From Psococerastis gibbosa (Eukaryota; Arthropoda; Insecta; Psocodea; Psocidae), in the NCBI GenBank assembly GCA_963971405.1, contig OZ020484.1, positions 18,414,001 to 18,478,000 of the forward strand: DNA of 64,000 bases, written 5' to 3'. The position numbers and the translations under genes are program-made. Every line of letters begins with the position of its first letter. Position 1 is the first letter of the stretch. Shown piece by piece: positions 1 through 64,000 of the stretch. The notes beneath the pieces are model-generated. The model saw only the letters and a list, made by a program, of their open reading frames with translations. It searched no databases and was not told the origin of the DNA.

Positions 1-482
1 CATTTTCACATTCCGGTGGGGGGGGGGAGAGGGGTAGGGCAGCCCATACTGTATATACCCATGTATACCGCCCATATATTATACCGTCTGGTCTTAATTA
101 AAATTAATGGACCTAGGATTCTAATTTTTTTGTGTGGCAATGTCATCAGTTAATAGAATGATGTTCGAAGCGCAAGTCCAGAAAATATCTTAAGAATTAC
201 CGTTGTGTACGCTACTACCTAGTACGTAGTCATATTTTTGCATGGAAAGAAAAACAACCATAAGTACCTATATAGACTAATGTAATTTGCCTAGCTTTTA
301 CCTATATTTTATTTGAGCTACTCCGATTTACAGAGGGGATACAGCCCACAATGGTGTGCAATTGAAATGTCGTTCTGCTCCCTTTAGTGAATTACTATTA
401 ATAGGACAAAAATAGTTTAGATGAGAGCAAGGGTAACTCTCTAAAAAATGTTTCTGCTGTATTTAAGCATAATGAATAAAAC
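1..482. other. AT-rich DNA, no gene seen
   Basis: No convincing coding frame or known repeat was recognised. A run of ten G at 18-27 resembles the subterminal G tracts of the MITEs found elsewhere in the window, so an old element end may lie at the left edge, but no terminal repeat can be matched. Confidence 0.5.
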
Positions 483-617
483 CAAGGCCGTGCCCAGTGG
501 GGTGGTCCTAGAGGTCCGAACCCCCTCCGAAATAAAAGGGCTTTACACTGGATAGAACGGACTTTCATTAATAAAATACGAAAAAAAATAAAAAAATTGG
601 ACCCCCTCCCAAACTTG
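483..617. mobile_element. hAT-type MITE, 3' terminal repeat mostly deleted
   Basis: The left end reads CAAGGCCGTGCCCAG, the terminus shared with copies at 7826, 50274 and 58995. It is flanked by a perfect 8-bp direct repeat AATAAAAC at 475-482 and 618-625, the duplication length typical of hAT elements. The right end keeps only TTG; aligned with the 58995 copy, a block containing most of the right terminal repeat is missing between CCCAAAC and TTG. It is non-autonomous with no coding capacity. The interior resembles the 58995 copy, including ACTGGATAGAA and CATTAATAAAATACG. Confidence 0.8.
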
Positions 618-1139
618 AATAAAACCCTTCTTCTCGGACTACACATGAAAAAAAAATATCAATCTATATTCTGAAACCTGGAAATCCGTATCTCTTGCAT
701 ACCGTGACCTCGGATCATATTTTAGTTTTCTATCAAGCCATTCAAGCTTAGCCTTGTGGAATAGACCGTAATTGAATACCGGGCAGCTGTGCAAAGTCAG
801 TGGCCCCCATCTCTCTTGATTAATAAGAGCTGATCTGCTCTAGGGAGGTCCACGTCAAATTTTGAATTTACCATAAATCAAGCCAATATTAATCGCCCAC
901 ACATCTTTCTTCACCTTCACCAGTAAACGTCCCGTCGCTTTTCTCTCTCCTCTCGTTCTTATCGCTCTCTGGTCCGCTGGAATTTGGATACTACTCTTGA
1001 ACCATGCAAGTTTACCCTAATGTTAGCACATCTAATTTCATTGCTTTTTCTGCCACAACTTTTGTGTGTACTGGTACTTACAGAACAATGTCGAAATACT
1101 GCTATTGTTTGAAAATCAATTGAAAAGGTCCAGACAATA
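618..1139. other. AT-rich DNA, no gene seen
   Basis: No feature is recognised between the hAT-type MITE and the TA-flanked element. The short open frames have no recognisable composition or motif. Confidence 0.5.
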
Positions 1140-1653
1140 GGGGTCTTCACAGTGTTCGTGTTATCGAGTTATACCTAGTTAAGTGTGTTATATCAAGTTA
1201 AGTTAACACACCGATAACCCGATGACCAAGCTAACCAGCATGCTATCCTAAACGCACTTTCAAGTTGGTTAACGTGCCATTTAGCTTGCGCTGCGATCGA
1301 TAGCTCACGTTTGACCGCCGCCATCTTGGTTTTTGTTGATTGATTTGAAACACGCGTTTAAAATTTAGTAGTATTTAAATTTATTTGTATAATCTATTAT
1401 CAAAAGTCATTACCGTAAATACTTGAAATTATAATAACCAAAATGAATAAAAAATATAAACAAATGTGGCACTAGAAGAGAGTTCTGCCACTTTCTTTAA
1501 AACCGTGCCACGAAAGTCTGACTACTACCACGTTGTTTACCCTGTTAAATTTTTTCGATATAGCATGATAAATCACTCTCGAGGTCCACTCACGACTGTG
1601 TGTTAACATGGATAGCACATCTAACTCGATAACGCCAACACTGTGAAGACCCC
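1140..1653. mobile_element. TA-flanked inverted-repeat element, 514 bp
   Basis: The left end GGGGTCTTCACAGTGTT and the right end AACACTGTGAAGACCCC are exact inverted copies of 17 bp. Similarity continues for about 32 bp through GTTATCGAGTTA with two mismatches. TA dinucleotides at 1138-1139 and 1654-1655 are consistent with Tc1/mariner-style target duplication. No transposase frame lies inside, so this is a MITE-like non-autonomous element. No second copy was found in the window. Confidence 0.7.
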
Positions 1654-1952
1654 TAATATAGTCTACCTTTTTTCCATGTATTCTATTGTAGCATTGTCAA
1701 AATTACTGATACTGATGTTCCTGCTGGCTTCTAGGATAAAGAGCTGCATGAGTAACAGCATAGTGCTCAAAATTACAAAACAGAACATTATACAGGTAAT
1801 CACAGCGAAACTTATTTTAACAACTTCTTTCTCTTTTCAGGTTGTTTAAAATTGCTGGACTGTGAGATTTGAGTTGTCGCCACTCCCTGTACCAATTGTC
1901 TGTCATCTACCACGGTCAATACTTGAGCAACCGGATGGATAGAGGGAAGAAT

Positions 1953-2097
1953 CAGGGGGTAGCTACCCCCCCCCCCCCAAATTTAGTAAGTCTTTTGCAA
2001 GTTAATTTAATACGCTGTACAGTAATGTTAATCTATACTCCATACGTTTATTCAATTTGACCCCCCCCCCCCCCCAAATGAGCTGGATCCGTCGCTG
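1953..2097. mobile_element. fragment of poly-C MITE with GGATCCGTC terminus
   Basis: Two C tracts (1966-1978 and 2061-2075) bracket a short AT-rich segment. The right edge reads GAGCTGGATCCGTCGCTG, a diverged form of the terminus CCAAGGATCCGTCCCTG near 39000 and of the inverted CAGGGACGGATCC at 62674. The left terminus is not recognisable, so this is probably a decayed hAT-like MITE. Confidence 0.45.
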
Positions 2098-2603
2098 TAC
2101 TTGAGTCATTGTATACATAACAAAGATGAATCGACCGCCCTATCTTCATACCCAATGATGGATGTTTCTTCTAATTTGGGGATAAAATCTAGCAGTTTTT
2201 ATATTTAATTTTTTATATATTCATTTTCATATTTCAGGCCAACTTTCAGCAGTAATTGCTGTAAGTCTAAATGCAGTATAACCGAAATTAGAGGATATAA
2301 CGAGGAGGTTACCTGTTCAACCACAGTTAATTTAATGTCAGCGTTATATGTACGATATTGTCTATATTATAATACTGCAAAATAATAAATGCAGTATCTT
2401 CCTTTACAGCCTTTTCCCACGTAATTTAGAGTCAAACCCTAGTCAATGCGAGTTCCCCTTCTCACGGCTTTCATTGGCACTGGGTCATTTACGATACCAC
2501 TGAAATTCCAAATCTCAATACACAGGGGTGCAGGTTGTCACATGTCCGCTGCTCGGTTCACTGGAAAATTCAAAAGCGGTCTTTGTTCCTCATTTACAGC
2601 CCC

Positions 2604-2969
2604 TTCACACCACGTATCGGGATCAGCTGATAATGGCAGAACCCTGTGTGAATGTTAGCGTCGTGTGAAAAGGCATTTTTTTAATAATAAGTCACCAGAT
2701 CATCTCATCTAATTACTGAAATGGCGGAAAGAGTGAAACGGAACCTCTCGCACGACAGCTTTTAGCAAGGCGTCCTTGTCATTATTTTCACACGACGTAT
2801 CGGGATCAGCTGATAATGGCAGAACCCTGTGTGAATGTTAGCGTCGTGTGAAAAGGCATTTTTTTAATAATAAGTCACCAGATCATCTCATCTAATTACT
2901 GAAATGGCAGAAAGAGTGAAACGGAACCTCCCGCATGACAGCTCCGTGCAAGGCAATAGTCCTTGTCAT
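2604..2969. repeat. tandem duplication, 183-bp period, with short inverted-repeat core
   Basis: The block starting TTCACACCACGTATCGGGAT at 2604 recurs at 2787 as TTCACACGACGTATCGGGAT. Near identity runs for about 180 bp up to TCCTTGTCATTATTTTCA. Each unit begins with a 66-bp segment bounded by TTCACACNACG and CGTCGTGTGAA, 11-bp inverted repeats (2604-2669 and 2787-2852), which look like the ends of a very small MITE. The second copy differs by a few substitutions and a small indel near GCAAGGC. Confidence 0.85.
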
Positions 2970-5900
2970 TATTTTCAACTCGGAGCGCCCGATTCGTGTT
3001 AGACACAGATTTCCATCAGCTGGCCCATTGTTGCTTGGCCTGGGCCTGTTCGGCAGACTACAGACAAGGTACTGCCTAATCGCAGGCTTTATGTCCCGGA
3101 ATAAACAACGCGGCGCAAAGGGCCTTGGTCGCGGTTGGAACACTATAAGAACTCATTTGACATGCCCAAACTTGCAAAACACGTGTTTCAACTTGTCTAG
3201 CTTTTTCCTGTGGTATGGTGAACCGTGATTCTTTTTTTATCCGTTAATGCGGTCTATTCACTTTTATTTGCAGCTTGCCTGTACGACATCGCCTCTATTC
3301 CAATATGGTCTTTTATACTGATTTGCTGAAAATTATAAATAATACAATAACTTCGTTGGTAAGCCCTAGCAAGCATTAAATGTAAAATATAACCGATAAA
3401 AAGAGCCAGCTGCCATAGAATTTTGATTGCTGGATACTATTCATCGCTCAGCTTGCCCGGAGACCGGGGGGTGTTTTTTATCGGTTTTAATTTACACAAT
3501 CCGTACTGGTAGTGGTTTTTCCATATGAAGTTATTCAACATTATTTATAAATAATGCAATATATTGCACCAGTGAATGAAGTAGGGTTCGTTAGCTAAAT
3601 TTTAAGCTTCTCAGTGTGTGTTTTGTAAAGTTTTGGGTTCCGTGAATTGGCAGGTCCACTCGTGAGTACTCAGACCGGCCGGCATCAATATTTGATGGTG
3701 GGCGTGACAGTAAATGAAGGATGAGGTCACGCCATCCGTGAATGAAGGCATCCACACCCGACTGCTCTGCTTTTGTCTTGGGCGCCTGCCTTTTATATAC
3801 TTTCGTAGAGCCAAATTCGCCTTATGTAGCCTATTTTAAATTTATTAAATTGACTTTGGTTGAAGAGGCAACCTTCTTCGTTAACCGAAATTAGAGAATC
3901 GAGAAAAATCTGGACTTGGCGGGATTTGAACCCAATATAATATCATAATCGTTTTCCATTTAGAAATGACGTTTTAGTAGTAATGAGCTAAATCCGTCTG
4001 TCAGTGACAACCAAATCCTTAATAATGCACCTCTATATTAGCTCAGTCACTGAATATTCGTCTACAATCCGGGCGAACCTGCTTCGAGTCCAGGTCGGGT
4101 AAAGACAAATTTTGATCGAAATGGCGAGTTGTAAAGCTTCAAGCTTCGTTATTTTGAGTGTACTTTATATTGTATATTACAAACAAGTTACATAGATTCC
4201 CCCTCAAAATTGTGAAAATGGGGTGGTAAAAACATAAGAGTGAGTGCACCGGATGCAAACTGCCAGTATTTTAAATTCTGTCTGCTTTGATCACTCAGAA
4301 GAGTCGACCAGAGTGGTATTTGTTTCACTTTTTGACTTGCATTATTAGTTGCATTCGTTGATTGTTCTATGTGGAGTGCACTGCACTTCTCGTGAAAAGA
4401 AACTTATTCATGGCCCTCGTTGTCGAGCGGGCTCACTCGAGCCCTTCTGAGAGTTGGAGGGCGACTGCGATTTCTGTGAAGTGCGAATGGGGCTAATATT
4501 AGTAATATTGTACATTCTCGCCGAAACAATGTCCAGCACTTAGCCTTGGGGGCAAGGTATGTTCCCCATAATGTTTCAGTTTACATTTCATACGCATTAG
4601 TCAATAACGTGCACTATGCCCAATTCCCGATTCGATATACTTTCCTGAAAACTGCCGGGGTCCCGTAACTTTTTCCGAGGTCTTTCCGGATTATATTGTT
4701 ATGTTTTGTGCTATAGAGGTATTTGTATCTAATTGACCGGTAAGTGTTATATAGGGAAGTTGAAATGAATGAATGAATTCCCGAACATACGAGTAGAACC
4801 ATTTTTCAAACCCCAGGCGAACCTACGCGAAGCATTGCTTTACAAGGTGACTTCATACCCTATACCGGCTATACCCTACCTACCGCTTAGCCGGTATTGT
4901 TGGCTTATTGCTTTGCTCGAGGATCGTGAGGACGTGAGAGTATACTGGCGGAATTATGAATACTTAAAAAAATAAAAAGTCAATGTAGAAATTGTGACAT
5001 TCTACATTGGAATTGCACTTGACTAGTGGTCTGACCTCGTCAACTGAACAGGGTCAGACAGAATCGCTTTTGCCCTTAAACACAGTGGAGCGTGCTTCTC
5101 CTCCATTTCCTGGCGCGCAGCCTTGTGCTCTTTCAATTTTGCTGAATCCACTGATTCGACTTGTCCAAAATTACAAATGTCAGAACTCAGATCTGTGGGT
5201 AACTGAGCATGGTCGACAGTTGTCCCTATAACAATCTGCGTGGTGAATTGAATAGTTAAGTTGGGCTTGACTTTATACTTGTATCGTAACTTACCCTCAT
5301 GGTAATTGAAGGGTCTGGCGGAAGGGTAGAAGTAGGCGTTAGTATATCCGTAGAAAAAATAAATCTGATTGGGGTATAGCAGCTTCTTCCATGAGGAAAT
5401 CTCTTTTTTAATGCGGCTTAACGCTTTCTTCCATCCTACTTTGAAATAGTGCTCAGTAGTAGGCTATCTAAGTTTATGTTGAAATTTCATTCAAATTCAT
5501 AATTATGATTTCGTTCCGCTTTGTGCCTAAAAAAGCAATACTACAACAGCGATAGGAAACATGCAGAAATGCTATTATTTTCGGGTTGGGTAATTTATTT
5601 ACATAGAGTATGTGCATCTATAGAATTGTAATTTGTTCCGGTAGGCAGTGAACGCAAATGTATCAAAGGCGAGTAAGGTGTGTTGGGTTCCTCCCTTTTA
5701 CTGTACTGAACATGCGGGCTGAACCGTGCCAGCTGTGTGCACTGTCAATTAGCCATCGTCAGAAGAGCTCAATAGTCCCTAATGACAATCATTAAGAGGC
5801 CCGGAGCCTTATATAGCCCCTCGGCTCTTATTGCAGCGTTTTTAAGTCTTTTGTAACATTTGGCTCCGTTTCAAAGACTCCTTCAATTCCAATTGTTATA

Positions 5901-7825
5901 GGTCTGCCGTGTGCTGAGAATTGGAACAGTGGAAAATACCCCCTGATGATTCCACGCTGCAGTACTCACATTGTTGCTATGCCTATGGGAGCGATTGCGC
6001 CAGCTTATGCAGGCCTTTTCATACAGAATTTTTCCGGGTTCGGGGTGGGAAATCACCATAAATTTTGGCTTTTATTCAAGTTTCCCCCAAAGGTGAGAAC
6101 TACGGAAAATCCGACGAGGCGGAGAGTTGTCCTGAGGTAAATAAAATTGATGAACACATTATAGTCTCTTCCCTAAAGGGAACTGGCCGTAGATATTGGT
6201 CATATATTTGAGTATATATATATAATTTTTTATACTTAATTCATAAAGGTTTGGTTGATCCAACAATCAGTAGAGGACTCATTCATATTCAAATTCTCCC
6301 CGAACCCCAAGTTTAGAGTCTTTCCAAAAAGTCTTGGAGTGTAAAAATATGTAAAACGCCAATTTTAGGTCTCTTTTTTCAACACATTATTGTTTTTAAA
6401 AGAAGTGATTTCTGAGTTGCAGACATTTTAAATTTGAAAATTGTTGATGGTTGTGTTCGCGTAAATTTGGATAGCACATCTGCTCTCAGCTTAACAAGAA
6501 GCGAGATTGTTAATAGCAGAACCAAATATACTACAATATATTCGTATCCATATAAAATATCATTTCTTGTCAGCGTTGTAAAAAATAATATTGTGGAATT
6601 TTCGCATGTTCACTCAGATGAAATGATTGCTGACTTCCTTACTATATCACTTTATTCCTCAAAGCATGATTATTGCACCAAGAAATTTTTAAATATTATA
6701 GAGGTGTTTTTTTCAATTTGGGGGGGGGGGATTGATTTTTTATTACTTGTTTTTGGTCGAAGTACAGTAAGGTAAGCTCATCCTAAATTTTATTCTTATT
6801 TATTCTTATTATTGACAGTGGAATACATAGGCTATAATTTTACTACATTTCATACGGGTGCATTATCGACGGAACCTCCCCCCCCCCCCTCCGGAATTCC
6901 TGGGAGCGGTCTTGCATTGTACCCTGCTCCAAACAGTTTTTCCATTGCGCTCCGTATTATCAGGCGTGTGGTCGAAGTCGCCGTTATAGTTACGTATCTA
7001 GGGATGTAGGCCTACTATTATTATTTCGTCGGGGGGCTGAGAATTCCTGGGATTTTCTTCGACATGACAGGATATGTTCACAATTGCCCCAATCACCGTT
7101 ACCCATACACCTTTCACAACATAGTTTTTTGGACATTGTGCACTATCGTGCGGTACTTTGAAAAAGGGGTGGATGCTGTCATCTACAACTCCAACTCTTT
7201 GGTGCACGTATAGTTCGTTAATAATGCAAAACGTGCATCATGGTTTAAAGCAGATTTGTGAAATGCAAAACATGGTAAAGCACTTACTAACAGCATAAAA
7301 TACTAATGCCAATGACATGACTTCATTTAAATCGTTAAAATCGCTCTCGAAAGTTTAAAATCAGAATTTGCATGAGTTGCTCAGATTGTTCAAGACCCGC
7401 GGGCGAAGATGAGGGTGAATCATGTCCGTGAAGAGGGGAGGAAGGAGAGAGACGGGGGGGGGGGGGGGGTTGTAATTGAGTACAGGCTCTGCCGCTCTGT
7501 TCCGGACACTCTCATTCTCCGAATGTAAATCATAAAGAATCACAAACAGGGGTTACTGCGCCTTTGTGTACTTGGACCGGCCTCTCGGCTATTTTGATGA
7601 ACAATCATTTATTCCCACGATAAAATTTCAAATCCCCCAACGAATGTTTTTTATGGCATTACACAATGTCGCATCATTTTGTTATCTCCGTAAATTCGTC
7701 ATTGACAAAACAAGTCTCTTTAATCATCATTCGCCTAATATAGCGTTTCTGTGATAAAATCTGTGAGTGTTTCCATTTTTTGGTGTGTGGAAGTCTCCTG
7801 TCTCTATGATTTGTAATGTTATACG
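2970..7825. other. 4.9 kb with no gene recognised
   Basis: The longest open frames are about 60-115 codons and show no motif. A frame at 2935-3228 is relatively GC-rich but unrecognised. An RNA polymerase III B-box-like GGTTCAAATCCCG lies on the minus strand near 3925-3945 and may mark a SINE relic. Homopolymer G or C tracts sit near 6720, 6880 and 7455. No matched terminal repeats were seen around them. Confidence 0.5.
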
Positions 7826-7972
7826 CAGGGTCGTGCCCAGGGGGGTGGTCCATGGGGTCCACCCCCCCCCCCCCCGAAATAAATTTTTGTATGTAAACTT
7901 CTATGGTTTGAAGAATTTATCCAAAAAATTGTTGGACCCCCCCCCGAAATCAAAACCTGGGCACGGCCTTGG
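7826..7972. mobile_element. hAT-type MITE with poly-C and GGGG subterminal tracts
   Basis: The left end CAGGGTCGTGCCCAGG and the right end CCTGGGCACGGCCTTG are inverted copies, related to the 483, 50274 and 58995 elements. The flanks GTTATACG (left) and CTTATACG (right) look like an 8-bp duplication with one difference. The interior is two C tracts separated by an AT-rich core. No coding frame belongs to it. Confidence 0.75.
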
Positions 7973-8286
7973 CTTATACGTACTGCTATTGGTCTGCCTC
8001 TATAAATTGAATTTTTGGCGCTAATACAGTAAAATGAACTTTGAAAGTACATACATATTGTATGCATGTACTAGTAACTGAAAAATGTATTTCATTTTAA
8101 TGAACAAACAAATAATTCGTATTTTTCAATAAAACTGCTTATAATAACTAGAGTTAGTAAAACTCAAATAAGCGTTAAGAAATTAACTTTGTCCGAGAAA
8201 CCCACTAGTGTTAGTCAGCTGAACGCTTCCGGCAAGAACTGTCATCTACAGAGGGAAACCCACTAGCACATGTACACCTTATCTTA

Positions 8287-9345
8287 CCTTATTGCTTTCC
8301 AATTTATACGTAGTATAAAGAAAGCTTTGTGACGGTCGAAATTTTCGATTCCGAGATTTCAACGGATTTACACGTTTTGAGGAACCCAAAAAGTGGTTTT
8401 TACGAAATGTCTGTCTGTCTGTCTGTCGCTCTGTCTGTCTGTGCGTCGATTTCCGGGCAAACTGCTTGGTCAATTTTTTTGATGATATTTGGCATGTAGG
8501 TTTACAAAAATCATACCTCGGAACAATTTTTTTTTATTTGGGGCTAACTCAATTTGGGGGGAGGGTTTATTCTCAAAAAACTCCAAAAAACGTCTAAAAA
8601 TATTATTTCCAAAAAACGGCTCCAACTATTTCTTTTAAATTCACATATATTGTAGTTGTTATTAATGTTTATAAAATGCGAGGGGTCACTTGCCCCTTGA
8701 TAGTTTTCTTCTGGGGGTAAAAAAATAAAAATAACTAAATTTTAATGAAAAATGACTAAAAAATATTTTTTCTGCGAAACCTTCCTATGATTTCTACTTT
8801 CAGGTATGTTTTAGGTGTTAAAAAAAATATCTCCTCGCTGATCTATACTGGCTTGCGCGACACCAAATGGCAGAGATGCCAAGAGTGGGCATTGGATAAT
8901 AAAAAAAAGGTGTTAAAATGAGTAACCAAACCGGACAGGTCGCTTTCCCAGAAAAGTTTTTTTTTTTTTTATTAATTTAAGGGCGCGAGGCCACGCTTGT
9001 GGCATATGCGCCAAGACTCTAAGTTGTCTTAGTAGTTATATCGCTTTTAGAAGCTCTGTGTGGTGGAGAAAGGCTGAAAGTGAGACGACATTACTAACGT
9101 CGTCTCCCAGGATTAGAGAGAGAGTTGATTGTATATTGTACATTGCACGGGCTGTTTGAAATTCCCAGAAAAGTATTTCGCTTTGTACAAAAAAATGTTT
9201 TTTTGAAAAAATGATAGAAAATTCACGCTCAAATGCATTGCGTTCCCTGCCAGTATTGCTGTGTGGTAATGTGTTGGTCTGACCTATCTAGAATTTTCTA
9301 GTGACGTCAGGCGGGCAACCCCCCCCCCCCCCCCACATTATACAA
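8287..9345 (-). repeat. family C dispersed repeat, copy 1, interrupted
   Basis: Read on the minus strand, this copy matches 29460-30198. Shared marks are the run of CAGA/GACA units, AAACCACTTTTTTGGGTTCC, CGTGTAAATCCGTTGAAATC and the terminus TATAAATTGGAAAGCAATAA. At the far end it shares GACGTCAGG and a C tract with the G tract near 29460. Translations of the copies look alike, but no stable reading frame is kept, so I do not call it coding. The class is unknown. A 205-bp retro-insertion interrupts it at 8957-9161. Confidence 0.75.
8957..9161 (-). mobile_element. 205-bp retroposed insertion with poly(A) and 12-bp target duplication
   Basis: The direct repeat TTCCCAGAAAAG at 8945-8956 and 9162-9173 flanks a segment that starts on the plus strand with 14 T, that is, a 3' poly(A) tail on the minus strand. 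The uninterrupted copy near 29625-29650 gives the empty site (TTTCCCAAAAAAATATTTGG in reverse complement). This is the signature of target-primed reverse transcription. The body has no obvious polymerase III boxes, so a 5'-truncated LINE tail is more likely than a SINE. Confidence 0.8.
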
Positions 9346-9460
9346 ACACTAGTGGGTTTCTTTGACCAAGTTAAATTCATAACTATTATTTGGGTTTCTC
9401 TAATTTATTAGAACAAGTTTTAATAAAATAATAATTTTTTGTTTGTTCGTGCACTAGTTA

Positions 9461-9503
9461 GAGGTTAATCGGATACATTCATTAACTTGTTTGTATGCGA
9501 TTA
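9461..9503 (-). repeat. repeat R1 fragment
   Basis: The reverse complement of this stretch contains TCGCATACAAAC and GAATGTATCCGATTAACCTC, the start of repeat R1 found at 17921, 22316, 62328 and 62568. Only this leading part is present. Confidence 0.7.
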
Positions 9504-9924
9504 ACCTTTAAAATAAATAAAAAATAAAAAAGTAGGTTAATTGTAAAATTCTTTCTTTCTTTAGTAATGCATGTATACAGTAATAATATTTATATTGAAT
9601 TAGATATTGAAAAAAACCGTTTACTAGGAGGGTTTGGTTTAAGTGCCAACTTATGTTGTATTTGTGAAAAATTGTAATTTCTACACTAAACTAGCGTATT
9701 GGTTGTATCTGAAATGTGTTGAAGTATTGGAACTTAAACTACTGTATAGTTGTAGCCCGACAACGCAAGCCAGAGGACTGGTATAGGAACCACTTTCTTG
9801 ACCACTGCCTTTTTTTAAGAAGGATCTGGTCATCAAAGTGGTTGGTACAAGCATAGAAAAACTGATTAAGAATAGAGTATCCTTGTAAGAGTTTCCTTGG
9901 TGACTTCGTGGAACTTGGAGAACA

Positions 9925-10030
9925 TCATGAGTAGAGGAAGAAGAACGCAATGATCCACAGTAAAATACTTTAATAGTGACCGGTTTCGGATAAAATCCAT
10001 CATCAGACTAACAACACATGAAAAAACGCC
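9925..10030. repeat. left arm of perfect 106-bp inverted repeat
   Basis: Starts TCATGAGTAGAGGAAGAAG and ends CATGAAAAAACGCC. It is the exact reverse complement of 10588-10693. The minus strand carries a hammerhead-like motif at 9974-10010. Confidence 0.95.
9974..10010 (-). ncRNA. hammerhead-like self-cleaving ribozyme, left arm
   Basis: Reverse-complement copy of the motif at 10608-10644, with the same core (CTGATGA, GAAA, GGTC) and helices. It would be active only in an antisense transcript of the element. See the right-arm entry for the helix description. Confidence 0.6.
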
Positions 10031-10031
10031 T

Positions 10032-10577
10032 TGTCCTGCGTACGTTACCAACGTTACCAAGGAGAACAAGCAGTATGCCAAGATCCCGTTCATAGGAGAA
10101 GTCAGCATGAAAGTAGGAAGACTAATAACCCGAACCACTAACAAAGTTGTATCCTTTAGCTGCCCGCCCAACTTAGGAAAATTCCTCATCAACTGTAAGG
10201 ATAAGGTTAATAATAATAGGAAATCAGGGGTTTATAAAATTTCTTGTAATGAATGTAGTGCGAGTTACATTGGACAGAGTGGACGCAATTTTAAGTTTCG
10301 CTTACGTGAGCATAAAAATGCGATCGGTAAAAATGACTGTACCTCAGCTTTTGCGGACCACCTCTCAAGTAACTCGCACTCATGTAATTTTGAAGATTTT
10401 AAAATTCTACATTGTTGTAATAAAGGTAGACTATTAGACAGGTTAGAAAGCTTAGAGATTAGAAAGGCTATTAGGAATAACGAGGTTCTCACGAACGATA
10501 TAATGTTTCAAACTGTATCCCCACTACTCGATTTATGTACTCAACCCCCGCCTCCACCTCCCACTCCCTTCCCGTAG
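10032..10577 (+). CDS. Penelope-like GIY-YIG endonuclease domain, partial
   Basis: This is the C-terminal nuclease part of a Penelope-like polyprotein; it would nick target DNA to prime reverse transcription. The frame is open from 9954 through the left arm with no true start, and stops at 10577. The first in-frame Met is at 10107. Numbering from that Met: GVY 41-43 and YIG 54-56 are the two halves of the GIY-YIG signature, Arg60 lies in the QSGR stretch, and LREHK covers 66-70. Cys47, Cys50, His85 and His91 match the CCHH pattern seen in endonucleases of this family. A LESLEI segment near 113 could supply the catalytic Glu. The tail is proline-rich (about eight Pro). There are no internal stops. 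The reverse transcriptase is absent, so the element cannot move alone. Confidence 0.85.
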   Translation, partial: CPAYVTNVTKENKQYAKIPFIGEVSMKVGRLITRTTNKVVSFSCPPNLGKFLINCKDKVNNNRKSGVYKISCNECSASYIGQSGRNFKFRLREHKNAIGKNDCTSAFADHLSSNSHSCNFEDFKILHCCNKGRLLDRLESLEIRKAIRNNEVLTNDIMFQTVSPLLDLCTQPPPPPPTPFP

Positions 10578-10587
10578 TATATAAGCT

Positions 10588-10693
10588 GGCGTTTTTTCAT
10601 GTGTTGTTAGTCTGATGATGGATTTTATCCGAAACCGGTCACTATTAAAGTATTTTACTGTGGATCATTGCGTTCTTCTTCCTCTACTCATGA
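10588..10693. repeat. right arm of perfect 106-bp inverted repeat
   Basis: Exact reverse complement of 9925-10030. It begins GGCGTTTTTTCATGTGTTG, ten bases after the endonuclease stop codon. Transcripts crossing both arms could fold into a 106-bp hairpin with a loop of about 560 bases. Confidence 0.95.
10608..10644 (+). ncRNA. hammerhead-like self-cleaving ribozyme, right arm
   Basis: Core CTGATGA at 10612-10618. Stem II is GGAT/ATCC (10620-10623 and 10627-10630) with a TTT loop, then GAAA at 10631-10634. The palindromic CCGG gives a very short helix III, then TC with predicted cleavage after C10640. Stem I pairs TAGT (10608-10611) with ACTA (10641-10644). One extra T at 10619 lies between the core and stem II, a departure from the textbook consensus. 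Hammerheads with tiny helix III are known in Penelope-like elements and can act as dimers. Activity is inferred, not shown. Confidence 0.65.
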
Positions 10694-10704
10694 AGAATAG
10701 AGTA

Positions 10705-12015
10705 GAATTTTGTCTGTGGTACAAGGATACAACTTACTTTAATACAAGCAAAGAAGATGAAACTGAAAAAAAGGAAGTAGAATTATACCTCTGCACCTTT
10801 TACTTCAGTCACTTGATTAAGGAACAAAAGCAGAAACTTACATTAATTAAAATAATTTCTACTAAAAGCATTTTTTCTTTGTTTGAAATAAGATTAAGCT
10901 TTCGATATGAAAATTGAAAAGTATAGTACTGCAGTTGCCTTGAATGAGCTACAAAAGAATTAGCTGGAAATGGATTTTGAAAGCCTTGAAATTAAAGATA
11001 GAGGAAGAGGAAAAGTTTGTTACCCCCCCCCCCATGATCCCCTTGCCCCCTCCCCCTCCCCTTGCCCAACTTCCCCGCTGTCGTCTCGAGCGAATTTTTC
11101 CCTTTTCTCCTCCTCGCTTACAAGCTCTTTCTCCTTCAACTCCTGAATTCCAGTTAATGGCATTGATTGGGAAAATTTCTTTCGCCTTTTTTGCCGTTAA
11201 TTTTATGGGCTTCTCTAACTCCCTTTGAAATTGTTTTGCCATCGAATGAGAGTTTTGCCAGTTAAGGGGTTTTCAAGCGACAATATAAAATGTATTATTA
11301 GTTTCTTATATTACCGACGACTTTGAGTCAGTTATAGTAAGTTTAATTATAGAACATTGTTGTTTTATGTTTATTTATCCATTAGAGCAGAGCATGTTTC
11401 AAACTGCGGCAAACTTGGTAGTGTGCACAGCGTTGGCAGGGGAACATGGTGGCACATGATTACGCGCTGAGACTATACCAATACCGGTCAGCATAGGTGC
11501 GTGTCGAGTCGTGATAACCTCCGATTTAATCGTGTGACTTTACCATGTTTCCCAAGTGGGTCGGAATCCACTACTATTAGGAGGTCCACCCTGTCAGTCA
11601 ACTCTCCTTTCCCCCGAGGTGAAAGAGTCTGCCCTTAGGATGCCTCAAGTTAACGAAGTGAGTAACGAACAGACTCACTCCCCCGCCAGACTGAGAGGGT
11701 GGTTAAAGCTGAAATGTTCAAAGCAGGCGTTAGAAACAACAACATGTTTCTTTTGAAAATTTATCATGCAGCTCTTGCTACACAATGTAGTCTGTAATTG
11801 GCTGAATTATTACTTAGTTAAGGTGTTCATAGACGATCAAAATTGACTATGTATCCCAACCAATCTCCAATCGGCCATGAGGGTCGAGAAAACTTCTTGC
11901 AAATACTCATTTTTGGTAAGTGTAGGAAAACTATACACAAGGAGGCCGTTAGGGGATCTTTCCAAATTTTTACAAAAACCATGGGGCCAATTAAATAATT
12001 TCTCGGCCTAGAGTG
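10705..12015. other. no gene recognised; repeat H copy inside
   Basis: A C/G-skewed stretch at 10990-11130 (CCCC runs, pyrimidine-rich) gives open frames on both strands that I do not trust. Repeat H lies at about 11395-11605. Confidence 0.5.
11395..11605 (-). repeat. repeat H, copy 1
   Basis: The segment containing CATGTTTCCCAAGTGGGTCG and GGAATCCACTACTATTAGGA matches, in inverted orientation, 46700-46975. Both share the order of a GTGTGCACAG block, an AACATGGT block, a TCGTGTGACTT block and an AGGAGGTCCAC block. The class is unknown. Confidence 0.65.
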
Positions 12016-12232
12016 ATCTTTAAACACCTCCTAAAAATATAAACTGTGATTACAAACAATAGATTTTGTCTTGTGAACTATCGTTAATCTATAAAAATCT
12101 ATTTAAAGTCCAATTTCAGGAATAAGTCGTCCGCCTCTTCCTTTTAGATTAATTTATTTTATAGATTAACAATAGTCTAAGCATAAACACAGGTATTGTG
12201 TATTGTTAAAGTATGTCAGGGGGTGTTCAAAG
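12016..12232. mobile_element. MITE family G, copy 1
   Basis: The ends CTTTAAACACCTCC and GGGGGTGTTCAAAG are imperfect inverted repeats. The interior (CAATAGATTTTGTCTT, CTCTTCCTTTTAGATTAATT) and about 90 bp of right flank resemble 35185-35575, so either the element or a larger repeat containing it is present twice. There is no coding frame. Confidence 0.55.
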
Positions 12233-14034
12233 AGCGATTTTGCCAACGTATGCAATGTGGAACGAAAATTTAACTAATTAGCCCTGACACCATGTTGTTT
12301 TCCAAAAAATTGGAAAGATTCCCCATAACCCACGGTAATAACATCTCTCAATAAATTAGGTCAATGTAAAGTGAACCGCCATGGAATTTAAAAACGAGTG
12401 GTCTAGTAGTAACTTGTCGGATGGGCGGTGAAACGAGCGTTTTTAATTTTTTAATTTGCGTGAGTAATTTGTATACTCTGTCAGGATATTATATAGGTTA
12501 CCATATTTCCAATATTTTTAAAATTGCTCTGCATTACTCGTTAAATTCTAAACTCAACTAGCGAATTTTTTGGGAATATTTTCAACTATGATGAAAAACC
12601 TATTTTCAACAGCCGTAGCACCAATGCTAAAGAATAACTTGTTCGGGAATAAGCGTTAATTACCCTAAATAAACTCCAATGAATGTTAATTGAGTTACAG
12701 GAATTAAAGGGGAACATAAATTAATTGCTGTTCATTGTTGCGTATAGGCCTAGTAGACGTAGGCGGAACTTTTTTATTCTTGGCGCAACTGGTCAAAACA
12801 GTTGAATATCAGCTGCTTTGGTGAGTGATAATAAAAGAAGAAAATGTTTTAAATTATTCCTGGATAAGTTATTCTATTCCGATGGTGATCTGCCTGCTGC
12901 TACTCTTGATTTATTAACATATTTGAATCAAATCGTGGCTTGGGGGCATGCCGCATGCATGGCTCATTGCCACTTTGATAAATTAACATGAGACAAACAG
13001 AATCATGGATCGGGCATTAGAAATACCAGTTATGAGCTATATGCCATGACTCTAATAGCCTTGTTGAAACAACTCATTCGTTTGAATTGGCAATGCCTAA
13101 TGAATGACACAGCTGGTATTTCGAAATAGCGTTGCCGATGCTGTATGCAACTTCTGTGCTGGTTAATTATCATCGTGACATTCTTGTGACTCAAAATGGA
13201 ATAAGCAATTAACAGGCTTTTATAACAATGAGAGAAAAAAATTTAATATTGTATTTTATAGGCTATTGATTGATTGACCTCCCGATTGACGCACGTTGTC
13301 TTATTGACTTATTATCCTTTTTTTTATTGTTGTGGTGAGGGTTATTTCTATGCCTATTCAATGTACTATTGTAGTGTTGCATCCTATAAGAGATACGAGG
13401 CTCCTTTATGTATAACGTAGAATTTCACAGTAAATATATCTGAGACATTAGAAGAAGTATTTCTCAACATGTTGAAATATTATGTGTGGCCGTTACTAGC
13501 ATCACAATCATCAGAATCGATTCATATATTGTATATACACTATTGACTATATCATAAATCAAAATGTAGAGGTGTATTTTCTGTATGTTGTGACAATTTT
13601 TATAGCTCTTCAAGCTATATTTTCTGTGAAATTTAATATAAAGTAGTTAAAAAATGGATGTTGCTAGTTGGCCTATTGTAGCCAGTGCGTGTGCAAGTCA
13701 ATCCTGTAAGGGTAGTAGGGCTACGTTGTTCCGTAAGTGAAATGCGAAACCTAAAACTGCTCGATCCGATTAGCAGCCTTCTCGTGAGCTTAGCAGGCGT
13801 TTCTGCATTCTGGGGTTTATTCCCACATTTCAATTTCCCTTTCAACCTAATAACGCAGTTGAGGCAGGTACCAAATTTTCAGCATTTGTCGGATATAAGG
13901 TTCTATTTGGTTTAATAATTATTACGTAGTCGTTGACGTGATTTGGCCTATCTGCTAAAGTTATAGTGTATATCGCCAATAAATGGAAGCTTATGATAAT
14001 TTATCGTCGTTAATGGAGGGAATTCCTCTATTCC
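12233..14034. other. 1.8 kb AT-rich DNA, no gene seen
   Basis: Short open frames only (longest about 75 codons, near 13685). A motif CAGCCGTAGCACC near 12612 recurs near 27272 with about 60 bp of weak similarity, possibly an old repeat. Nothing else was recognised. Confidence 0.5.
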
Positions 14035-14522
14035 TGCAGGCGATTATAATACCGGGGTTAATATAATACCATGTCACGTGATGGTATTAATTCAATTGTT
14101 TATAATAAATGAACAGTAAATTTTTTAATTTTTTATGCTGGTAATCGTAGCAAGAGTGCTAAGCGCGGAAAATTCAAATTGTATGTCTATTCAAATAATT
14201 GAATGACCTTCGGCTATAGTTTTGGTGAGTTTCTTAATTTTTTCTGCCTTAGACTTAGACTTAGAATTATTTATAATTCTTATATATTTATAATATATAT
14301 TATATATATTTAAAAATTAAAACTTGTACATTTTAATGTTTATTTCTGGAGCGATATGTTTACATTTTGCGTCGGTTCAGTTCTTCAGTATTGCCAACAT
14401 CACAATTTAAAAAATTCTGGAATTTACTGTTCATTTATTTTAAACAATTGAATTAATACCATCACGTGACATGGTATTGTATTAACCTCGGTATTAAAAG
14501 CGCCATGATCGGGCTGCTGAAC
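14035..14522. mobile_element. MITE family F, long variant (488 bp)
   Basis: The left end has GATTATAATACCGGGGTTAA then TAATACCATGTCACGTGATG; the right end mirrors it with CATCACGTGACATGGTATT, AACCTCGGTATTAAAAGCGC and CCATGATCGGGCTGC. Long inner arms continue (AATTCAATTGTTTATAATAAA against TTTAAACAATTGAATT). The same outer motif bounds 54505-54691. The left outer CTGATCATGG segment is missing in this copy. Interior AT-rich, no transposase. Confidence 0.7.
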
Positions 14523-16217
14523 CTTTAAATATTATCATTCAGAAAGCTTGGCTTGGTGTTTGCAATGTGTGAAATTAACACATGGGCAAGGCACTGTTAA
14601 TATTGTGGTTTTCAGTTAGTGTTTGCGAGAGGCGAGAGCTCTCCTTAGCCTGGCAGGATATTGGTTTAACTATATAGGAATCATTTATGCAAGGTATAAC
14701 TCGTGGGTAAGGCCCATATACTATACGTCTATAAACAAGAGCTCATAAAGTAAAATCCCTAAATCAACTTGTTTAGTTTTATATCCCACAATTTACTTGT
14801 TTGCCTAGTGACTAATCAGAAGCCAGGAATGAATTCAGTTTGATGTGTTATCTTGATTCATAATGTGACTTAAAGACATGTTTTGAATCATATCTGTGTT
14901 TTGCCATTTTTTACCGGTTTCTGTGATGACTACGTTTATCTAGAAAGTTTTGTGAGTCAGATCTCGTTGAATAGCTCTGTTTACGAAGAAAAGAAACTTG
15001 ATGATTATTATATGGGACTAATTTTCTAAAACTAAGACACACTGAAGAAAACGCTAAAAGGATGAGTTGGAAACTGACCTTCGCGAGTCCGTAGATGGTG
15101 GAGTGCACAAAACCACGATAACTCGAAGAGTGCTGTCGAGCAGGTAAAAGCTCATCAAGGCCTGTACAGCCAGAAGAAGAATTTTCTTAAAGAAAAAAAA
15201 ATCCTATTGAATTAAATTTGAATTAATGTTCCTCTTCTCATGAACTTCCCATTTTAATTTTTACAACCTTAGCCGGTCGGCCAATTTCCAGTAAACAAAT
15301 TATCTGAATCACCTAATAAATATAAATATTGGTTCTCCTCACACAGTATTGAAACATCATATTGCGTCACCACACCTAATCTGCTGAATGCAAAAAAATA
15401 GAGTCACATGAAAATATTCTAGGCATAATAAATGTACCGGTGGTTTGACCCGTTCGCGTACTTAAGTCGAGCAAACAGTTACAATGCCAATTAAGCACGT
15501 CTGAGCTTGCCCATATAGCACTTGTAGTCGGTGTGGGTTGACATCCGGGAGTGAACCAACGACTAGAAATTCAGTCGAGTACAATACTAATCATGTCTGC
15601 AACCTGGAAGGTTAAGGATCAATGGACCACAAAGGACCACACTAAAAGTAGGCTTACGTCCATAAAAAGCTATTTATAACGTTTGATCAGCTAACCCTAG
15701 ATTTTTTTTCAAGCAAAAACACATGAAGATGGAAGCCTCAAATTAACTGTGTTTATGATCGTGCCATCGTATTTGCTTATAAGCTAAGACTCGCCATAAA
15801 TATAAGTTGCAAACACTAAATCGTAATCTCTTAGTCGTTTTCAGTTTCACGTAGGATGATCTTGAACTATAGGCTGAAATACATGAAACTCGATCCAACC
15901 AAGTAGAACCCTTGAAGCGTTTAATAATAAAGAATATGCCGGGAAGGATAAAGGCTTGGTTTTTCGTTTCGCTGTACGGACATTTAATTGCCATTCTGTG
16001 TCAGCGTTGTTCGTGTCTTCCCTGCCTTGTCATTCGTTATTCTCTACAACTCCCTCTACTTCACGCTAACTTTGTCGACCATAACACAATACTCTGTTTC
16101 GTAATTATTTGTAGCAGTAATTAATTAAATGACATTAAAATTATGAATATAGTGCTGCTAATTTCTTAATTGCTGTGTAGCATAGCCTCCTTGACAACGA
16201 GTTTGTAGTTTGCTTAC
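14523..16217. other. 1.7 kb with no gene recognised
   Basis: Open frames of 60-85 codons occur on both strands but show no motif. A short piece CTTACGTCCATAAAAAG near 15653 is the inverse of the start of repeat R2. Confidence 0.5.
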
Positions 16218-16367
16218 CAAATGGAAGATTACCGACATGGCAACGTTCTTATTAGTGACCCGAGGTGCAGTTGTTACACTGTCAATGACTTGAACGACTT
16301 CGGGCTCTGTCTTTTCTTTCTCTGCGACTTCGTGGTGCCCGCTGCTTCGTGTCGCGTCTGGCAAAAT
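16218..16367 (-). CDS. candidate 150-bp internal exon, unknown protein
   Basis: On the minus strand, TTTAACAG precedes 16367 and TTG|GTAAGC follows 16218, giving a splice-bounded segment of exactly 50 codons, phase 0 at both ends, with no stop. The translation includes GHHEVAEKEKTEPEVVQVID and VTTAPRVTNKNVAMS. It is more GC-rich than its surroundings. I do not recognise the protein and found no partner exon. The acceptor has a weak pyrimidine tract, so chance is a real possibility. Confidence 0.3.
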
Positions 16368-16478
16368 CTGTTAAAGACATTCACGCCTTCTTATGGTTGG
16401 TAAATTGTCGTGGACTTGTCACTAATTGTCTGTTTTACTCTGACTTTCCAACCGGCTTTAATCTTTGTCGTGGTGGTA

Positions 16479-16879
16479 AGGCGCGGTTTCCACCGTCCTG
16501 CTAGTGCTAAATACAAATACGGTGACGTGGTAGCAGACATTCAAGACTTAGGCGGGGTTTCCACCGAACTCGCATTGCAGAATGCAAATGATATTGTCGG
16601 AAATGTTTGTTTTACTCTTTGCCATAGTTAAAATTGATCAATGATCATACAGTAAAATCACAAACAAACAAACTAAAATTAAAAAATGGCGTCATGGGAT
16701 ATGTTAAGTACAAACATTTTAATAGATTTCTATAAAAAGAAAAATTCTAATTTCCGTCAATGTCATTTGCATTCTGCAATGCGAGGTCGGTGGAAACCCC
16801 GCCCAAGTCTTGAATGTCTGCTACCACGTCACCGTATTTGTATTTAGCACTAGCTAGCAGGTCGGTGGAATATGCGCCT
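16479..16879. mobile_element. composite palindromic MITE, family AGGCGG, copy A
   Basis: TA at 16477-16478 and 16880-16881 flank ends AGGCGCGGTTTCCACC and a diverged GGTGGAATATGCGCCT. The whole 401 bp is a near-palindrome: an outer arm (CGGTGACGTGGTAGCAGACA) is followed by an inner arm that begins again with TTAGGCGGGGTTTCCACCGA and runs through GCATTGCAGAATGCAAATG. The centre holds TGATCAATGATCA. Same architecture as 18126-18516 and 25542-25937. Confidence 0.8.
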
Positions 16880-16881
16880 TA

Positions 16882-17920
16882 AGAGGGAATCCTTGTTGTT
16901 CACTTGCGCAAACTGTGCCATTAAACCGTTAAACGAAATAAATTAATTAAAAAGTACTGAGTGCTAGTGGCTTCAGGAGAGGGGGGGGGGGTGCACGTGG
17001 CCTCTTGCAGAGGGGTGGCTTAATGAAGTGAATGTCCGGAGCACTTTACCAAGTAAATGCCTGGAGTAAGTTTTATGTATTTCAGCCCTCTATGTCCATA
17101 AAACCTCTTGCAAATTATTGCAAAACCACCTTTGGCAATAATAATGGCTCTGTCTATGCCGGGGAAAATTTAATATTATCGTTCTCCTATCAAGGGTGAA
17201 TGCATTACGATTTATTAAGTATTTATGCGAAATGTAGTATATTGATAAACATTGTATGTGTACAGCTATACAGAACTAAACAGATGAGATAAGCAAAATA
17301 TATTCAAGAAAGACCCCACAGGTCCGGTCAACACTGCTATTTGATTTTTTTACGAGTGTTAAAGTTTCTGCCCACCATGGCACCAAACAAAGAAGAATGG
17401 GGAACGGACTAGCGGGATTTTTCTTTGATATCAGAACAACAAGGCGCTCGAAGTATTGGGATTCAGTTTTTCTATATCAGAACAACAGGGGGCTTGAAGA
17501 GGGATGGATGTTTTTGGATTTCTCATCTCGTGGTGGGATAGGCAGATTGTTGGGGATAGTTGTCCGCATGCAGTTTCTACCTTATATTGTGCAATAATAT
17601 AGACTACAGATAAATGCAATAGTCCTTCCTACTGGACGGTATTGAACATGGAAAAGTTGACAAATATTTATCTTGCTTGTAAAAATCTTTTGCTTGCCGT
17701 AGCAGCATATTTCCCTCGAAAATTATTATTCAATTTATATAATTTTTCTTCGATGGCCCTGATTACACACTCTAATATTTAGAAATATTTGGAATGTCTA
17801 TGTTGAAGTATATACGAGTAGATTCTTGATTCTGAATTATTTAGCTATGTTTTCGAATTTTTCTTAAACCCATATTAATTTTATTTCTATTTATTTTTTT
17901 ATTTTTTTTATTTTTAAAGA
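16882..17920. other. no gene recognised
   Basis: Includes a G tract at 16981-16991. Frames on both strands at 17397-17619 (62-66 codons) overlap each other and are not convincing. Confidence 0.5.
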
Positions 17921-18080
17921 TTAATTGCATACAAACAATTTAATGAATGTATCCGATTGACCTCTTCAGTCACCTCTGTAGGTTGGTGCCCGTGTTGAGT
18001 TACGACACGTTTCCGATCGCATGGCGTGTAAAGACTCGCACAATTGCAAGCACGTTACCACCTGGCCATCGAAGTCGATG
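17921..18080 (+). repeat. repeat R1, copy
   Basis: Runs from TTGCATACAAACAATTTAAT through TCCGATTGACCTCTTC, GAGTTACGACACGTTTCCGA and ACTCGCACAATTGCAAGCAC to CATCGAAGTCG. Matching copies lie at 22316, 62328 and 62568. There is no coding frame and the class is unknown. It ends 46 bp before an AGGCGG-family MITE. Confidence 0.75.
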
Positions 18081-18125
18081 TCGAATATTGTTCGACTTCG
18101 TATGTGTAATGGAGGGAGTCGCTTA

Positions 18126-18516
18126 GGCGGGGATTCCACCGACCGGCTAGGGCTAAATACAAAAACGGTGACGTGGTAGCAGACATTCAAGACTTAGGCG
18201 GGGTTTCCACCGACCTCGCATTGCAGAATGCAAATGACATTGACGGAAATTAGAATTTTTCTTTTTATAGTAATCTATTAAAATGTTTGTACTTAACATA
18301 TCCCATGACGCCATTTTTTAATTTTAGTTTGTTTGTTTGTGATTTTACTATTATAAATATTACTATTTTTCTATAAAAAGAAAAACAAACATTTCCGTCA
18401 ATGTCATTTGCATTCTGCAGTGCGAGGTCGGTGGAAACCCCGCCTAAGTCTTGAATGTTTCCTACCACGTCACTGTTTTTGTATTTAGCCCTAGCCGGTC
18501 GGTGGAATCCCCGCCT
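18126..18516. mobile_element. composite palindromic MITE, family AGGCGG, copy B
   Basis: The ends GGCGGGGATTCCACCGACCG and CGGTCGGTGGAATCCCCGCC are exact inverses. TA flanks both sides (18124-18125, 18517-18518). Inner arms again start TTAGGCGGGGTTTCCACCGA and mirror on the right. The centre has lost the TGATCAATGATCA motif of copies A and C, replaced by a short AT-rich piece (CTATTATAAATATTACTATT). Confidence 0.85.
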
Positions 18517-18518
18517 TA

Positions 18519-20377
18519 ACTTGATTTCAAGAGTCAAGTTGTACCTTATTGTCCTTATTCCTATGAACTGAAACGTGGTCACTCTTTATACCTGCTAGGC
18601 TTGTACCTTACATATGAGCCTTTTATTGTCCCCAGATTTACGCAATTATCATGTTAGGCCTTCCCTTCAGAGCAAATGGATCTTCCACAGTTTTTATTGT
18701 TGCTCAGAGACAAATTCCTCATGAAAAAACGCTCGTAAAGCCATAAATATGGTTTCATGGAGTAGATAGAATATTCCTTTACAGTTTGATACATAGTATG
18801 TGGGTGTGGCCGTAACTAACACCAATTGGCCATAATTTGGAACTCCTTCGATATGTGACATCCTAAATGTCAAATTACAAATCTGAAATCAAGTTCAATG
18901 AGGTTCTGTAGGGACAGTTTTGGTCACTAGGTTCGCTGACGACAAACCGATATCCATGTTATTCAAAATGGCCGCCGTTTGCATGCGAAAACTAAGCCCT
19001 TAGCACCTAATTAATTCTTTTAATATTTTTAATAATATTTTTACTATGCCTGGACCTTATTTCGCTGCATATAATTTAATATATTTATTCTCCATGATTT
19101 ATAGAAAAATATCACTTTAAAATAATACGTAATTAAAAATCATTTTAAAATAGTATTGAGGCTTATGGAAAAATCAACGCTTTGATATCATTGCAACTGG
19201 TGCTGCCATCTACAAAATGACGTCACAAATGAACCTCATTGTTGTGACGGATCGGTGTTAGTGGTGGTCACGTAATGTACATTAGAATGTAAAGGAACAT
19301 TTATTCTACTTTATGACTTCCATATGTATATGTGGCTCTACAATCGATATTTCATGAGAAATTTGACTTAGTACAAAAAACGGATAGTGGGCGGCATGTG
19401 TCCATTTGTACATCCAAGTGCAACAAATGCAGTAGTCCTGCACTTATCATGATAGAAATTTGAAGGCAACTATAGTCAACACTTAAGAAGGCAGCTTTCC
19501 AAGTCTTGGCCTCTTTTAACACCGAGCCATCTTTTATAATTATTATCTGACTGAGCCGCCATGCAACACATATTTATCACGAAGTCACTATGACATAACG
19601 CTCCTTCTCAGAATCCAATAATTATTTCCAACTTAGCGACGCATTAACCTCGGTGCTGCAGAAACATCGGAAAACATTTTCCAATTCAATCCATCATCAT
19701 TTTTTTGTGACTGATTTTGGGTTTTTACATTCGTATACATCTTAATATGGATATATATAGTACTTCTACGATTCCTACCCTAGCTATTGACCTATATGAT
19801 TTACCGAAGGCAGCTGGGCGTTTTTGAGCCGAAAATTAATCTCGATAGGGGTTGGTTTCGTCCTGATTAAAACTATACTAAAAAAAACTTTGAAATGTCA
19901 TGACAAAAAAATGCATATATTTTATCACCCCTCTTGAACAAAGTGATTTTCTTCTTAATTTTATTAGATTTTCTGACACTAACCTGTTCCAAAATAGACA
20001 AACACGTCCTCCTTGTCTGTGAATAAAACACGTAGAGATGCCGGAGAGTGAAGCTAATTCACCGTACGAAACGAGAATTTATATGTAGTTCGTTGCAAGA
20101 TTGATATACTCCCCAATTAACGTTGTAACGGTCAGATTACGGAACAACTACGATAGCCATAAAAAGTTTCTCGCGGGTCAAATTCCATTATACGTGATTT
20201 GGGTTTTAAATACGTTGGAAATAATTTATTCCCATAGGTACATAGTTCGCCGACATTTATTGCAAATTATTATGAAGATATGAGAGTGATATGATCAGTA
20301 ATAAATTTAAAGAGTTTCACCTTTTCGAATGGTGCCATCATGAGTTTTTTTCCGATCCCATCCAACTGCCGATTGAT
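18519..20377. other. 1.9 kb with no gene recognised
   Basis: AT-rich; longest frame about 60 codons. No terminal repeats or polymerase III boxes were found. Confidence 0.5.
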
Positions 20378-20385
20378 AACCTGTA

Positions 20386-21076
20386 CAGTGGCGGCTCGTC
20401 CATAAGGGCACTGGGGCTACAGCCCTCCCATAATTTTACAGGCAAACAAAGCAATTTCCTTTTAATAATAATAATAATAATGAAATAATAATATACTATT
20501 CTGAAGAAAAATGCAACTGCTACAATTCGGCTATGCTATGTGCGTGCTCTGGGCAACTTGGGGCAATTTTCAATTTAGCCCCGGGTCGCCATGGCAACCG
20601 AGTCAGGCAAAAGTTAAGAAGATCGTTCGCACCATTGAAAAGGTGTACACAACTTTTCTCTTATGGACCTTGCAATGCAATTCATGCCATATGCATTTAT
20701 ACATGGGCAGCGGGGCAGCGCCCCAAAAATGACTTTAAATGTTTCGTATTAATAATATCGTTGAATATTGGTATTTTTTTAAAATCATAATTATAAGAGT
20801 TATTTTTGAGAAGAGTTTCACTATTGTGTCATGACTGATGATTATTATAAAATTTTTCAAAGAAGAATTTTTGACTAGGGAAGTCAGGTTCTGCCCAACA
20901 GCCAGGCAGGGTAATGTAAACAAATATTACAAAAATGTAAACAGCGAGTGATAGACTTGTTTGCCACATCGAAATGCCGAAGAATCTATTTGTTATTCAA
21001 GTAGTGGTAAGTTATATGCTATTACATTATTACAATTCGTTGCCCCACCATTTTGATACACCACGAGCCGCCACTG
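20386..21076. mobile_element. non-autonomous hAT-type element, 691 bp
   Basis: The ends CAGTGGCGGCTCGT and ACGAGCCGCCACTG are perfect 14-bp inverted repeats. Flanks AACCTGTA (20378-20385) and TACCTGTA (21077-21084) form an 8-bp target duplication with one difference. The subterminal TGGGGCTACAGCCCTCCC is typical of CAGNGGCGG-ended hAT elements. The interior frames (up to 85 codons) do not resemble a transposase. It lies immediately left of a decayed RTE tail. Confidence 0.8.
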
Positions 21077-21089
21077 TACCTGTATTAGT

Positions 21090-21407
21090 CGACTGCTTAA
21101 AATATCCTGGCGAGATCACATACGAAACGAGGAAATACTCAATAGAGTGGGGACCCAGCGAACTTTATTAATCTCCGTAAAGAAGAGGAAGCTGCAGTAC
21201 TTTGGACACGTGATGCGGAATGAGAAATATCACCTTCTCCAACTCATCATACAAGGGCGCATTGAGGGGAGAAGAACCGCAGGTAGAAGACGGACGTCCT
21301 GGCTGGCCAACCTTAGGGGTTGGTTCGGGAGGAGCACGACAGGCCTCTTCCGCGCAGCCGTGTCTAAGGTGCAAATCGCTCCAATGATCGCCAATCTTCA
21401 ACGTTGA
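21090..21407 (+). pseudogene. RTE-like retrotransposon reverse transcriptase C-terminus, fragment 1
   Basis: One open frame of 105 codons ends at TGA 21405-21407. It starts RLLKISWRDHIRNEE, continues KRKLQYFGHVMRNEKYHLL, then GRRRTSWLANLRGWFGR and AAVSKVQIAPMIANL. The SWRDHIRNEE...FGHVMR...GRRRTSWL order is the usual end of the C-terminal region of RTE-like and related apurinic-endonuclease retrotransposons. The reverse transcriptase core is absent. The stop is followed by a GAAGAAGAAG tract, a typical simple-repeat 3' end. Confidence 0.8.
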
Positions 21408-21459
21408 AGGGGCACGAGAAGAAGAAGAAGATTAGTCGGAAGGTTAAGAAAAATAAACC

Positions 21460-21690
21460 TACTTCGGCCATGTGATGAGAAACGATAAATATTGCCTTCT
21501 GCATGTAATAATCCAAATGAAGATCGAAGGATTGGAAGCTCCCGGCAGAAGAAGAACATCCTGGTTGTAAAACCTGAGGCAGTGGTTTGGCAAGAACACG
21601 ACTTCCATTTTCAGAGCAGCAGTCTCCAAGGACCAAATTGCAATGGTGACCGCCAATCTTCGATTGAAGAGGCATTTAAAGCAGAAGATT
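21460..21690 (+). pseudogene. RTE-like C-terminus, fragment 2 (degraded)
   Basis: Starts YFGHVMRNDKYCLL and continues through GRRRTSWL, then an in-frame TAA, then NLRQWFGKNTTSIFRAAVSK. It is the same protein region as fragment 1, about 50 bp downstream, but clearly diverged. It is two tails in tandem rather than one gene. It was probably inserted in, or duplicated with, the first. Confidence 0.75.
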
Positions 21691-21984
21691 CGTCATTTCA
21701 TTCTTTCTCTGTCCACTGCGTAGCTTACCACGATTTTACTTTTTTGACACAAAAGTTCAAACAGTTTCTAGAACAAGCAGCCGCTGTGCCAAGGTTGATG
21801 TGTTACCAGATTAAAATCGCAAAAATGAGACTACTGTCACGTACGTTTTAGCTTATCACAAAGCATTGACAATCCATTGGACACGACTATCTGTAAAATT
21901 GTCAAGCTGCCCTATAAAATTCAACAAAATTCAATTCAATAAAACACAAATCACTAACACAACGTGCTTTCTAATATAACCCTT

Positions 21985-22170
21985 CTCAAGGGCTTTTTAT
22001 GGACGTAATACTGTTTCCTAACGAACTTTTGGCCATCGGCAAACTGGTATGCGTCCTCGATGTCAACCTACACCGGCTTCAAGCAATAATGGACAAAGCA
22101 GAGACAAGCTCATCCTTGGCACAATATTACAGGTGTAAGCAAGACTTCCCCAAGTTCGGTTACGAGTATA
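21985..22170 (+). repeat. repeat R2, copy 1
   Basis: Begins GGGCTTTTTATGGACGTAAT, then GGCCATCGGCAAACTGGTAT, CCTCGATGTCAACCTACACC and CCAAGTTCGGTTACGAGT. Matches 30258-30490 and 62925-63130. Unclassified. Confidence 0.7.
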
Positions 22171-22315
22171 GTGCTCATTGTAAAATTAATAGATTTATCT
22201 GGCTCAGTTGTAATGATTGTATCTGTGCTGTATATAAGGGGGGGGGGGGATGTAAGACAAAAATTAACTATTGTGATTTGTTGTAATGCATAATATGCTA
22301 GATTTTTTAAATGGT

Positions 22316-22459
22316 AATCGCATACAAATATAATTTAATGAGTGCATCCGATTGACCTGTTTAGTCACCTCTGTAGGTGTTGAGTTGCGTCGTCTCCGAT
22401 CGTATGGCGTTTAGAGACTCGCACAAGTACCACGCTACCACCTTGCTATCGAAGTCGTT
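22316..22459 (+). repeat. repeat R1, copy
   Basis: Runs from ATCGCATACAAATATAATTT to GCTATCGAAGTCGTT. It is followed without gap by an AGGCGG-family MITE inserted at a TA; the uninterrupted R1 at 62886 reads GAAGTCGCTTAAATG there. Confidence 0.75.
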
Positions 22460-22461
22460 TA

Positions 22462-22888
22462 AGGCGGGTATTCCACTGGTCAATTTTACTACAAATTTGA
22501 TTTGAGATTTTTGTTTTACTCTATGACATTCTCCATTTTAATTTCCTCGTGATAAAATTGATCAATGATCATAGAGTAAAATCACGCGTAGCAAACAATA
22601 ACAAACTAAAATTAAACAATGGCGTTGTCTAGAGATGATAAAAAATTTAAATTAATTTCTTGAGAACGAATTTCGTAGTTTAAATCATAAAATTTCTTGT
22701 AGATTATAAAATTATCGTAAAAGAAAGACGGCGGGCAAACTTACAAATTTGGAAAAAATTGAAAAAAAAAAGATCAATTGTTGAAAACAAGTGGAAAGGG
22801 GTGTAAAAATAAATAATGCAACATTGATGAGTTTCCGTCAATGACAAAATCAAATTTGAAGTAAAATTGACCAGTGGAATACCCGCCT
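22462..22888. mobile_element. AGGCGG-terminus MITE, second subfamily (427 bp)
   Basis: The ends AGGCGGGTATTCCACTGGTC and GACCAGTGGAATACCCGCCT are exact inverses and extend inward through AATTTTACT, AATTTGATTT. TA at 22460-22461 and 22889-22890. It shares only the outer AGGCGGNNATTCCAC and the internal TGATCAATGATCATA with copies A-C. No transposase frame. Confidence 0.8.
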
Positions 22889-22984
22889 TAATAGGATCTA
22901 ATAGATTCTCGGTTCAACAGTGGGCTGTAAGCGGTGGGGTTGGTAGCATTTAACGTCGTCTCGGGCCTCTTTCCGCGGCAAGAG

Positions 22985-23082
22985 CAAGAAGTTGACATCT
23001 AAAGTCATCTTGCAAGAAGTTGACATCTAAAGTCATCTGCAAGAAGATGACATCTAAAGTCATCTTGCTAGAAGTTGACATC
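22985..23082 (+). repeat. tandem repeat, about 29-bp unit, 3.4 copies
   Basis: The unit is GAAGTTGACATCTAAAGTCA plus TCTTGCAA, repeated three times with small changes, then a partial fourth copy. Purine-rich, non-coding. Confidence 0.9.
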
Positions 23083-24334
23083 TTGGTCTTGACCTACCCC
23101 AGAAATATTATAAATATTCGCCACTGTGTTGTATTAAATGTGTTGCTGCATGTAACGGTTTTGGCTGTGGCTGTCACATTCTTTATTCAACACAAGCAGA
23201 AAATTTAGGGGGGGGGGGTCACAAGTTTGATGTAAGTTTGAAAGGTATTTTTTTTTTTTGCTGAAAATTTGAGTTTTATTCAATTTAAAAAAAATTTAAT
23301 ATATGACTTTACTAATTTAGGGGGGGTCATGACCCCCCTGTGGATCCGAAATTTCCACAGGCAATTTTTGAATGCACAATAACCTATAATTAATTTTTCC
23401 CATACTTAGATCTCTCAACTAAGTAGTCGGTTACATATGGGTGTGCCTTGCGTGTGAGCTCTGCATCATAAATTCACGGCAATATGCAGTAAACACAGTT
23501 CACACGATACGATTGTGACGAAAGTGAGCACGAATGTTTGCTTCTTTTCTGCAGATTCGTAGAAAGAGTATTGCAAAATGCAGCTGATTAGTCAGGCTAA
23601 TGACGGATGGCTTGTACGCATTGTTCTGACTGCCACCAAATGGGGTTTCCAACGTGCTATCATCATGAATTCCTTATTAGTCAATGTGTTCGTGAACTAT
23701 CTTGGATGAAGGTTGTTTATGGAGTATCGAATGAAAAATCAAAAGACTTCCTACAAAGTACGATATATATTATGTGAACTTGTAGGCGTACGAGTAGTTG
23801 TGGTTGAGTAGTACAGTACAATCCTTCAATATTCTTTTCTATAGCATGTACAATATATGATTCCCATCAGTATATGACGAAACCTAGTTCTGTCGAATGT
23901 CGATGAAAAACTGCTGTAATGCGGAACAATGGGCAGACCATCAAACATTTTAATTGAACTTTTTGCATAATAAAGTTATAAATTGAAATTTTTTTGACCG
24001 CGCTCTTATTATTTTTGCCAGCAAACTGTCGACTATCTTCATTATTTAAAGAAGTAAGCATTACTTATAGTTATAAGTGATGGTAACGGTAATGAGGTAC
24101 CTCTAGGTAGCGGTGTTCATGCCCAAGTTTGGTGCAATTATCTCAAATCGTTCTGGAGAAAATAGTGAAAAGCTCCGCGTTCTTATTATTTTTGCCACGG
24201 CTGTAGCTTATATACATAGTTGCCTACTTAACATACTGTATATTGTGGTTTCTTCAATGAAGTTCCAGCACGGGTTTTTTTCAGACTATACGGTTTACTC
24301 GTAAATAGGTCACTGGCGGTTTCAATTTTACAGG
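23083..24334. other. no gene recognised; G tracts
   Basis: G tracts at 23208-23218 and 23319-23325 and a short GGGGGGGTCATGACCCCCC palindrome with TGTGGATCC suggest a decayed poly-G MITE at about 23201-23350. Otherwise short frames only. Confidence 0.45.
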
Positions 24335-24347
24335 AGCATTTTAGTAT

Positions 24348-25083
24348 TTTTTTTTTTTTTTTTTCCCTTCGTGGGGCCTACTTGTTTGAGTTCCTATAAG
24401 CGTCGACCTAGAAGGTCTTTTGCTTCCACGTTTGCCGTCTACGCCCATCTTATAACACCAGTCTTTTTGATAAATTCTAGTGTTTTTGTGATGGGATTAG
24501 ATCGGATGGTTTCCTCTTCAGACCTAGGGTGGCCAAGAGCTTGGTATCGAGTTTGTCCCAGCGCTTCACATTCAAAGAGAATGTGTTCAGCTGTTTCTTC
24601 TTCAACTTCACACAGTCTGCATCTACTGTCGTTTTTCACGCCAACCCTATGCATGTGTTTGTTGAAGTGGCCGTGGCCCGTAAGCGTGCCAACCACCCTT
24701 CTAGCTTGCTCTCTACTTAAAGAGAGAAGCTGATCGGTGAGCTTCTTACTAGGACCCGGAATAACCTTCTTAGCAAATCTGCTTTCCGGGACTTTCTTCC
24801 ATTCCTCTGCAGTTTTTCTCTGCACCCATTTTTGTACAAATGGCAATAAGCCATCCCGTACTTAGGTTCTGCACCAATGAATGGCGTTTCTGCACCTTTT
24901 CGAGCCAGCTCGTCGGCTCTTTCATTCCCATCAAAGTTCGAGTGCGCGGGACCCAAATCAGCGAGACTGAGTTTTCCCGACACACCTTTATTAGGAGGTT
25001 GGTGCAGTGCCACACCATTTTTGATGTGATCTTTATAGCCCCCACAGCCTTAATCGCTGCCTGCGAGTCTGTATAGATAATAA
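24348..25083 (-). mobile_element. 5'-truncated I/R1-type LINE with 13-bp target duplication
   Basis: The perfect direct repeat AGCATTTTAGTAT at 24335-24347 and 25084-25096 flanks an insert whose plus-strand left end is a T tract, so the element lies on the minus strand with a poly(A) tail. It holds only the RNase H and terminal zinc-knuckle part of ORF2. An RNase H domain places it with the I, R1, LOA and related groups rather than RTE. Confidence 0.9.
24439..25080 (-). pseudogene. RNase H and CCHC-like tail of LINE ORF2, frameshifted
   Basis: Reading on the minus strand: YTDSQAAIKAVGAIK is the RNase H segment with its catalytic Asp, and SLIWVP leads to a frameshift. NERADELARKGAETPF gives the second RNase H motif. 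A second frame change near 24850 leads into LPFVQKWVQRKTAEEWKKV, then GHGHFNKHMHRVGVKNDSRC. The putative metal-binding tail CRLCEVEEETAEHILFEC follows. It ends at 24439 about 75 bp before the poly(A). Two frameshifts in a copy with an intact target duplication mean it was inactive from insertion. Confidence 0.85.
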
Positions 25084-25097
25084 AGCATTTTAGTATA

Positions 25098-25539
25098 CTC
25101 CTTTTGAAAAAATAAAGTGAAAAGTGTTTGGAAAACCCCAGTATTAAACTAGTCGGGTCTGATCTCTTGTCAATGCCCCCCCCCCCTCTCTTTTGAAAAT
25201 TCTAAAACCGCAGAGTTTTTGAATTAGCAATATTTCTAGTGAGAAAATGTAAATGTGAAACGTGAAATGTGAAACGAAAGCTTTTATTTTTTTTGTGAAT
25301 GTTTCATCTTCACTTTGTGGATGTGGAAGGAATAAATAATTGATTTCGTTAAATTGACTAATCCATCAATTCTTAGCGTTAAATATAGGTATACGCTATC
25401 CCATGTTAATGTGATAAACTCAGTTAAAATGTTATATCACAAATATAGTGCGTAACAAATCAACCAATTTTCCATGTGATTTCTTCCGGTTTCTCCATGT
25501 TATTTTCTAACTAAGGATTTTAATTATTTACTATTATCT
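25098..25539. other. no gene recognised
   Basis: AT-rich DNA with one C tract near 25180; nothing recognised. Confidence 0.5.
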
Positions 25540-25541
25540 TA

Positions 25542-25937
25542 GGCGCGGTTTCCACCGACCGGCTAGGGCTAAATACAAATACGGTGACGTGGTAGCAGAC
25601 ATTCAAGACTTAGGCGAGGTTTCCACCGACCTCGCATTGCAGAATGCAAATGACATTGACCGAAATGTTTGTTTTTCTTTTTATAGAAATCTATTAAAAT
25701 GTTTGTAATTAACATATCCCATGACGCCATTTTTTAATTTTAGTTTGTTTGTTTGTGATTTTACTGTATGATCATTGATCAATTTTAACTATGGCAAAGA
25801 GTAAAACAAACATTTCCGTCAATATCATTTGCATTCTGCAATGCGAGTTCGGTGGAAACCCCGCCCAAGTCTTGAATGTCTGCTACCACGTCACCGTATT
25901 TGTATTTAGCCCTAGCCGGTCGGTGGAAACCCCGCCA
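25542..25937. mobile_element. composite palindromic MITE, family AGGCGG, copy C
   Basis: The left end GGCGCGGTTTCCACCGACCG and the right end CGGTCGGTGGAAACCCCGCC are near-inverse. TA at 25540-25541 and 25938-25939. It has outer and inner arms as in copies A and B, with central TGATCATTGATCA. Copy A and C interiors are the closest pair, lying in opposite orientations of the near-palindrome. Confidence 0.8.
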
Positions 25938-26074
25938 TATAAATGGGATAGACCCATCCAAAGCAGTAATCTTGAGGTACTGTTCATACTTCTCATAGCT
26001 CAGAGGAATGATCTACCGTAGAAATCGAAGGGAGAGCTGCGTGCAAAAGTACCTACCATGTAGATTATCAAGTA

Positions 26075-26392
26075 GTAGAAGCCGGGCGGATGGGCCGTGG
26101 TCAATCTGAAAGCGTCAACATCTGCGGTCGACAACTTCAGTGACACTATGTAAACGTCTAGGATTTTACCATGGAGGCAACAGTTAGGGCAAGGGGATGT
26201 TTACTAATATGAATTATACTTAGAGGAGAGGTGAAGGCGTCCAGTTCTTAAGTCTTATAGGAGTCTACGTAGTACCACTGAAGATATTGACAAAACGTTT
26301 GGAAGTACGCTTTCAGATCGACGACGGCCCATCAGCCCGTATACTGATTGCTGCATGATCTGACTCCGGCCGTAACTGTAATAAATTGTAAT
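26075..26392. mobile_element. Penelope-like terminal remnant (family P2)
   Basis: The left GTAGAAGCCGGGCGGATGG and right CCATCAGCCCGTATACTG are inverted versions of the P2 terminus (GATGGGCCGTGGTC motif). Hammerhead-like pieces are visible: GTCGACCGCAGATGTTGACG on the minus strand at left (without its GAAAC half), and on the plus strand CCACTGAAGATATTGAC followed by AAAACGTTTGGAAG at right. The trailing ACTCCGGCCGTAA matches the other P2 copies. No coding region. Confidence 0.6.
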
Positions 26393-26944
26393 TACACCTA
26401 CCATGCAGGTTACACCAGGTGGAGGTCTCACATGAGGGCCTTGTGGTAGGCCATCAGCGACATTTGAATACCCCCCCATTATGTAGTTTCTAAAGTTTCT
26501 GGAAATCCCAGGTAGCGTTTACAGTCTTGTGAAATAGTTATCTTAACTCAGTGCCGGTCCAATTACCTATTTCCAATTAATGCAGACAATACAATGCCGG
26601 TTCCAGCACAATGAGATACAGGTACTGCAGTACTGTTCCATAGAACCTCTTCGCAAGCCATTAATTATTGGCTGCCCCGCCTTAATGCATGAAACCACTA
26701 AATTAGTTGTTACTGTTCCATGTCTCCGTGAGGGTTGTTCTTTAACATGAATTGGATATGGATGTCAGACAGCAGTCTACAGCTCCAGGGTGCACGATTG
26801 AGCAAAACCATCGAAATGGTATAGTTCTTCCACATTTAGAACGTAAATATTGGTCACCCCTGGATCAAAATAACTTTTTATTTATTATTTAATGTACTAG
26901 GTTTGCCTGAGTTGGTCTATGGATCTTGTAGAGGACTATTTCAC

Positions 26945-26967
26945 ACACAATATCATAGTGAACTTTA

Positions 26968-27006
<39 letters not shown>

Positions 27007-27110
27007 GGTAATTATTTTATGAACTTAATGTAGGAAAAAAATTTCACACATTGTAAAATTCATGAAAAAATGGTAGCACCAAAAAGTAAAAATACCCCAT
27101 GATATTGTGT
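26945..27110. repeat. short inverted repeat enclosing a long T tract
   Basis: ACACAATATCAT at 26945-26956 is inverted as ATGATATTGTGT at 27099-27110 (12 of 12). A run of about 29 T at 26973-27001 lies inside. Could be a small MITE or chance; there is no second copy. Confidence 0.4.
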
Positions 27111-28580
27111 ATAGCCTACAACTCGTTATAATATGTAGCTTACGTGGTAAATGAAATAAAAAAATATAAATTGGTTAATTTTTATTTTGTTTTGATCCAT
27201 TGTGACCATTCATTATCTTAGTTCTATATCCTCATAATAACGATTATAAAGTAAAATTTTGTTTTTCTGCAGCCGTAGCACCTATGGAAAAGCACAACTT
27301 ATCCGCGAATAGGTGTAAATTATCACATATTTTTTTCATGATAAAATAGCTGAATTTCATCTGTTTTGGAGTGGGTATGTTTTAATGCCGTATTTAAATG
27401 GTTGAAATAATTCTAAGGGTTATTCTTATCCGTTGGTGCTCATTGTTGTGGTAATAATAATTATATTCTATTAAAAGGCCAATCTAAAAATTAGTCTTTT
27501 GCTGCGGCGACGTTTTCGGGCGTAATGGTATCTGGACAGTATGAGGTTTTATCTTGGCATTCTAGAAGATTTTATAAAACTTGCCTTGGCTGCAGGACAC
27601 ACTGCTGATGCCAAGATATACTGTGTATAAAAAAGGATTTGCTGCATTGCAAGTCATTAACACATTAACATAATTATTATTCTGATATATAATTTAATTT
27701 AATTAATAGGCTAACTTGCGAAGTCTGCGCCTTTTATGACAGAAGTTCCCACACTGTTTTGGTTCCTTACTAAAACCCGCTTACATATTATGATCTGCTG
27801 GATGGTGTTTCAGTCTTTTATCAAGAAAAAAACATGTTATACTGTACGTACAGTGAACATATCGGTGTGTATTTCTTAATCAAGATTAGGTCAATGTTCT
27901 TTAAAGGATTTGACCTAGTTTCATGATAAGTTATCCTTCTATTTTGAAGAATCAAAGAATGGAATATATTATTTTTATCTTGAACTTGGATTTTAGGAAC
28001 CTGAAGTAGTTTACTCACGTTGAGGTATTGAGCAAAGAGGGAACCAAAAAAGGGTTTCAATTTTTAAAAATTGTTTATGGCGCCCCACAATGATTTGCCC
28101 TTTTCTTGTATTTATGTTTAACCTCACTGAATTTTTTTATGGTTTGCGTGCACAAAGTTATAGTAGTAGCCGTTACTTGAATTTTACCATATCGTATAAA
28201 TCCTATTTAATCAAACAATATTTCTGTAATAGGTATGGTCTAATAGGCACCGCATGTGCATTCTTTGCGCTACGACTATAATAAAGTTCACGTATATCAA
28301 AACCGCTATAATTAATTTAATGGGCAGTAATTTAGGACAGCTATCGTTATCGAATTAATTTCCAATAATGAGCATTTTTACTGGATATGGCTTAAAATTT
28401 AAATAGTGATTGCATTTTTGAATATATTGCCATCGATATTTTTATTTATTTATAGTGATTCAGATTCAATTTGGCCATGAAGAACCTAAACGCAGATAGC
28501 TGATTGCTCTTGTATGAGTTCAGACTTTCCTTTCCTTTTTATACGTTATATAAACAGCTTTACGATATTCAAAATTTTTT
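27111..28580. other. 1.5 kb AT-rich, no gene seen
   Basis: Only short frames. A 60-bp stretch near 27272 weakly matches 12612. No matched element ends. Confidence 0.5.
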
Positions 28581-28589
28581 ATATTTAGA

Positions 28590-29050
28590 GATTTCACCGG
28601 ATGTCCCCGTTTTGAGGTTCCTGGATTCCAAAAAAGGAAGTCTTTACGACATGTCTGCGTTTCTGTCTGTATGTGCCTCGGATTGTATTAAGGTATTTTT
28701 ATTAATCAAAAAGGGCCACACTAAGTGCACCCAGTGAAGGGGACTTGCGTCGTGGCCCTTACTTTTTTGTGAACAAACGACTTAATCGATTTTGATGAAA
28801 TTAGACATGTAGGTTCACAATAATAATGTCACGGTACCACTTTGTCTATTTTGGGCTAACTCAGTTTTGAGGGGTGTACTTTTAAAAAAAACGACGAAAA
28901 AAATGCTTAAAAAAGTGTTATCCGAAAAAATTTCTTACAATTTTATTCACATATTACTTATATATTGTAGTCGTTATGAATGTAAATAAAACTCGCTTTG
29001 TCGCTTCCCCTTGATAGTTTGGCCCTGAGGACAAGCAATAAAAATACAAT
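28590..29050 (-). repeat. family C dispersed repeat, copy 2 (diverged)
   Basis: Plus-strand order is GAGGTTCCTGGATTCC, a CTGTCTGTATG tract, CATGTAGGTTCACA, TTGGGCTAACTCAGTTT and CCCCTTGATAGTTT, the same as copy 1 and the reverse of copy 3. About 75 bases with GGGCCACACTAAGTGCACCC and an inverse-like GTCGTGGCCC are inserted inside the CTGTCTG/aspect region and may be a small foldback element. Confidence 0.65.
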
Positions 29051-29459
29051 TACAATTAATAAGACTTAAAATTGACGTTAAACGATTCCACCAACGTATA
29101 TCAACTTCTGGAATGAATTAGGTGCTAAGCAGAGTTACAGCCGGTTGCAGTTTCAATCACGTTATATAGTGGTTTACGATAGAATAAATTTTTGAAAGTC
29201 CATACCCCTGTGGTCTGTGATACTATTGTATTATGCAGTGTAATGTTAGCGCATTGTAGTTTGTACACATGACTCTTTTGGAAAATGACATTTTTCTATC
29301 TAGCAATTCATTCTTTTGAGATAGAGAAAATCGTGACAGTTTAAAAGAACCGGTCCGAGTTCACTCGAACATGCTTTCCAATTTATCAAAATTATTAGAT
29401 AGAGAAAATTAGTAATTTTATGGCAAATATTTTTCCTATGGTTAAATTTCCGATATCTC

Positions 29460-30198
29460 GGGGGGGGGGGGGGGGGGCGGTTGTCCACCTGACGTCACTG
29501 GAAGTGAGGTAAATTCTCGATAGGTCAAACTAAAATTAATTACCACACAGCAATAATGGCAGGGCATGCAATGCATTTGAGCGCGAATTTTCTATCATTT
29601 TTTTCAAAAAATAATTTTTTGGGCAAAACCAAATATTTTTTTGGGAAAGCAACCTATCCGGTTTCGTTACTCAATTTAACACCTAAAACATGCTTGAAGG
29701 TAGAAATCATCGATAGAAAGGTTTCGCATTTTTTAGTCATTTTTTCATTAAAATTTAGTTATTTTTATTTTTTTACCCCCAGAAGCAAACTATCAAGGGG
29801 CAAGCGACCCCCCACATTTTATCAACATTAATAACGACTACAATCTACGAGAATTTAAAAGAAATCGTTGGAGCCGTTTTTGAGAAATAATTTTTTTAGA
29901 CGTTTTTTTGGAGTTTTTTGAAAATAAAACCCCCCCAAATTGAGTTAGCCCAAAAAAAAAAATGCTCCCGAGGTATGATTTTTGTGAACCTACATGCCAA
30001 ATTTCACTCAAATCCACTGAGTAGTTTGCCCGGAAATCGACGAACAGACAGACCGACAGACCGACCGACAGACAGACATTTTGTAAAAACCACTTTTTTG
30101 GGTTCCTCAAAACGTGTAAATCCGTTGAAATCTCGGAATCGAAAATTTCGACCATCACAAAGCTTTCCTTATACTACGTATAAATTGGAAAGCAATAA
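29460..30198 (+). repeat. family C dispersed repeat, copy 3
   Basis: Longest uninterrupted copy. It starts at a G tract (29461-29476), GACGTCACTGG, then TTACCACACAGCAATAATGG, CAAGGGGCAAGCGACC, TTGAGTTAGCCC and an ACAGACAGACCGACAG tract, then AAACCACTTTTTTGGGTTCC, ending TATAAATTGGAAAGCAATAA. It supplies the empty site for the insertion in copy 1. The frame through the end gives the same peptide as copy 1, but upstream frames are broken. Confidence 0.75.
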
Positions 30199-30257
30199 AT
30201 TCTCATGACAATTATTTACCATAGATGGTCGGAAACACTAATTTTATTTATTTACCT

Positions 30258-30490
30258 ATTATAATGATTGATAAATAGGAAGTCCCTTGTCCAATGCCAA
30301 CGACCCCATGGATTTCGGAAATTATTTGTATTGGTTCCGTATGAGTGTTTGGCCATTGGCAAACTGGTATACGTTCTCGATGTCAACCTACACCGCCTAC
30401 AAGTGACAATGGACAAGCTGAGACAAGCTTACCGTTGACGCAATGAAACAGGCGAAAGCATGACTTAACCAAGTACAGATACGAGTCATG
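30258..30490 (+). repeat. repeat R2, copy 2
   Basis: Includes CCAATGCCAACGACCCCATG, GGCCATTGGCAAACTGGTAT, CTCGATGTCAACCTACACCG and AAGTACAGATACGAGTCA. Good match to 62925-63130 and 21985-22170. Confidence 0.7.
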
Positions 30491-31635
30491 ATGCACGGGT
30501 ACACTCGCCCCGGCTCTTCATTTGGTTTTTTGGAAGAAAGCACAAATACAAATCGCTCTTTTTGGGTATTGAATAAACATAAACATGTTCATAAGCAGTT
30601 TCATTCCACTTGAGCAATCGCTAGCCGATCATGGACTCAAATGTCATGGAAATAAATGGAAATCATCCAGTAACATATTATTTCAAAAGTTGATACAGAA
30701 GGGATCAATTGTGAAGATTCCGAGAGCATATATTCATTCAAAGTTTGGGTTATTGAGCTGGATCCTATCACGCATCGCGCTCGGTGTAAAGCATGGCAGT
30801 AATATTTTATACGAGTTTTATTTCAAGTTCTTTATGCGCCCTCCACCGCCTTCCAGCCCTGTTCTCCCATGGGATACTTTGGATCATATGGCCCCGCGTC
30901 ATGTCTCTAACGACCCCACCCACCCATCCGACCGAAAGACGGGAATTTAATCCGAAACTCATACATTTCTGTCTTTCACCTTTCGCCATGATAGGAGGAG
31001 GAGGGGGGGGGGACTTGACTTGGGTTGCTGCGTTAAGCTCCCTTCTTACCCTTTGTGTGCTTTCTGAGAGCGCTCTTGCAGCGCTGCTTCGGAGCACTTT
31101 TATAACTTCCAAACGACGTCACTGTTTCATCTGGTACTGTGAAGTCCAGTTTTAATCTCTCATTCTAAATTGTTAGGTGACATTGTACGGTACACTTCAG
31201 ATTTGACAGGACAGTGGCCATAGCTGAGGGGAAATGACACACTGCATGCTACGGACAAGATGGCGTGGTCGAGGTAGATTACCCATGTAGATGAGGATAG
31301 TTGTAGTATTTCTTTGGGATACACAAATGTAATAATTTGTTTTCGTGGAGATAATGCCTCGACGGAAGTTATGAATTAAATCATTAATCAGTGAGCTATA
31401 GGCTTTCATGTTTTGATCTTCTTTTCCGCTTTTCTTCTAAGTTATCGTCGCCGAGCGCAACTTGTCGAAAGCATTTTTTTTGTGAGACGTATTGTATTTA
31501 GGCTATTTCCTAGCCTAGATGAATGCTGGTAATGTTTGTCTATTTTCCGTGTACCTTCACTGGCAAAAATAGTGTTTGGAATGTAACCATGAGTTTTCTT
31601 CTAACATTTTAAATTGAGGATCTTTCTTGTTTCAG
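30491..31635. other. no gene recognised; locally GC-richer
   Basis: At 30830-31110 base composition rises and open frames of 100-121 codons occur on both strands, overlapping one another. None has a recognisable domain, and a G tract at 31001-31010 creates the proline or glycine runs. I call no gene. Confidence 0.4.
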
Positions 31636-31696
31636 GTCTCTCATCAACCGAGGAAGCCAATATTACCATTTACCAAGAACAAACTACTGCGTTAAG
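31636..31696 (+). CDS. candidate 61-bp exon, unknown gene
   Basis: Acceptor CTTTCTTGTTTCAG ends at 31635 and donor AAG|GTACGT follows 31696; both fit consensus well. Two of three frames are open: one reads SLINRGSQYYHLPRTNYCVK, another LSSTEEANITIYQEQTTALR. No partner exon was found, and the choice of frame cannot be made here. It may be a non-coding RNA exon or chance. Confidence 0.3.
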
Positions 31697-33092
31697 GTAC
31701 GTAGGTACAATAGCAGAGCATCTACATACACATATGTAACTCCATGTTCTGTATGATCTGGAACTACCGAACAAAAATACCTACTAAATTTAGTAGCTAC
31801 TATATATAGATGTAAAATATGGACTTGATTATAACATGACAATGATTATTTACGATTCGCCTAATTTTGAAAAATTCCTTGCCTTCGTCTATAGTGAAAC
31901 CTAGGCTATTATTAGCTTACTTTTGTGTGTACAGTCTTTAACCCAGAGCAGTGAACTGTACCTGCATTATACAGTCCAGTTAAGAGGATATGCTACGTAG
32001 AAAATTGGCACCCCAAAATTAAATACTTTTCATTTTTTATTTCGACCTCAGCTGATTATTAAAAATTTGGCTCATTTAAGTTGCAGAAGACTACTTCGTG
32101 CATCATATAATCGGGTAATTTTACTTTTCGGTTTTGAAGTTTTTCCAAAAATTCCAGAATACGCAAAATTTTAGTCCTACTACCTCTTAATATTATTTTT
32201 TAATGTTGAAATTATAACTTATTGGTTTATTTAACTTTCATACTCCGATCCTGTATTTTGCATTCCTTGGAGAAATGGTGGATTAGTACCTACGGTTGCT
32301 AACATTTCAGACAGCTATAAGCCATGTAATAGAACATGTTATGACTCTACGCATATTATTTAAATCATCATATAAACACGCAGTTTGTGAAAATGCTCTC
32401 TCAAAAACCTATCAAATGACAAACTCCTGTCACAAAGGAGATATTACGATAGAAGGGAGGAGCAGCTCAAAAGTGCTCGCTCCATGCTTACGAAAATGTT
32501 CTGTTGAAGGGAATAAAAGAAGAGGGTGAGAACAATATCCTTTTTTTTGTTCATCTTGAAGCTGAGCGCGACGTCTGCCCACACGATTCCTGACAAATTT
32601 TGATCTCTCCCCTCCCCGTATAAAATGGAAATGTGGCTTCATTAAGTATGGTACGGGTTCGTATAATATACTGCGGGCTGCGGATTCCATAAAAAATAGC
32701 TTCACTAACTAATACCAAGATTCCCATGATCGCTTGAAATGTTTGAAAAGGAATACTGCACGGCACCACTGGCCATTGATAAATGGAGGTGTTGTTGTTG
32801 TTGTTGTTGTTGTTTCAACATTCAACATTCAACCATGCGTTGGGTTGGTGAGACTGGGTTATAGTTCAAAATCTAAAGTCCCTATAGTCTACGTACGTGT
32901 ACCGTACTAGGCAACACAAATCAACCTACATGTTTTTGAATGCAGCATGTGTATTTATTTTTTACCTGTGGTAAAGAAATTAGTTTCTGGATGAGTATTC
33001 AAATTTTGGCCTGAATTTGCTTTAATGTAGTATTGCATTATTGGGCTATACCTTTTTATACTGATATTTAATCTAAGGTAAGTAAAGGCAAT
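31697..33092. other. no gene recognised; GTT microsatellite
   Basis: Contains eight GTT units at 32791-32814. Short frames near 32300-32770 overlap on both strands and show no motif. Confidence 0.5.
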
Positions 33093-33099
33093 GGTGTAA

Positions 33100-33310
33100 T
33101 ACTATTTAACAAAGGTTTAGTTGTACTTACATTGCCTGTTGTGTTAATAGTAATTAGAGGCATGGGCCTCATGATTATCGAACAATTAGGGTGGAGACCA
33201 TTGTCAGGGGAAGGGGGTGACTTTTCGGGAGTGGCTGCTTTGATGACCATGAGGCCCATTCCTCTAATGACTATTAACACAACAGGCAATGTAACCCTTT
33301 CCTAAATACT
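33100..33310. mobile_element. MITE family K, copy 1
   Basis: The left GTTTAGTTGTACTTACATTG then CCTGTTGTGTTAATAGT is inverted on the right as ACTATTAACACAACAGGCAA then TGTAACCC. The inner arms GAGGCATGGGCCTCATG and CATGAGGCCCATTCCTC also pair. Part of the right outer arm (AGTCCAACT) is missing relative to 52141-52361. Non-coding. Confidence 0.7.
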
Positions 33311-33312
33311 GA

Positions 33313-35184
33313 TATTTAATTCCTCATCCTCATGTACGGTATGCTATTAGAGATAGAAGAAATGCACACATTTATATTACAGAAAAGCTCAGGAATGAGG
33401 TAAAGTTAGCTCCGAAACAAGTTGGGATTTGCCATGGGGCAGCGAAAAGGCACTCCCTACCAAGATAATCACGTAGCCTATTCTAAGGGATGATTCATCG
33501 CAGTGGAACGCTTCCAGCATAATATTCTGAGATTTAAAATCTATTAAACGGGTTCCTATCATATTTACCGCCCTGGGCCATTTGGATAACAATGATTTTA
33601 GGCGCTACTTGGAATAAAATAATCTAAAACGGCCGTCAGTATTTCTGTTATGATATATATGCAAAAGCATAGCTCACTAGCATTTGAATTTCATTCTAAC
33701 ATTATGTTAATTTGAGGGTTAAAAATGTAAGTAAATGTAATATAAAAAAAGTTAATAGTAGTATAGCATAGTAGGCCCGCAGAGAGCCACTCTACCTGTA
33801 TAGTGTAACTTTCGAGTTTTAACAATGGTGCGCAATACTACAATAGGTACTAATATAGTAGTAATATTTTGTAAGAGGCCGACGGTATCAATTTTTAATT
33901 ATTCATTAATTTTGTCTCTGACCACTCTCATCTTTCCCTTCTCTCTCATCTTTGTGGCTGTGGAACGGAAAATACGTGGTCATTCCTTGTCAACAAACTA
34001 TTTTGAGATCTGTCCCTTAACTTAATACTGTAGAATAATGTCCTGACAAACCACTATACGTGCGGTGATTTGCATACGAGTTATTTTTGAAGAAAACAAT
34101 CAATTATTTATATCCAATAACTTAATGTGAAGCTAGTTTGTGGTACCAACCGTTTATTTTTGCAAATTTGTTGATCCCAAAATGCTTTGCTGAAATATTT
34201 AAAGAATTAAAACCGTGCCTTCTCTTTGTAAATCAACAAATCAGGTTCTATTTGCCCCGCTTGGTTGTTTTTGATGAATCACTCCCTGATTGAACTGGGT
34301 GTTATTTTTTGCCCTATTATTTTAAAGTGTAATTGGAAGTGCACGAGTGAGAGCCTCACTACTATAACTAGTGAGAGCTCATCCTTTTCTTGGAGACACG
34401 ACGAATAAAGATAGGAAAACGAGGCAAGTGTTGCTCTAACGGACACAAATTCTAATCACCCAAAACGTGTTGTTATACTGACGGAAACTAGTTGAACGCA
34501 ATGACTATCCTTGGGGTTTTCCTTCTTGGTAGTCAACAAGCAGAGAGTTTTCTGAAGGGGATTTCATTAGTGATTGTTTTGGCAGCGATATAAAAAGTGG
34601 ACGAACAATGAAAGAAAGCAGATGTGGAGCTGGAACGGCTATCTCAGTCCTTTGATAGGTATCGTATTCCTTTTATAAACGAGTATTACGGGTGTAGAAG
34701 ACAATTCTCTTAAGACCATGCATGATTCTTTGACCTTTTATGACATATTAAACTCGCTATAGCAAAGAAACAAGGACATTGTTAGTTGTTAGAATGGGGG
34801 CAATTTTAATGTAAATACTGGAATGCTTCCATCAATGGGGGACGACAACTGTCAAGTATACTGTATAGTGAACCTCTTCCAAGGGTTAAACTCAAGTTTG
34901 GACCACCCATTAAATGTAAGTAGTAAGTAAGGGTGAAACTATGCAATAGCGTAGTGGTACCTATAGTACTTCAATGCATGTATTTTATTATTATTTATTT
35001 ATTTATTATTATTTTTATTATTTATTATTTTATTATTACAATTATCGAGGGCAAACCTAATAACAGGAAAACATCTGAACAATACGTTTTAACTTTTAAG
35101 GGAAATTCTTTCATTTCTTTTTAAACAACACAGGGGAAGATCTAATTAATTCATTACTTGGTCCAGAGCCCCTATTCTAAAAAA
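33313..35184. other. 1.9 kb AT-rich, no gene seen
   Basis: Contains an ATT/ATTT-rich low-complexity stretch at 34984-35036. No coding motif was recognised. Confidence 0.5.
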
Positions 35185-35472
35185 AATTCTCTTTAAACTC
35201 CTCCTGAAATATATGTATAAATTGTGATAATACACATAACACAATAGATTTTGTCTTTTAAACTATTGTTGATCCAAAAACATTGGTATTTTTTTATATT
35301 ATTATTATTTTTTATTGCAAGTCCTATTTCTGGAACACGATGTTTACCTCTTCCTTTTAGATAATTTTACATTATAGATTAAAACTAACTTAGTTCATAT
35401 AAACAAGTGTAAATTGTATTGGGTATTATCAAAGTAACAAAGTTTATTATTTCAGGAGGCGTTCAAAGAGTG
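35185..35472. mobile_element. MITE family G, copy 2
   Basis: The ends CTTTAAACTCCTCCTG and CAGGAGGCGTTCAAAG are near-inverse. The inner blocks (AATAGATTTTGTCTTTTAAA, CTCTTCCTTTTAGATAATTT) match 12016-12232, as does the flank through TTGGAAAGATTCCC at about 35570. Confidence 0.6.
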
Positions 35473-35576
35473 ATTCTGCCAATAGTAATGTAAGACGAGA
35501 ACTTAATTAATTAGCTCTCACGCCGGACGATAGGCCTATGTTGTTTTCCAAACATTTGGAAAGATTCCCATTGTAA

Positions 35577-37756
35577 GATTGCAAGCACAGTATGTAAGTT
35601 TCTCCCCGGCAATAAATTATGTTCTTTGTTCTTTATTGAAGGCTTTACATATTGAACAAGCCACATTTTAATATTTCATATTATATGTGATCTGACGCCG
35701 AAACCAACGGTATGAAAGAATAGAGAATGACTCTAAGATAAAATTAACAATGTTGCAACTAAAGTTTAATGGTAATGCCGGTAATGGTATTCGAAACTTG
35801 CTGTGCACACATCGACTTGCGCTACTTGTAAATTGTACACTCACTATTCATTCGAAAACGGTTATAGTGCGGAGCAGCAGTTGTGAACAAAAGAAAAAAC
35901 CACTCGAGGCAAGAATAGAAACAAGTCATTCCATGCGAGAGAGGTAATCAGTCTTGTTACTGAATTCGTGCACCCTATTTGGTAAAACGGTTGGGGCCAG
36001 TTCCATTTGCTTTTTGTTCTCTCCAAAATGGGCTTCGTTTGATAGATAAGAAGACGAAGGTTTCTATAAAGAATATGGGGAATTAAAGACTGTAATAAAA
36101 AGAGCCTTGCCTGGCTGATCTTGTTTGCGTTGTGAATGACGCATGGTGGGTCGTTGCATGGTAATGGAGTAATATAAGAAACGGACGTAAGTTGCGTGTG
36201 TGCCCCTCCCCAGGCATTCGGCTGGAATGAAATGATAGGTACGGGAAAATACGAAGTGGAAGTCGTTGGGAAGAATTACGATTATGTTACAGTGTAGTTG
36301 TAGTTTTCATGTCACTGACACGTTGAAATATCATCCAGGCTTCTTTGTAACCCTAGGGAAAGATATTATAATATCGGGTGGAAGTAGACCGTGCATGTAA
36401 TTTGAAACCGGCATATCAATAACTAATAATATCAAAGTGATTTTCTCAACGTTATCAGTTTCAAGAAGATAAGCTGATTTAAGCTAGTCTGCATGCATTA
36501 TCAATTTACAGTACGTAGCCTACCAAAAAACGAAAATGGTTTTGTCAGCCTCCAGTCTCCCTTACTACTGTTGGCCATAAGAAAAATATAATTATAGAGC
36601 TTTCGAGTATGTTACTTGTTCATGAAGTGGTCCCTCGATACCCATCAATGGTGGATCCACGAGGGGTCAGGGGTGTTTATGTTTATACCTAAATTTTCCG
36701 CTGGATCCGCTCTTATTGATACCCATAGGATAATTGGTGTTCACACTATTTACCCTATCCAAATACATTGGATAAATTCAATTGGCAAGTGTGAATTTTT
36801 TTCTTGAAAACTAGTATAATTCAGTATTGGTACTGTTCCATTTTACGGCTAGTACAATAGTAGTTTTTGTGTTGAAAAAACATGTGAACATGTTATAATG
36901 GTACAATGCATCGTAATTGAATTAATTATTCTTGTACCATTCAAACTGCATGCTGGCAAAATTAATTAAACCTTGATGGCGATCAGGTGATGAGCAGGTG
37001 GGAATTCGTTCGACTCAGTAATTTTTGTAATTGCTACAAAAACTAAAGAAAAACTCAATTTTTATGGTGGGCAGTTAATTATTTCCTATGAAATTTCTCT
37101 GTGCAGTACAGTATATCCCCAATTCTGCATCCCGGGGCTCTTGCATGTTTCTTTTGATTTGACACTATTGTATATTAATACTGAGCTAACCTGGTACTCA
37201 GCTTTTAATTATTATCAATTATTAATGAACTTTGGAAAAGAATGGGCTATAATAATTATCAATTGACGCAAGACAGGATAAGGAAGGACTGGCGTACTAA
37301 TTGACTCCTAAAAATGACCATCAGGCATCAAATGACATTTTAGCTATAAATTTAATTAATAAGAGTAAATTTCGTGTTCATCTACAATATAATTCTCAGT
37401 ACTGTAATACATTTTTGGCATGGGCATCAAAGTTGATGAGAACGCTAATTGACACCGTTCTCATAAGATTTTTTAATGTGAACCCTATAACTTACCGTAC
37501 CTTAAAGAATTTAGTAACTTATTTTATTTAGCGAGACTGAAGTTTTATGTAAACCAGAAGGTGTCTGACTGCTTACAGCTGAACTCTACTCTGGCTGTGA
37601 CTTTTCGCTTGCGTCTTCAATTCTCAAGTTGCACCTTTATAACTAATAACCTTCTAACTATCGCACTTTCTTTTGTAAAAATTATTCATGATACTTCTCA
37701 ATTTATGGTCTCATGTATTAATTATTATAATGTCATCTCTCTGGTTATTGAAGACC
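35577..37756. other. 2.2 kb AT-rich, no gene seen
   Basis: Short frames only. TGGTGGATCCACGAGGGG near 36648 may be a decayed terminus of a GGATCC-type MITE. Nothing else was recognised. Confidence 0.45.
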
Positions 37757-37870
37757 TGCCATGCCGTTTAATAACAACCTGGGGTTAAAAATATAAACAG
37801 AATTACAATTTTAGTGTAGCAGTTGCATGCTAAAATTATTTTGTTTTAATTTTTAACCACAGGTAAGTGA
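37757..37870. mobile_element. MITE family F, partial copy
   Basis: GCCATGCCGTTTAATAACAA, CCTGGGGTTAAAAATATAAA on the left and TTTTTAACCACAGG on the right resemble the adjacent full copy at 37899. The outer right arm is missing. The two copies lie within 30 bp of each other. Confidence 0.6.
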
Positions 37871-37898
37871 TATTTTAATGCTATAATACGCCTGTGGT

Positions 37899-38035
37899 CT
37901 ACCATGCCGTCTAATAATAACTAACCTGGGGTTACAAATATAAACAAGGGAATTTTAGAATGGAAAGTGATACTCTAAAATTGTTGTGTTTACATTTTTA
38001 ACCCCAGGCTAAGTTATTACTAAACGGCACGGTAG
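37899..38035. mobile_element. MITE family F, short copy (137 bp)
   Basis: The left CTACCATGCCGTCTAATAAT and right ATTACTAAACGGCACGGTAG are imperfect inverses. Inner GGGGTTACAAATATAAACAA and GTGTTTACATTTTTAACCCC also pair. The interior AATGGAAAGTGATACT matches AATGGAAAGTGCTATT in the copy at 54505. Confidence 0.7.
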
Positions 38036-38109
38036 GTTGGCGGTTGTTAAATGCTGATGTTGAACAATCCATATTTAAACCGTTCCTTTTTAATTAAGGT
38101 AAACAATAA

Positions 38110-38625
38110 CGTATCCAACAAGCCAAGGTGGCATTCAATAAAAAATCCAAGATTCTGAAATCCTATAACATAAAACTAACCATCAGGAAGCAATTTCTAA
38201 AAAGATGTGTGTGGAGTGTTTTATTGTACGGCTGTGAAACCTGGACTATAGCAGATAAGGAACTAAAGAAACTCGAAGCTTTCGAAATGTGGTGTTACAG
38301 AAGGATGCTACGGATCAGCTGGAGGGACCATGTGACAAATGAAAGAGTGCTAGACGCTATCGGGGAAGAAAGACAGTTAGTAGCCCAGATAAGAATCAGG
38401 AGAGCGAAATGGATGGGGCATTTGCTAAGGCACGAAAATCTGGTACACACTATTATCGAGGGCACAGTAGAGGGAAATAACCGAAGAGGACGGCCGAAGA
38501 AGGAATTCATGGATCAAGTAAAAGAAGACGCAGGAGCAATATCATATCAAGAACTGAAGAGGAAGATCGAGGACCGAGTAAACTGGAGGACGATATGCAG
38601 GGAGTTGCTGCCAACCAATCGCTAA
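38110..38625 (+). pseudogene. RTE-like retrotransposon C-terminus, open frame
   Basis: One open frame of 171 codons to the stop at 38625. It reads RIQQAKVAFNKK, then VWSVLLYGCETWTIADKE, FEMWCYRRMLRISWRD, RRAKWMGHLLRHENLVHTII, NRRGRPKKEFMDQVKEDAG and NWRTICRELLPTNR. This is the standard region downstream of the reverse transcriptase core in RTE-like elements. The upstream frame is closed by TAA just before 38110, and neither the catalytic core nor the endonuclease is present. It is 5' truncated, not functional, but with no internal stops, so not very old. A TTAAGAAGAAAC tract follows the end. Confidence 0.85.
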
Positions 38626-38639
38626 GATTGTAACCTTAA

Positions 38640-40885
38640 GAAGAAACAATTCCAAAAATCCAAATGTTTAGTAAACGAAATGTAGTCCGTTTTTTGCGAA
38701 ATTAATTAATTTCTCGATCCATGGCTATGGCTACACTAATGTCTAATAGTCTTTTGAAAACTTCATATATAAAAACGAAATTTCTCGAGATTTTATGAAA
38801 ATCCTATTAGTTAAGTCCAAGAATAGAGAGAATTACCTGTATTTTGGGGAAAACAAAACACGACGTAAGCCACAAATGTGGCCATTTCAAATTAACCTCT
38901 ATGTCTGTATATAATTATATATCTTCGTAAGTACTAACCGTTCCTTCTTTGACGCCAATTTTTTTTTAATTTCCTTCAAAAGTTCCCCCCCCCCCCCCCC
39001 CCAAGGATCCGTCCCTGTATTGGCAACCGAAGCATGTCATATTCATAATTTCTCTGAAGGTCCGTCCGTACAGAAGCATTCATTACGTTATCCACTAATA
39101 ATAATAATGAATTACGGCTCACGGTCAATTCCTTTATCTTTAGTACTGACGGCAGCCTTTATCTCATAATTACTAATTCTGTTCCACATACTAGTCCAAC
39201 AACCTTCAATAATTATCTACATCCTTTGTGATTTCTATTTCAAAGCGTATTATCTGCATTTCCTTTTAAAGGAGAAAAGCCATCTCGAGATCCCTAACTT
39301 GTTTGCAGATTTTCAGTGTAGAGATGGAAACTGCTCGCTTGAGGCTCAAGGGGATCGGATTACAAATAGCCGTATTTAAATTTTGAGAGGGGGCAACCTA
39401 TTTTCAGGGTTTTGCGACTCAAGTTTTACCGGCTTCAACTCCACTCCAATAGAAGCCATTACTTTAATATAGAAAAAAAAATCAGAGCATACAGTAGATT
39501 AGCACAGAGCTTTCTTATTTTTTAATAACAGGTAAAAAAATTGATTTCGTGAAAAAATGTTTAATATGTGAACTTGACCCAAGGTTCAAGAGATAAAAAA
39601 AGTACCTACTTTGTAACTTTATTATTTGACTACTCTTACCTTTCACTCCTATTTCGCGTACGCTTGAAATTATGTTATTATAAATAAATAAATAATTACT
39701 TTTTGTCCTACCAACCTAGCGGATTTATTGGTAGAACGTCAAATGCCTCAAAACATTGGTACACAGGAAATTCTATTTCCTCGTTCCACAACCGCCAAGA
39801 CATGAAAATGGTAATGTCGGAAATTCAAAAAAAATTGAAGCTTTTTCAAAAGACAGACTTATTAATCGACTGATTTACGACTGTTATATAAAATTTGTAT
39901 AACGCGCTATTATTAATGCTCCATTTATATTTCAGGTGAGATAGTGAAAATTTACTGCAAAATCTTGTCTTATTTATGTATTTTCTTATAACCATTTTCA
40001 TAATTTGCGACTGCTGAACGAGTCGAGGCATTAATCGATTTCTTCAAAAGGACTCAATTGCTACAAAATGTTTTTTTTTTTAAATCTCAGTATGCTTTTT
40101 ACCGCTGTTCTAATTAGGATCTCCCTTCAAGTACAATATATTTAAACTAGGCAACCTAGTAGCCTAGGTCTTTAAAATAAAATCAATTTTGGACATATCT
40201 CGTTTTTATTTGGTTAGCTGAATAGGACGATCTACTTACTGTACATCTGGAAATCAGAATTTCAATATTGTTCATAGTTTTATAACTGGAGTCTGGAAGT
40301 TACTTCTCAATAAAATATTTGATTTAGCTGCTGTTCAGAACCTTCAACTCCTTATGTATGACGGCTATGTCTAGTAATATAGCCGCCTTACCGTCTCTGA
40401 AGAATAATACTAGTTTTGTAGAAGTTTTTGAAAATCAGGATCTCATCATAGCGCTACAACTGCGGGTATGAATCTTAAAGCCTTCCATTTAACGTAAAGG
40501 TTTACCTACTTGCAAATAAATAAATTAGCAGGTTTTAAAAATATATATTATATATATTTAAACTTTAATTTGTAAAAATTACAATAGGTAGCCAGAGCCT
40601 CTTTTTCTATATTCAATGCAGTAATGAAGTGCATGATTACATTTTTTATTCAGTTTTAAGCGGGTTTACATAGCCCTAAAAACGGGAGAAAGCGACGAAG
40701 AGCAAAGGCACCATAAAATGGTAGCGCAGAGAAAACGGCAAAAACAACCGCTTAAAGGCTAATTTTCTTCAGACTTCGCTTTTTTAACACGTTCCGAATG
40801 CTAAGCAGTATAAACGAGTTGATTTCTACGACCATAGCAATATAGCGTCAACTTTGTAGACAGTGCTTTGCATCCGGAATATTTT
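38640..40885. other. 2.2 kb AT-rich, no gene seen
   Basis: A C tract at 38985-39002 ends in CCAAGGATCCGTCCCTG, the terminus inverted at 62674. Its partner end was not found. The rest shows no coding signal. Confidence 0.45.
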
Positions 40886-40889
40886 AAAA

Positions 40890-41035
40890 GTACGTCTCTG
40901 AAGATGACACAGTAGAATCCGGTTTGATACAAAATACAATCTTAGAAGGCTACATAGATGTTGTCGAAACATTTGTATCTGTCAGATCGACCACGGTCCA
41001 TTAGCCCGGATTCTACTGTGTCATCATCTGACTGT
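40890..41035. mobile_element. Penelope-like terminal remnant (family P2), deleted
   Basis: CACAGTAGAATCCGGTTTGA at left is inverted as AGCCCGGATTCTACTGTG at right, enclosing CGACCACGGTCCATTAG, AATACAATCTTAGAAGGCTAC and TTGTCGAAACATTTG. The hammerhead core is lost. The trailing ATCTGACTGTGAAAGCC matches the tail of the other P2 copies. Confidence 0.6.
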
Positions 41036-41706
41036 GAAAGCCTTTCTGCTTTTTTAATTATTTGACATCTTAGCTGCCCGCTCCTCTTCATTTCTGCCAC
41101 TAGGTAGCGACCGAAATGTCTGCTGATTGCTTCTTTGACAGATAGAGGCGGTGTTAGTTGGTCTTCCTCTGCCTGCCAAGGAAATTATCTGCACGAAATT
41201 CAGACTGCCCCTCAGCCCATTTCCAGCAGCGCGAACATTTAAAGCTATCACAGTAGTGTGAGAACTACAGGACGAAACTGTATGACCACCACTATCAGTC
41301 ACGACTCGCGCTCGCACTACTGGCATTAACAATTTAATTTTCACTAATTACCTGATATCTATACAATTAGTAATTACAATATAAATCAAGAGCCACAACA
41401 ACTTTACATTTGGAAAAAAGAAATAACATAAATTAATTTTGCATTGCCAGTTTTCTCCCATTATATATTTTTCCTTTTATAGTTGGTAGCCTACATGGAT
41501 ATTTACTACAGATCTGCTAGCTATTGCACTGGAGAAAATGAAAGACTTTTTAATCTACAACGATTAAATCACTAGGCGCGGTACAGTACTAGCAACGTGA
41601 AAGTCTTTCCTGTTTTTTTTTTTTTTTATCGAAGGACATATAGTATGATATACAGTATGCAGGTTTGGCACGACAAAAAATATCGGTCCAATTGAGGAAC
41701 TACCTT

Positions 41707-42125
41707 ACAACTTGCCAACTTAGTCGTCACTTACAATAATCTAATCCCATTATAAAGGATTGCTTATTTTTTTGCAATGACATATACTGTAAGGAATAAT
41801 AAAAATATCGACTAAAACTTCAAAAATCATAGCGTGAAACTACAATGGCAGACATACAATAAATAAATAAATCTAGAGCAATAAATTGAACTACCCTAAC
41901 TAAAATTACAGGTGTAATAAAATAAATTAAAATAAATGATAGAACTTCGAAAAGAATTAATTGTTTAGAGTAGTCTACGTTGGCTCTGGTAAGCGCAATA
42001 CATTTTATTATATATTGTAGTCACAACACACTTCTGCTAAGTAATAGTACAAAACAGTATACAGTCTTCGCTTCACTCATTAAGTATGGAATAATACTAA
42101 AATAGTAACTAAGTTGGCAAGTTGT
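41707..42125. mobile_element. element with perfect 18-bp terminal inverted repeats
   Basis: ACAACTTGCCAACTTAGT at 41707-41724 is exactly inverted at 42108-42125. The interior 380 bp is AT-rich and non-coding. No target duplication is clear, so the true ends could lie slightly outside. A single copy in the window. Confidence 0.55.
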
Positions 42126-44322
42126 TTTAATAATAATTCACATATTGAAGTCGAGTTTGCCTTGAAAAGGAATAATTCTATTGAGATTGGAATAAGTTTT
42201 TCTCCAATTGGAGAAAATTGCCTTGTGGCTAAGCGTAAACTACACCAGTATACATAACCAAAAACACCCCGTTTTACTTAAATAACTTTAGGACTAGGTC
42301 ACTTGGACAATGGAGTGCAATAGGATATAATTAAATACTAGCTCTACGCATTGCATCACTCAATGATGAGGGAATGTTCCAATAGGCCATTTTACAAAAG
42401 TACAATAACTCCCCAACTAAAAATTCAATTACTCTGAGGCTATCCTTCATGTAAGAATCCTCATATATGGTCACAGAAAGCGGAATTTAACATAGTAATG
42501 TACCTCAATTCAAAAACGTATGGAATTCGGTTGTCCCTGCTTGTTACTTGGTCAGCACTGCACAAACAAAATGTACCGGATTTCAATGAGAAGGCAGTTG
42601 CTTGAAGTGAGATGATTTTATATCTATTTGTTATCGTGCGTTTTGGTCTAAAATACACACATTTAGGAAGCAGAAATATTTCAAAAGAACTCCCCAAAAT
42701 TTATTAAATGATGTAATCACGTGACAGGAGCAACAAAAGTGCAGCAGAAATTTGAGTATGCCAGCCAGCTAGTTGTAAAGTACGTTTACCCTAAGAGTAA
42801 AATTATTGCACGCATCGCGAACCGTTTCTTTGGATTTTACTATCATATTTATTAAGGTAACTAAGTTGAGTGGGAGCCTGGGAAGTGGTTTGTGCAGAGA
42901 CAAGCTGTTCCTAAAAGCTGAGTCATTAAACTCGTCAAGGCTGGCCAACTCTTTCCAATCTTTTTAAGAACCATTCAAATTGTAAGGAACAGAGAAAATC
43001 CGAAGCCTGCTCTAAAATCAGAACCCGTCTCGGAGTTGGCGTGGTCATGCGGCTTACTACATCAGCCTGCAACTTCCTGCCACCTACTTGCAATTTAACG
43101 AAGTTCAGAAACAACCATTATCCTATCAAAAAGCAATGCGCCGGGTCAACTAAAGCAACTTCTCCAATTAAATTTTTTGTTGGGAATAGTTGTGATTAAT
43201 ATTTGTTGGTACCTACTGCCTACATTGATTGAGAAATTGACTAATGTATTACTTTTTTATAGCTTTTTATAGCCCCCCTGGTTACGGACTTGATAACTTC
43301 TACATTGTGAATACCCTTATAGAACAGTTATTAACATCTGTCTATACACTTCTACAATACTTCTGTATACGTATTGTATAACATACTCGTGCGTATCCTG
43401 CATTTAATAATAATAGTCCATAGGCAACGCACGCATAATTTTATCAAAATTAGGTATATCTTCCTCTAAATTACCTACCAGTTTTCTATGGACGTTTTCG
43501 TAGAATTACAAGTTCCGAGAAGAAAAAGGTTGAGAACATGAAAGCTTCTGCCCATGTGAGACGGCATGCGAACAATGGGGGTCACGACTAAGCACCAGGA
43601 TAATAACTAATTTTCCGACTGGTTTCCCATCTGACCTATACTGGCTCCTATAGTCTATACGATCCTGATAAACGATACCAGACTTAACTACTATTGTTAT
43701 TAGATACAGTTCCCTATCCCTAGCTTGGTATGGAAATCGACCGACGACAAACTCATTACTCAAAGGGCTAGCTAGTAAGATTATCTGTCATCCCTATCAA
43801 ACCCGTAGAAGTTCCGAATACCGACAAAGGATTTGAAAACACGCAGCGTCGGTTGTTAAAACCACTTTTAATGCTTACTAAACACATTTTTGGATTTAAC
43901 CGTGCCTCTCGTTGTTTTCCACGTGATGTAATGTAATGGGCTCAAGTAAAGGAGCTTAACTAGAGCAGATGGCCCGACACGTGCATCATTACATTTATTA
44001 TAACAGAACCCATCAGTAATGGCCAATGGGGTGGGGGGGGGGGGGGGGGGGGTGAGTGATGCGTTGCGACAGAGCTAGAGATAAATTGAAAAATTTGCAG
44101 TCATGGCTCATGTTTCTACGCCAGCTGAGGCTTTCCTGTGTATCTGGAAAGTTTCAGGACTTGCCTTAGCTCGGGTAGAACCAGCCTGGGTATAAACAAC
44201 ATTCAAGGCCACAGCAGGGTGTCCGCGACCGACACTTGCAGTCCTAAATTACATCAGTCTAGGCTAATTTGGTAGGTTGCTGCTTATAGTGCTAGGATAT
44301 GTCCCAGTATCACAAGACATCA
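42126..44322. other. 2.2 kb, no gene recognised
   Basis: Short frames (longest about 85 codons, 43506-43763 minus) with no motif. Contains a G tract at 44031-44052, the longest in the window. The last 200 bp may be the 3' untranslated region of the minus-strand gene that stops at 44323. Confidence 0.45.
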
Positions 44323-44976
44323 CTAGTGGATGAGGAGCGGCGGTACACCACACCTCAGCATATGCGGTTGCTGGCGCCGGGGCGCAGGAGAAATGGTTTT
44401 CTGGACACTTTGCAGCCATTGTTGCCACTGCGCGTACCTCGGAACAACCGCTTCTTGAACTGGTTTTCCACAGGGACAAGGTGCAGGGCAAGGTCGTTTT
44501 TCTTCAGGAGTAGGGAAGCCACTATCATGGAGGGGTTGCAGGGGACTGCGTTCCGAGTCTGTCCAATGCCCCATGCTGATACCCGAATCTGAACTGGAAC
44601 TGTAGTCACCGCCGCACAGCAGCGGATCTCTCTTGTTATCTGGCCAGAGTAATGCCATAACTGTTTCGGTCCTCTTCGTGTTAGGGTCGAGCACTCGCAC
44701 TGGGTAGGGCTGCGGCCGGGGTCGCCGCGTGGAAACAGCTCGAGGTAGGTTATTAATAAATGGTTGTCGTTGACTTTCGACCCTTCTATAGTAACATGGG
44801 TGTATCATAAGGAGAGGTTCACTTTTCGTACCTGCAGGAGGTTTCGCTGCGTTCGGCAGCTCATATTCTACACTGCAGTCTACGTGGAGAGGCTGACTAT
44901 AATCCTTAGTTGGCCTGCCTGGGCCCACCGGTCCCAGCGGCAGGTCACAAGGCGCGTAGCACTGCTGCAGGGCCAT
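44323..44976 (-). CDS. unknown proline-rich protein, 217 codons
   Basis: The best host-gene candidate in the window. It starts MALQQCYAPCDLPLGPVGPG; the start context ATAATGG has A at -3 and G at +4. It lies six bases downstream of a strong acceptor, so the 5' untranslated region is probably spliced. Features: VEYELPNAAKPP about 35-46, a stretch LLMIHPCYYRRVESQR about 54-69, an acidic/serine patch SSSSDSGISMG about 125-135, and Cys/Pro-rich PCPAPCPCGKP about 160. It ends with two stops in a row (TAG TGA). There is no signal peptide, membrane segment or known domain. GC is well above its surroundings. I do not recognise the family. It could be a complete single coding exon or end in a missed donor (GAG|GTGTGG near 44352). 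Confidence 0.6.
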   Translation of the reverse strand: MALQQCYAPCDLPLGPVGPGRPTKDYSQPLHVDCSVEYELPNAAKPPAGTKSEPLLMIHPCYYRRVESQRQPFINNLPRAVSTRRPRPQPYPVRVLDPNTKRTETVMALLWPDNKRDPLLCGGDYSSSSDSGISMGHWTDSERSPLQPLHDSGFPTPEEKRPCPAPCPCGKPVQEAVVPRYAQWQQWLQSVQKTISPAPRRQQPHMLRCGVPPLLIH

Positions 44977-44982
44977 TATCAA

Positions 44983-45001
44983 CTGTAACAAAAAGAAAAT
45001 C
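44983..45001 (-). other. splice acceptor before the 217-codon frame
   Basis: The minus strand reads ATTTTCTTTTTGTTACAG immediately before TTGATAATGGCC. A strong pyrimidine tract and CAG; it sets the frame's upstream limit and argues against using the Met 13 codons further up. The upstream exon was not found. Confidence 0.6.
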
Positions 45002-46595
45002 CTGTTAGATTCCATTGAACATAGCAGTCTCTGATGTGGAGAAAATTGCCTGTATGAATCCCCTTGTATAAATCATGGATATACTAATTTTTTTATTTAT
45101 TACAAATTTAAAGGAGATTACATCACTGAAATCCAGAATGACACACAGTTTCTCTGCGTGATAACACTTAAGGAAGTGATGGCTACGAGAGTCTAAAATA
45201 AGTGCCACTTACGGGGAATTGAGCATCTCATGAGTTTTAAAAATTTACAGGGAATACGACGGATCTAAAAAGAGGTTGTTGGATCTCCCGGCTGAGAGTC
45301 TCTCTTCATCGGATATATTTTCAATTCCGTGCCTGTATAAGTAGACGTTTTCTACAACGTTACACTCATTATTTATTGCTATATTGCGAGGAATTGCTAT
45401 TCACCGTGCAGACTGAACAGCATAGGAAAGTCTTTATTCAGCTGGCAGACAAGACGGTATTCAGACTCCAACAAGCCGTAGAGACAAGATGGTATTCAGG
45501 AATCAGGGACCCGTACACCGTGAAGACAAGCGACTATTCAAAGATACGGTGTAAGGAACTAAAAGGATATAGTGTTGTTACAGCGAGTCTGCGTTCACAA
45601 TGTAGAGTTGATGTTTGCTCAGCGGCAAGCGATGAATAGACGGGCTGGTCTTGAAAGTTGAAACAGCCTTTGATATCACCCAGCCCAGCCATGTTCTCAG
45701 CAACCCTCGACACCCACATTCTACAGATTTCATTACGAATGCCGATTGGTGGGTAGGTATTAGTTAGATCGGCATCTCTTGAATAATTATAGCATTCATT
45801 CATTTTATTAATATAGGACGTAGCCTTCACATATGATTAAAATGGTTTCAGTCACCAACGTTTTCCTCATTAATGTCGATTAATAGCATTTTAATGCTGG
45901 ATATTGAACACCATCCGCCGGTTAATGGCGTACTTTTCAATACTATTATTAAGATTGTACATATACAGTATATCATTAATAGGCTATCTCTCGTGGCAGC
46001 CTGATAGACTATTTGTAGACAGGCATAGAGCAACTTATAGGTTTCGGGGTTCTATAAGATTGATCACTGAAGTAATAAGTTGTGTAGCGTAGCATAACAT
46101 AGCCTAACTACTTTACGATTGTTCTAGGAGTATTCAAGGCGAAACTACCGATGTAGAAAATTAATTGTTCAGACTGTCTGGCAGAACCCCAGAAGGTAGG
46201 CCAAGTTATACAAACACTTATTAAGGGGTAATCGTAGGGGGTAAGTGTAAACATCAAATATTTCATGAAATATCAACTGTAGAGACGTCAAAAATATCAG
46301 GAAATACCTCTTCCTATTACAGAGTGATCACAATTTTATTATTGAATTTGATTTGTATACATAAAACGATTTGTGTGGTAGTCCCGAGGAAGGAGTTCTA
46401 GAACTGTGGCCAATTAGTGTTAGCGAAGACCAAAATATGCCGTAAATATCGAAATGAATTTCTGTTAATTGAATGGTTCTACGATCGATACTTCCTGTGA
46501 AATTCAACTTTGTACAAAAAACCCGCAGTGGGCATAACTCATATATAGTTTAACCATTAACATACTATTATATAATATAATATAAACCGTACACA
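45002..46595. other. no further exon recognised
   Basis: An open frame at 45376-45639 (plus) and others are shorter than 100 codons with no motif. Because the candidate gene lies on the minus strand, its first exon and promoter should be in or beyond this stretch, but no convincing one is visible. Confidence 0.4.
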
Positions 46596-46599
46596 TGAA

Positions 46600-47050
46600 A
46601 TAATCATTAAATTGCTGCCTTTTACCCGAAAGGTTGTTGGGTCGAGTCCGCACTTGCTCCATTTTCTGGCAATGCTTCGAAGGCCATAAAAGGAAGGTAG
46701 TAGTAGTAGTAGTAGTGTTCGTCGGGTTAATAACGACTTATGCCTCATATTTGGGCTCATAGAGCGACCCCGACTTGACTGTCCTATGCCAGCCCATAGG
46801 ATAGTGGACCTCCTGATTATAGTGGATTCCGAACCACGTGGGAAACACAGTGAAGTCACACGATTTGTTCGGAGGTGACCAGGACAAGTCCTACCATGTT
46901 TCCCTACCGGCACTGTGCACACGACCAAGTTGTCTGCAGCTTTGAACCTGCTCTGGTCCGCTGGATTCAACTTGGTATGGCGGCCTTAGTGTAAGAGAGG
47001 CTTCGGCTCGCTTCGATGACCCTAACTGCGCTAAATTGCCCTAGCTTGCC
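46600..47050 (+). mobile_element. tRNA-derived SINE, interrupted by repeat H
   Basis: The head TTTTACCCGAAAGGTTGTTG then GGTCGAGTCCGC is B-box-like. TTTTCTGGCAATGCTTCGAA matches the 60245 copy. After a TAG microsatellite (46688-46715) and a repeat H block, the SINE tail resumes at GTGTAAGAGAGGCTTC. Compare the continuous 60245-60465. Confidence 0.6.
46700..46975 (+). repeat. repeat H, copy 2, inside a SINE
   Basis: Contains AGGATAGTGGACCTCCTGAT, GGATTCCGAACCACGTGGG and TTTCCCTACCGGCACTGTGC, inverted relative to 11395-11605. The junction with the SINE carries the TAG repeats. Confidence 0.6.
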
Positions 47051-47542
47051 AATATTGTATATTGGCGAGCTATAAATCACGGCCTAATGTACCTAAATGT
47101 TAACACGGATTAAAATTTAATTATTCATTATTGGAATCAATGTATAATTTGAAGAAAACCATGATATCAACATGCCTTATGGCAGGCATTACAGTAGGAA
47201 TAGCCTACATACATACATACATGCGTCGTTATTTTTATGCAACGCCTTTGTCACTCAATAACAGCATGGCGTGATTAATAAACAATGGTTTTATTGAATC
47301 TACCAAATTGTTTTGCTTATGACGGTAAATTAGTGCTAACGACCGAAAACTACGAGGCTGATGGCATTCATTAATGTCTTGATTAACAATAATTTTCTTA
47401 GTGATCAATAATGGAAATCGTTGGTTTGTTTATAGGGCGGGGATAGCCTAGGTTTATGGTTCGCCAGCAGTAGTAAATGGCCTACCAAATGTACCATACC
47501 CCCCCCCCCCAATCGATTTTTTATATTTATTATTTATATGGG

Positions 47543-47740
47543 CTGCAAAATCCAGTTGGTAGAGAACTAGACTATTAGAAGTTCGAGGTTCAAGACACGA
47601 CAGAAAAGGAAAATATTCTTTCCAATCCTGGGTCCACTGAACCCTAATGGCTCCTTACCTTCATCGTTAACGGAAAACGCGGCTGTCGGAGATGTTGCTG
47701 ACCATAACATTCCAAATAGAGCCGTGGTAAAGAGAGAGGA
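47543..47740 (+). mobile_element. tRNA-like SINE, second family
   Basis: The head CCAGTTGGTAGAGAACTAGA resembles a tRNA A box, and AGTTCGAGGTTCAAGACAC resembles a B box at suitable spacing. The body TGTTGCTGACCATAACATTC is shared with 58876-59210. Confidence 0.55.
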
Positions 47741-47781
47741 TCCTCTACCAGTCCTCAGGCCTCCATTAGCGCTGTATTCTG

Positions 47782-47943
47782 AGAAACTGCAGCAATATAA
47801 GCCTATAGGCTATAGTACAACACATTTTCAGGGATATATCGTATATAATGGTGAAAATTCTGGGAAATTGCAGCAATATAAGCCTATAGGCTATAGTACA
47901 ACACATTTTCAGGGATATATCGTATATAAGTTATCATATAACA
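47782..47943 (+). repeat. 81-bp tandem duplication
   Basis: Two units, each with GCAGCAATATAAGCCTATAG then GCTATAGTACAACACATTTT then CAGGGATATATCGTATATAA. They are almost identical, with differences only in the first few bases. The length is a multiple of three and a frame crosses both, but no protein is recognised. Confidence 0.9.
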
Positions 47944-48872
47944 TCAGAGGTACAGAGTACCTATTTAATATAGTATAGACTCGAAAACCCGGAAAAATTG
48001 TAGGGTTTTCTGCTCAGAAATTCTGAATAGTTGCTAATTTCCCTATGAGTCATCAGGAAAAGTATTCATCTGAGTGGCCACCCTAGCTGTTAATTCCCAC
48101 CGCGGGAAATGCTGTTAGTTGTTACATGCTATTAAAAGACTGAAATAACTGTGAGTCACGTTTATCAAATTTCAGGCCCCATCAGAGAGTGCTAGCAAAA
48201 TTATATCCAAGCCAGCTTCTGCAAAATAGAATAGCGGTTTTCCGATTGAATTATTCTTTTGTGCAATAGCCCTTTGTAAAGCTACGCCGGTGCTGGCCAA
48301 AAAAAGTTCCTCATCATTGATCTGCAAGCCTTATAACGTGCTCGTTCAAGCATGGCCATTAACCATGTTGCACAGTAGGGCAACTTTCCGAAATTCATAG
48401 AAGATTGGCTGGCTGAGAGTCTGAGACGTTGCGTTGGGTACAGAACTATAATTTATTCGTCAACATATTTTGATGTGGAGCTGAGATACTCACAAATATT
48501 TAGTTTTATGCTGGAATTAATTTCGTGCCGTACTGATAAAACTTTTAAATTTCTTTCAAATGTTGAATGACTATTGTTAAGTTACTGGTTATAGGCATCC
48601 ACCATATATAGCTCATGTGCATAGGTACCCCATAACGTGTAATTTACATAGTACACATTGCTCAAATTAATCTGCAAGCCGTATGTATGAAGAAGTGCTT
48701 GTAGCTTGCACTATTACTGGATATTTCACAATATTTTATTTTCCGCAACTCATGCACAATGGGGTATTTAGCATGCTGAACCTAAATTTGATAAATCAAG
48801 AATGTGAATCTCGATCGTCAAAGAGAACACTGGAGAATTGATTTTGTACACAATTTCAATTTCGCTAAATCT
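47944..48872. other. no gene recognised
   Basis: AT-rich DNA without matched repeats or convincing frames. Confidence 0.5.
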
Positions 48873-48880
48873 CTTGAGTT

Positions 48881-49052
48881 CAAGGCCGTAGCCAGGATTT
48901 TTTTTCAGGGGGGGGTTTCAGAAATTTAATTTGATATTACATAGTAGTTTCTACTTTTCAACTCAAAATCCGATTCTACCTAGTGTCAAGCCATTTCAAT
49001 TCGGGGGGGGGGGGGTTGAACCCCCATGAACCCCCCCTTGGCTACGGCCTTG
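48881..49052. mobile_element. hAT-type MITE, GTAGCC subfamily
   Basis: The ends CAAGGCCGTAGCCAGG and GGCTACGGCCTTG are inverse. The perfect 8-bp duplication CTTGAGTT lies at 48873-48880 and 49053-49060. Subterminal tracts of 8-11 G on the left and of C on the right. The terminus differs from the 483/7826/50274/58995 elements at GTAGCC against GTGCCC. No coding. Confidence 0.9.
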
Positions 49053-49204
49053 CTTGAGTTCGATATATAGGATATATAGCGAGGTAGGAGTGATGGGACA
49101 TTCCAGCGCGGTAAAAATATGTTTTACATAAATTTGTGAAAAGCACCCAAGCTGCCATTTTCATTTCATTATAATTTTTAATATGTTGTTCAGTGGATGT
49201 GACA

Positions 49205-49264
49205 GTGTGTGTGTGTGTGTGTGTGTGTGTGTCTGTATGAGAGAGAGAGAGAGGGGGGGGGGGG
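49205..49264. repeat. compound GT / GA / G simple repeat
   Basis: About 14 GT units (49205-49232), then GA units, then a G tract. Confidence 0.95.
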
Positions 49265-49305
49265 TTGCCTTAATTTCATAGACTTTCAGGGTCGAAGTTC
49301 CATGA

Positions 49306-49440
49306 TGAAGCAGTAGAATCCGGAATAGGCCGAGGGCAATACGAAATCTACTTCCAAACGTTTCGTCAACACCTGCTGTTGACATATTCAGTTGCACTGC
49401 GTTGACTTCTAAGATTGTATCTACAATAGTCCAATCCAAG
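49306..49440. mobile_element. Penelope-like terminal remnant (family P2)
   Basis: Starts CAGTAGAATCCGGAATAGGC. On the minus strand it has CTGAATATGTCAACAGCAGG then TGTTGACGAAACGTTTGGAA, so the hammerhead-like core has G changed to T in CTGA-A-G-A. No right inverted end is present; ends near AAGATTGTATC. Confidence 0.6.
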
Positions 49441-49444
49441 TACG

Positions 49445-50139
49445 CTTTCATCATGTGAGAGGTTAATTTTTTATTTTTTTTTATTAATTTACTGAATGAG
49501 AAATCATTTTTCAATTTTATGATAAGGGTTTCTCTTCACGATTTTTTTCATTTCCGAATATACACTTTTAAGGGAGATTTTTTATGTTATTTTGTAAACT
49601 AGAAATAGCCGTGGAATTTTGCCGAAATTAATTACTTTCTCGTTTCACAGCCGCAAAGCTATTAAAATTGTAAATGCAAATTTGGACTCCCTGCCCCATA
49701 TCACCAAGACACACATTGTGCGGCCCTGAGCTGCAGGATTAAGAAGTGCTGTGAGGCCCGGCGTCACAAAGTAAAGGCGGCGGCCCTTATCATGACATCG
49801 CCGCTACGAAGCACAAAGGACGGATTGTAACCCCGTTGTCACGTAGCTCGAGACTTACGATACAATGAGGGGCTTCAAATTTATGGGCTGGGGACAAAAC
49901 CCACCAGCCCTGCCAGTGCTTTTCCCCTCCGGCTAATTTTTTTCGTATATAGCGCACGCCGAGATTTACGAACTGCAACAAAATTTATTACTCGGCCAAT
50001 TTGGTAGATTGGAATGAAGGTTGCAAAACTTGTACCATAAGTCCATAAAGCACTAATGCAGGTTATTCACGGTCCAACTTTACTTCCTACAAATGATCCA
50101 GTATCATTCTCATTGACGATCGGCGTCTTCTCCTTGAGT
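49445..50139. other. no gene recognised
   Basis: A fairly GC-rich patch near 49680-49980 gives a 63-codon minus frame without motif. Confidence 0.45.
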
Positions 50140-50480
50140 TACAATCAATTGATTGGTTGCAGCGAATGTCTTCTTCTCCACTCTTGTCTCTCTTGTGCTA
50201 TCCTTTTCAGTCCTCTGTACGTGGTGCACCCTAGGTCCTTCATGACATCCTAGAGGTACTTCTTCCTCCGTCCCAAGGCCGTGCCCAGATTTTGATTTCG
50301 GGGGGGGGGGGGTCCAATTTTTTTTTTAACGTAATTTATTAGTGATAATTATGATGATGGATAAAATCTTCAAACCATACAAAAATACATTTCGGGGGGG
50401 GGGGGGTCCGGACCCCATGGACCACCCCCTGGACACGGCCATGCTCCGTCGTCCTCTTGAGTTGGTGAGGCGTAGGCCGT
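50140..50480 (-). pseudogene. RTE-like C-terminal fragment split by a MITE
   Basis: On the minus strand, RLTNSRGRR (about 50444-50480) lies before a MITE. KKYL, an in-frame stop, then DVMKDLGCTTYRGLKRIAQE and WRRRHSLQPIN lie after it (50140-50273). The RKKYL-DV...YR-LKR-AQ-R--WR pattern is the C-terminal tail of RTE-like reverse transcriptases. It contains stops and is inactive. Confidence 0.7.
50274..50443. mobile_element. hAT-type MITE inside an RTE tail
   Basis: The left CAAGGCCGTGCCCAG and right CTGGACACGGCCATG are inverse with two changes. Flanks CTCCGTCC and CTCCGTCG give a 7-of-8 target duplication. G tracts at 50300-50312 and 50395-50406. Removing it restores the continuous, but stop-containing, RTE tail. 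Confidence 0.85.
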
Positions 50481-52135
50481 AGGCATTGAGTAATTGAGAA
50501 TGTCGCCTATGAGTGTCAGTAGATTGCAGTGCTGATAAGAAGAATGACCTGATTAGTGTCTTCTCAGTCGAAGTTTTTGCGTCATAATAATCATAGGGCA
50601 ATCGCTGCTACAAGACGGATATCTCGCATTGAAACCGACGCTGAGAGCCACCCATAGACCATAGTCCTTTGTCGCACCCAATTTTATTGGTACAAACAAA
50701 GAAAATCTCTCAGCGTCGCACAGGGCTCGGCCTCAGTCATGATAATTTAAAAAAATGTTTTATTAAGATTATTTATTATTGTTAATATCCCTAACGAATC
50801 GACTAATCTTTTAAAGAATTTTAGTGTGACAACATTGCCACTGTTCTGTTTTTTAATCAAGATCTGTGCGAGATTGCGCAATATATAGGTTATATCTATA
50901 AAATATAGAAAGACAATAGCACCAATTTTTTATTGCAGAAGATATCTGATCCTTTTTTCTAAACTTGTTGTAAGGGCGACTGCAAGCTATGGCTTGCTTA
51001 TACGCCCACCGAGTTTAATATTGTCGTTACAGTGTAATTGTGAACTGTAATCAGGAGCAGACTGGACAAAGAGGTTGCCCAGGGACCGTCAGACAGTTCT
51101 ATGAATATATGTATGTAAGTGTGTGAGTGTGAATGCTACCTGTGTTAGATTAGGGCTATAATTCCTGAAGTGTACAGGAACATCAACACAGCGTTGACTT
51201 GCTCTGATCTAGATTTTCTCCTTAAAAGACAGAGTTGCTATTAACTTATAAGACTGAAGGGAGATAAGCTGTTCAATAACATACAAAAGATTCACTTTGG
51301 GCTACATTCCGCTGTCATAATAATTATTATTTGTAGTCATCAATGTTTTAATGACTTGAGTTGGGAACAAGTTCTCGGTGTGACAAACATGTCTTTGAAT
51401 GAGAATTTAATAGCAATTTAATTGCTTGGGTATAGGAACAATACCACGAGCGTACCTCCGCACTTTTTTCTCTCAATTATCAATTAAAAATTCAACAAAT
51501 TACAGACACCCAAAGGCATTGGCATTACCGCACATTAAAAAACCATATAGCCTACTAATATACGGTACCTACTGTATAATAAATGCAGCAGTACCTAATT
51601 ATTAATGTGGAACTACCTTAGTTTCTAATAATATATACAATATATATACAATATATATATATATATATACAATATACAATATATTGTAGTACCGTGTAAA
51701 AATTGTAGTTTTTCATCTTAGTTATCGTTCCCATATTAAAATAATAAATCTCGCTCATCTGACAGGCAATGTTGAGGCTTTGGCATCCTTTTGGATTTGG
51801 GCCAGTTATAGAATACACCACTATTCACAACAGGAGCTATAAATTCATGCAAATTAAATATTGTAAACGCTGTAATTCTCGAATCCTGCTAAACCACAAC
51901 AGATTCTGAGGTCAACGATATAATATAAATAAATAAATAAATTGATATCTTAGCTTTGACTTTCAAGTTGTTAGCATCTTCCCCTTTCTTTGTGACAGTT
52001 TTCATGTATATATCGGAAAAGGATTCAAAATCCGAAATTGATCCAGATATGTTGATGCGCCAAGGAGAAGTTGGAAGTTATGGGCAAGCCAAATGGAAAA
52101 TTATTGGAAACTTGCAATATATAGGTAGAGGTTAA
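50481..52135. other. 1.7 kb AT-rich, no gene seen
   Basis: Includes a TA/ATAC-rich simple repeat at about 51633-51682. No motif-bearing frame. Confidence 0.5.
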
Positions 52136-52140
52136 TGGTA

Positions 52141-52361
52141 ATATTATTTAACAAAGGGTTAGTTGGACATACATTGCCTTTTGTGTTAATAATCATTAGA
52201 GTCATCGAACAATTAAGGTGGAAGGGGACAACGTTTTGGGAGTGTATGCTACTCCCACCATCAGGCTTAGATAACGACTGATGGTTTAGTCCTATGCCCT
52301 TATTGCTTGACGACTCTAATGGCTATTAACACATAGCAGGCAATGTAAGTCCAACTAACCC
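52141..52361. mobile_element. MITE family K, copy 2
   Basis: GGGTTAGTTGGACATACATT at 52156 is inverted as CAATGTAAGTCCAACTAACCC, allowing one mismatch. Further pairing: TGTGTTAATAATCATTAGAG with CTCTAATGGCTATTAACAC. About 15 bp of left flank (ATTATTTAACAAA) also match copy 1 at 33100. Non-coding. Confidence 0.7.
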
Positions 52362-52985
52362 ATTGTGGAAACTTACAGTACCAATACATTTATTTTAGTA
52401 TACAGTTAAAGTCTACTTCATAATGTTTCCCTCGCTAAGCCCACGCTGAGCTCAGCGCTCTAAAGTAGACTGTTGTTTTTTGCACCAATCCATTGACTCC
52501 AATGTGTTGTTAAGGGGATACTGAAGCTTAGTTTGCCGTCTGCGGCGAATTTCCGGCCTCCGACCTAGTCAGCTAGTCTATGGCCATGAGCAATAAACTT
52601 TTTTTTTTTTTAAATGTTTATGTAACTTACAATAATAAAGAGACTTCCCCGGCATTGTATTATTTCTATCCCCTCATATTCCCATTCGCCATCCCTGGTG
52701 CTTCCAGTTATTTTTGTTGCCAGTTGTCATAGCCCTCGATCCTACCCTCATACGTTCTTCCCATGTTCTCAGTGCATGATAAATTCTGTAGTTATATATG
52801 GACGTAGCAGTAGGTAACCGTATGTCTTGATCATCTATTTTATTTTGAACCATTCCCACGATTATTTCAGAGGTGACTCGACACGCACTTAGACAGACTG
52901 GTAGAGGAGTTATCATGCACAGCAAGTTACCCTACCAAAGACTACACACTATCAAGTTTGTGCAGTTTGCAACAGGATCGGTCCT
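52362..52985. other. no gene recognised
   Basis: A minus-strand frame 52674-52925 ends EERMRVGSRAMTTGNKNNWK and looks somewhat protein-like, but no family, splice sites or partner could be assigned. Confidence 0.35.
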
Positions 52986-52989
52986 GCTA

Positions 52990-53095
52990 GATTAAACTTT
53001 ATATGGCCGTTGGCACGGACTCGTACTTGCACCCGAAAGCTTGTTGATTCGAGCCCCACCGCTAGGTTGGCTTAGTTATAGAACAAAAGTCATTA
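52990..53095 (+). mobile_element. tRNA-derived SINE, internally deleted
   Basis: TGGCACGGACTCGTACTTGC then CACCCGAAAGCTTGTTGATT then CGAGCCCC corresponds to the head of the 60245 SINE. The tail GGTTGGCTTAGTTATAGAAC and an ATT-rich end follow directly, so the middle is missing. Confidence 0.65.
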
Positions 53096-53099
53096 TTAT

Positions 53100-54500
53100 T
53101 ATTTATGTAAGTACCTGCGTTAATGTTAACATAATGAGGGTTGCAAATTGACGACATTGTCGCAATGATTCAATTTCGCACTAAATAAAGTAGGTATCTA
53201 ATTACCCTCTCGTAATTATTTCTGGTTGCTACGGGATGTCGCTACTTTATACAATTTCTAGCAAGCACTTGTCTTACATGGTGTTAAAATATGTGCGTTA
53301 CTTATTAGTTTTTAAACGTATCGTAGACCTAATTGTACCTTCTAGGGGCCCATTCTCAGCAGCAACCCCATTGATTTGTAGGAATATAAATAATTTTTAG
53401 AATATTGGTGTTGTATCCGCTTGGAATTTGCACATTGCATGACTGTGACAAAACCATTCAAGACAATTCCGATTCCCGAAAGAATGGGAAACGTCAGGAA
53501 AAGTTTGAAAATCTTGAATATCAACAACACAAATCTGAATTTTCTCTCAAATTTATTATTACTAGTTTAATTTAGACACATAGCCTCACAATAAACTACC
53601 TCTGGACGTGACACTGCTTCTGTATACTAAATCTAATAGAAATAAAAATCGTGCTCAATGCACATTGGCAATTATAATTTACACTGAAAGTCGTCAAGCG
53701 GACGTACTAGATTAGACCTTAGACTATTCTGCATGATGAGAAAAGTAATTACCAGTTTTGATACGTAAAGTAGGCGGTGGAATTAATTATGGGAGTTATT
53801 ACGGGCCGCTTTGCATCAATGGAGGAGATGGGATTATTAGCATTTTTATTCACGCTCTGCTTACTGGCCAATCAAAGCCGCAATACAATACAAAACATTA
53901 TACGGATACATGTGTGATAGTAATCGCATATAAATTTCTCTTGAGAAATATAATGGTAGGCTGGCTGCAAATTGTAATGTATTGTATACGATGGACTTCA
54001 TGATACAGTAGCTCTAGACACCGTAGGTACCGCCCATTCACAAATGCGGGAAAAGATTCCCTGATTTTCTATTTAAATAGGATTAAGTAATGAAATATGA
54101 AAAATAATATAACAAAAATGCGACCACCAACACTCCCGAGGTTTAAATAATGCGCTGATTTGTGAAGCAAAATTGAAAATACGGTTAATGGCGCCAAAAT
54201 ACCACGCTGGTGAAGATTTCACAAGTGGGGAAGATGGTTATCCGCAGCTCAGGTAATGGGTCTGCAAAAAGTTATTTCCATAGTGTAAGCGGGTGGCTCC
54301 GCCATAAGCCAAATACAGTCAAGATAAATCAATCAATCAATCAATCAATTGCGTATAATATGCACATTACATTGCAATAAAATTATCATTGCTAGACTTT
54401 AGCAGCCCGTACCCGATCAGGACCTGTTACATTGTCGTTTCCTTTTTTTTTTCTCAAATAAAAAAATAAAAATAAAGAGACGGCCAGGTGAAGTGCACAG
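53100..54500. other. 1.4 kb, no gene recognised
   Basis: Contains five AATC units near 54330. Short frames only. Confidence 0.5.
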
Positions 54501-54504
54501 AACT

Positions 54505-54691
54505 GCAGGCTGATCATGGTGATTATAATACCGGGGTTTATTTAATACCAGGGAATTAAATAAACCCCGCTATTAAAATATAAGCAAAATAATTTTATAA
54601 TGGAAAGTGCTATTCAAAATTTATTTGTTTAAATTTTTAATACCAGGGTATTATTTAAACCCCAGTATTATAATCGCCATGATCAGCCTGC
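54505..54691. mobile_element. MITE family F, medium copy (187 bp)
   Basis: The left GCAGGCTGATCATGGTGATT and right AATCGCCATGATCAGCCTGC pair with one mismatch. Inner ATAATACCGGGGTTTATTTA and TATTTAAACCCCAGTATTAT continue the arms. The core AATGGAAAGTGCTATT links it to 37899. CTG may be a 3-bp duplication, but this is weak. Confidence 0.8.
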
Positions 54692-56077
54692 TGCAGCGCC
54701 TGCAATTCTGTCGTCTGTCCTGTCTATTGACTCCGTGGTTTGTTTAAATATTACGATATTTTCTGTTTTATGTTTGCAAACTTACCGGGCTGGAACCTGA
54801 AAAATTTTCTTCGCAACTATTTGACTAATGCCACATATACGTTTGGCCGCTATCGGCCAAACTTAGCTTTACCGTATATAAATATAATGCAACTATTAAA
54901 ATCCATGATGACTCTGGGAAAATTAATTCTTATCAGGATGCTGCAAAGTTGCCTCTTCAAGCACTAAAAATCATGTCAAGCCCATTATATTCGGGATGCA
55001 TATAGGGAATAACCACGCACAGGTCAATTTCGCGGTTCGCCACTCGGGTTTCAAAACGAACAAGTGGTAATTTCTCATCAATGTGAATGGGACCGCGACA
55101 GGGTCTGATTAATATTAATGGACTTCTCAGATTTAATGAGAATAATTTATTATCGTTCTAATCTGATTATTATTCTTATGTCATAGCACAAATCCTAACT
55201 TTTGTATATACGAAGACCGAATTTTAGAATTTTTCAAAAGTTTCTCTTTCTGCTAAAGTTTGACATTTAGATTAATGGCTGGCATGAATAATGTCCGCCT
55301 CTTTTGCAGAAGCTTGAAAATTCCCGACTCTTCCTGGGTGAACGGTAGAAATGCTGAATTGGTTAGCCACTGCTTTGGGATCCAGGTGGAAATTTATTTT
55401 TTTAGTGCAGATGTTCCCCTCGTCGTTCTATAATAATTTGTAATAAAAGAGAGCAGCTTCCTCGAAACGGGCAGCACCCTCTAGAAATGAGAGAAGCTAT
55501 CACTTTTTATTTCGCAGAATAAAATGTTAAATTGCAACTTTACGGCTCTAGTCATATTTCCTTTCTCCCTCAGTTTTGAAAAGCCTCGGTGATGCCAGGT
55601 TTTTGTTAAGAAAAATAATTCTAGTTTAACGCTTTGAAATTATAGCGTTCGTAACTGGCGTATAATTAGGGCCATAGGATGTTTTATTTTTAATGCGGAA
55701 AAATACAAAAAAATGTCTACGATTGTCTCTTCGGACTTCCCGGAGAAAATCAAACCTCCTCGCAATGTTGCAATCTCTATGCTAAAAGTTAAACAAGTGC
55801 ATATAGTACAATATTAATTATAGTAGACAATAATTTAATCAGCCATTTTTTTAACAATTACAAACGATTTTCGATGTCGTCATACAGTATGTGTCTACCT
55901 CTATTTCTTAATTGGCATTATTAAAATGGGTCACTAAGGTTAATAAATAAATAAAGTCTATTCTACCGTGTAAGCATTTCAATGACAAGGATTATGGTAC
56001 AATTTTCTTTTTTAAGGCAAATAAAATAAAATAATGTAGAATTCAATAGGTATTAGTGAATACTGAATACGAAAAGC
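54692..56077. other. 1.4 kb AT-rich, no gene seen
   Basis: No motif-bearing frame and no matched ends. Confidence 0.5.
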
Positions 56078-56079
56078 TA

Positions 56080-56260
56080 AGGCGGCTATTCCACTTGTCA
56101 ATATTCCGTCATTTATGCATCAATAATAGGTCTCTACCATATTAAAACTTATATTTATAATAGATAAGTTAAGTATCTACATAATTGTCTCCTTAAAACA
56201 AAAATCTCATCAATTATTGATGCACAAATGACGGAATATCGACAAATGGAATAGCCGCCT
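56080..56260. mobile_element. AGGCGG-terminus MITE, third subfamily (181 bp)
   Basis: The ends AGGCGGCTATTCCACTTGTC and GACAAATGGAATAGCCGCCT are inverse with one mismatch. The arms continue through ATATTCCGTCATTTATGCAT and ATGCACAAATGACGGAATAT. TA flanks at 56078-56079 and 56261-56262. Smallest of the family. Confidence 0.85.
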
Positions 56261-56262
56261 TA

Positions 56263-58870
56263 ATGTCAGATATGATATCAGGCAAAAGAGATTTTAGCAA
56301 TTATTGCTAAATATTTCACCCTTTTTATTCCATGACGTAATGAAACTGAATTATCTTTATTTAAAAAAAACAACAACAAAAAACAGATTTTTTTAAAGGG
56401 AAAAACATGAGATAAAAATACAGTATGTCTCAATTTGGAGTATTGTCAGCAACGTTGTCAATAACCCAGATGTGTTGTTGCTGATTTCCACGAAAACTTT
56501 CCCGTTTCGAATACACAACCTCGAACAATAAATTGTATGGTATCTCCAGGACAATGCCACATCAGAATTTTAAGGTACGCCAAGGACAATAAAATCGATT
56601 CAACCCAAACCATGACATATTTCGTTAACGTGAGTCAGGTAAAAACGACTCTTATACACCCGTACTTAGACTCTCAGCACGTCGATTCTTATAATTACGG
56701 ACCTGAATCGTGAACAATAGCCTTGTGGCTATAAAAGTACATCTCTGCGATCGAGAGAATGCACAGGGAAGTCAGGGAGTCGTGACGAATCGTAATACAC
56801 GGCTTGTTTGGTGAGGATTGTCTGCTGCCCTGCTGCAATTGGAAGGACTTGAAACAGCACCTGATATTGACAGGTGTCATTTATGTAGAGTGTGCTGCTG
56901 ATATAATGAGGTCCCGATGCAAGACCAGTGTGGATCCACCACAGGCAGAATGACATTATATATAGATTGAATAATACAGTTGGAGTGAGTGAAACAGAGG
57001 GTGGTACTCTACCTGAGGGCAAGTTGTTTAAATATATGAAGACGGCAGGGGAAAAACCGGTAAGGTGATCAAAAGTTGATTTTTCAGAAATCCAATTTAA
57101 AGTTGAAAGTAGCCGTTTCTTCCCATGTATTCTGTTTTTTTCCCTACGCCCTTCGTGCAGAACCTTACTTGGTTTTCTTCGATTTTGTTAGGTCATCTAA
57201 AACTACATTAAAAACTGAACAGGATGCCACCATTATCTCAATTTCGACCAAAAGTGCACCTTTCCTGATTTTCCCCTGACGTCTTCATATGGACTGAACA
57301 GTGACGGACTGTGATTGACTCGTTGGCGGTAACCCTCTCTTTGGTGCGTTTTTCATTTTTATTGTAGTGAAAAAAGTATGAAAACATACTGTATTTAACT
57401 TTTGAATACATCTACCGGTTGATCAAGGCAAGGCTGAAGGTGAATGTGGGAGAAAAGTAGTACACACTATACGTATTACGTATAGCACAAGAACCAATAT
57501 CTGGACTGGACCAATTTCAATAATTTCAGGTATGTTGGATTGATCCCCCCCCCTCCCACAGTATGATAATACGTATTCAAATATCGAGAAATAATAAATC
57601 TTCATCCACATATAAAAAAATAATTATACATAAATAGTTATTATGGTAAGTAAGTCGACATCGGGCCACAGGGAACGGGGAAAATTGACTGTAAGGCAGT
57701 ATACCAAGTTCACCGGGCCCGCCTGACGCCAGTTACATATAAAATAGATTTCTGGAACTTAGATGTAGTAAGGGAGAGATTTAAAAATAACGAATGGTAT
57801 TTTATACGAAATCAATTAATTTCTCGTTCCACAGCAAAGATATAAAAGTGGTCGTAAAAGAAAAATTAATTAAAAATGGAACGTTTTTCTAAAAGCTGTC
57901 TATTTCCCCTAGTGATTAACTAGTATTATTTAAAATCGATGCACTATATTGGTTTTTTTGATGTAATAATATTTCAGATGAAAAAGTGTAAAATAATTTC
58001 CTACGGAAGCTGTTATGAATTTTTCATCTGACCACTTTCTGCTCTTTGCCGCTGTGGAACGAGAAATTCATTAAGTTCGTCCAAATTACACGACCATTCC
58101 TTGTTTCCAAAATATTTTGAAAAAAATGTCTTTTGTAGTCACCATTGCGTAAATTATTAATATAAAATAAAAAGTGTAAGATTGGAATAACCCAATGAAT
58201 AACGCGCCATTTTCTCTTAATTAACAAAAACCTTACAAAATATATAAAATATCAAACAACAAAATGGTTTACTGAGTATACCCCAAGTCCCGACCCCAAC
58301 CTTATCTAAGAAATAAGAATTGATAAATGTAATAAATAAGGAAAATTTATAGACACCTACACAGTTTCTGAACAAGAGAAAATGCTAGAGGAAGTTACGA
58401 TCTCAAAAACTAGGGGATGCCCTTAATCCTAACATGAATTATCGACTGAAACGGAAGGGAGCGTTCTCACCCCAAACCCTTTTTCTCCTATTCACCCCTA
58501 TACCTTCAAGGCCACATCTAAGAGAAGTTTTCCAAGCAACTTCCCTCCTTTTTCATTTAATCTTAACTAAGATTATTTCATTTTATGTCTTGCTCTTCGA
58601 GTCTGTTTCATTAATTAAGAATGTCTCAAACAGTTTACATCTCTTTTGATACTCTCTTCAACGCAGTTTCAGGTGAGATGCCTTAGCGTCAGACGGCTAA
58701 AATGGAGAAATCACACTGACGGAAATATGGCTGCACAGCTCAGTTACAACCGTACTCCACTTTACTTCACAGGACAATAATAAAATTTAATGAATTATCT
58801 TCTTTTTCTTAAAAATTACTTAAAAAGTACCCTTACTGAAGTACCCTAAAGGGCATGAGTAGTTTGTTGA
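56263..58870. other. 2.6 kb, no gene recognised
   Basis: Short frames on both strands. CTTTTCTCTCATC-type segments near 58020-58090 and 33920-33980 share a little sequence (GTGGAACG, ATTCCTTG), perhaps an old repeat. Nothing firm. Confidence 0.4.
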
Positions 58871-58875
58871 AAACT

Positions 58876-59210
58876 TTATTATGTTCAGGACTCGACATGA
58901 AAGAAAGGTAGGGGAAATCAGTACCGTAGGGGAAGAGTGCGGTTGTCGAACATGTTGCTGACCACAACATACTTATTATAGGATCTAGGCCAGCCAAGGC
59001 CGTGCCCAGGCGGGTGGTCCCCGGACCCCCTCCGAAATAATAGGGCTTTGCACTGGATAGAATGGACTTTCATTAATAAAATACGTAAAAATATTTGGGA
59101 CCCCCTCCCAAACAAAAACCGTGGCACGGCCTTGAGGCCAGCAATACTCCAAATGACGACAAAACCCTATCGGGGTTGCTGGACGCCAAACTCCAAAAGC
59201 TGGAAAAATA
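58876..59210 (+). mobile_element. tRNA-like SINE (second family) split by a MITE
   Basis: GTTCAGGACTCGACATGAAA and TGTTGCTGACCACAACATAC match the body of 47543-47740. The sequence resumes after the MITE at CAATACTCCAAATGACG. 5' head missing. Confidence 0.5.
58995..59134. mobile_element. hAT-type MITE, 140 bp, perfect 8-bp duplication
   Basis: The ends CAAGGCCGTGCCCAGG and GGCACGGCCTTG are inverse. AGGCCAGC at 58987-58994 and 59135-59142 is a perfect duplication. The interior matches the 483 copy almost throughout. This is the best type copy for the family. Confidence 0.9.
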
Positions 59211-59361
59211 AGGACTGAAAGCTAAATCCATCTCTACCAGCCATTTTGCCTAAGCCTGGTTGTCGAGTTCCTTACCATTATGTTCACGACTTGTCACACC
59301 AAGAAAACTTTCCAATGAAATTATTATAAGAATTTACCAACAAATACAAAAATAATGAAGA

Positions 59362-59575
59362 ATCAGTAGAATCCGGGCTGATGGGCCGTGGTCGAAATGA
59401 AAGCGAACTTCCAAACGTTTCGTCAACATCTGCGGTCGACATCTTCAGGGGAACTGCGTAGACTTCCAAGATACAATCTTAGAAGTCTACGTCAACGTTT
59501 GGAAGTTCGCTTTCCTTTCGACCACGGCCCATCAGCCCGGATTCTACTGATTCTTCATTTGACTCCGGCCGTGAA
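59362..59575. mobile_element. Penelope-like terminal palindrome (family P2)
   Basis: CAGTAGAATCCGGGCTGATG at left is inverted as CATCAGCCCGGATTCTACTG at right. The arms include GGGCCGTGGTCGAAA and GCGAACTTCCAAACG, about 60 bp with few changes. The right end is followed by ACTCCGGCCGTGAAAGCC. The left arm carries a hammerhead-like motif. No coding region lies between. Confidence 0.75.
59409..59453 (-). ncRNA. hammerhead-like motif in P2 terminus
   Basis: The minus strand reads CTGAAGA, one extra T, stem II GTCGAC/GTTGAC with loop CGCAGAT, then GAAA and CGTT. Palindromic ACGT would be a minimal helix III with cleavage after GTT. TTCC and GGAA form most of stem I, with a C/T mismatch next to the core. 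The layout is the same as 10608-10644 though the sequences differ. Probably weakened. Confidence 0.5.
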
Positions 59576-59875
59576 AGCCTTTGCTGTTACATTAAATACA
59601 ACAATAGCTTATCCAATGCAATTTGCCTAATGAGTACCTACCACTATCTCTCAAGGCTCCCATTAAATACATGGAACGAATTAGGCTATGTAAATGTAGC
59701 CTTGTAAAAAAACTGCGACAGGTCGAGCAGTAATGTAATTTTGATGGCCCTCGTCGCTTTCCGAAAGTCTGATTTAGATATTTTTGGGATAGTTACTGCC
59801 TTGTGCTATGCAGTGGCGGATCCAGAAATTTCTCAAGGGGGACGAACCTGGCTTTTTAGCTTGCACTAAACTGTC

Positions 59876-60162
59876 CGTTAGTCTTGCAAATAGGAATGAA
59901 AGCATGAGTTAGCCCAAAATAAAAAAAAATGATCTCGAGGCATGATTTCTGTGAACCTACATACAAAATTTCATCAAAATCGGCCGAGTAGTTTGCCCGG
60001 AAATTGATGAACAGACAGACATACAGACAGACAAAGCGACAGACAGACATTTCGTAAAAACCACTTTTTTGGGTTCCTGGAACCTCAAAACGTGTAAATC
60101 CGTTGAAATCTCGGAATCGAAAATTTCGACCATCACAAAGCTTTCCTTATACTACGTATAGC
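59876..60162 (+). repeat. family C dispersed repeat, copy 4 (end only)
   Basis: GTTAGCCCAAAATAAAAAAA, CATGATTTCTGTGAACCTAC, GTTTGCCCGGAAATTGATGA and an ACAGACAG tract, then CGTGTAAATCCGTTGAAATC and CTTTCCTTATACTACGTATA. It starts shortly after a CAGTGGCGGATCC terminus at 59814. Confidence 0.75.
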
Positions 60163-60244
60163 AATAATAGACACAAAATAATTTATAATTAGCCATTTTC
60201 CCTGATAATTTGTAGCAAACTCTCGAGTACATATATAGTATATT

Positions 60245-60465
60245 TGTCAGGACATGTAGAGTTGTGGTACTGACTCCGACTTTCACCCGAAAGGTAATTG
60301 GTTCGAGACTTCCGAGTCTCACACTTGCTACATTTTCTGGCCATGCTTCGGAGGGCATATAAAGCAGGCGGTCCCGGGTCTTCCTAGTTGACTGTAAGAG
60401 AGGGCTTTACAGCCCTAACTCCGCTAGGGTGGCTTAGTAATAGAACAAGTCAATATTTATTTGTT
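60245..60465 (+). mobile_element. tRNA-derived SINE, most complete copy
   Basis: GTGGTACTGACTCCGACTTT then CACCCGAAAGGTAATTGG then TTCGAGACTTCC resemble A- and B-box regions. The body TTTTCTGGCCATGCTTCGGA and a hairpin GGGCTTTACAGCCC follow. It ends GGTGGCTTAGTAATAGAACA and an AT-rich tail. Confidence 0.65.
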
Positions 60466-60469
60466 GTTC

Positions 60470-61755
60470 CATACTAGTCTCGATGAATATTATTCGGCTA
60501 CTAAAAAAATGACAGCTGTAAGTTATGTTAAATAAACAGGACAAAGTTCATTAAAATTTGGGACCTACTAGTATAACGAGCAGCTGGATGCCTGGCTGGA
60601 GCTTTTCAATGTGAATGAGACTACGCATAGCGGTATGGTACATGTGGTAGGATGTGAGATTAGTCTGGGAAGCTTAACGACAACGTTACACGTATCTGCA
60701 TTTCATATTATCCAGTTTAGTATGGGAGGATTAACCAGTACCTAACCATCAACATTTCCCCTTAAGGTCCGCCTAATTAAAAATAACGATGTGTGTTCAG
60801 TGAATACTCTCAACAAGTGGGTTTTAGTCTGCCTATTTATGTATATACGGTAGTCATGAAATACTAGGTTTCTCACAATTTTCGGAAATCTATCGGAATC
60901 TATCATTTCAATTTTATAATGTCCCAGAATAGCACTGAAAAGAAGGATCTTACGAAAAGATTCCGAAATTTTGAAATGATGTCCTGATATTAAATATATA
61001 TTATATGCTTATGCAATAACAATACATATAACTCCTTAACTTGTTATGGAGGATCTCTTTTATGTAATATGGAAAATAGATAGGGTTGAATTTGCTGATG
61101 TCTATTCTCTATAGGAATTACCAGGTTGACCGACTCTCGTCTAATTATTTTCCCTGTTTCCTTTTTTAATACCGTAACAACATAATATACGTACTGTAGG
61201 GCATTGTTTTCTAAGCAAGCCAAGAAAATTTAAAAGTCCAAAAAATGAAATATGGTACCAAATGGAAATCCTATATTATGTTTGTTTTTAAAGCTTGCCA
61301 CAAGGTATAGGGACTTATGTAGAGAGATGCAGTAGGACTTACAGGTTAAGGTGAACAAGACTTTGACCTTGGACTTGATCTTACACACAGTCCATGAGGA
61401 AAATAACCCGTCATTCATTCTCGGAATTCAAGAAACTTGCGCGGATGTTGCACGAAAAATTGAATGTTCCAAAGACTTGCCTTGTGGCGGGCGTTTGGTA
61501 CCATTTTTTGGCATGCCTACAAGAAATTTTATCTTCATTGTAACAATTAAGTGAAATAAATAATAAAAATCAGGTTGCTATACATGCAACCAGCTCTCAG
61601 CTGTCACCTTGGGCGCGACTTTAACATTTTGATATACACGCAACTGTGAAGTATGATATAGTTTATAACGTGTATGTAGGTACTTACATACATACGTATA
61701 TGCGTAATTAAATTTTAACTGTTATTGCGCCTTATCCTCTTGGGGGGGGGGGGGG
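60470..61755. other. 1.3 kb AT-rich, no gene seen
   Basis: Short frames only; G tract at 61742-61756 borders the RTE fragment. Confidence 0.5.
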
Positions 61756-61759
61756 GTGG

Positions 61760-61966
61760 TCGGCGGCACGACAGCAGCGTTTCCTCAAAGTCCTGTTCTG
61801 TGCGTCCTCGGTTGAGAGCCCCAAACTTGTCATATCTCCGACGATCTTTCTTCCCAGTGTAACTTTCGGCCTCCCTGGGAGTCTTCTTCCTTGTATCTCC
61901 CGGTTAATTACCTACTCTTTTGACTTGGTGGTTTTCGTTTCTACGTAGTACGTGTCCCCACCCAAT
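61760..61966 (-). pseudogene. RTE-like C-terminal fragment, frameshifted
   Basis: The minus strand reads GWGHVLRRNENHQVKRVG, then a frame change, then VINREIQGRRLPGRPKVTLG, GDMTSLGLSTEDAQNRTLRK and RCCRAAD. The GHV-R...GRR-PGRPK...D---LGL--EDA-NR--WR pattern is characteristic of the end of this reverse transcriptase type. The conserved Trp after NR is replaced. It belongs to a different subfamily from the 21090 and 38110 fragments. Confidence 0.8.
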
Positions 61967-62327
61967 TCAGCCCTCTTTCCTCTCAGTTTCTCCTGTACTT
62001 GAGTACGTCACGTTATGCGTTATATCTTGGTGTAACTTCACGTACGATTTTAGAGTAATTACTTTAAATTATTTTTCAACCTGACCATTCGGGGCACGGG
62101 AATAGTATAGCGTAACAACTAACAAGTATAGCCAACAAGTGCCATCTATTTCTTAAGCGATCCCACGTAATGTTACATGCATAAAGCCAAACATTGCCAT
62201 AATCAGTTTTGATTGATTGATGGCGCAAAACTTTGTATTGGTATAGATAGAAATCTGCGGCTTCGTTGGCATTGGGCCTATAAAAACCCCTTCAAATAAC
62301 AATATATATTTTTAAAAAAAAGAAGTT

Positions 62328-62490
62328 AAATCGCATATGAACAATTTAATGAATGTATCCGATTAACCTCTTCCATCGCCTCACGAAGTAACCTAATAGG
62401 CACTTGTGTCGAGTTACGACACGTCTCCGACCGCAAGGTATGTAGATACTCGCACAAGTACAAACACGCTACCACCTTGCCACCGAAATA
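62328..62490 (+). repeat. repeat R1, copy
   Basis: TCGCATATGAACAATTTAAT through GTGTCGAGTTACGACACGTC and ACACGCTACCACCTTGCCAC. Another R1 copy begins 240 bp further on; GGGCTTTTTATGGACGTA, the R2 start, lies between. Confidence 0.8.
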
Positions 62491-62567
62491 TATAAATATA
62501 TAATTATTAGGGCTTTTTATGGACGTATGCCTATCTACATGTTTTTGTTTTTGTATTATAAAAAGTT

Positions 62568-62900
62568 AATCGCATACAAACAATTTAATGAATGTCTCCG
62601 ATTAACCTCTTCCATCGCCTCACTAAGTAACCTAATAGGCACTTGTGTCGAGTTACGACACGTCTCCGATCGCCAGGGACGGATCCTTGGGGGGGGGGGG
62701 GCGGTGGGGGCAGTCCCATAGCTTTATACTAGATAGAATGGACTTTTGAAGGAAATGAAGAGAAATTGTTACTCAAGTAAGGGAAACGCGATATTTTTCA
62801 GGTCACCGCCCCCCCCCCCCCGAAAACTTTTTAGGTATGTAAGGTATGTAAAAAGACTCGCACAAGTATAAGCACGCTACCACCTTGCCACCGAAGTCGC
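62568..62900 (+). repeat. repeat R1, copy split by a poly-G/C element
   Basis: The leading part runs to CGTCTCCGATCGC at 62673, and the rest resumes near 62838 with AGACTCGCACAAGTATAAGC to CACCGAAGTCGCTTAAATG. The AAGGTATGTA block at the right junction is duplicated relative to the 62328 copy. Confidence 0.75.
62674..62837. mobile_element. GGATCC-type MITE with G and C tracts
   Basis: The left end CAGGGACGGATCCTTGG runs into 13 G. A C tract lies at 62809-62821. The inner CTAGATAGAATGGACTTT resembles the interior of the hAT-type MITEs at 483 and 58995. No right terminus matching the left was seen, so the right end is truncated. Confidence 0.6.
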
Positions 62901-62924
62901 TTAAATGTAGCGCTTGAATGTAGC

Positions 62925-63130
62925 GTGGCCCATTGAACCCTGCCATGCCAACGACCCCGTTGGTTTTCGGACATTATTGGTATTGTTTTCGAATGGATTT
63001 CTAGCCATTGGCAGCAAACTGGTTCACTCATCGATGTCAATCCCACCGACTACAAGTGCCAATTGACACTTACCATTGGCATCGTAACATGCGTTAAGTT
63101 GACTTATCCAAGAATGGGAACGAGTCAAAA
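62925..63130 (+). repeat. repeat R2, copy 3
   Basis: CATGCCAACGACCCCGTTGG, GCCATTGGCAGCAAACTGG, TCGATGTCAATCCCACCGAC and AGAATGGGAACGAGTC. It follows R1 directly, suggesting R1 and R2 are parts of one larger element. Confidence 0.7.
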
Positions 63131-63540
63131 TAGAGAGATAGAATGTACAACCGCCTGTTCGTTATCTCTGGAATTGCCCTCAAAAGTCATAACCGCTGTA
63201 AATAATATGCATAAATGACTGATACTCTGTCTGATCTGCATTTCACTTGACCAAATGTAATTATATACTTTCATGGAAATGTAATATAATACCAGCCTCA
63301 AGCGAGTTTAACAAGTCTGTTAGGAATAGGATAGAAACTTTCCAGGTTTGCTAATAAAAATGCACGTGGAAGGTTGGTAATAACTTACATTGGCTACATG
63401 ATTCGTAGAATTTCAAACTTGTTTCCCCCTTATTAAATCTGATTCAATCTGGGTGGGACGTCTTCAACCTAGTCCAATCTCCATATTCATTCTTTGTCAA
63501 CTTAACCCAACTCTATCCGAGTAATGAATTGGTATTACAG
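63131..63540. other. no gene recognised
   Basis: AT-rich DNA; nothing recognised. Confidence 0.5.
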
Positions 63541-63544
63541 TGAG

Positions 63545-63645
63545 GAAGATGTGGAAAATAGACGGAATTATCACTTTTGGTGCAGTGATCAACATACTGC
63601 ACCGGCAAGGGGGTTCAAATCCCGTTTCCATATCTTCCTTTAGTT
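63545..63645 (+). mobile_element. tRNA-like SINE head or pseudo-tRNA
   Basis: TGGTGCAGTGATCAACATAC (A-box-like) and GGGGGTTCAAATCCCG (B-box-like) lie about 40 bp apart. Not a clean cloverleaf, so a SINE head is more likely than a tRNA gene. Confidence 0.4.
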
Positions 63646-64000
63646 TCTATTCCTGTAGAGGCTTCCCAAAATGTTAAATACCTAGGTACTCTGTACCTAT
63701 TATTGTTCTTATATGACTAAATATGATAATGTAGATAGGTATTACAAGATCATCAGTTATTTTATTTATTCAAAAGCTGCGTCCATACCTCCCACTAGCA
63801 TCGGTAAAGCTGCGGTGGGTGCCATCAGAAGGAAGCAGCCACGTTTTTCCTGATTATACTGAATATGCATGGCGGCTTCCTTTGATTCCACATTCCGCAG
63901 CTTTGCCGACGATGATCCGAGCTACCTCTCGCTATTATAGTTCCTTCCATTTAAAGAGGGTACTAAGTCAGAAACCAGTGAAACGACAATGTTTAAGTGA
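63646..64000. other. no gene recognised; weak inverted repeat
   Basis: CATCGGTAAAGCTGCGGTGG near 63799 and CCGCAGCTTTGCCGACGATG near 63895 are partly complementary, perhaps the ends of a small element of about 120 bp. Confidence 0.4.

Follow-up and report, generated by a model that had tools for sequence, protein, structure and literature searches.

A minimal type I hammerhead motif with one extra core nucleotide in the pseudo-LTRs of a 5'-truncated Penelope-like element

Is the hammerhead-like block that occurs on both strands of a small insertion in the window (the whole stretch of DNA that was analyzed, 64 kb in length) a ribozyme, and, if so, what is the significance of the single nucleotide by which its core departs from the canonical form? 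The initial annotation had drawn the core elements (CTGATGA, GAAA, and TC before the cut) and three helices by hand, and all of these could indeed be located at positions 10608 to 10644. The coordinates of these and the other features discussed below are collected in Table 1.

Layout of the motif and of the insertion that carries it

The order of the elements is that of a type I hammerhead, with CUGANGA, GAAA, a UH cleavage site, and three helices, of which helix I is open; beyond the four pairs of helix I listed in Table 1, a T.T mismatch is followed by three more possible pairs. T 10639 takes the place of U16.1 and C 10640 that of C17, and cleavage would be expected directly after the latter. 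In the minus-strand copy, the core starts at 10006 and runs down, with cleavage expected after 9978. Helix III is, as originally proposed, the palindrome ACCGGT, and in the window motif it is available only as one pair or in trans. Because one extra U breaks the canonical rule that nothing stands between A9 and the first pair of stem II, we file the motif under the hammerhead variants of Penelope-like elements (PLEs), and not under canonical type I, although a viroid exception to that rule is known. The viroid in question, CChMVd, reportedly carries an extra A at this place, whereas the PLE motif carries a U, and we know of no ORF associated with the viroid hammerhead. The reduced, palindromic helix III agrees with the dimer-type hammerheads of PLEs, as does the location in the pseudo-LTR (pLTR) of an element encoding both a reverse transcriptase (RT) and a GIY-YIG domain, where the RT part of that location rests on relatives with RVT_1 and the window copy itself offers a pLTR and a GIY-YIG fragment.

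Table 1. Positions, in the window, of the hammerhead motifs and of the parts of the surrounding insertion
Feature	Positions	Strand	Remark
Left target-site duplication AAGAATAGAGTA, 12 bp	9868..9879		exact direct repeat
PLE "tail," 45-bp extension of the inverted pLTR	9880..9924	-	ends ~120 nt past the ribozyme AUG
Inverted pLTR arm with minus-strand hammerhead	9925..10030	-	100% complementary to 10588-10693
C-terminal PLE ORF fragment with GIY-YIG endonuclease domain	10041..10577	+	PF01541, E 5.7e-5
ATG-started ORF within the C-terminal fragment	10107..10577	+	
Downstream pLTR arm, 106 nt	10588..10693	+	100% complementary to 9925-10030
Minimal type I hammerhead with one extra base	10604..10648	+	motif reading, descriptor match, between-family covariation
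Helix I, TAGT / ACTA	10608..10611 / 10641..10644	+	
Core CTGATGA	10612..10618	+	
AUG (A9, extra U, first G of stem II)	10618..10620	+	mirror copy at 10000-9998 (-)
Extra core nucleotide U	10619..10619	+	between A9 and first stem II pair
Stem II, GGAT / ATCC	10620..10623 / 10627..10630	+	loop TTT
Core GAAA	10631..10634	+	
Helix III palindrome ACCGGT	10634..10639	+	includes CCGG at 10635-10638
Right target-site duplication AAGAATAGAGTA, 12 bp	10693..10704		exact direct repeat
Second PLE-type hammerhead family, head-to-head inverted pair	59354..59559		66-nt arms, 98% complementary

A descriptor that allowed 0 to 2 extra nucleotides and demanded a stem II of ≥4 bp, a palindromic helix III, and a helix I of ≥4 bp matched only the two arm sites in the 64-kb window, and only 1 of 300 dinucleotide-shuffled versions of the window contained a match. 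Library searches added little: Rfam 15 at its gathering thresholds gave no match in the window; at an E value of ≤10, the short stretches around the motif produced no hammerhead family, and the few matches returned were weak and unrelated. ARAGORN found no tRNA, Pfam contained no match for two other ORFs of the window, and a PDB sequence search returned one, nonsignificant match.

The motif lies in a single insertion (9868 to 10704) that consists, in this order, of a target-site duplication, a tail, an inverted arm, a coding fragment, a second arm, and the target-site duplication again. The duplicated 12-mer occurs, on either strand, at these two places only in the 64-kb window, and the first base of its right copy doubles as the last base of the right arm (10693). 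The suggestion that the inverted arms would place one copy of the motif on each strand was borne out, the 106-nt arm having an exact minus-strand counterpart. The coding fragment has at least 151 matches genome-wide (150 scored of 2664 candidates); in a profile search, the window copy was found to code for GIY-YIG only, without RT. Both domains were above the cutoff in the ORF of a related family (family G), as a GIY-YIG domain fused to RT, and the ORF of another (family B) contained RVT_1 plus a subthreshold GIY-YIG. Inverted pLTRs, a tail (as described for PLEs in PMC3846280), and a short target-site duplication are hallmarks of PLEs; together with the GIY-YIG fragment, they identify the segment as a 5'-truncated PLE and thereby place the hammerhead in a PLE pLTR. 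A TATATAA-like stretch was observed approximately 25 to 30 nt 5' of the ribozyme in the window family (family A; at ~10578-10585) and in family B (locus L122).

The extra T had also been noticed in a second family, near 59409, and there, too, the observation stands: the minus-strand core, CTGAAGA at 59448, is likewise followed by an extra T, with helix III as ACGT and an AUG at the same place. Stem II of this 59448 family (GTCGA/TTGAC) does not begin with GG, so that the family falls outside the GG..CC genome pattern counts given below.

Genome-wide copies and paired changes between families

In the 409-Mb assembly (68 contigs), at least 121 matches to the window element were found (40 scored of 904 candidates), and 37 regions covering such matches were compared with the window copy. 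The family A sample comprised 55 full ribozyme spans, 29 of them identical to the window copy. Mean divergence was 1.8% in the ribozyme and equally 1.8% in the remainder of the arm, so that in family A the ribozyme was not seen to be more strongly conserved than the arm around it. This family is young, and because ribozyme and remaining arm diverge equally, no selection on the ribozyme is visible at that age. Divergence inside the family is also too small for a search for compensatory changes to be informative.

Counts of simple patterns show how widespread the extra base is. The genome contains 1313 matches (667+646) to a pattern in which CTGANGA and a GG..CC stem II are separated by exactly one base, against 5 for the reversed pattern; with that base fixed as T, 1265 matches remained (645+620), against 1. 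The pattern without an extra base matched 19 times (2 reversed), and 14 of these matches were one sequence, CTGATGAGGGTATCTTACC, that reparses as having one extra G, leaving 5. Two extra bases gave 570 matches (3 reversed), and this form was considered as a common one but rejected: roughly nine-tenths of 100 rows listed, as estimated by eye, shared a GGGAGT/ACTCCC stem II that parses with one extra T, although a few of the rows among the matches listed do parse with two. All of these matches are copy counts, not independent events, and the independent evidence on the extra base lies in the one-extra-base and no-extra-base counts. One extra core base is, then, the prevailing form in this genome and not a peculiarity of two copies, and the extra U is common to the PLE hammerhead families sampled in it. 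At two loci, L071 and L078 (1494-1554), we observed two family B cores on opposite strands, 6 nt apart and with overlapping helix I strands (G000:C1:2135723-2135776 and G000:C1:3975568-3975621).

A collection of viral contigs was searched as well. With the ORF as the query, 5 stretches carrying the pattern were obtained from this collection, none of them a relative. Patterns with one, zero, and two extra bases yielded 8, 3, and 4 stretches, few and mixed, with L002 and L003 appearing in two of the lists. The single match to the CCGG pattern (L001) was located inside a viral contig ORF and was taken as chance. One viral contig, L006, contains two hammerhead-like motifs with a T after CTGATGA, at 1446 and 921 (-), approximately 525 nt apart.

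Compensatory changes among genomic copies had been set beforehand as a test of the fold, and they were found between families, in both stem II and helix I. From the sampled loci, 73 distinct motif rows were collected, two of which were unrelated chance rows. Of the 73, 71 parse with one extra base, a proportion that is not independent evidence, because most loci had been selected either with the one-extra-base pattern or for their similarity to family A. Helix III is palindromic in 54 of the 73 rows (ACCGGT in 31, ACGT in 15, and ACAGCTGT in 8) and is not in the remaining 19; family G has the palindrome AGCGCT. In a set of 63 rows, the figure was 53, a value biased upward by the omission of rows with a helix III that matched neither a palindrome nor a near-palindrome, so that 54 of 73 is the fairer one. 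For these 63 rows, 235 of the 252 cells of stem II were paired, compared with a shuffled mean of 168.5, and for helix I the number was 161 of 252, compared with 130.4; none of 1000 shuffles reached either level.

A separate alignment of 14 chosen rows, nearly all of the CCGG-like class, had a covariation score of 0.368, compared to 0.165 after shuffling (0 of 500 shuffles as high) and at most 0.176 when the frame was slid. The percentage paired (82.5 versus 71.3) and the number of doubly changed cells (25 versus 12.3) also beat 500 of 500 shuffles. Two further measures on these rows were unexceptional, namely, the number of pairs with a double change (7 versus 5.6; 39 of 500 shuffles as high) and that of further pair types (13 versus 12.3; 222 of 500). 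The alignment thus displays the covariation of a type I hammerhead, with three of five measures exceeding all 500 shuffles. Since kin sequences can beat shuffles without any structure, the slid control carries more weight, as do the kinds of change, namely, U-A to C-G at helix I and A-U, U-A, and C-G at stem II. The stems, in short, stay paired through changes, and the palindrome is mostly kept while its sequence changes.

Three readings other than a working ribozyme can be weighed against these data. The first, a chance resemblance to a hammerhead, would draw on the shortness of the motif and on the viral match within an ORF that looks like just such a chance event; given one matching shuffle in 300, the 1313 genomic matches against 5, and the covariation, it can be considered extremely improbable. 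The second takes the block to be a site that the PLE protein recognizes, as DNA or as RNA, or a promoter initiator, and not a ribozyme at all. It would account for the TATATAA-like stretch upstream, and TCACT, the cleavage-site sequence here, is Inr-like in a rotifer pLTR, for which a TATA element is also reported (PMC3846280); recognition alone, however, would leave unexplained that stem II and helix I, around CUGANGA and GAAA, change in pairs, and we regard this reading as improbable. According to the third, the ribozyme is an inert passenger, copied along with the pLTR and intact only through the youth of its copies. That ribozyme and remaining arm have diverged equally in family A is consistent with this, as is the 5' truncation of the window copy, and for the related ribozyme of the element PAc, cleavage was reported to be dispensable for insertion in vitro, with ribozyme mutants inserting normally (PMC11167929). 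The compensatory changes and the palindromes that change between families suggest, on the other hand, long-term selection on the fold, and we therefore hold an inert passenger to be rather unlikely.

The motif is, in our view, very probably the minimal type I hammerhead of the pLTR of a 5'-truncated PLE, most likely working in the way that has been suggested for other PLEs. Within one molecule, ACCGGU can form no more than one A-U pair closing a 4-nt loop, so that helix III would close poorly there; two motifs, in trans or belonging to tandem pLTRs of the same transcript, would instead pair via the palindrome. By precedent, motifs paired in this way would cut after C10640, and cleavage would trim multimeric PLE transcripts. 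The truncated window copy encodes no reverse transcriptase, for which reason its own ribozyme would be at most the passenger of a read-through transcript. This reading fits a kind of motif already described, i.e., the published PLE hammerheads, which are proposed to cleave as dimers (PMC7761336, PMC7229834, PMC6466107, and PMC6155905). Structure prediction counts against it, if not decisively: the single-stranded RNA showed no excess of stability (z = +0.37; 115 of 200 shuffled versions were as stable or more so), and its predicted fold is not a hammerhead, since the CUG of the core is paired to the CGG in the palindrome and G12 is taken up by the extra U. For two strands, the prediction (-17.3 kcal/mol) combined an ACCGGU/ACCGGU trans helix with a competing hairpin, without the hammerhead stems. 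Also counting against it are the equal divergence of ribozyme and arm in family A, the two unexceptional covariation measures, the published behavior of PAc RNA (described below), and the full-length copies of family G, which carry a U at A6. Less expected than the ribozyme itself is that the extra base also forms an ATG, which is the ORF start in an intact related element.

The AUG in the ribozyme core

Together with A9 and the first G of stem II, the extra U spells AUG. In the window family, this AUG has an A at -3 and a G at +4; elsewhere, family G has a U at -3 and the 59448 family a U at +4. From the AUG of the minus arm of the window copy, the frame is open for 40 codons, to the end of the tail, and the resulting 40-codon peptide has at least 150 matching places in the genome (150 scored of 1107 candidates).

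The frame can be followed further in two related families. In a family B copy on contig C1 (L122), it runs from the AUG through the ribozyme, the pLTR, and the tail into the PLE ORF, for at least 236 codons, with an in-frame stop 12 codons 5' of the AUG; a second copy (L130) agrees. Neither of these family B copies is intact: at L122, the long frame is broken, with open frames of 273 aa (N-terminal match) and 608 aa (C-terminal match). A hammerhead is located just 3' of a family B ORF with RVT_1. In three of the six family G places (L123, L125, and L129), the AUG directly follows an in-frame UAG, and the next 53 codons are open, a stretch expected by chance with a probability of 0.019 on the basis of composition (the other frames contain 6 and 3 stops). 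At L126 and L127, the upstream sequence is different, and L128, the sixth place, shares the start but contains changes and a stop. Locus L131, which extends the L123 place, contains an intact 923-codon ORF (18-2789) that begins at the ribozyme AUG and encodes RVT_1 (E 2.1e-13) and GIY-YIG (E 4.9e-5). A second, identical hammerhead-bearing direct repeat follows this ORF (at 2888; 74 identical bases to the end of the locus); L131 thus has the layout pLTR-ORF-pLTR, and the start of its ORF lies within the ribozyme. The ribozyme AUG, then, opens real ORFs in families B and G, in which it may be the main start, an alternative start, or an upstream AUG.

These ORFs raise the possibility that A9-U-G10.1 serves as a start codon and that the extra U is retained for this reason, with the core of the ribozyme doubling as the initiation site of the PLE ORF. 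Cleavage after approximately codon 8 would detach the AUG from the remaining message, which would make cleaved and translated RNAs mutually exclusive. The intact family G ORF, opened by an AUG behind an in-frame UAG and flanked by hammerhead-bearing direct repeats, argues for this reading, as do the stop-free first 53 codons of that family, the family B frame with its upstream stop, and the presence of a T in 1265 of the 1313 genomic matches. Moreover, the ORF of PAc (Poseidon, from Anolis carolinensis) reportedly opens where stem II starts, the same place as the family G AUG (PMC11167929).

Several observations speak against it. Families C and D keep the U, yet a stop occurs within 27 codons in 12 of the 13 rows examined (at codon 3 in four of six family D rows); in families E and F, five of eight rows are open for at least 29 codons. 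Between families A and B, pN/pS over all 40 codons was 0.88. Constraint at the protein level from codon 1 onward was weakened as an idea by codons 1 to 27, with a pN of 0.32 exceeding a pS of 0.22, i.e., no protein-level constraint, whereas codons 28 to 40 had a pN of 0.25 and a pS of 0.57 (few sites in both cases); visible constraint therefore begins at a downstream Met pair, which could be the real start. In family B, the first in-frame AUG is found one codon earlier (A6-U7-G8), out-of-frame AUGs are present at -10 and -43, the +2 frame likewise lacks a stop over 27 codons, and the long frame is broken. We also considered that copies without the T might be rescued by a T at N7, which creates the upstream A6-U7-G8 AUG, and rejected this: N7 is other than T in approximately a quarter (by eye) of the ~100 rows listed of the 1313 and in 15 of the 48 non-T copies, so that no such rescue effect is apparent, and the non-T copies are not confined to N7=T. 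Finally, family G, with its intact ORF, has the core CTGTAGA in its full-length copies, and because U replaces the normally conserved A6, its ribozyme may itself be weak, although stem II is intact and helix I has four pairs. Possibly, L131 (12-2789; G000:C1:40671440-40674400), and also L125 and L129, represent a recently amplified element with an altered or dying ribozyme.

On balance, retention of the U for the sake of a start codon is possible but less likely than not. With much the same reserve, we put forward the more general proposal that PLE hammerheads have, as their extra core nucleotide, the U of the start codon of the element itself, that cleavage strips off the AUG, and that each RNA would thus be either translated or processed. 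A limited search of the literature, which covered neither Cervera and De la Pena 2014 nor Lunse et al. 2017, found nothing on the extra U as part of an AUG.

Relation to known hammerhead systems

What PLE hammerheads do is described as a mystery in a review (PMC7761336). The approximately 1300 copies described here come from several families with compensatory changes, palindromes of varying sequence, and a single predominant extra base, and they offer useful natural material on which dimer cleavage can be put to the test. If the extra U does belong to a start codon, the departure of the PLE core from the canonical form would be explained, and a choice between translation and cleavage could be tested directly.

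The closest known relatives are the small hammerhead variants of PLEs, i.e., minimal type I motifs in pLTRs with a diminished helix III and a proposed cleavage as dimers, all as found here (PMC7761336 and PMC6466107). No difference was seen from those variants as reviews render them (Cervera and De la Pena 2014; Lunse, Weinberg and Breaker 2017). The satellite hammerheads of newt and axolotl share a one-pair helix III with a palindromic tetraloop, as well as dimer cleavage, which is proposed for the motif described here; they differ in having contacts between loop I and loop II and in being part of tandem retrozymes, whereas the window element is a single inverted pair with an ORF fragment and its stem II has a 3-nt loop (PMC7229834). 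For an extra nucleotide in a hammerhead core, the title of De la Pena and Flores 2001, as cited in PMC4918200, provides a viroid precedent.

With respect to architecture, the Penelope elements of Adineta vaga also comprise 5'-truncated copies, inverted pLTRs, a tail, a target-site duplication, and a pLTR with the first codons, and the available part of PMC3846280 mentions no ribozyme in them. PAc, compared here on the basis of its published description, also has its hammerhead at the start of the ORF (PMC11167929, as for all statements on PAc below). The PAc RNA, carrying a related PLE ribozyme, remained uncleaved without its protein, and protein-assisted cleavage has been shown, whereas cleavage in the window family is a prediction; RNA sequencing revealed no reads that end at the PAc cleavage site. 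The PAc tail is found at the start of the RT, 111 to 118 bp into the ORF, and the window tail ends approximately 120 nt after the AUG. The PAc cut site lies 26 bp after the start codon, compared to predicted distances of 20 nt in the window family and 26 in the 59448 family.
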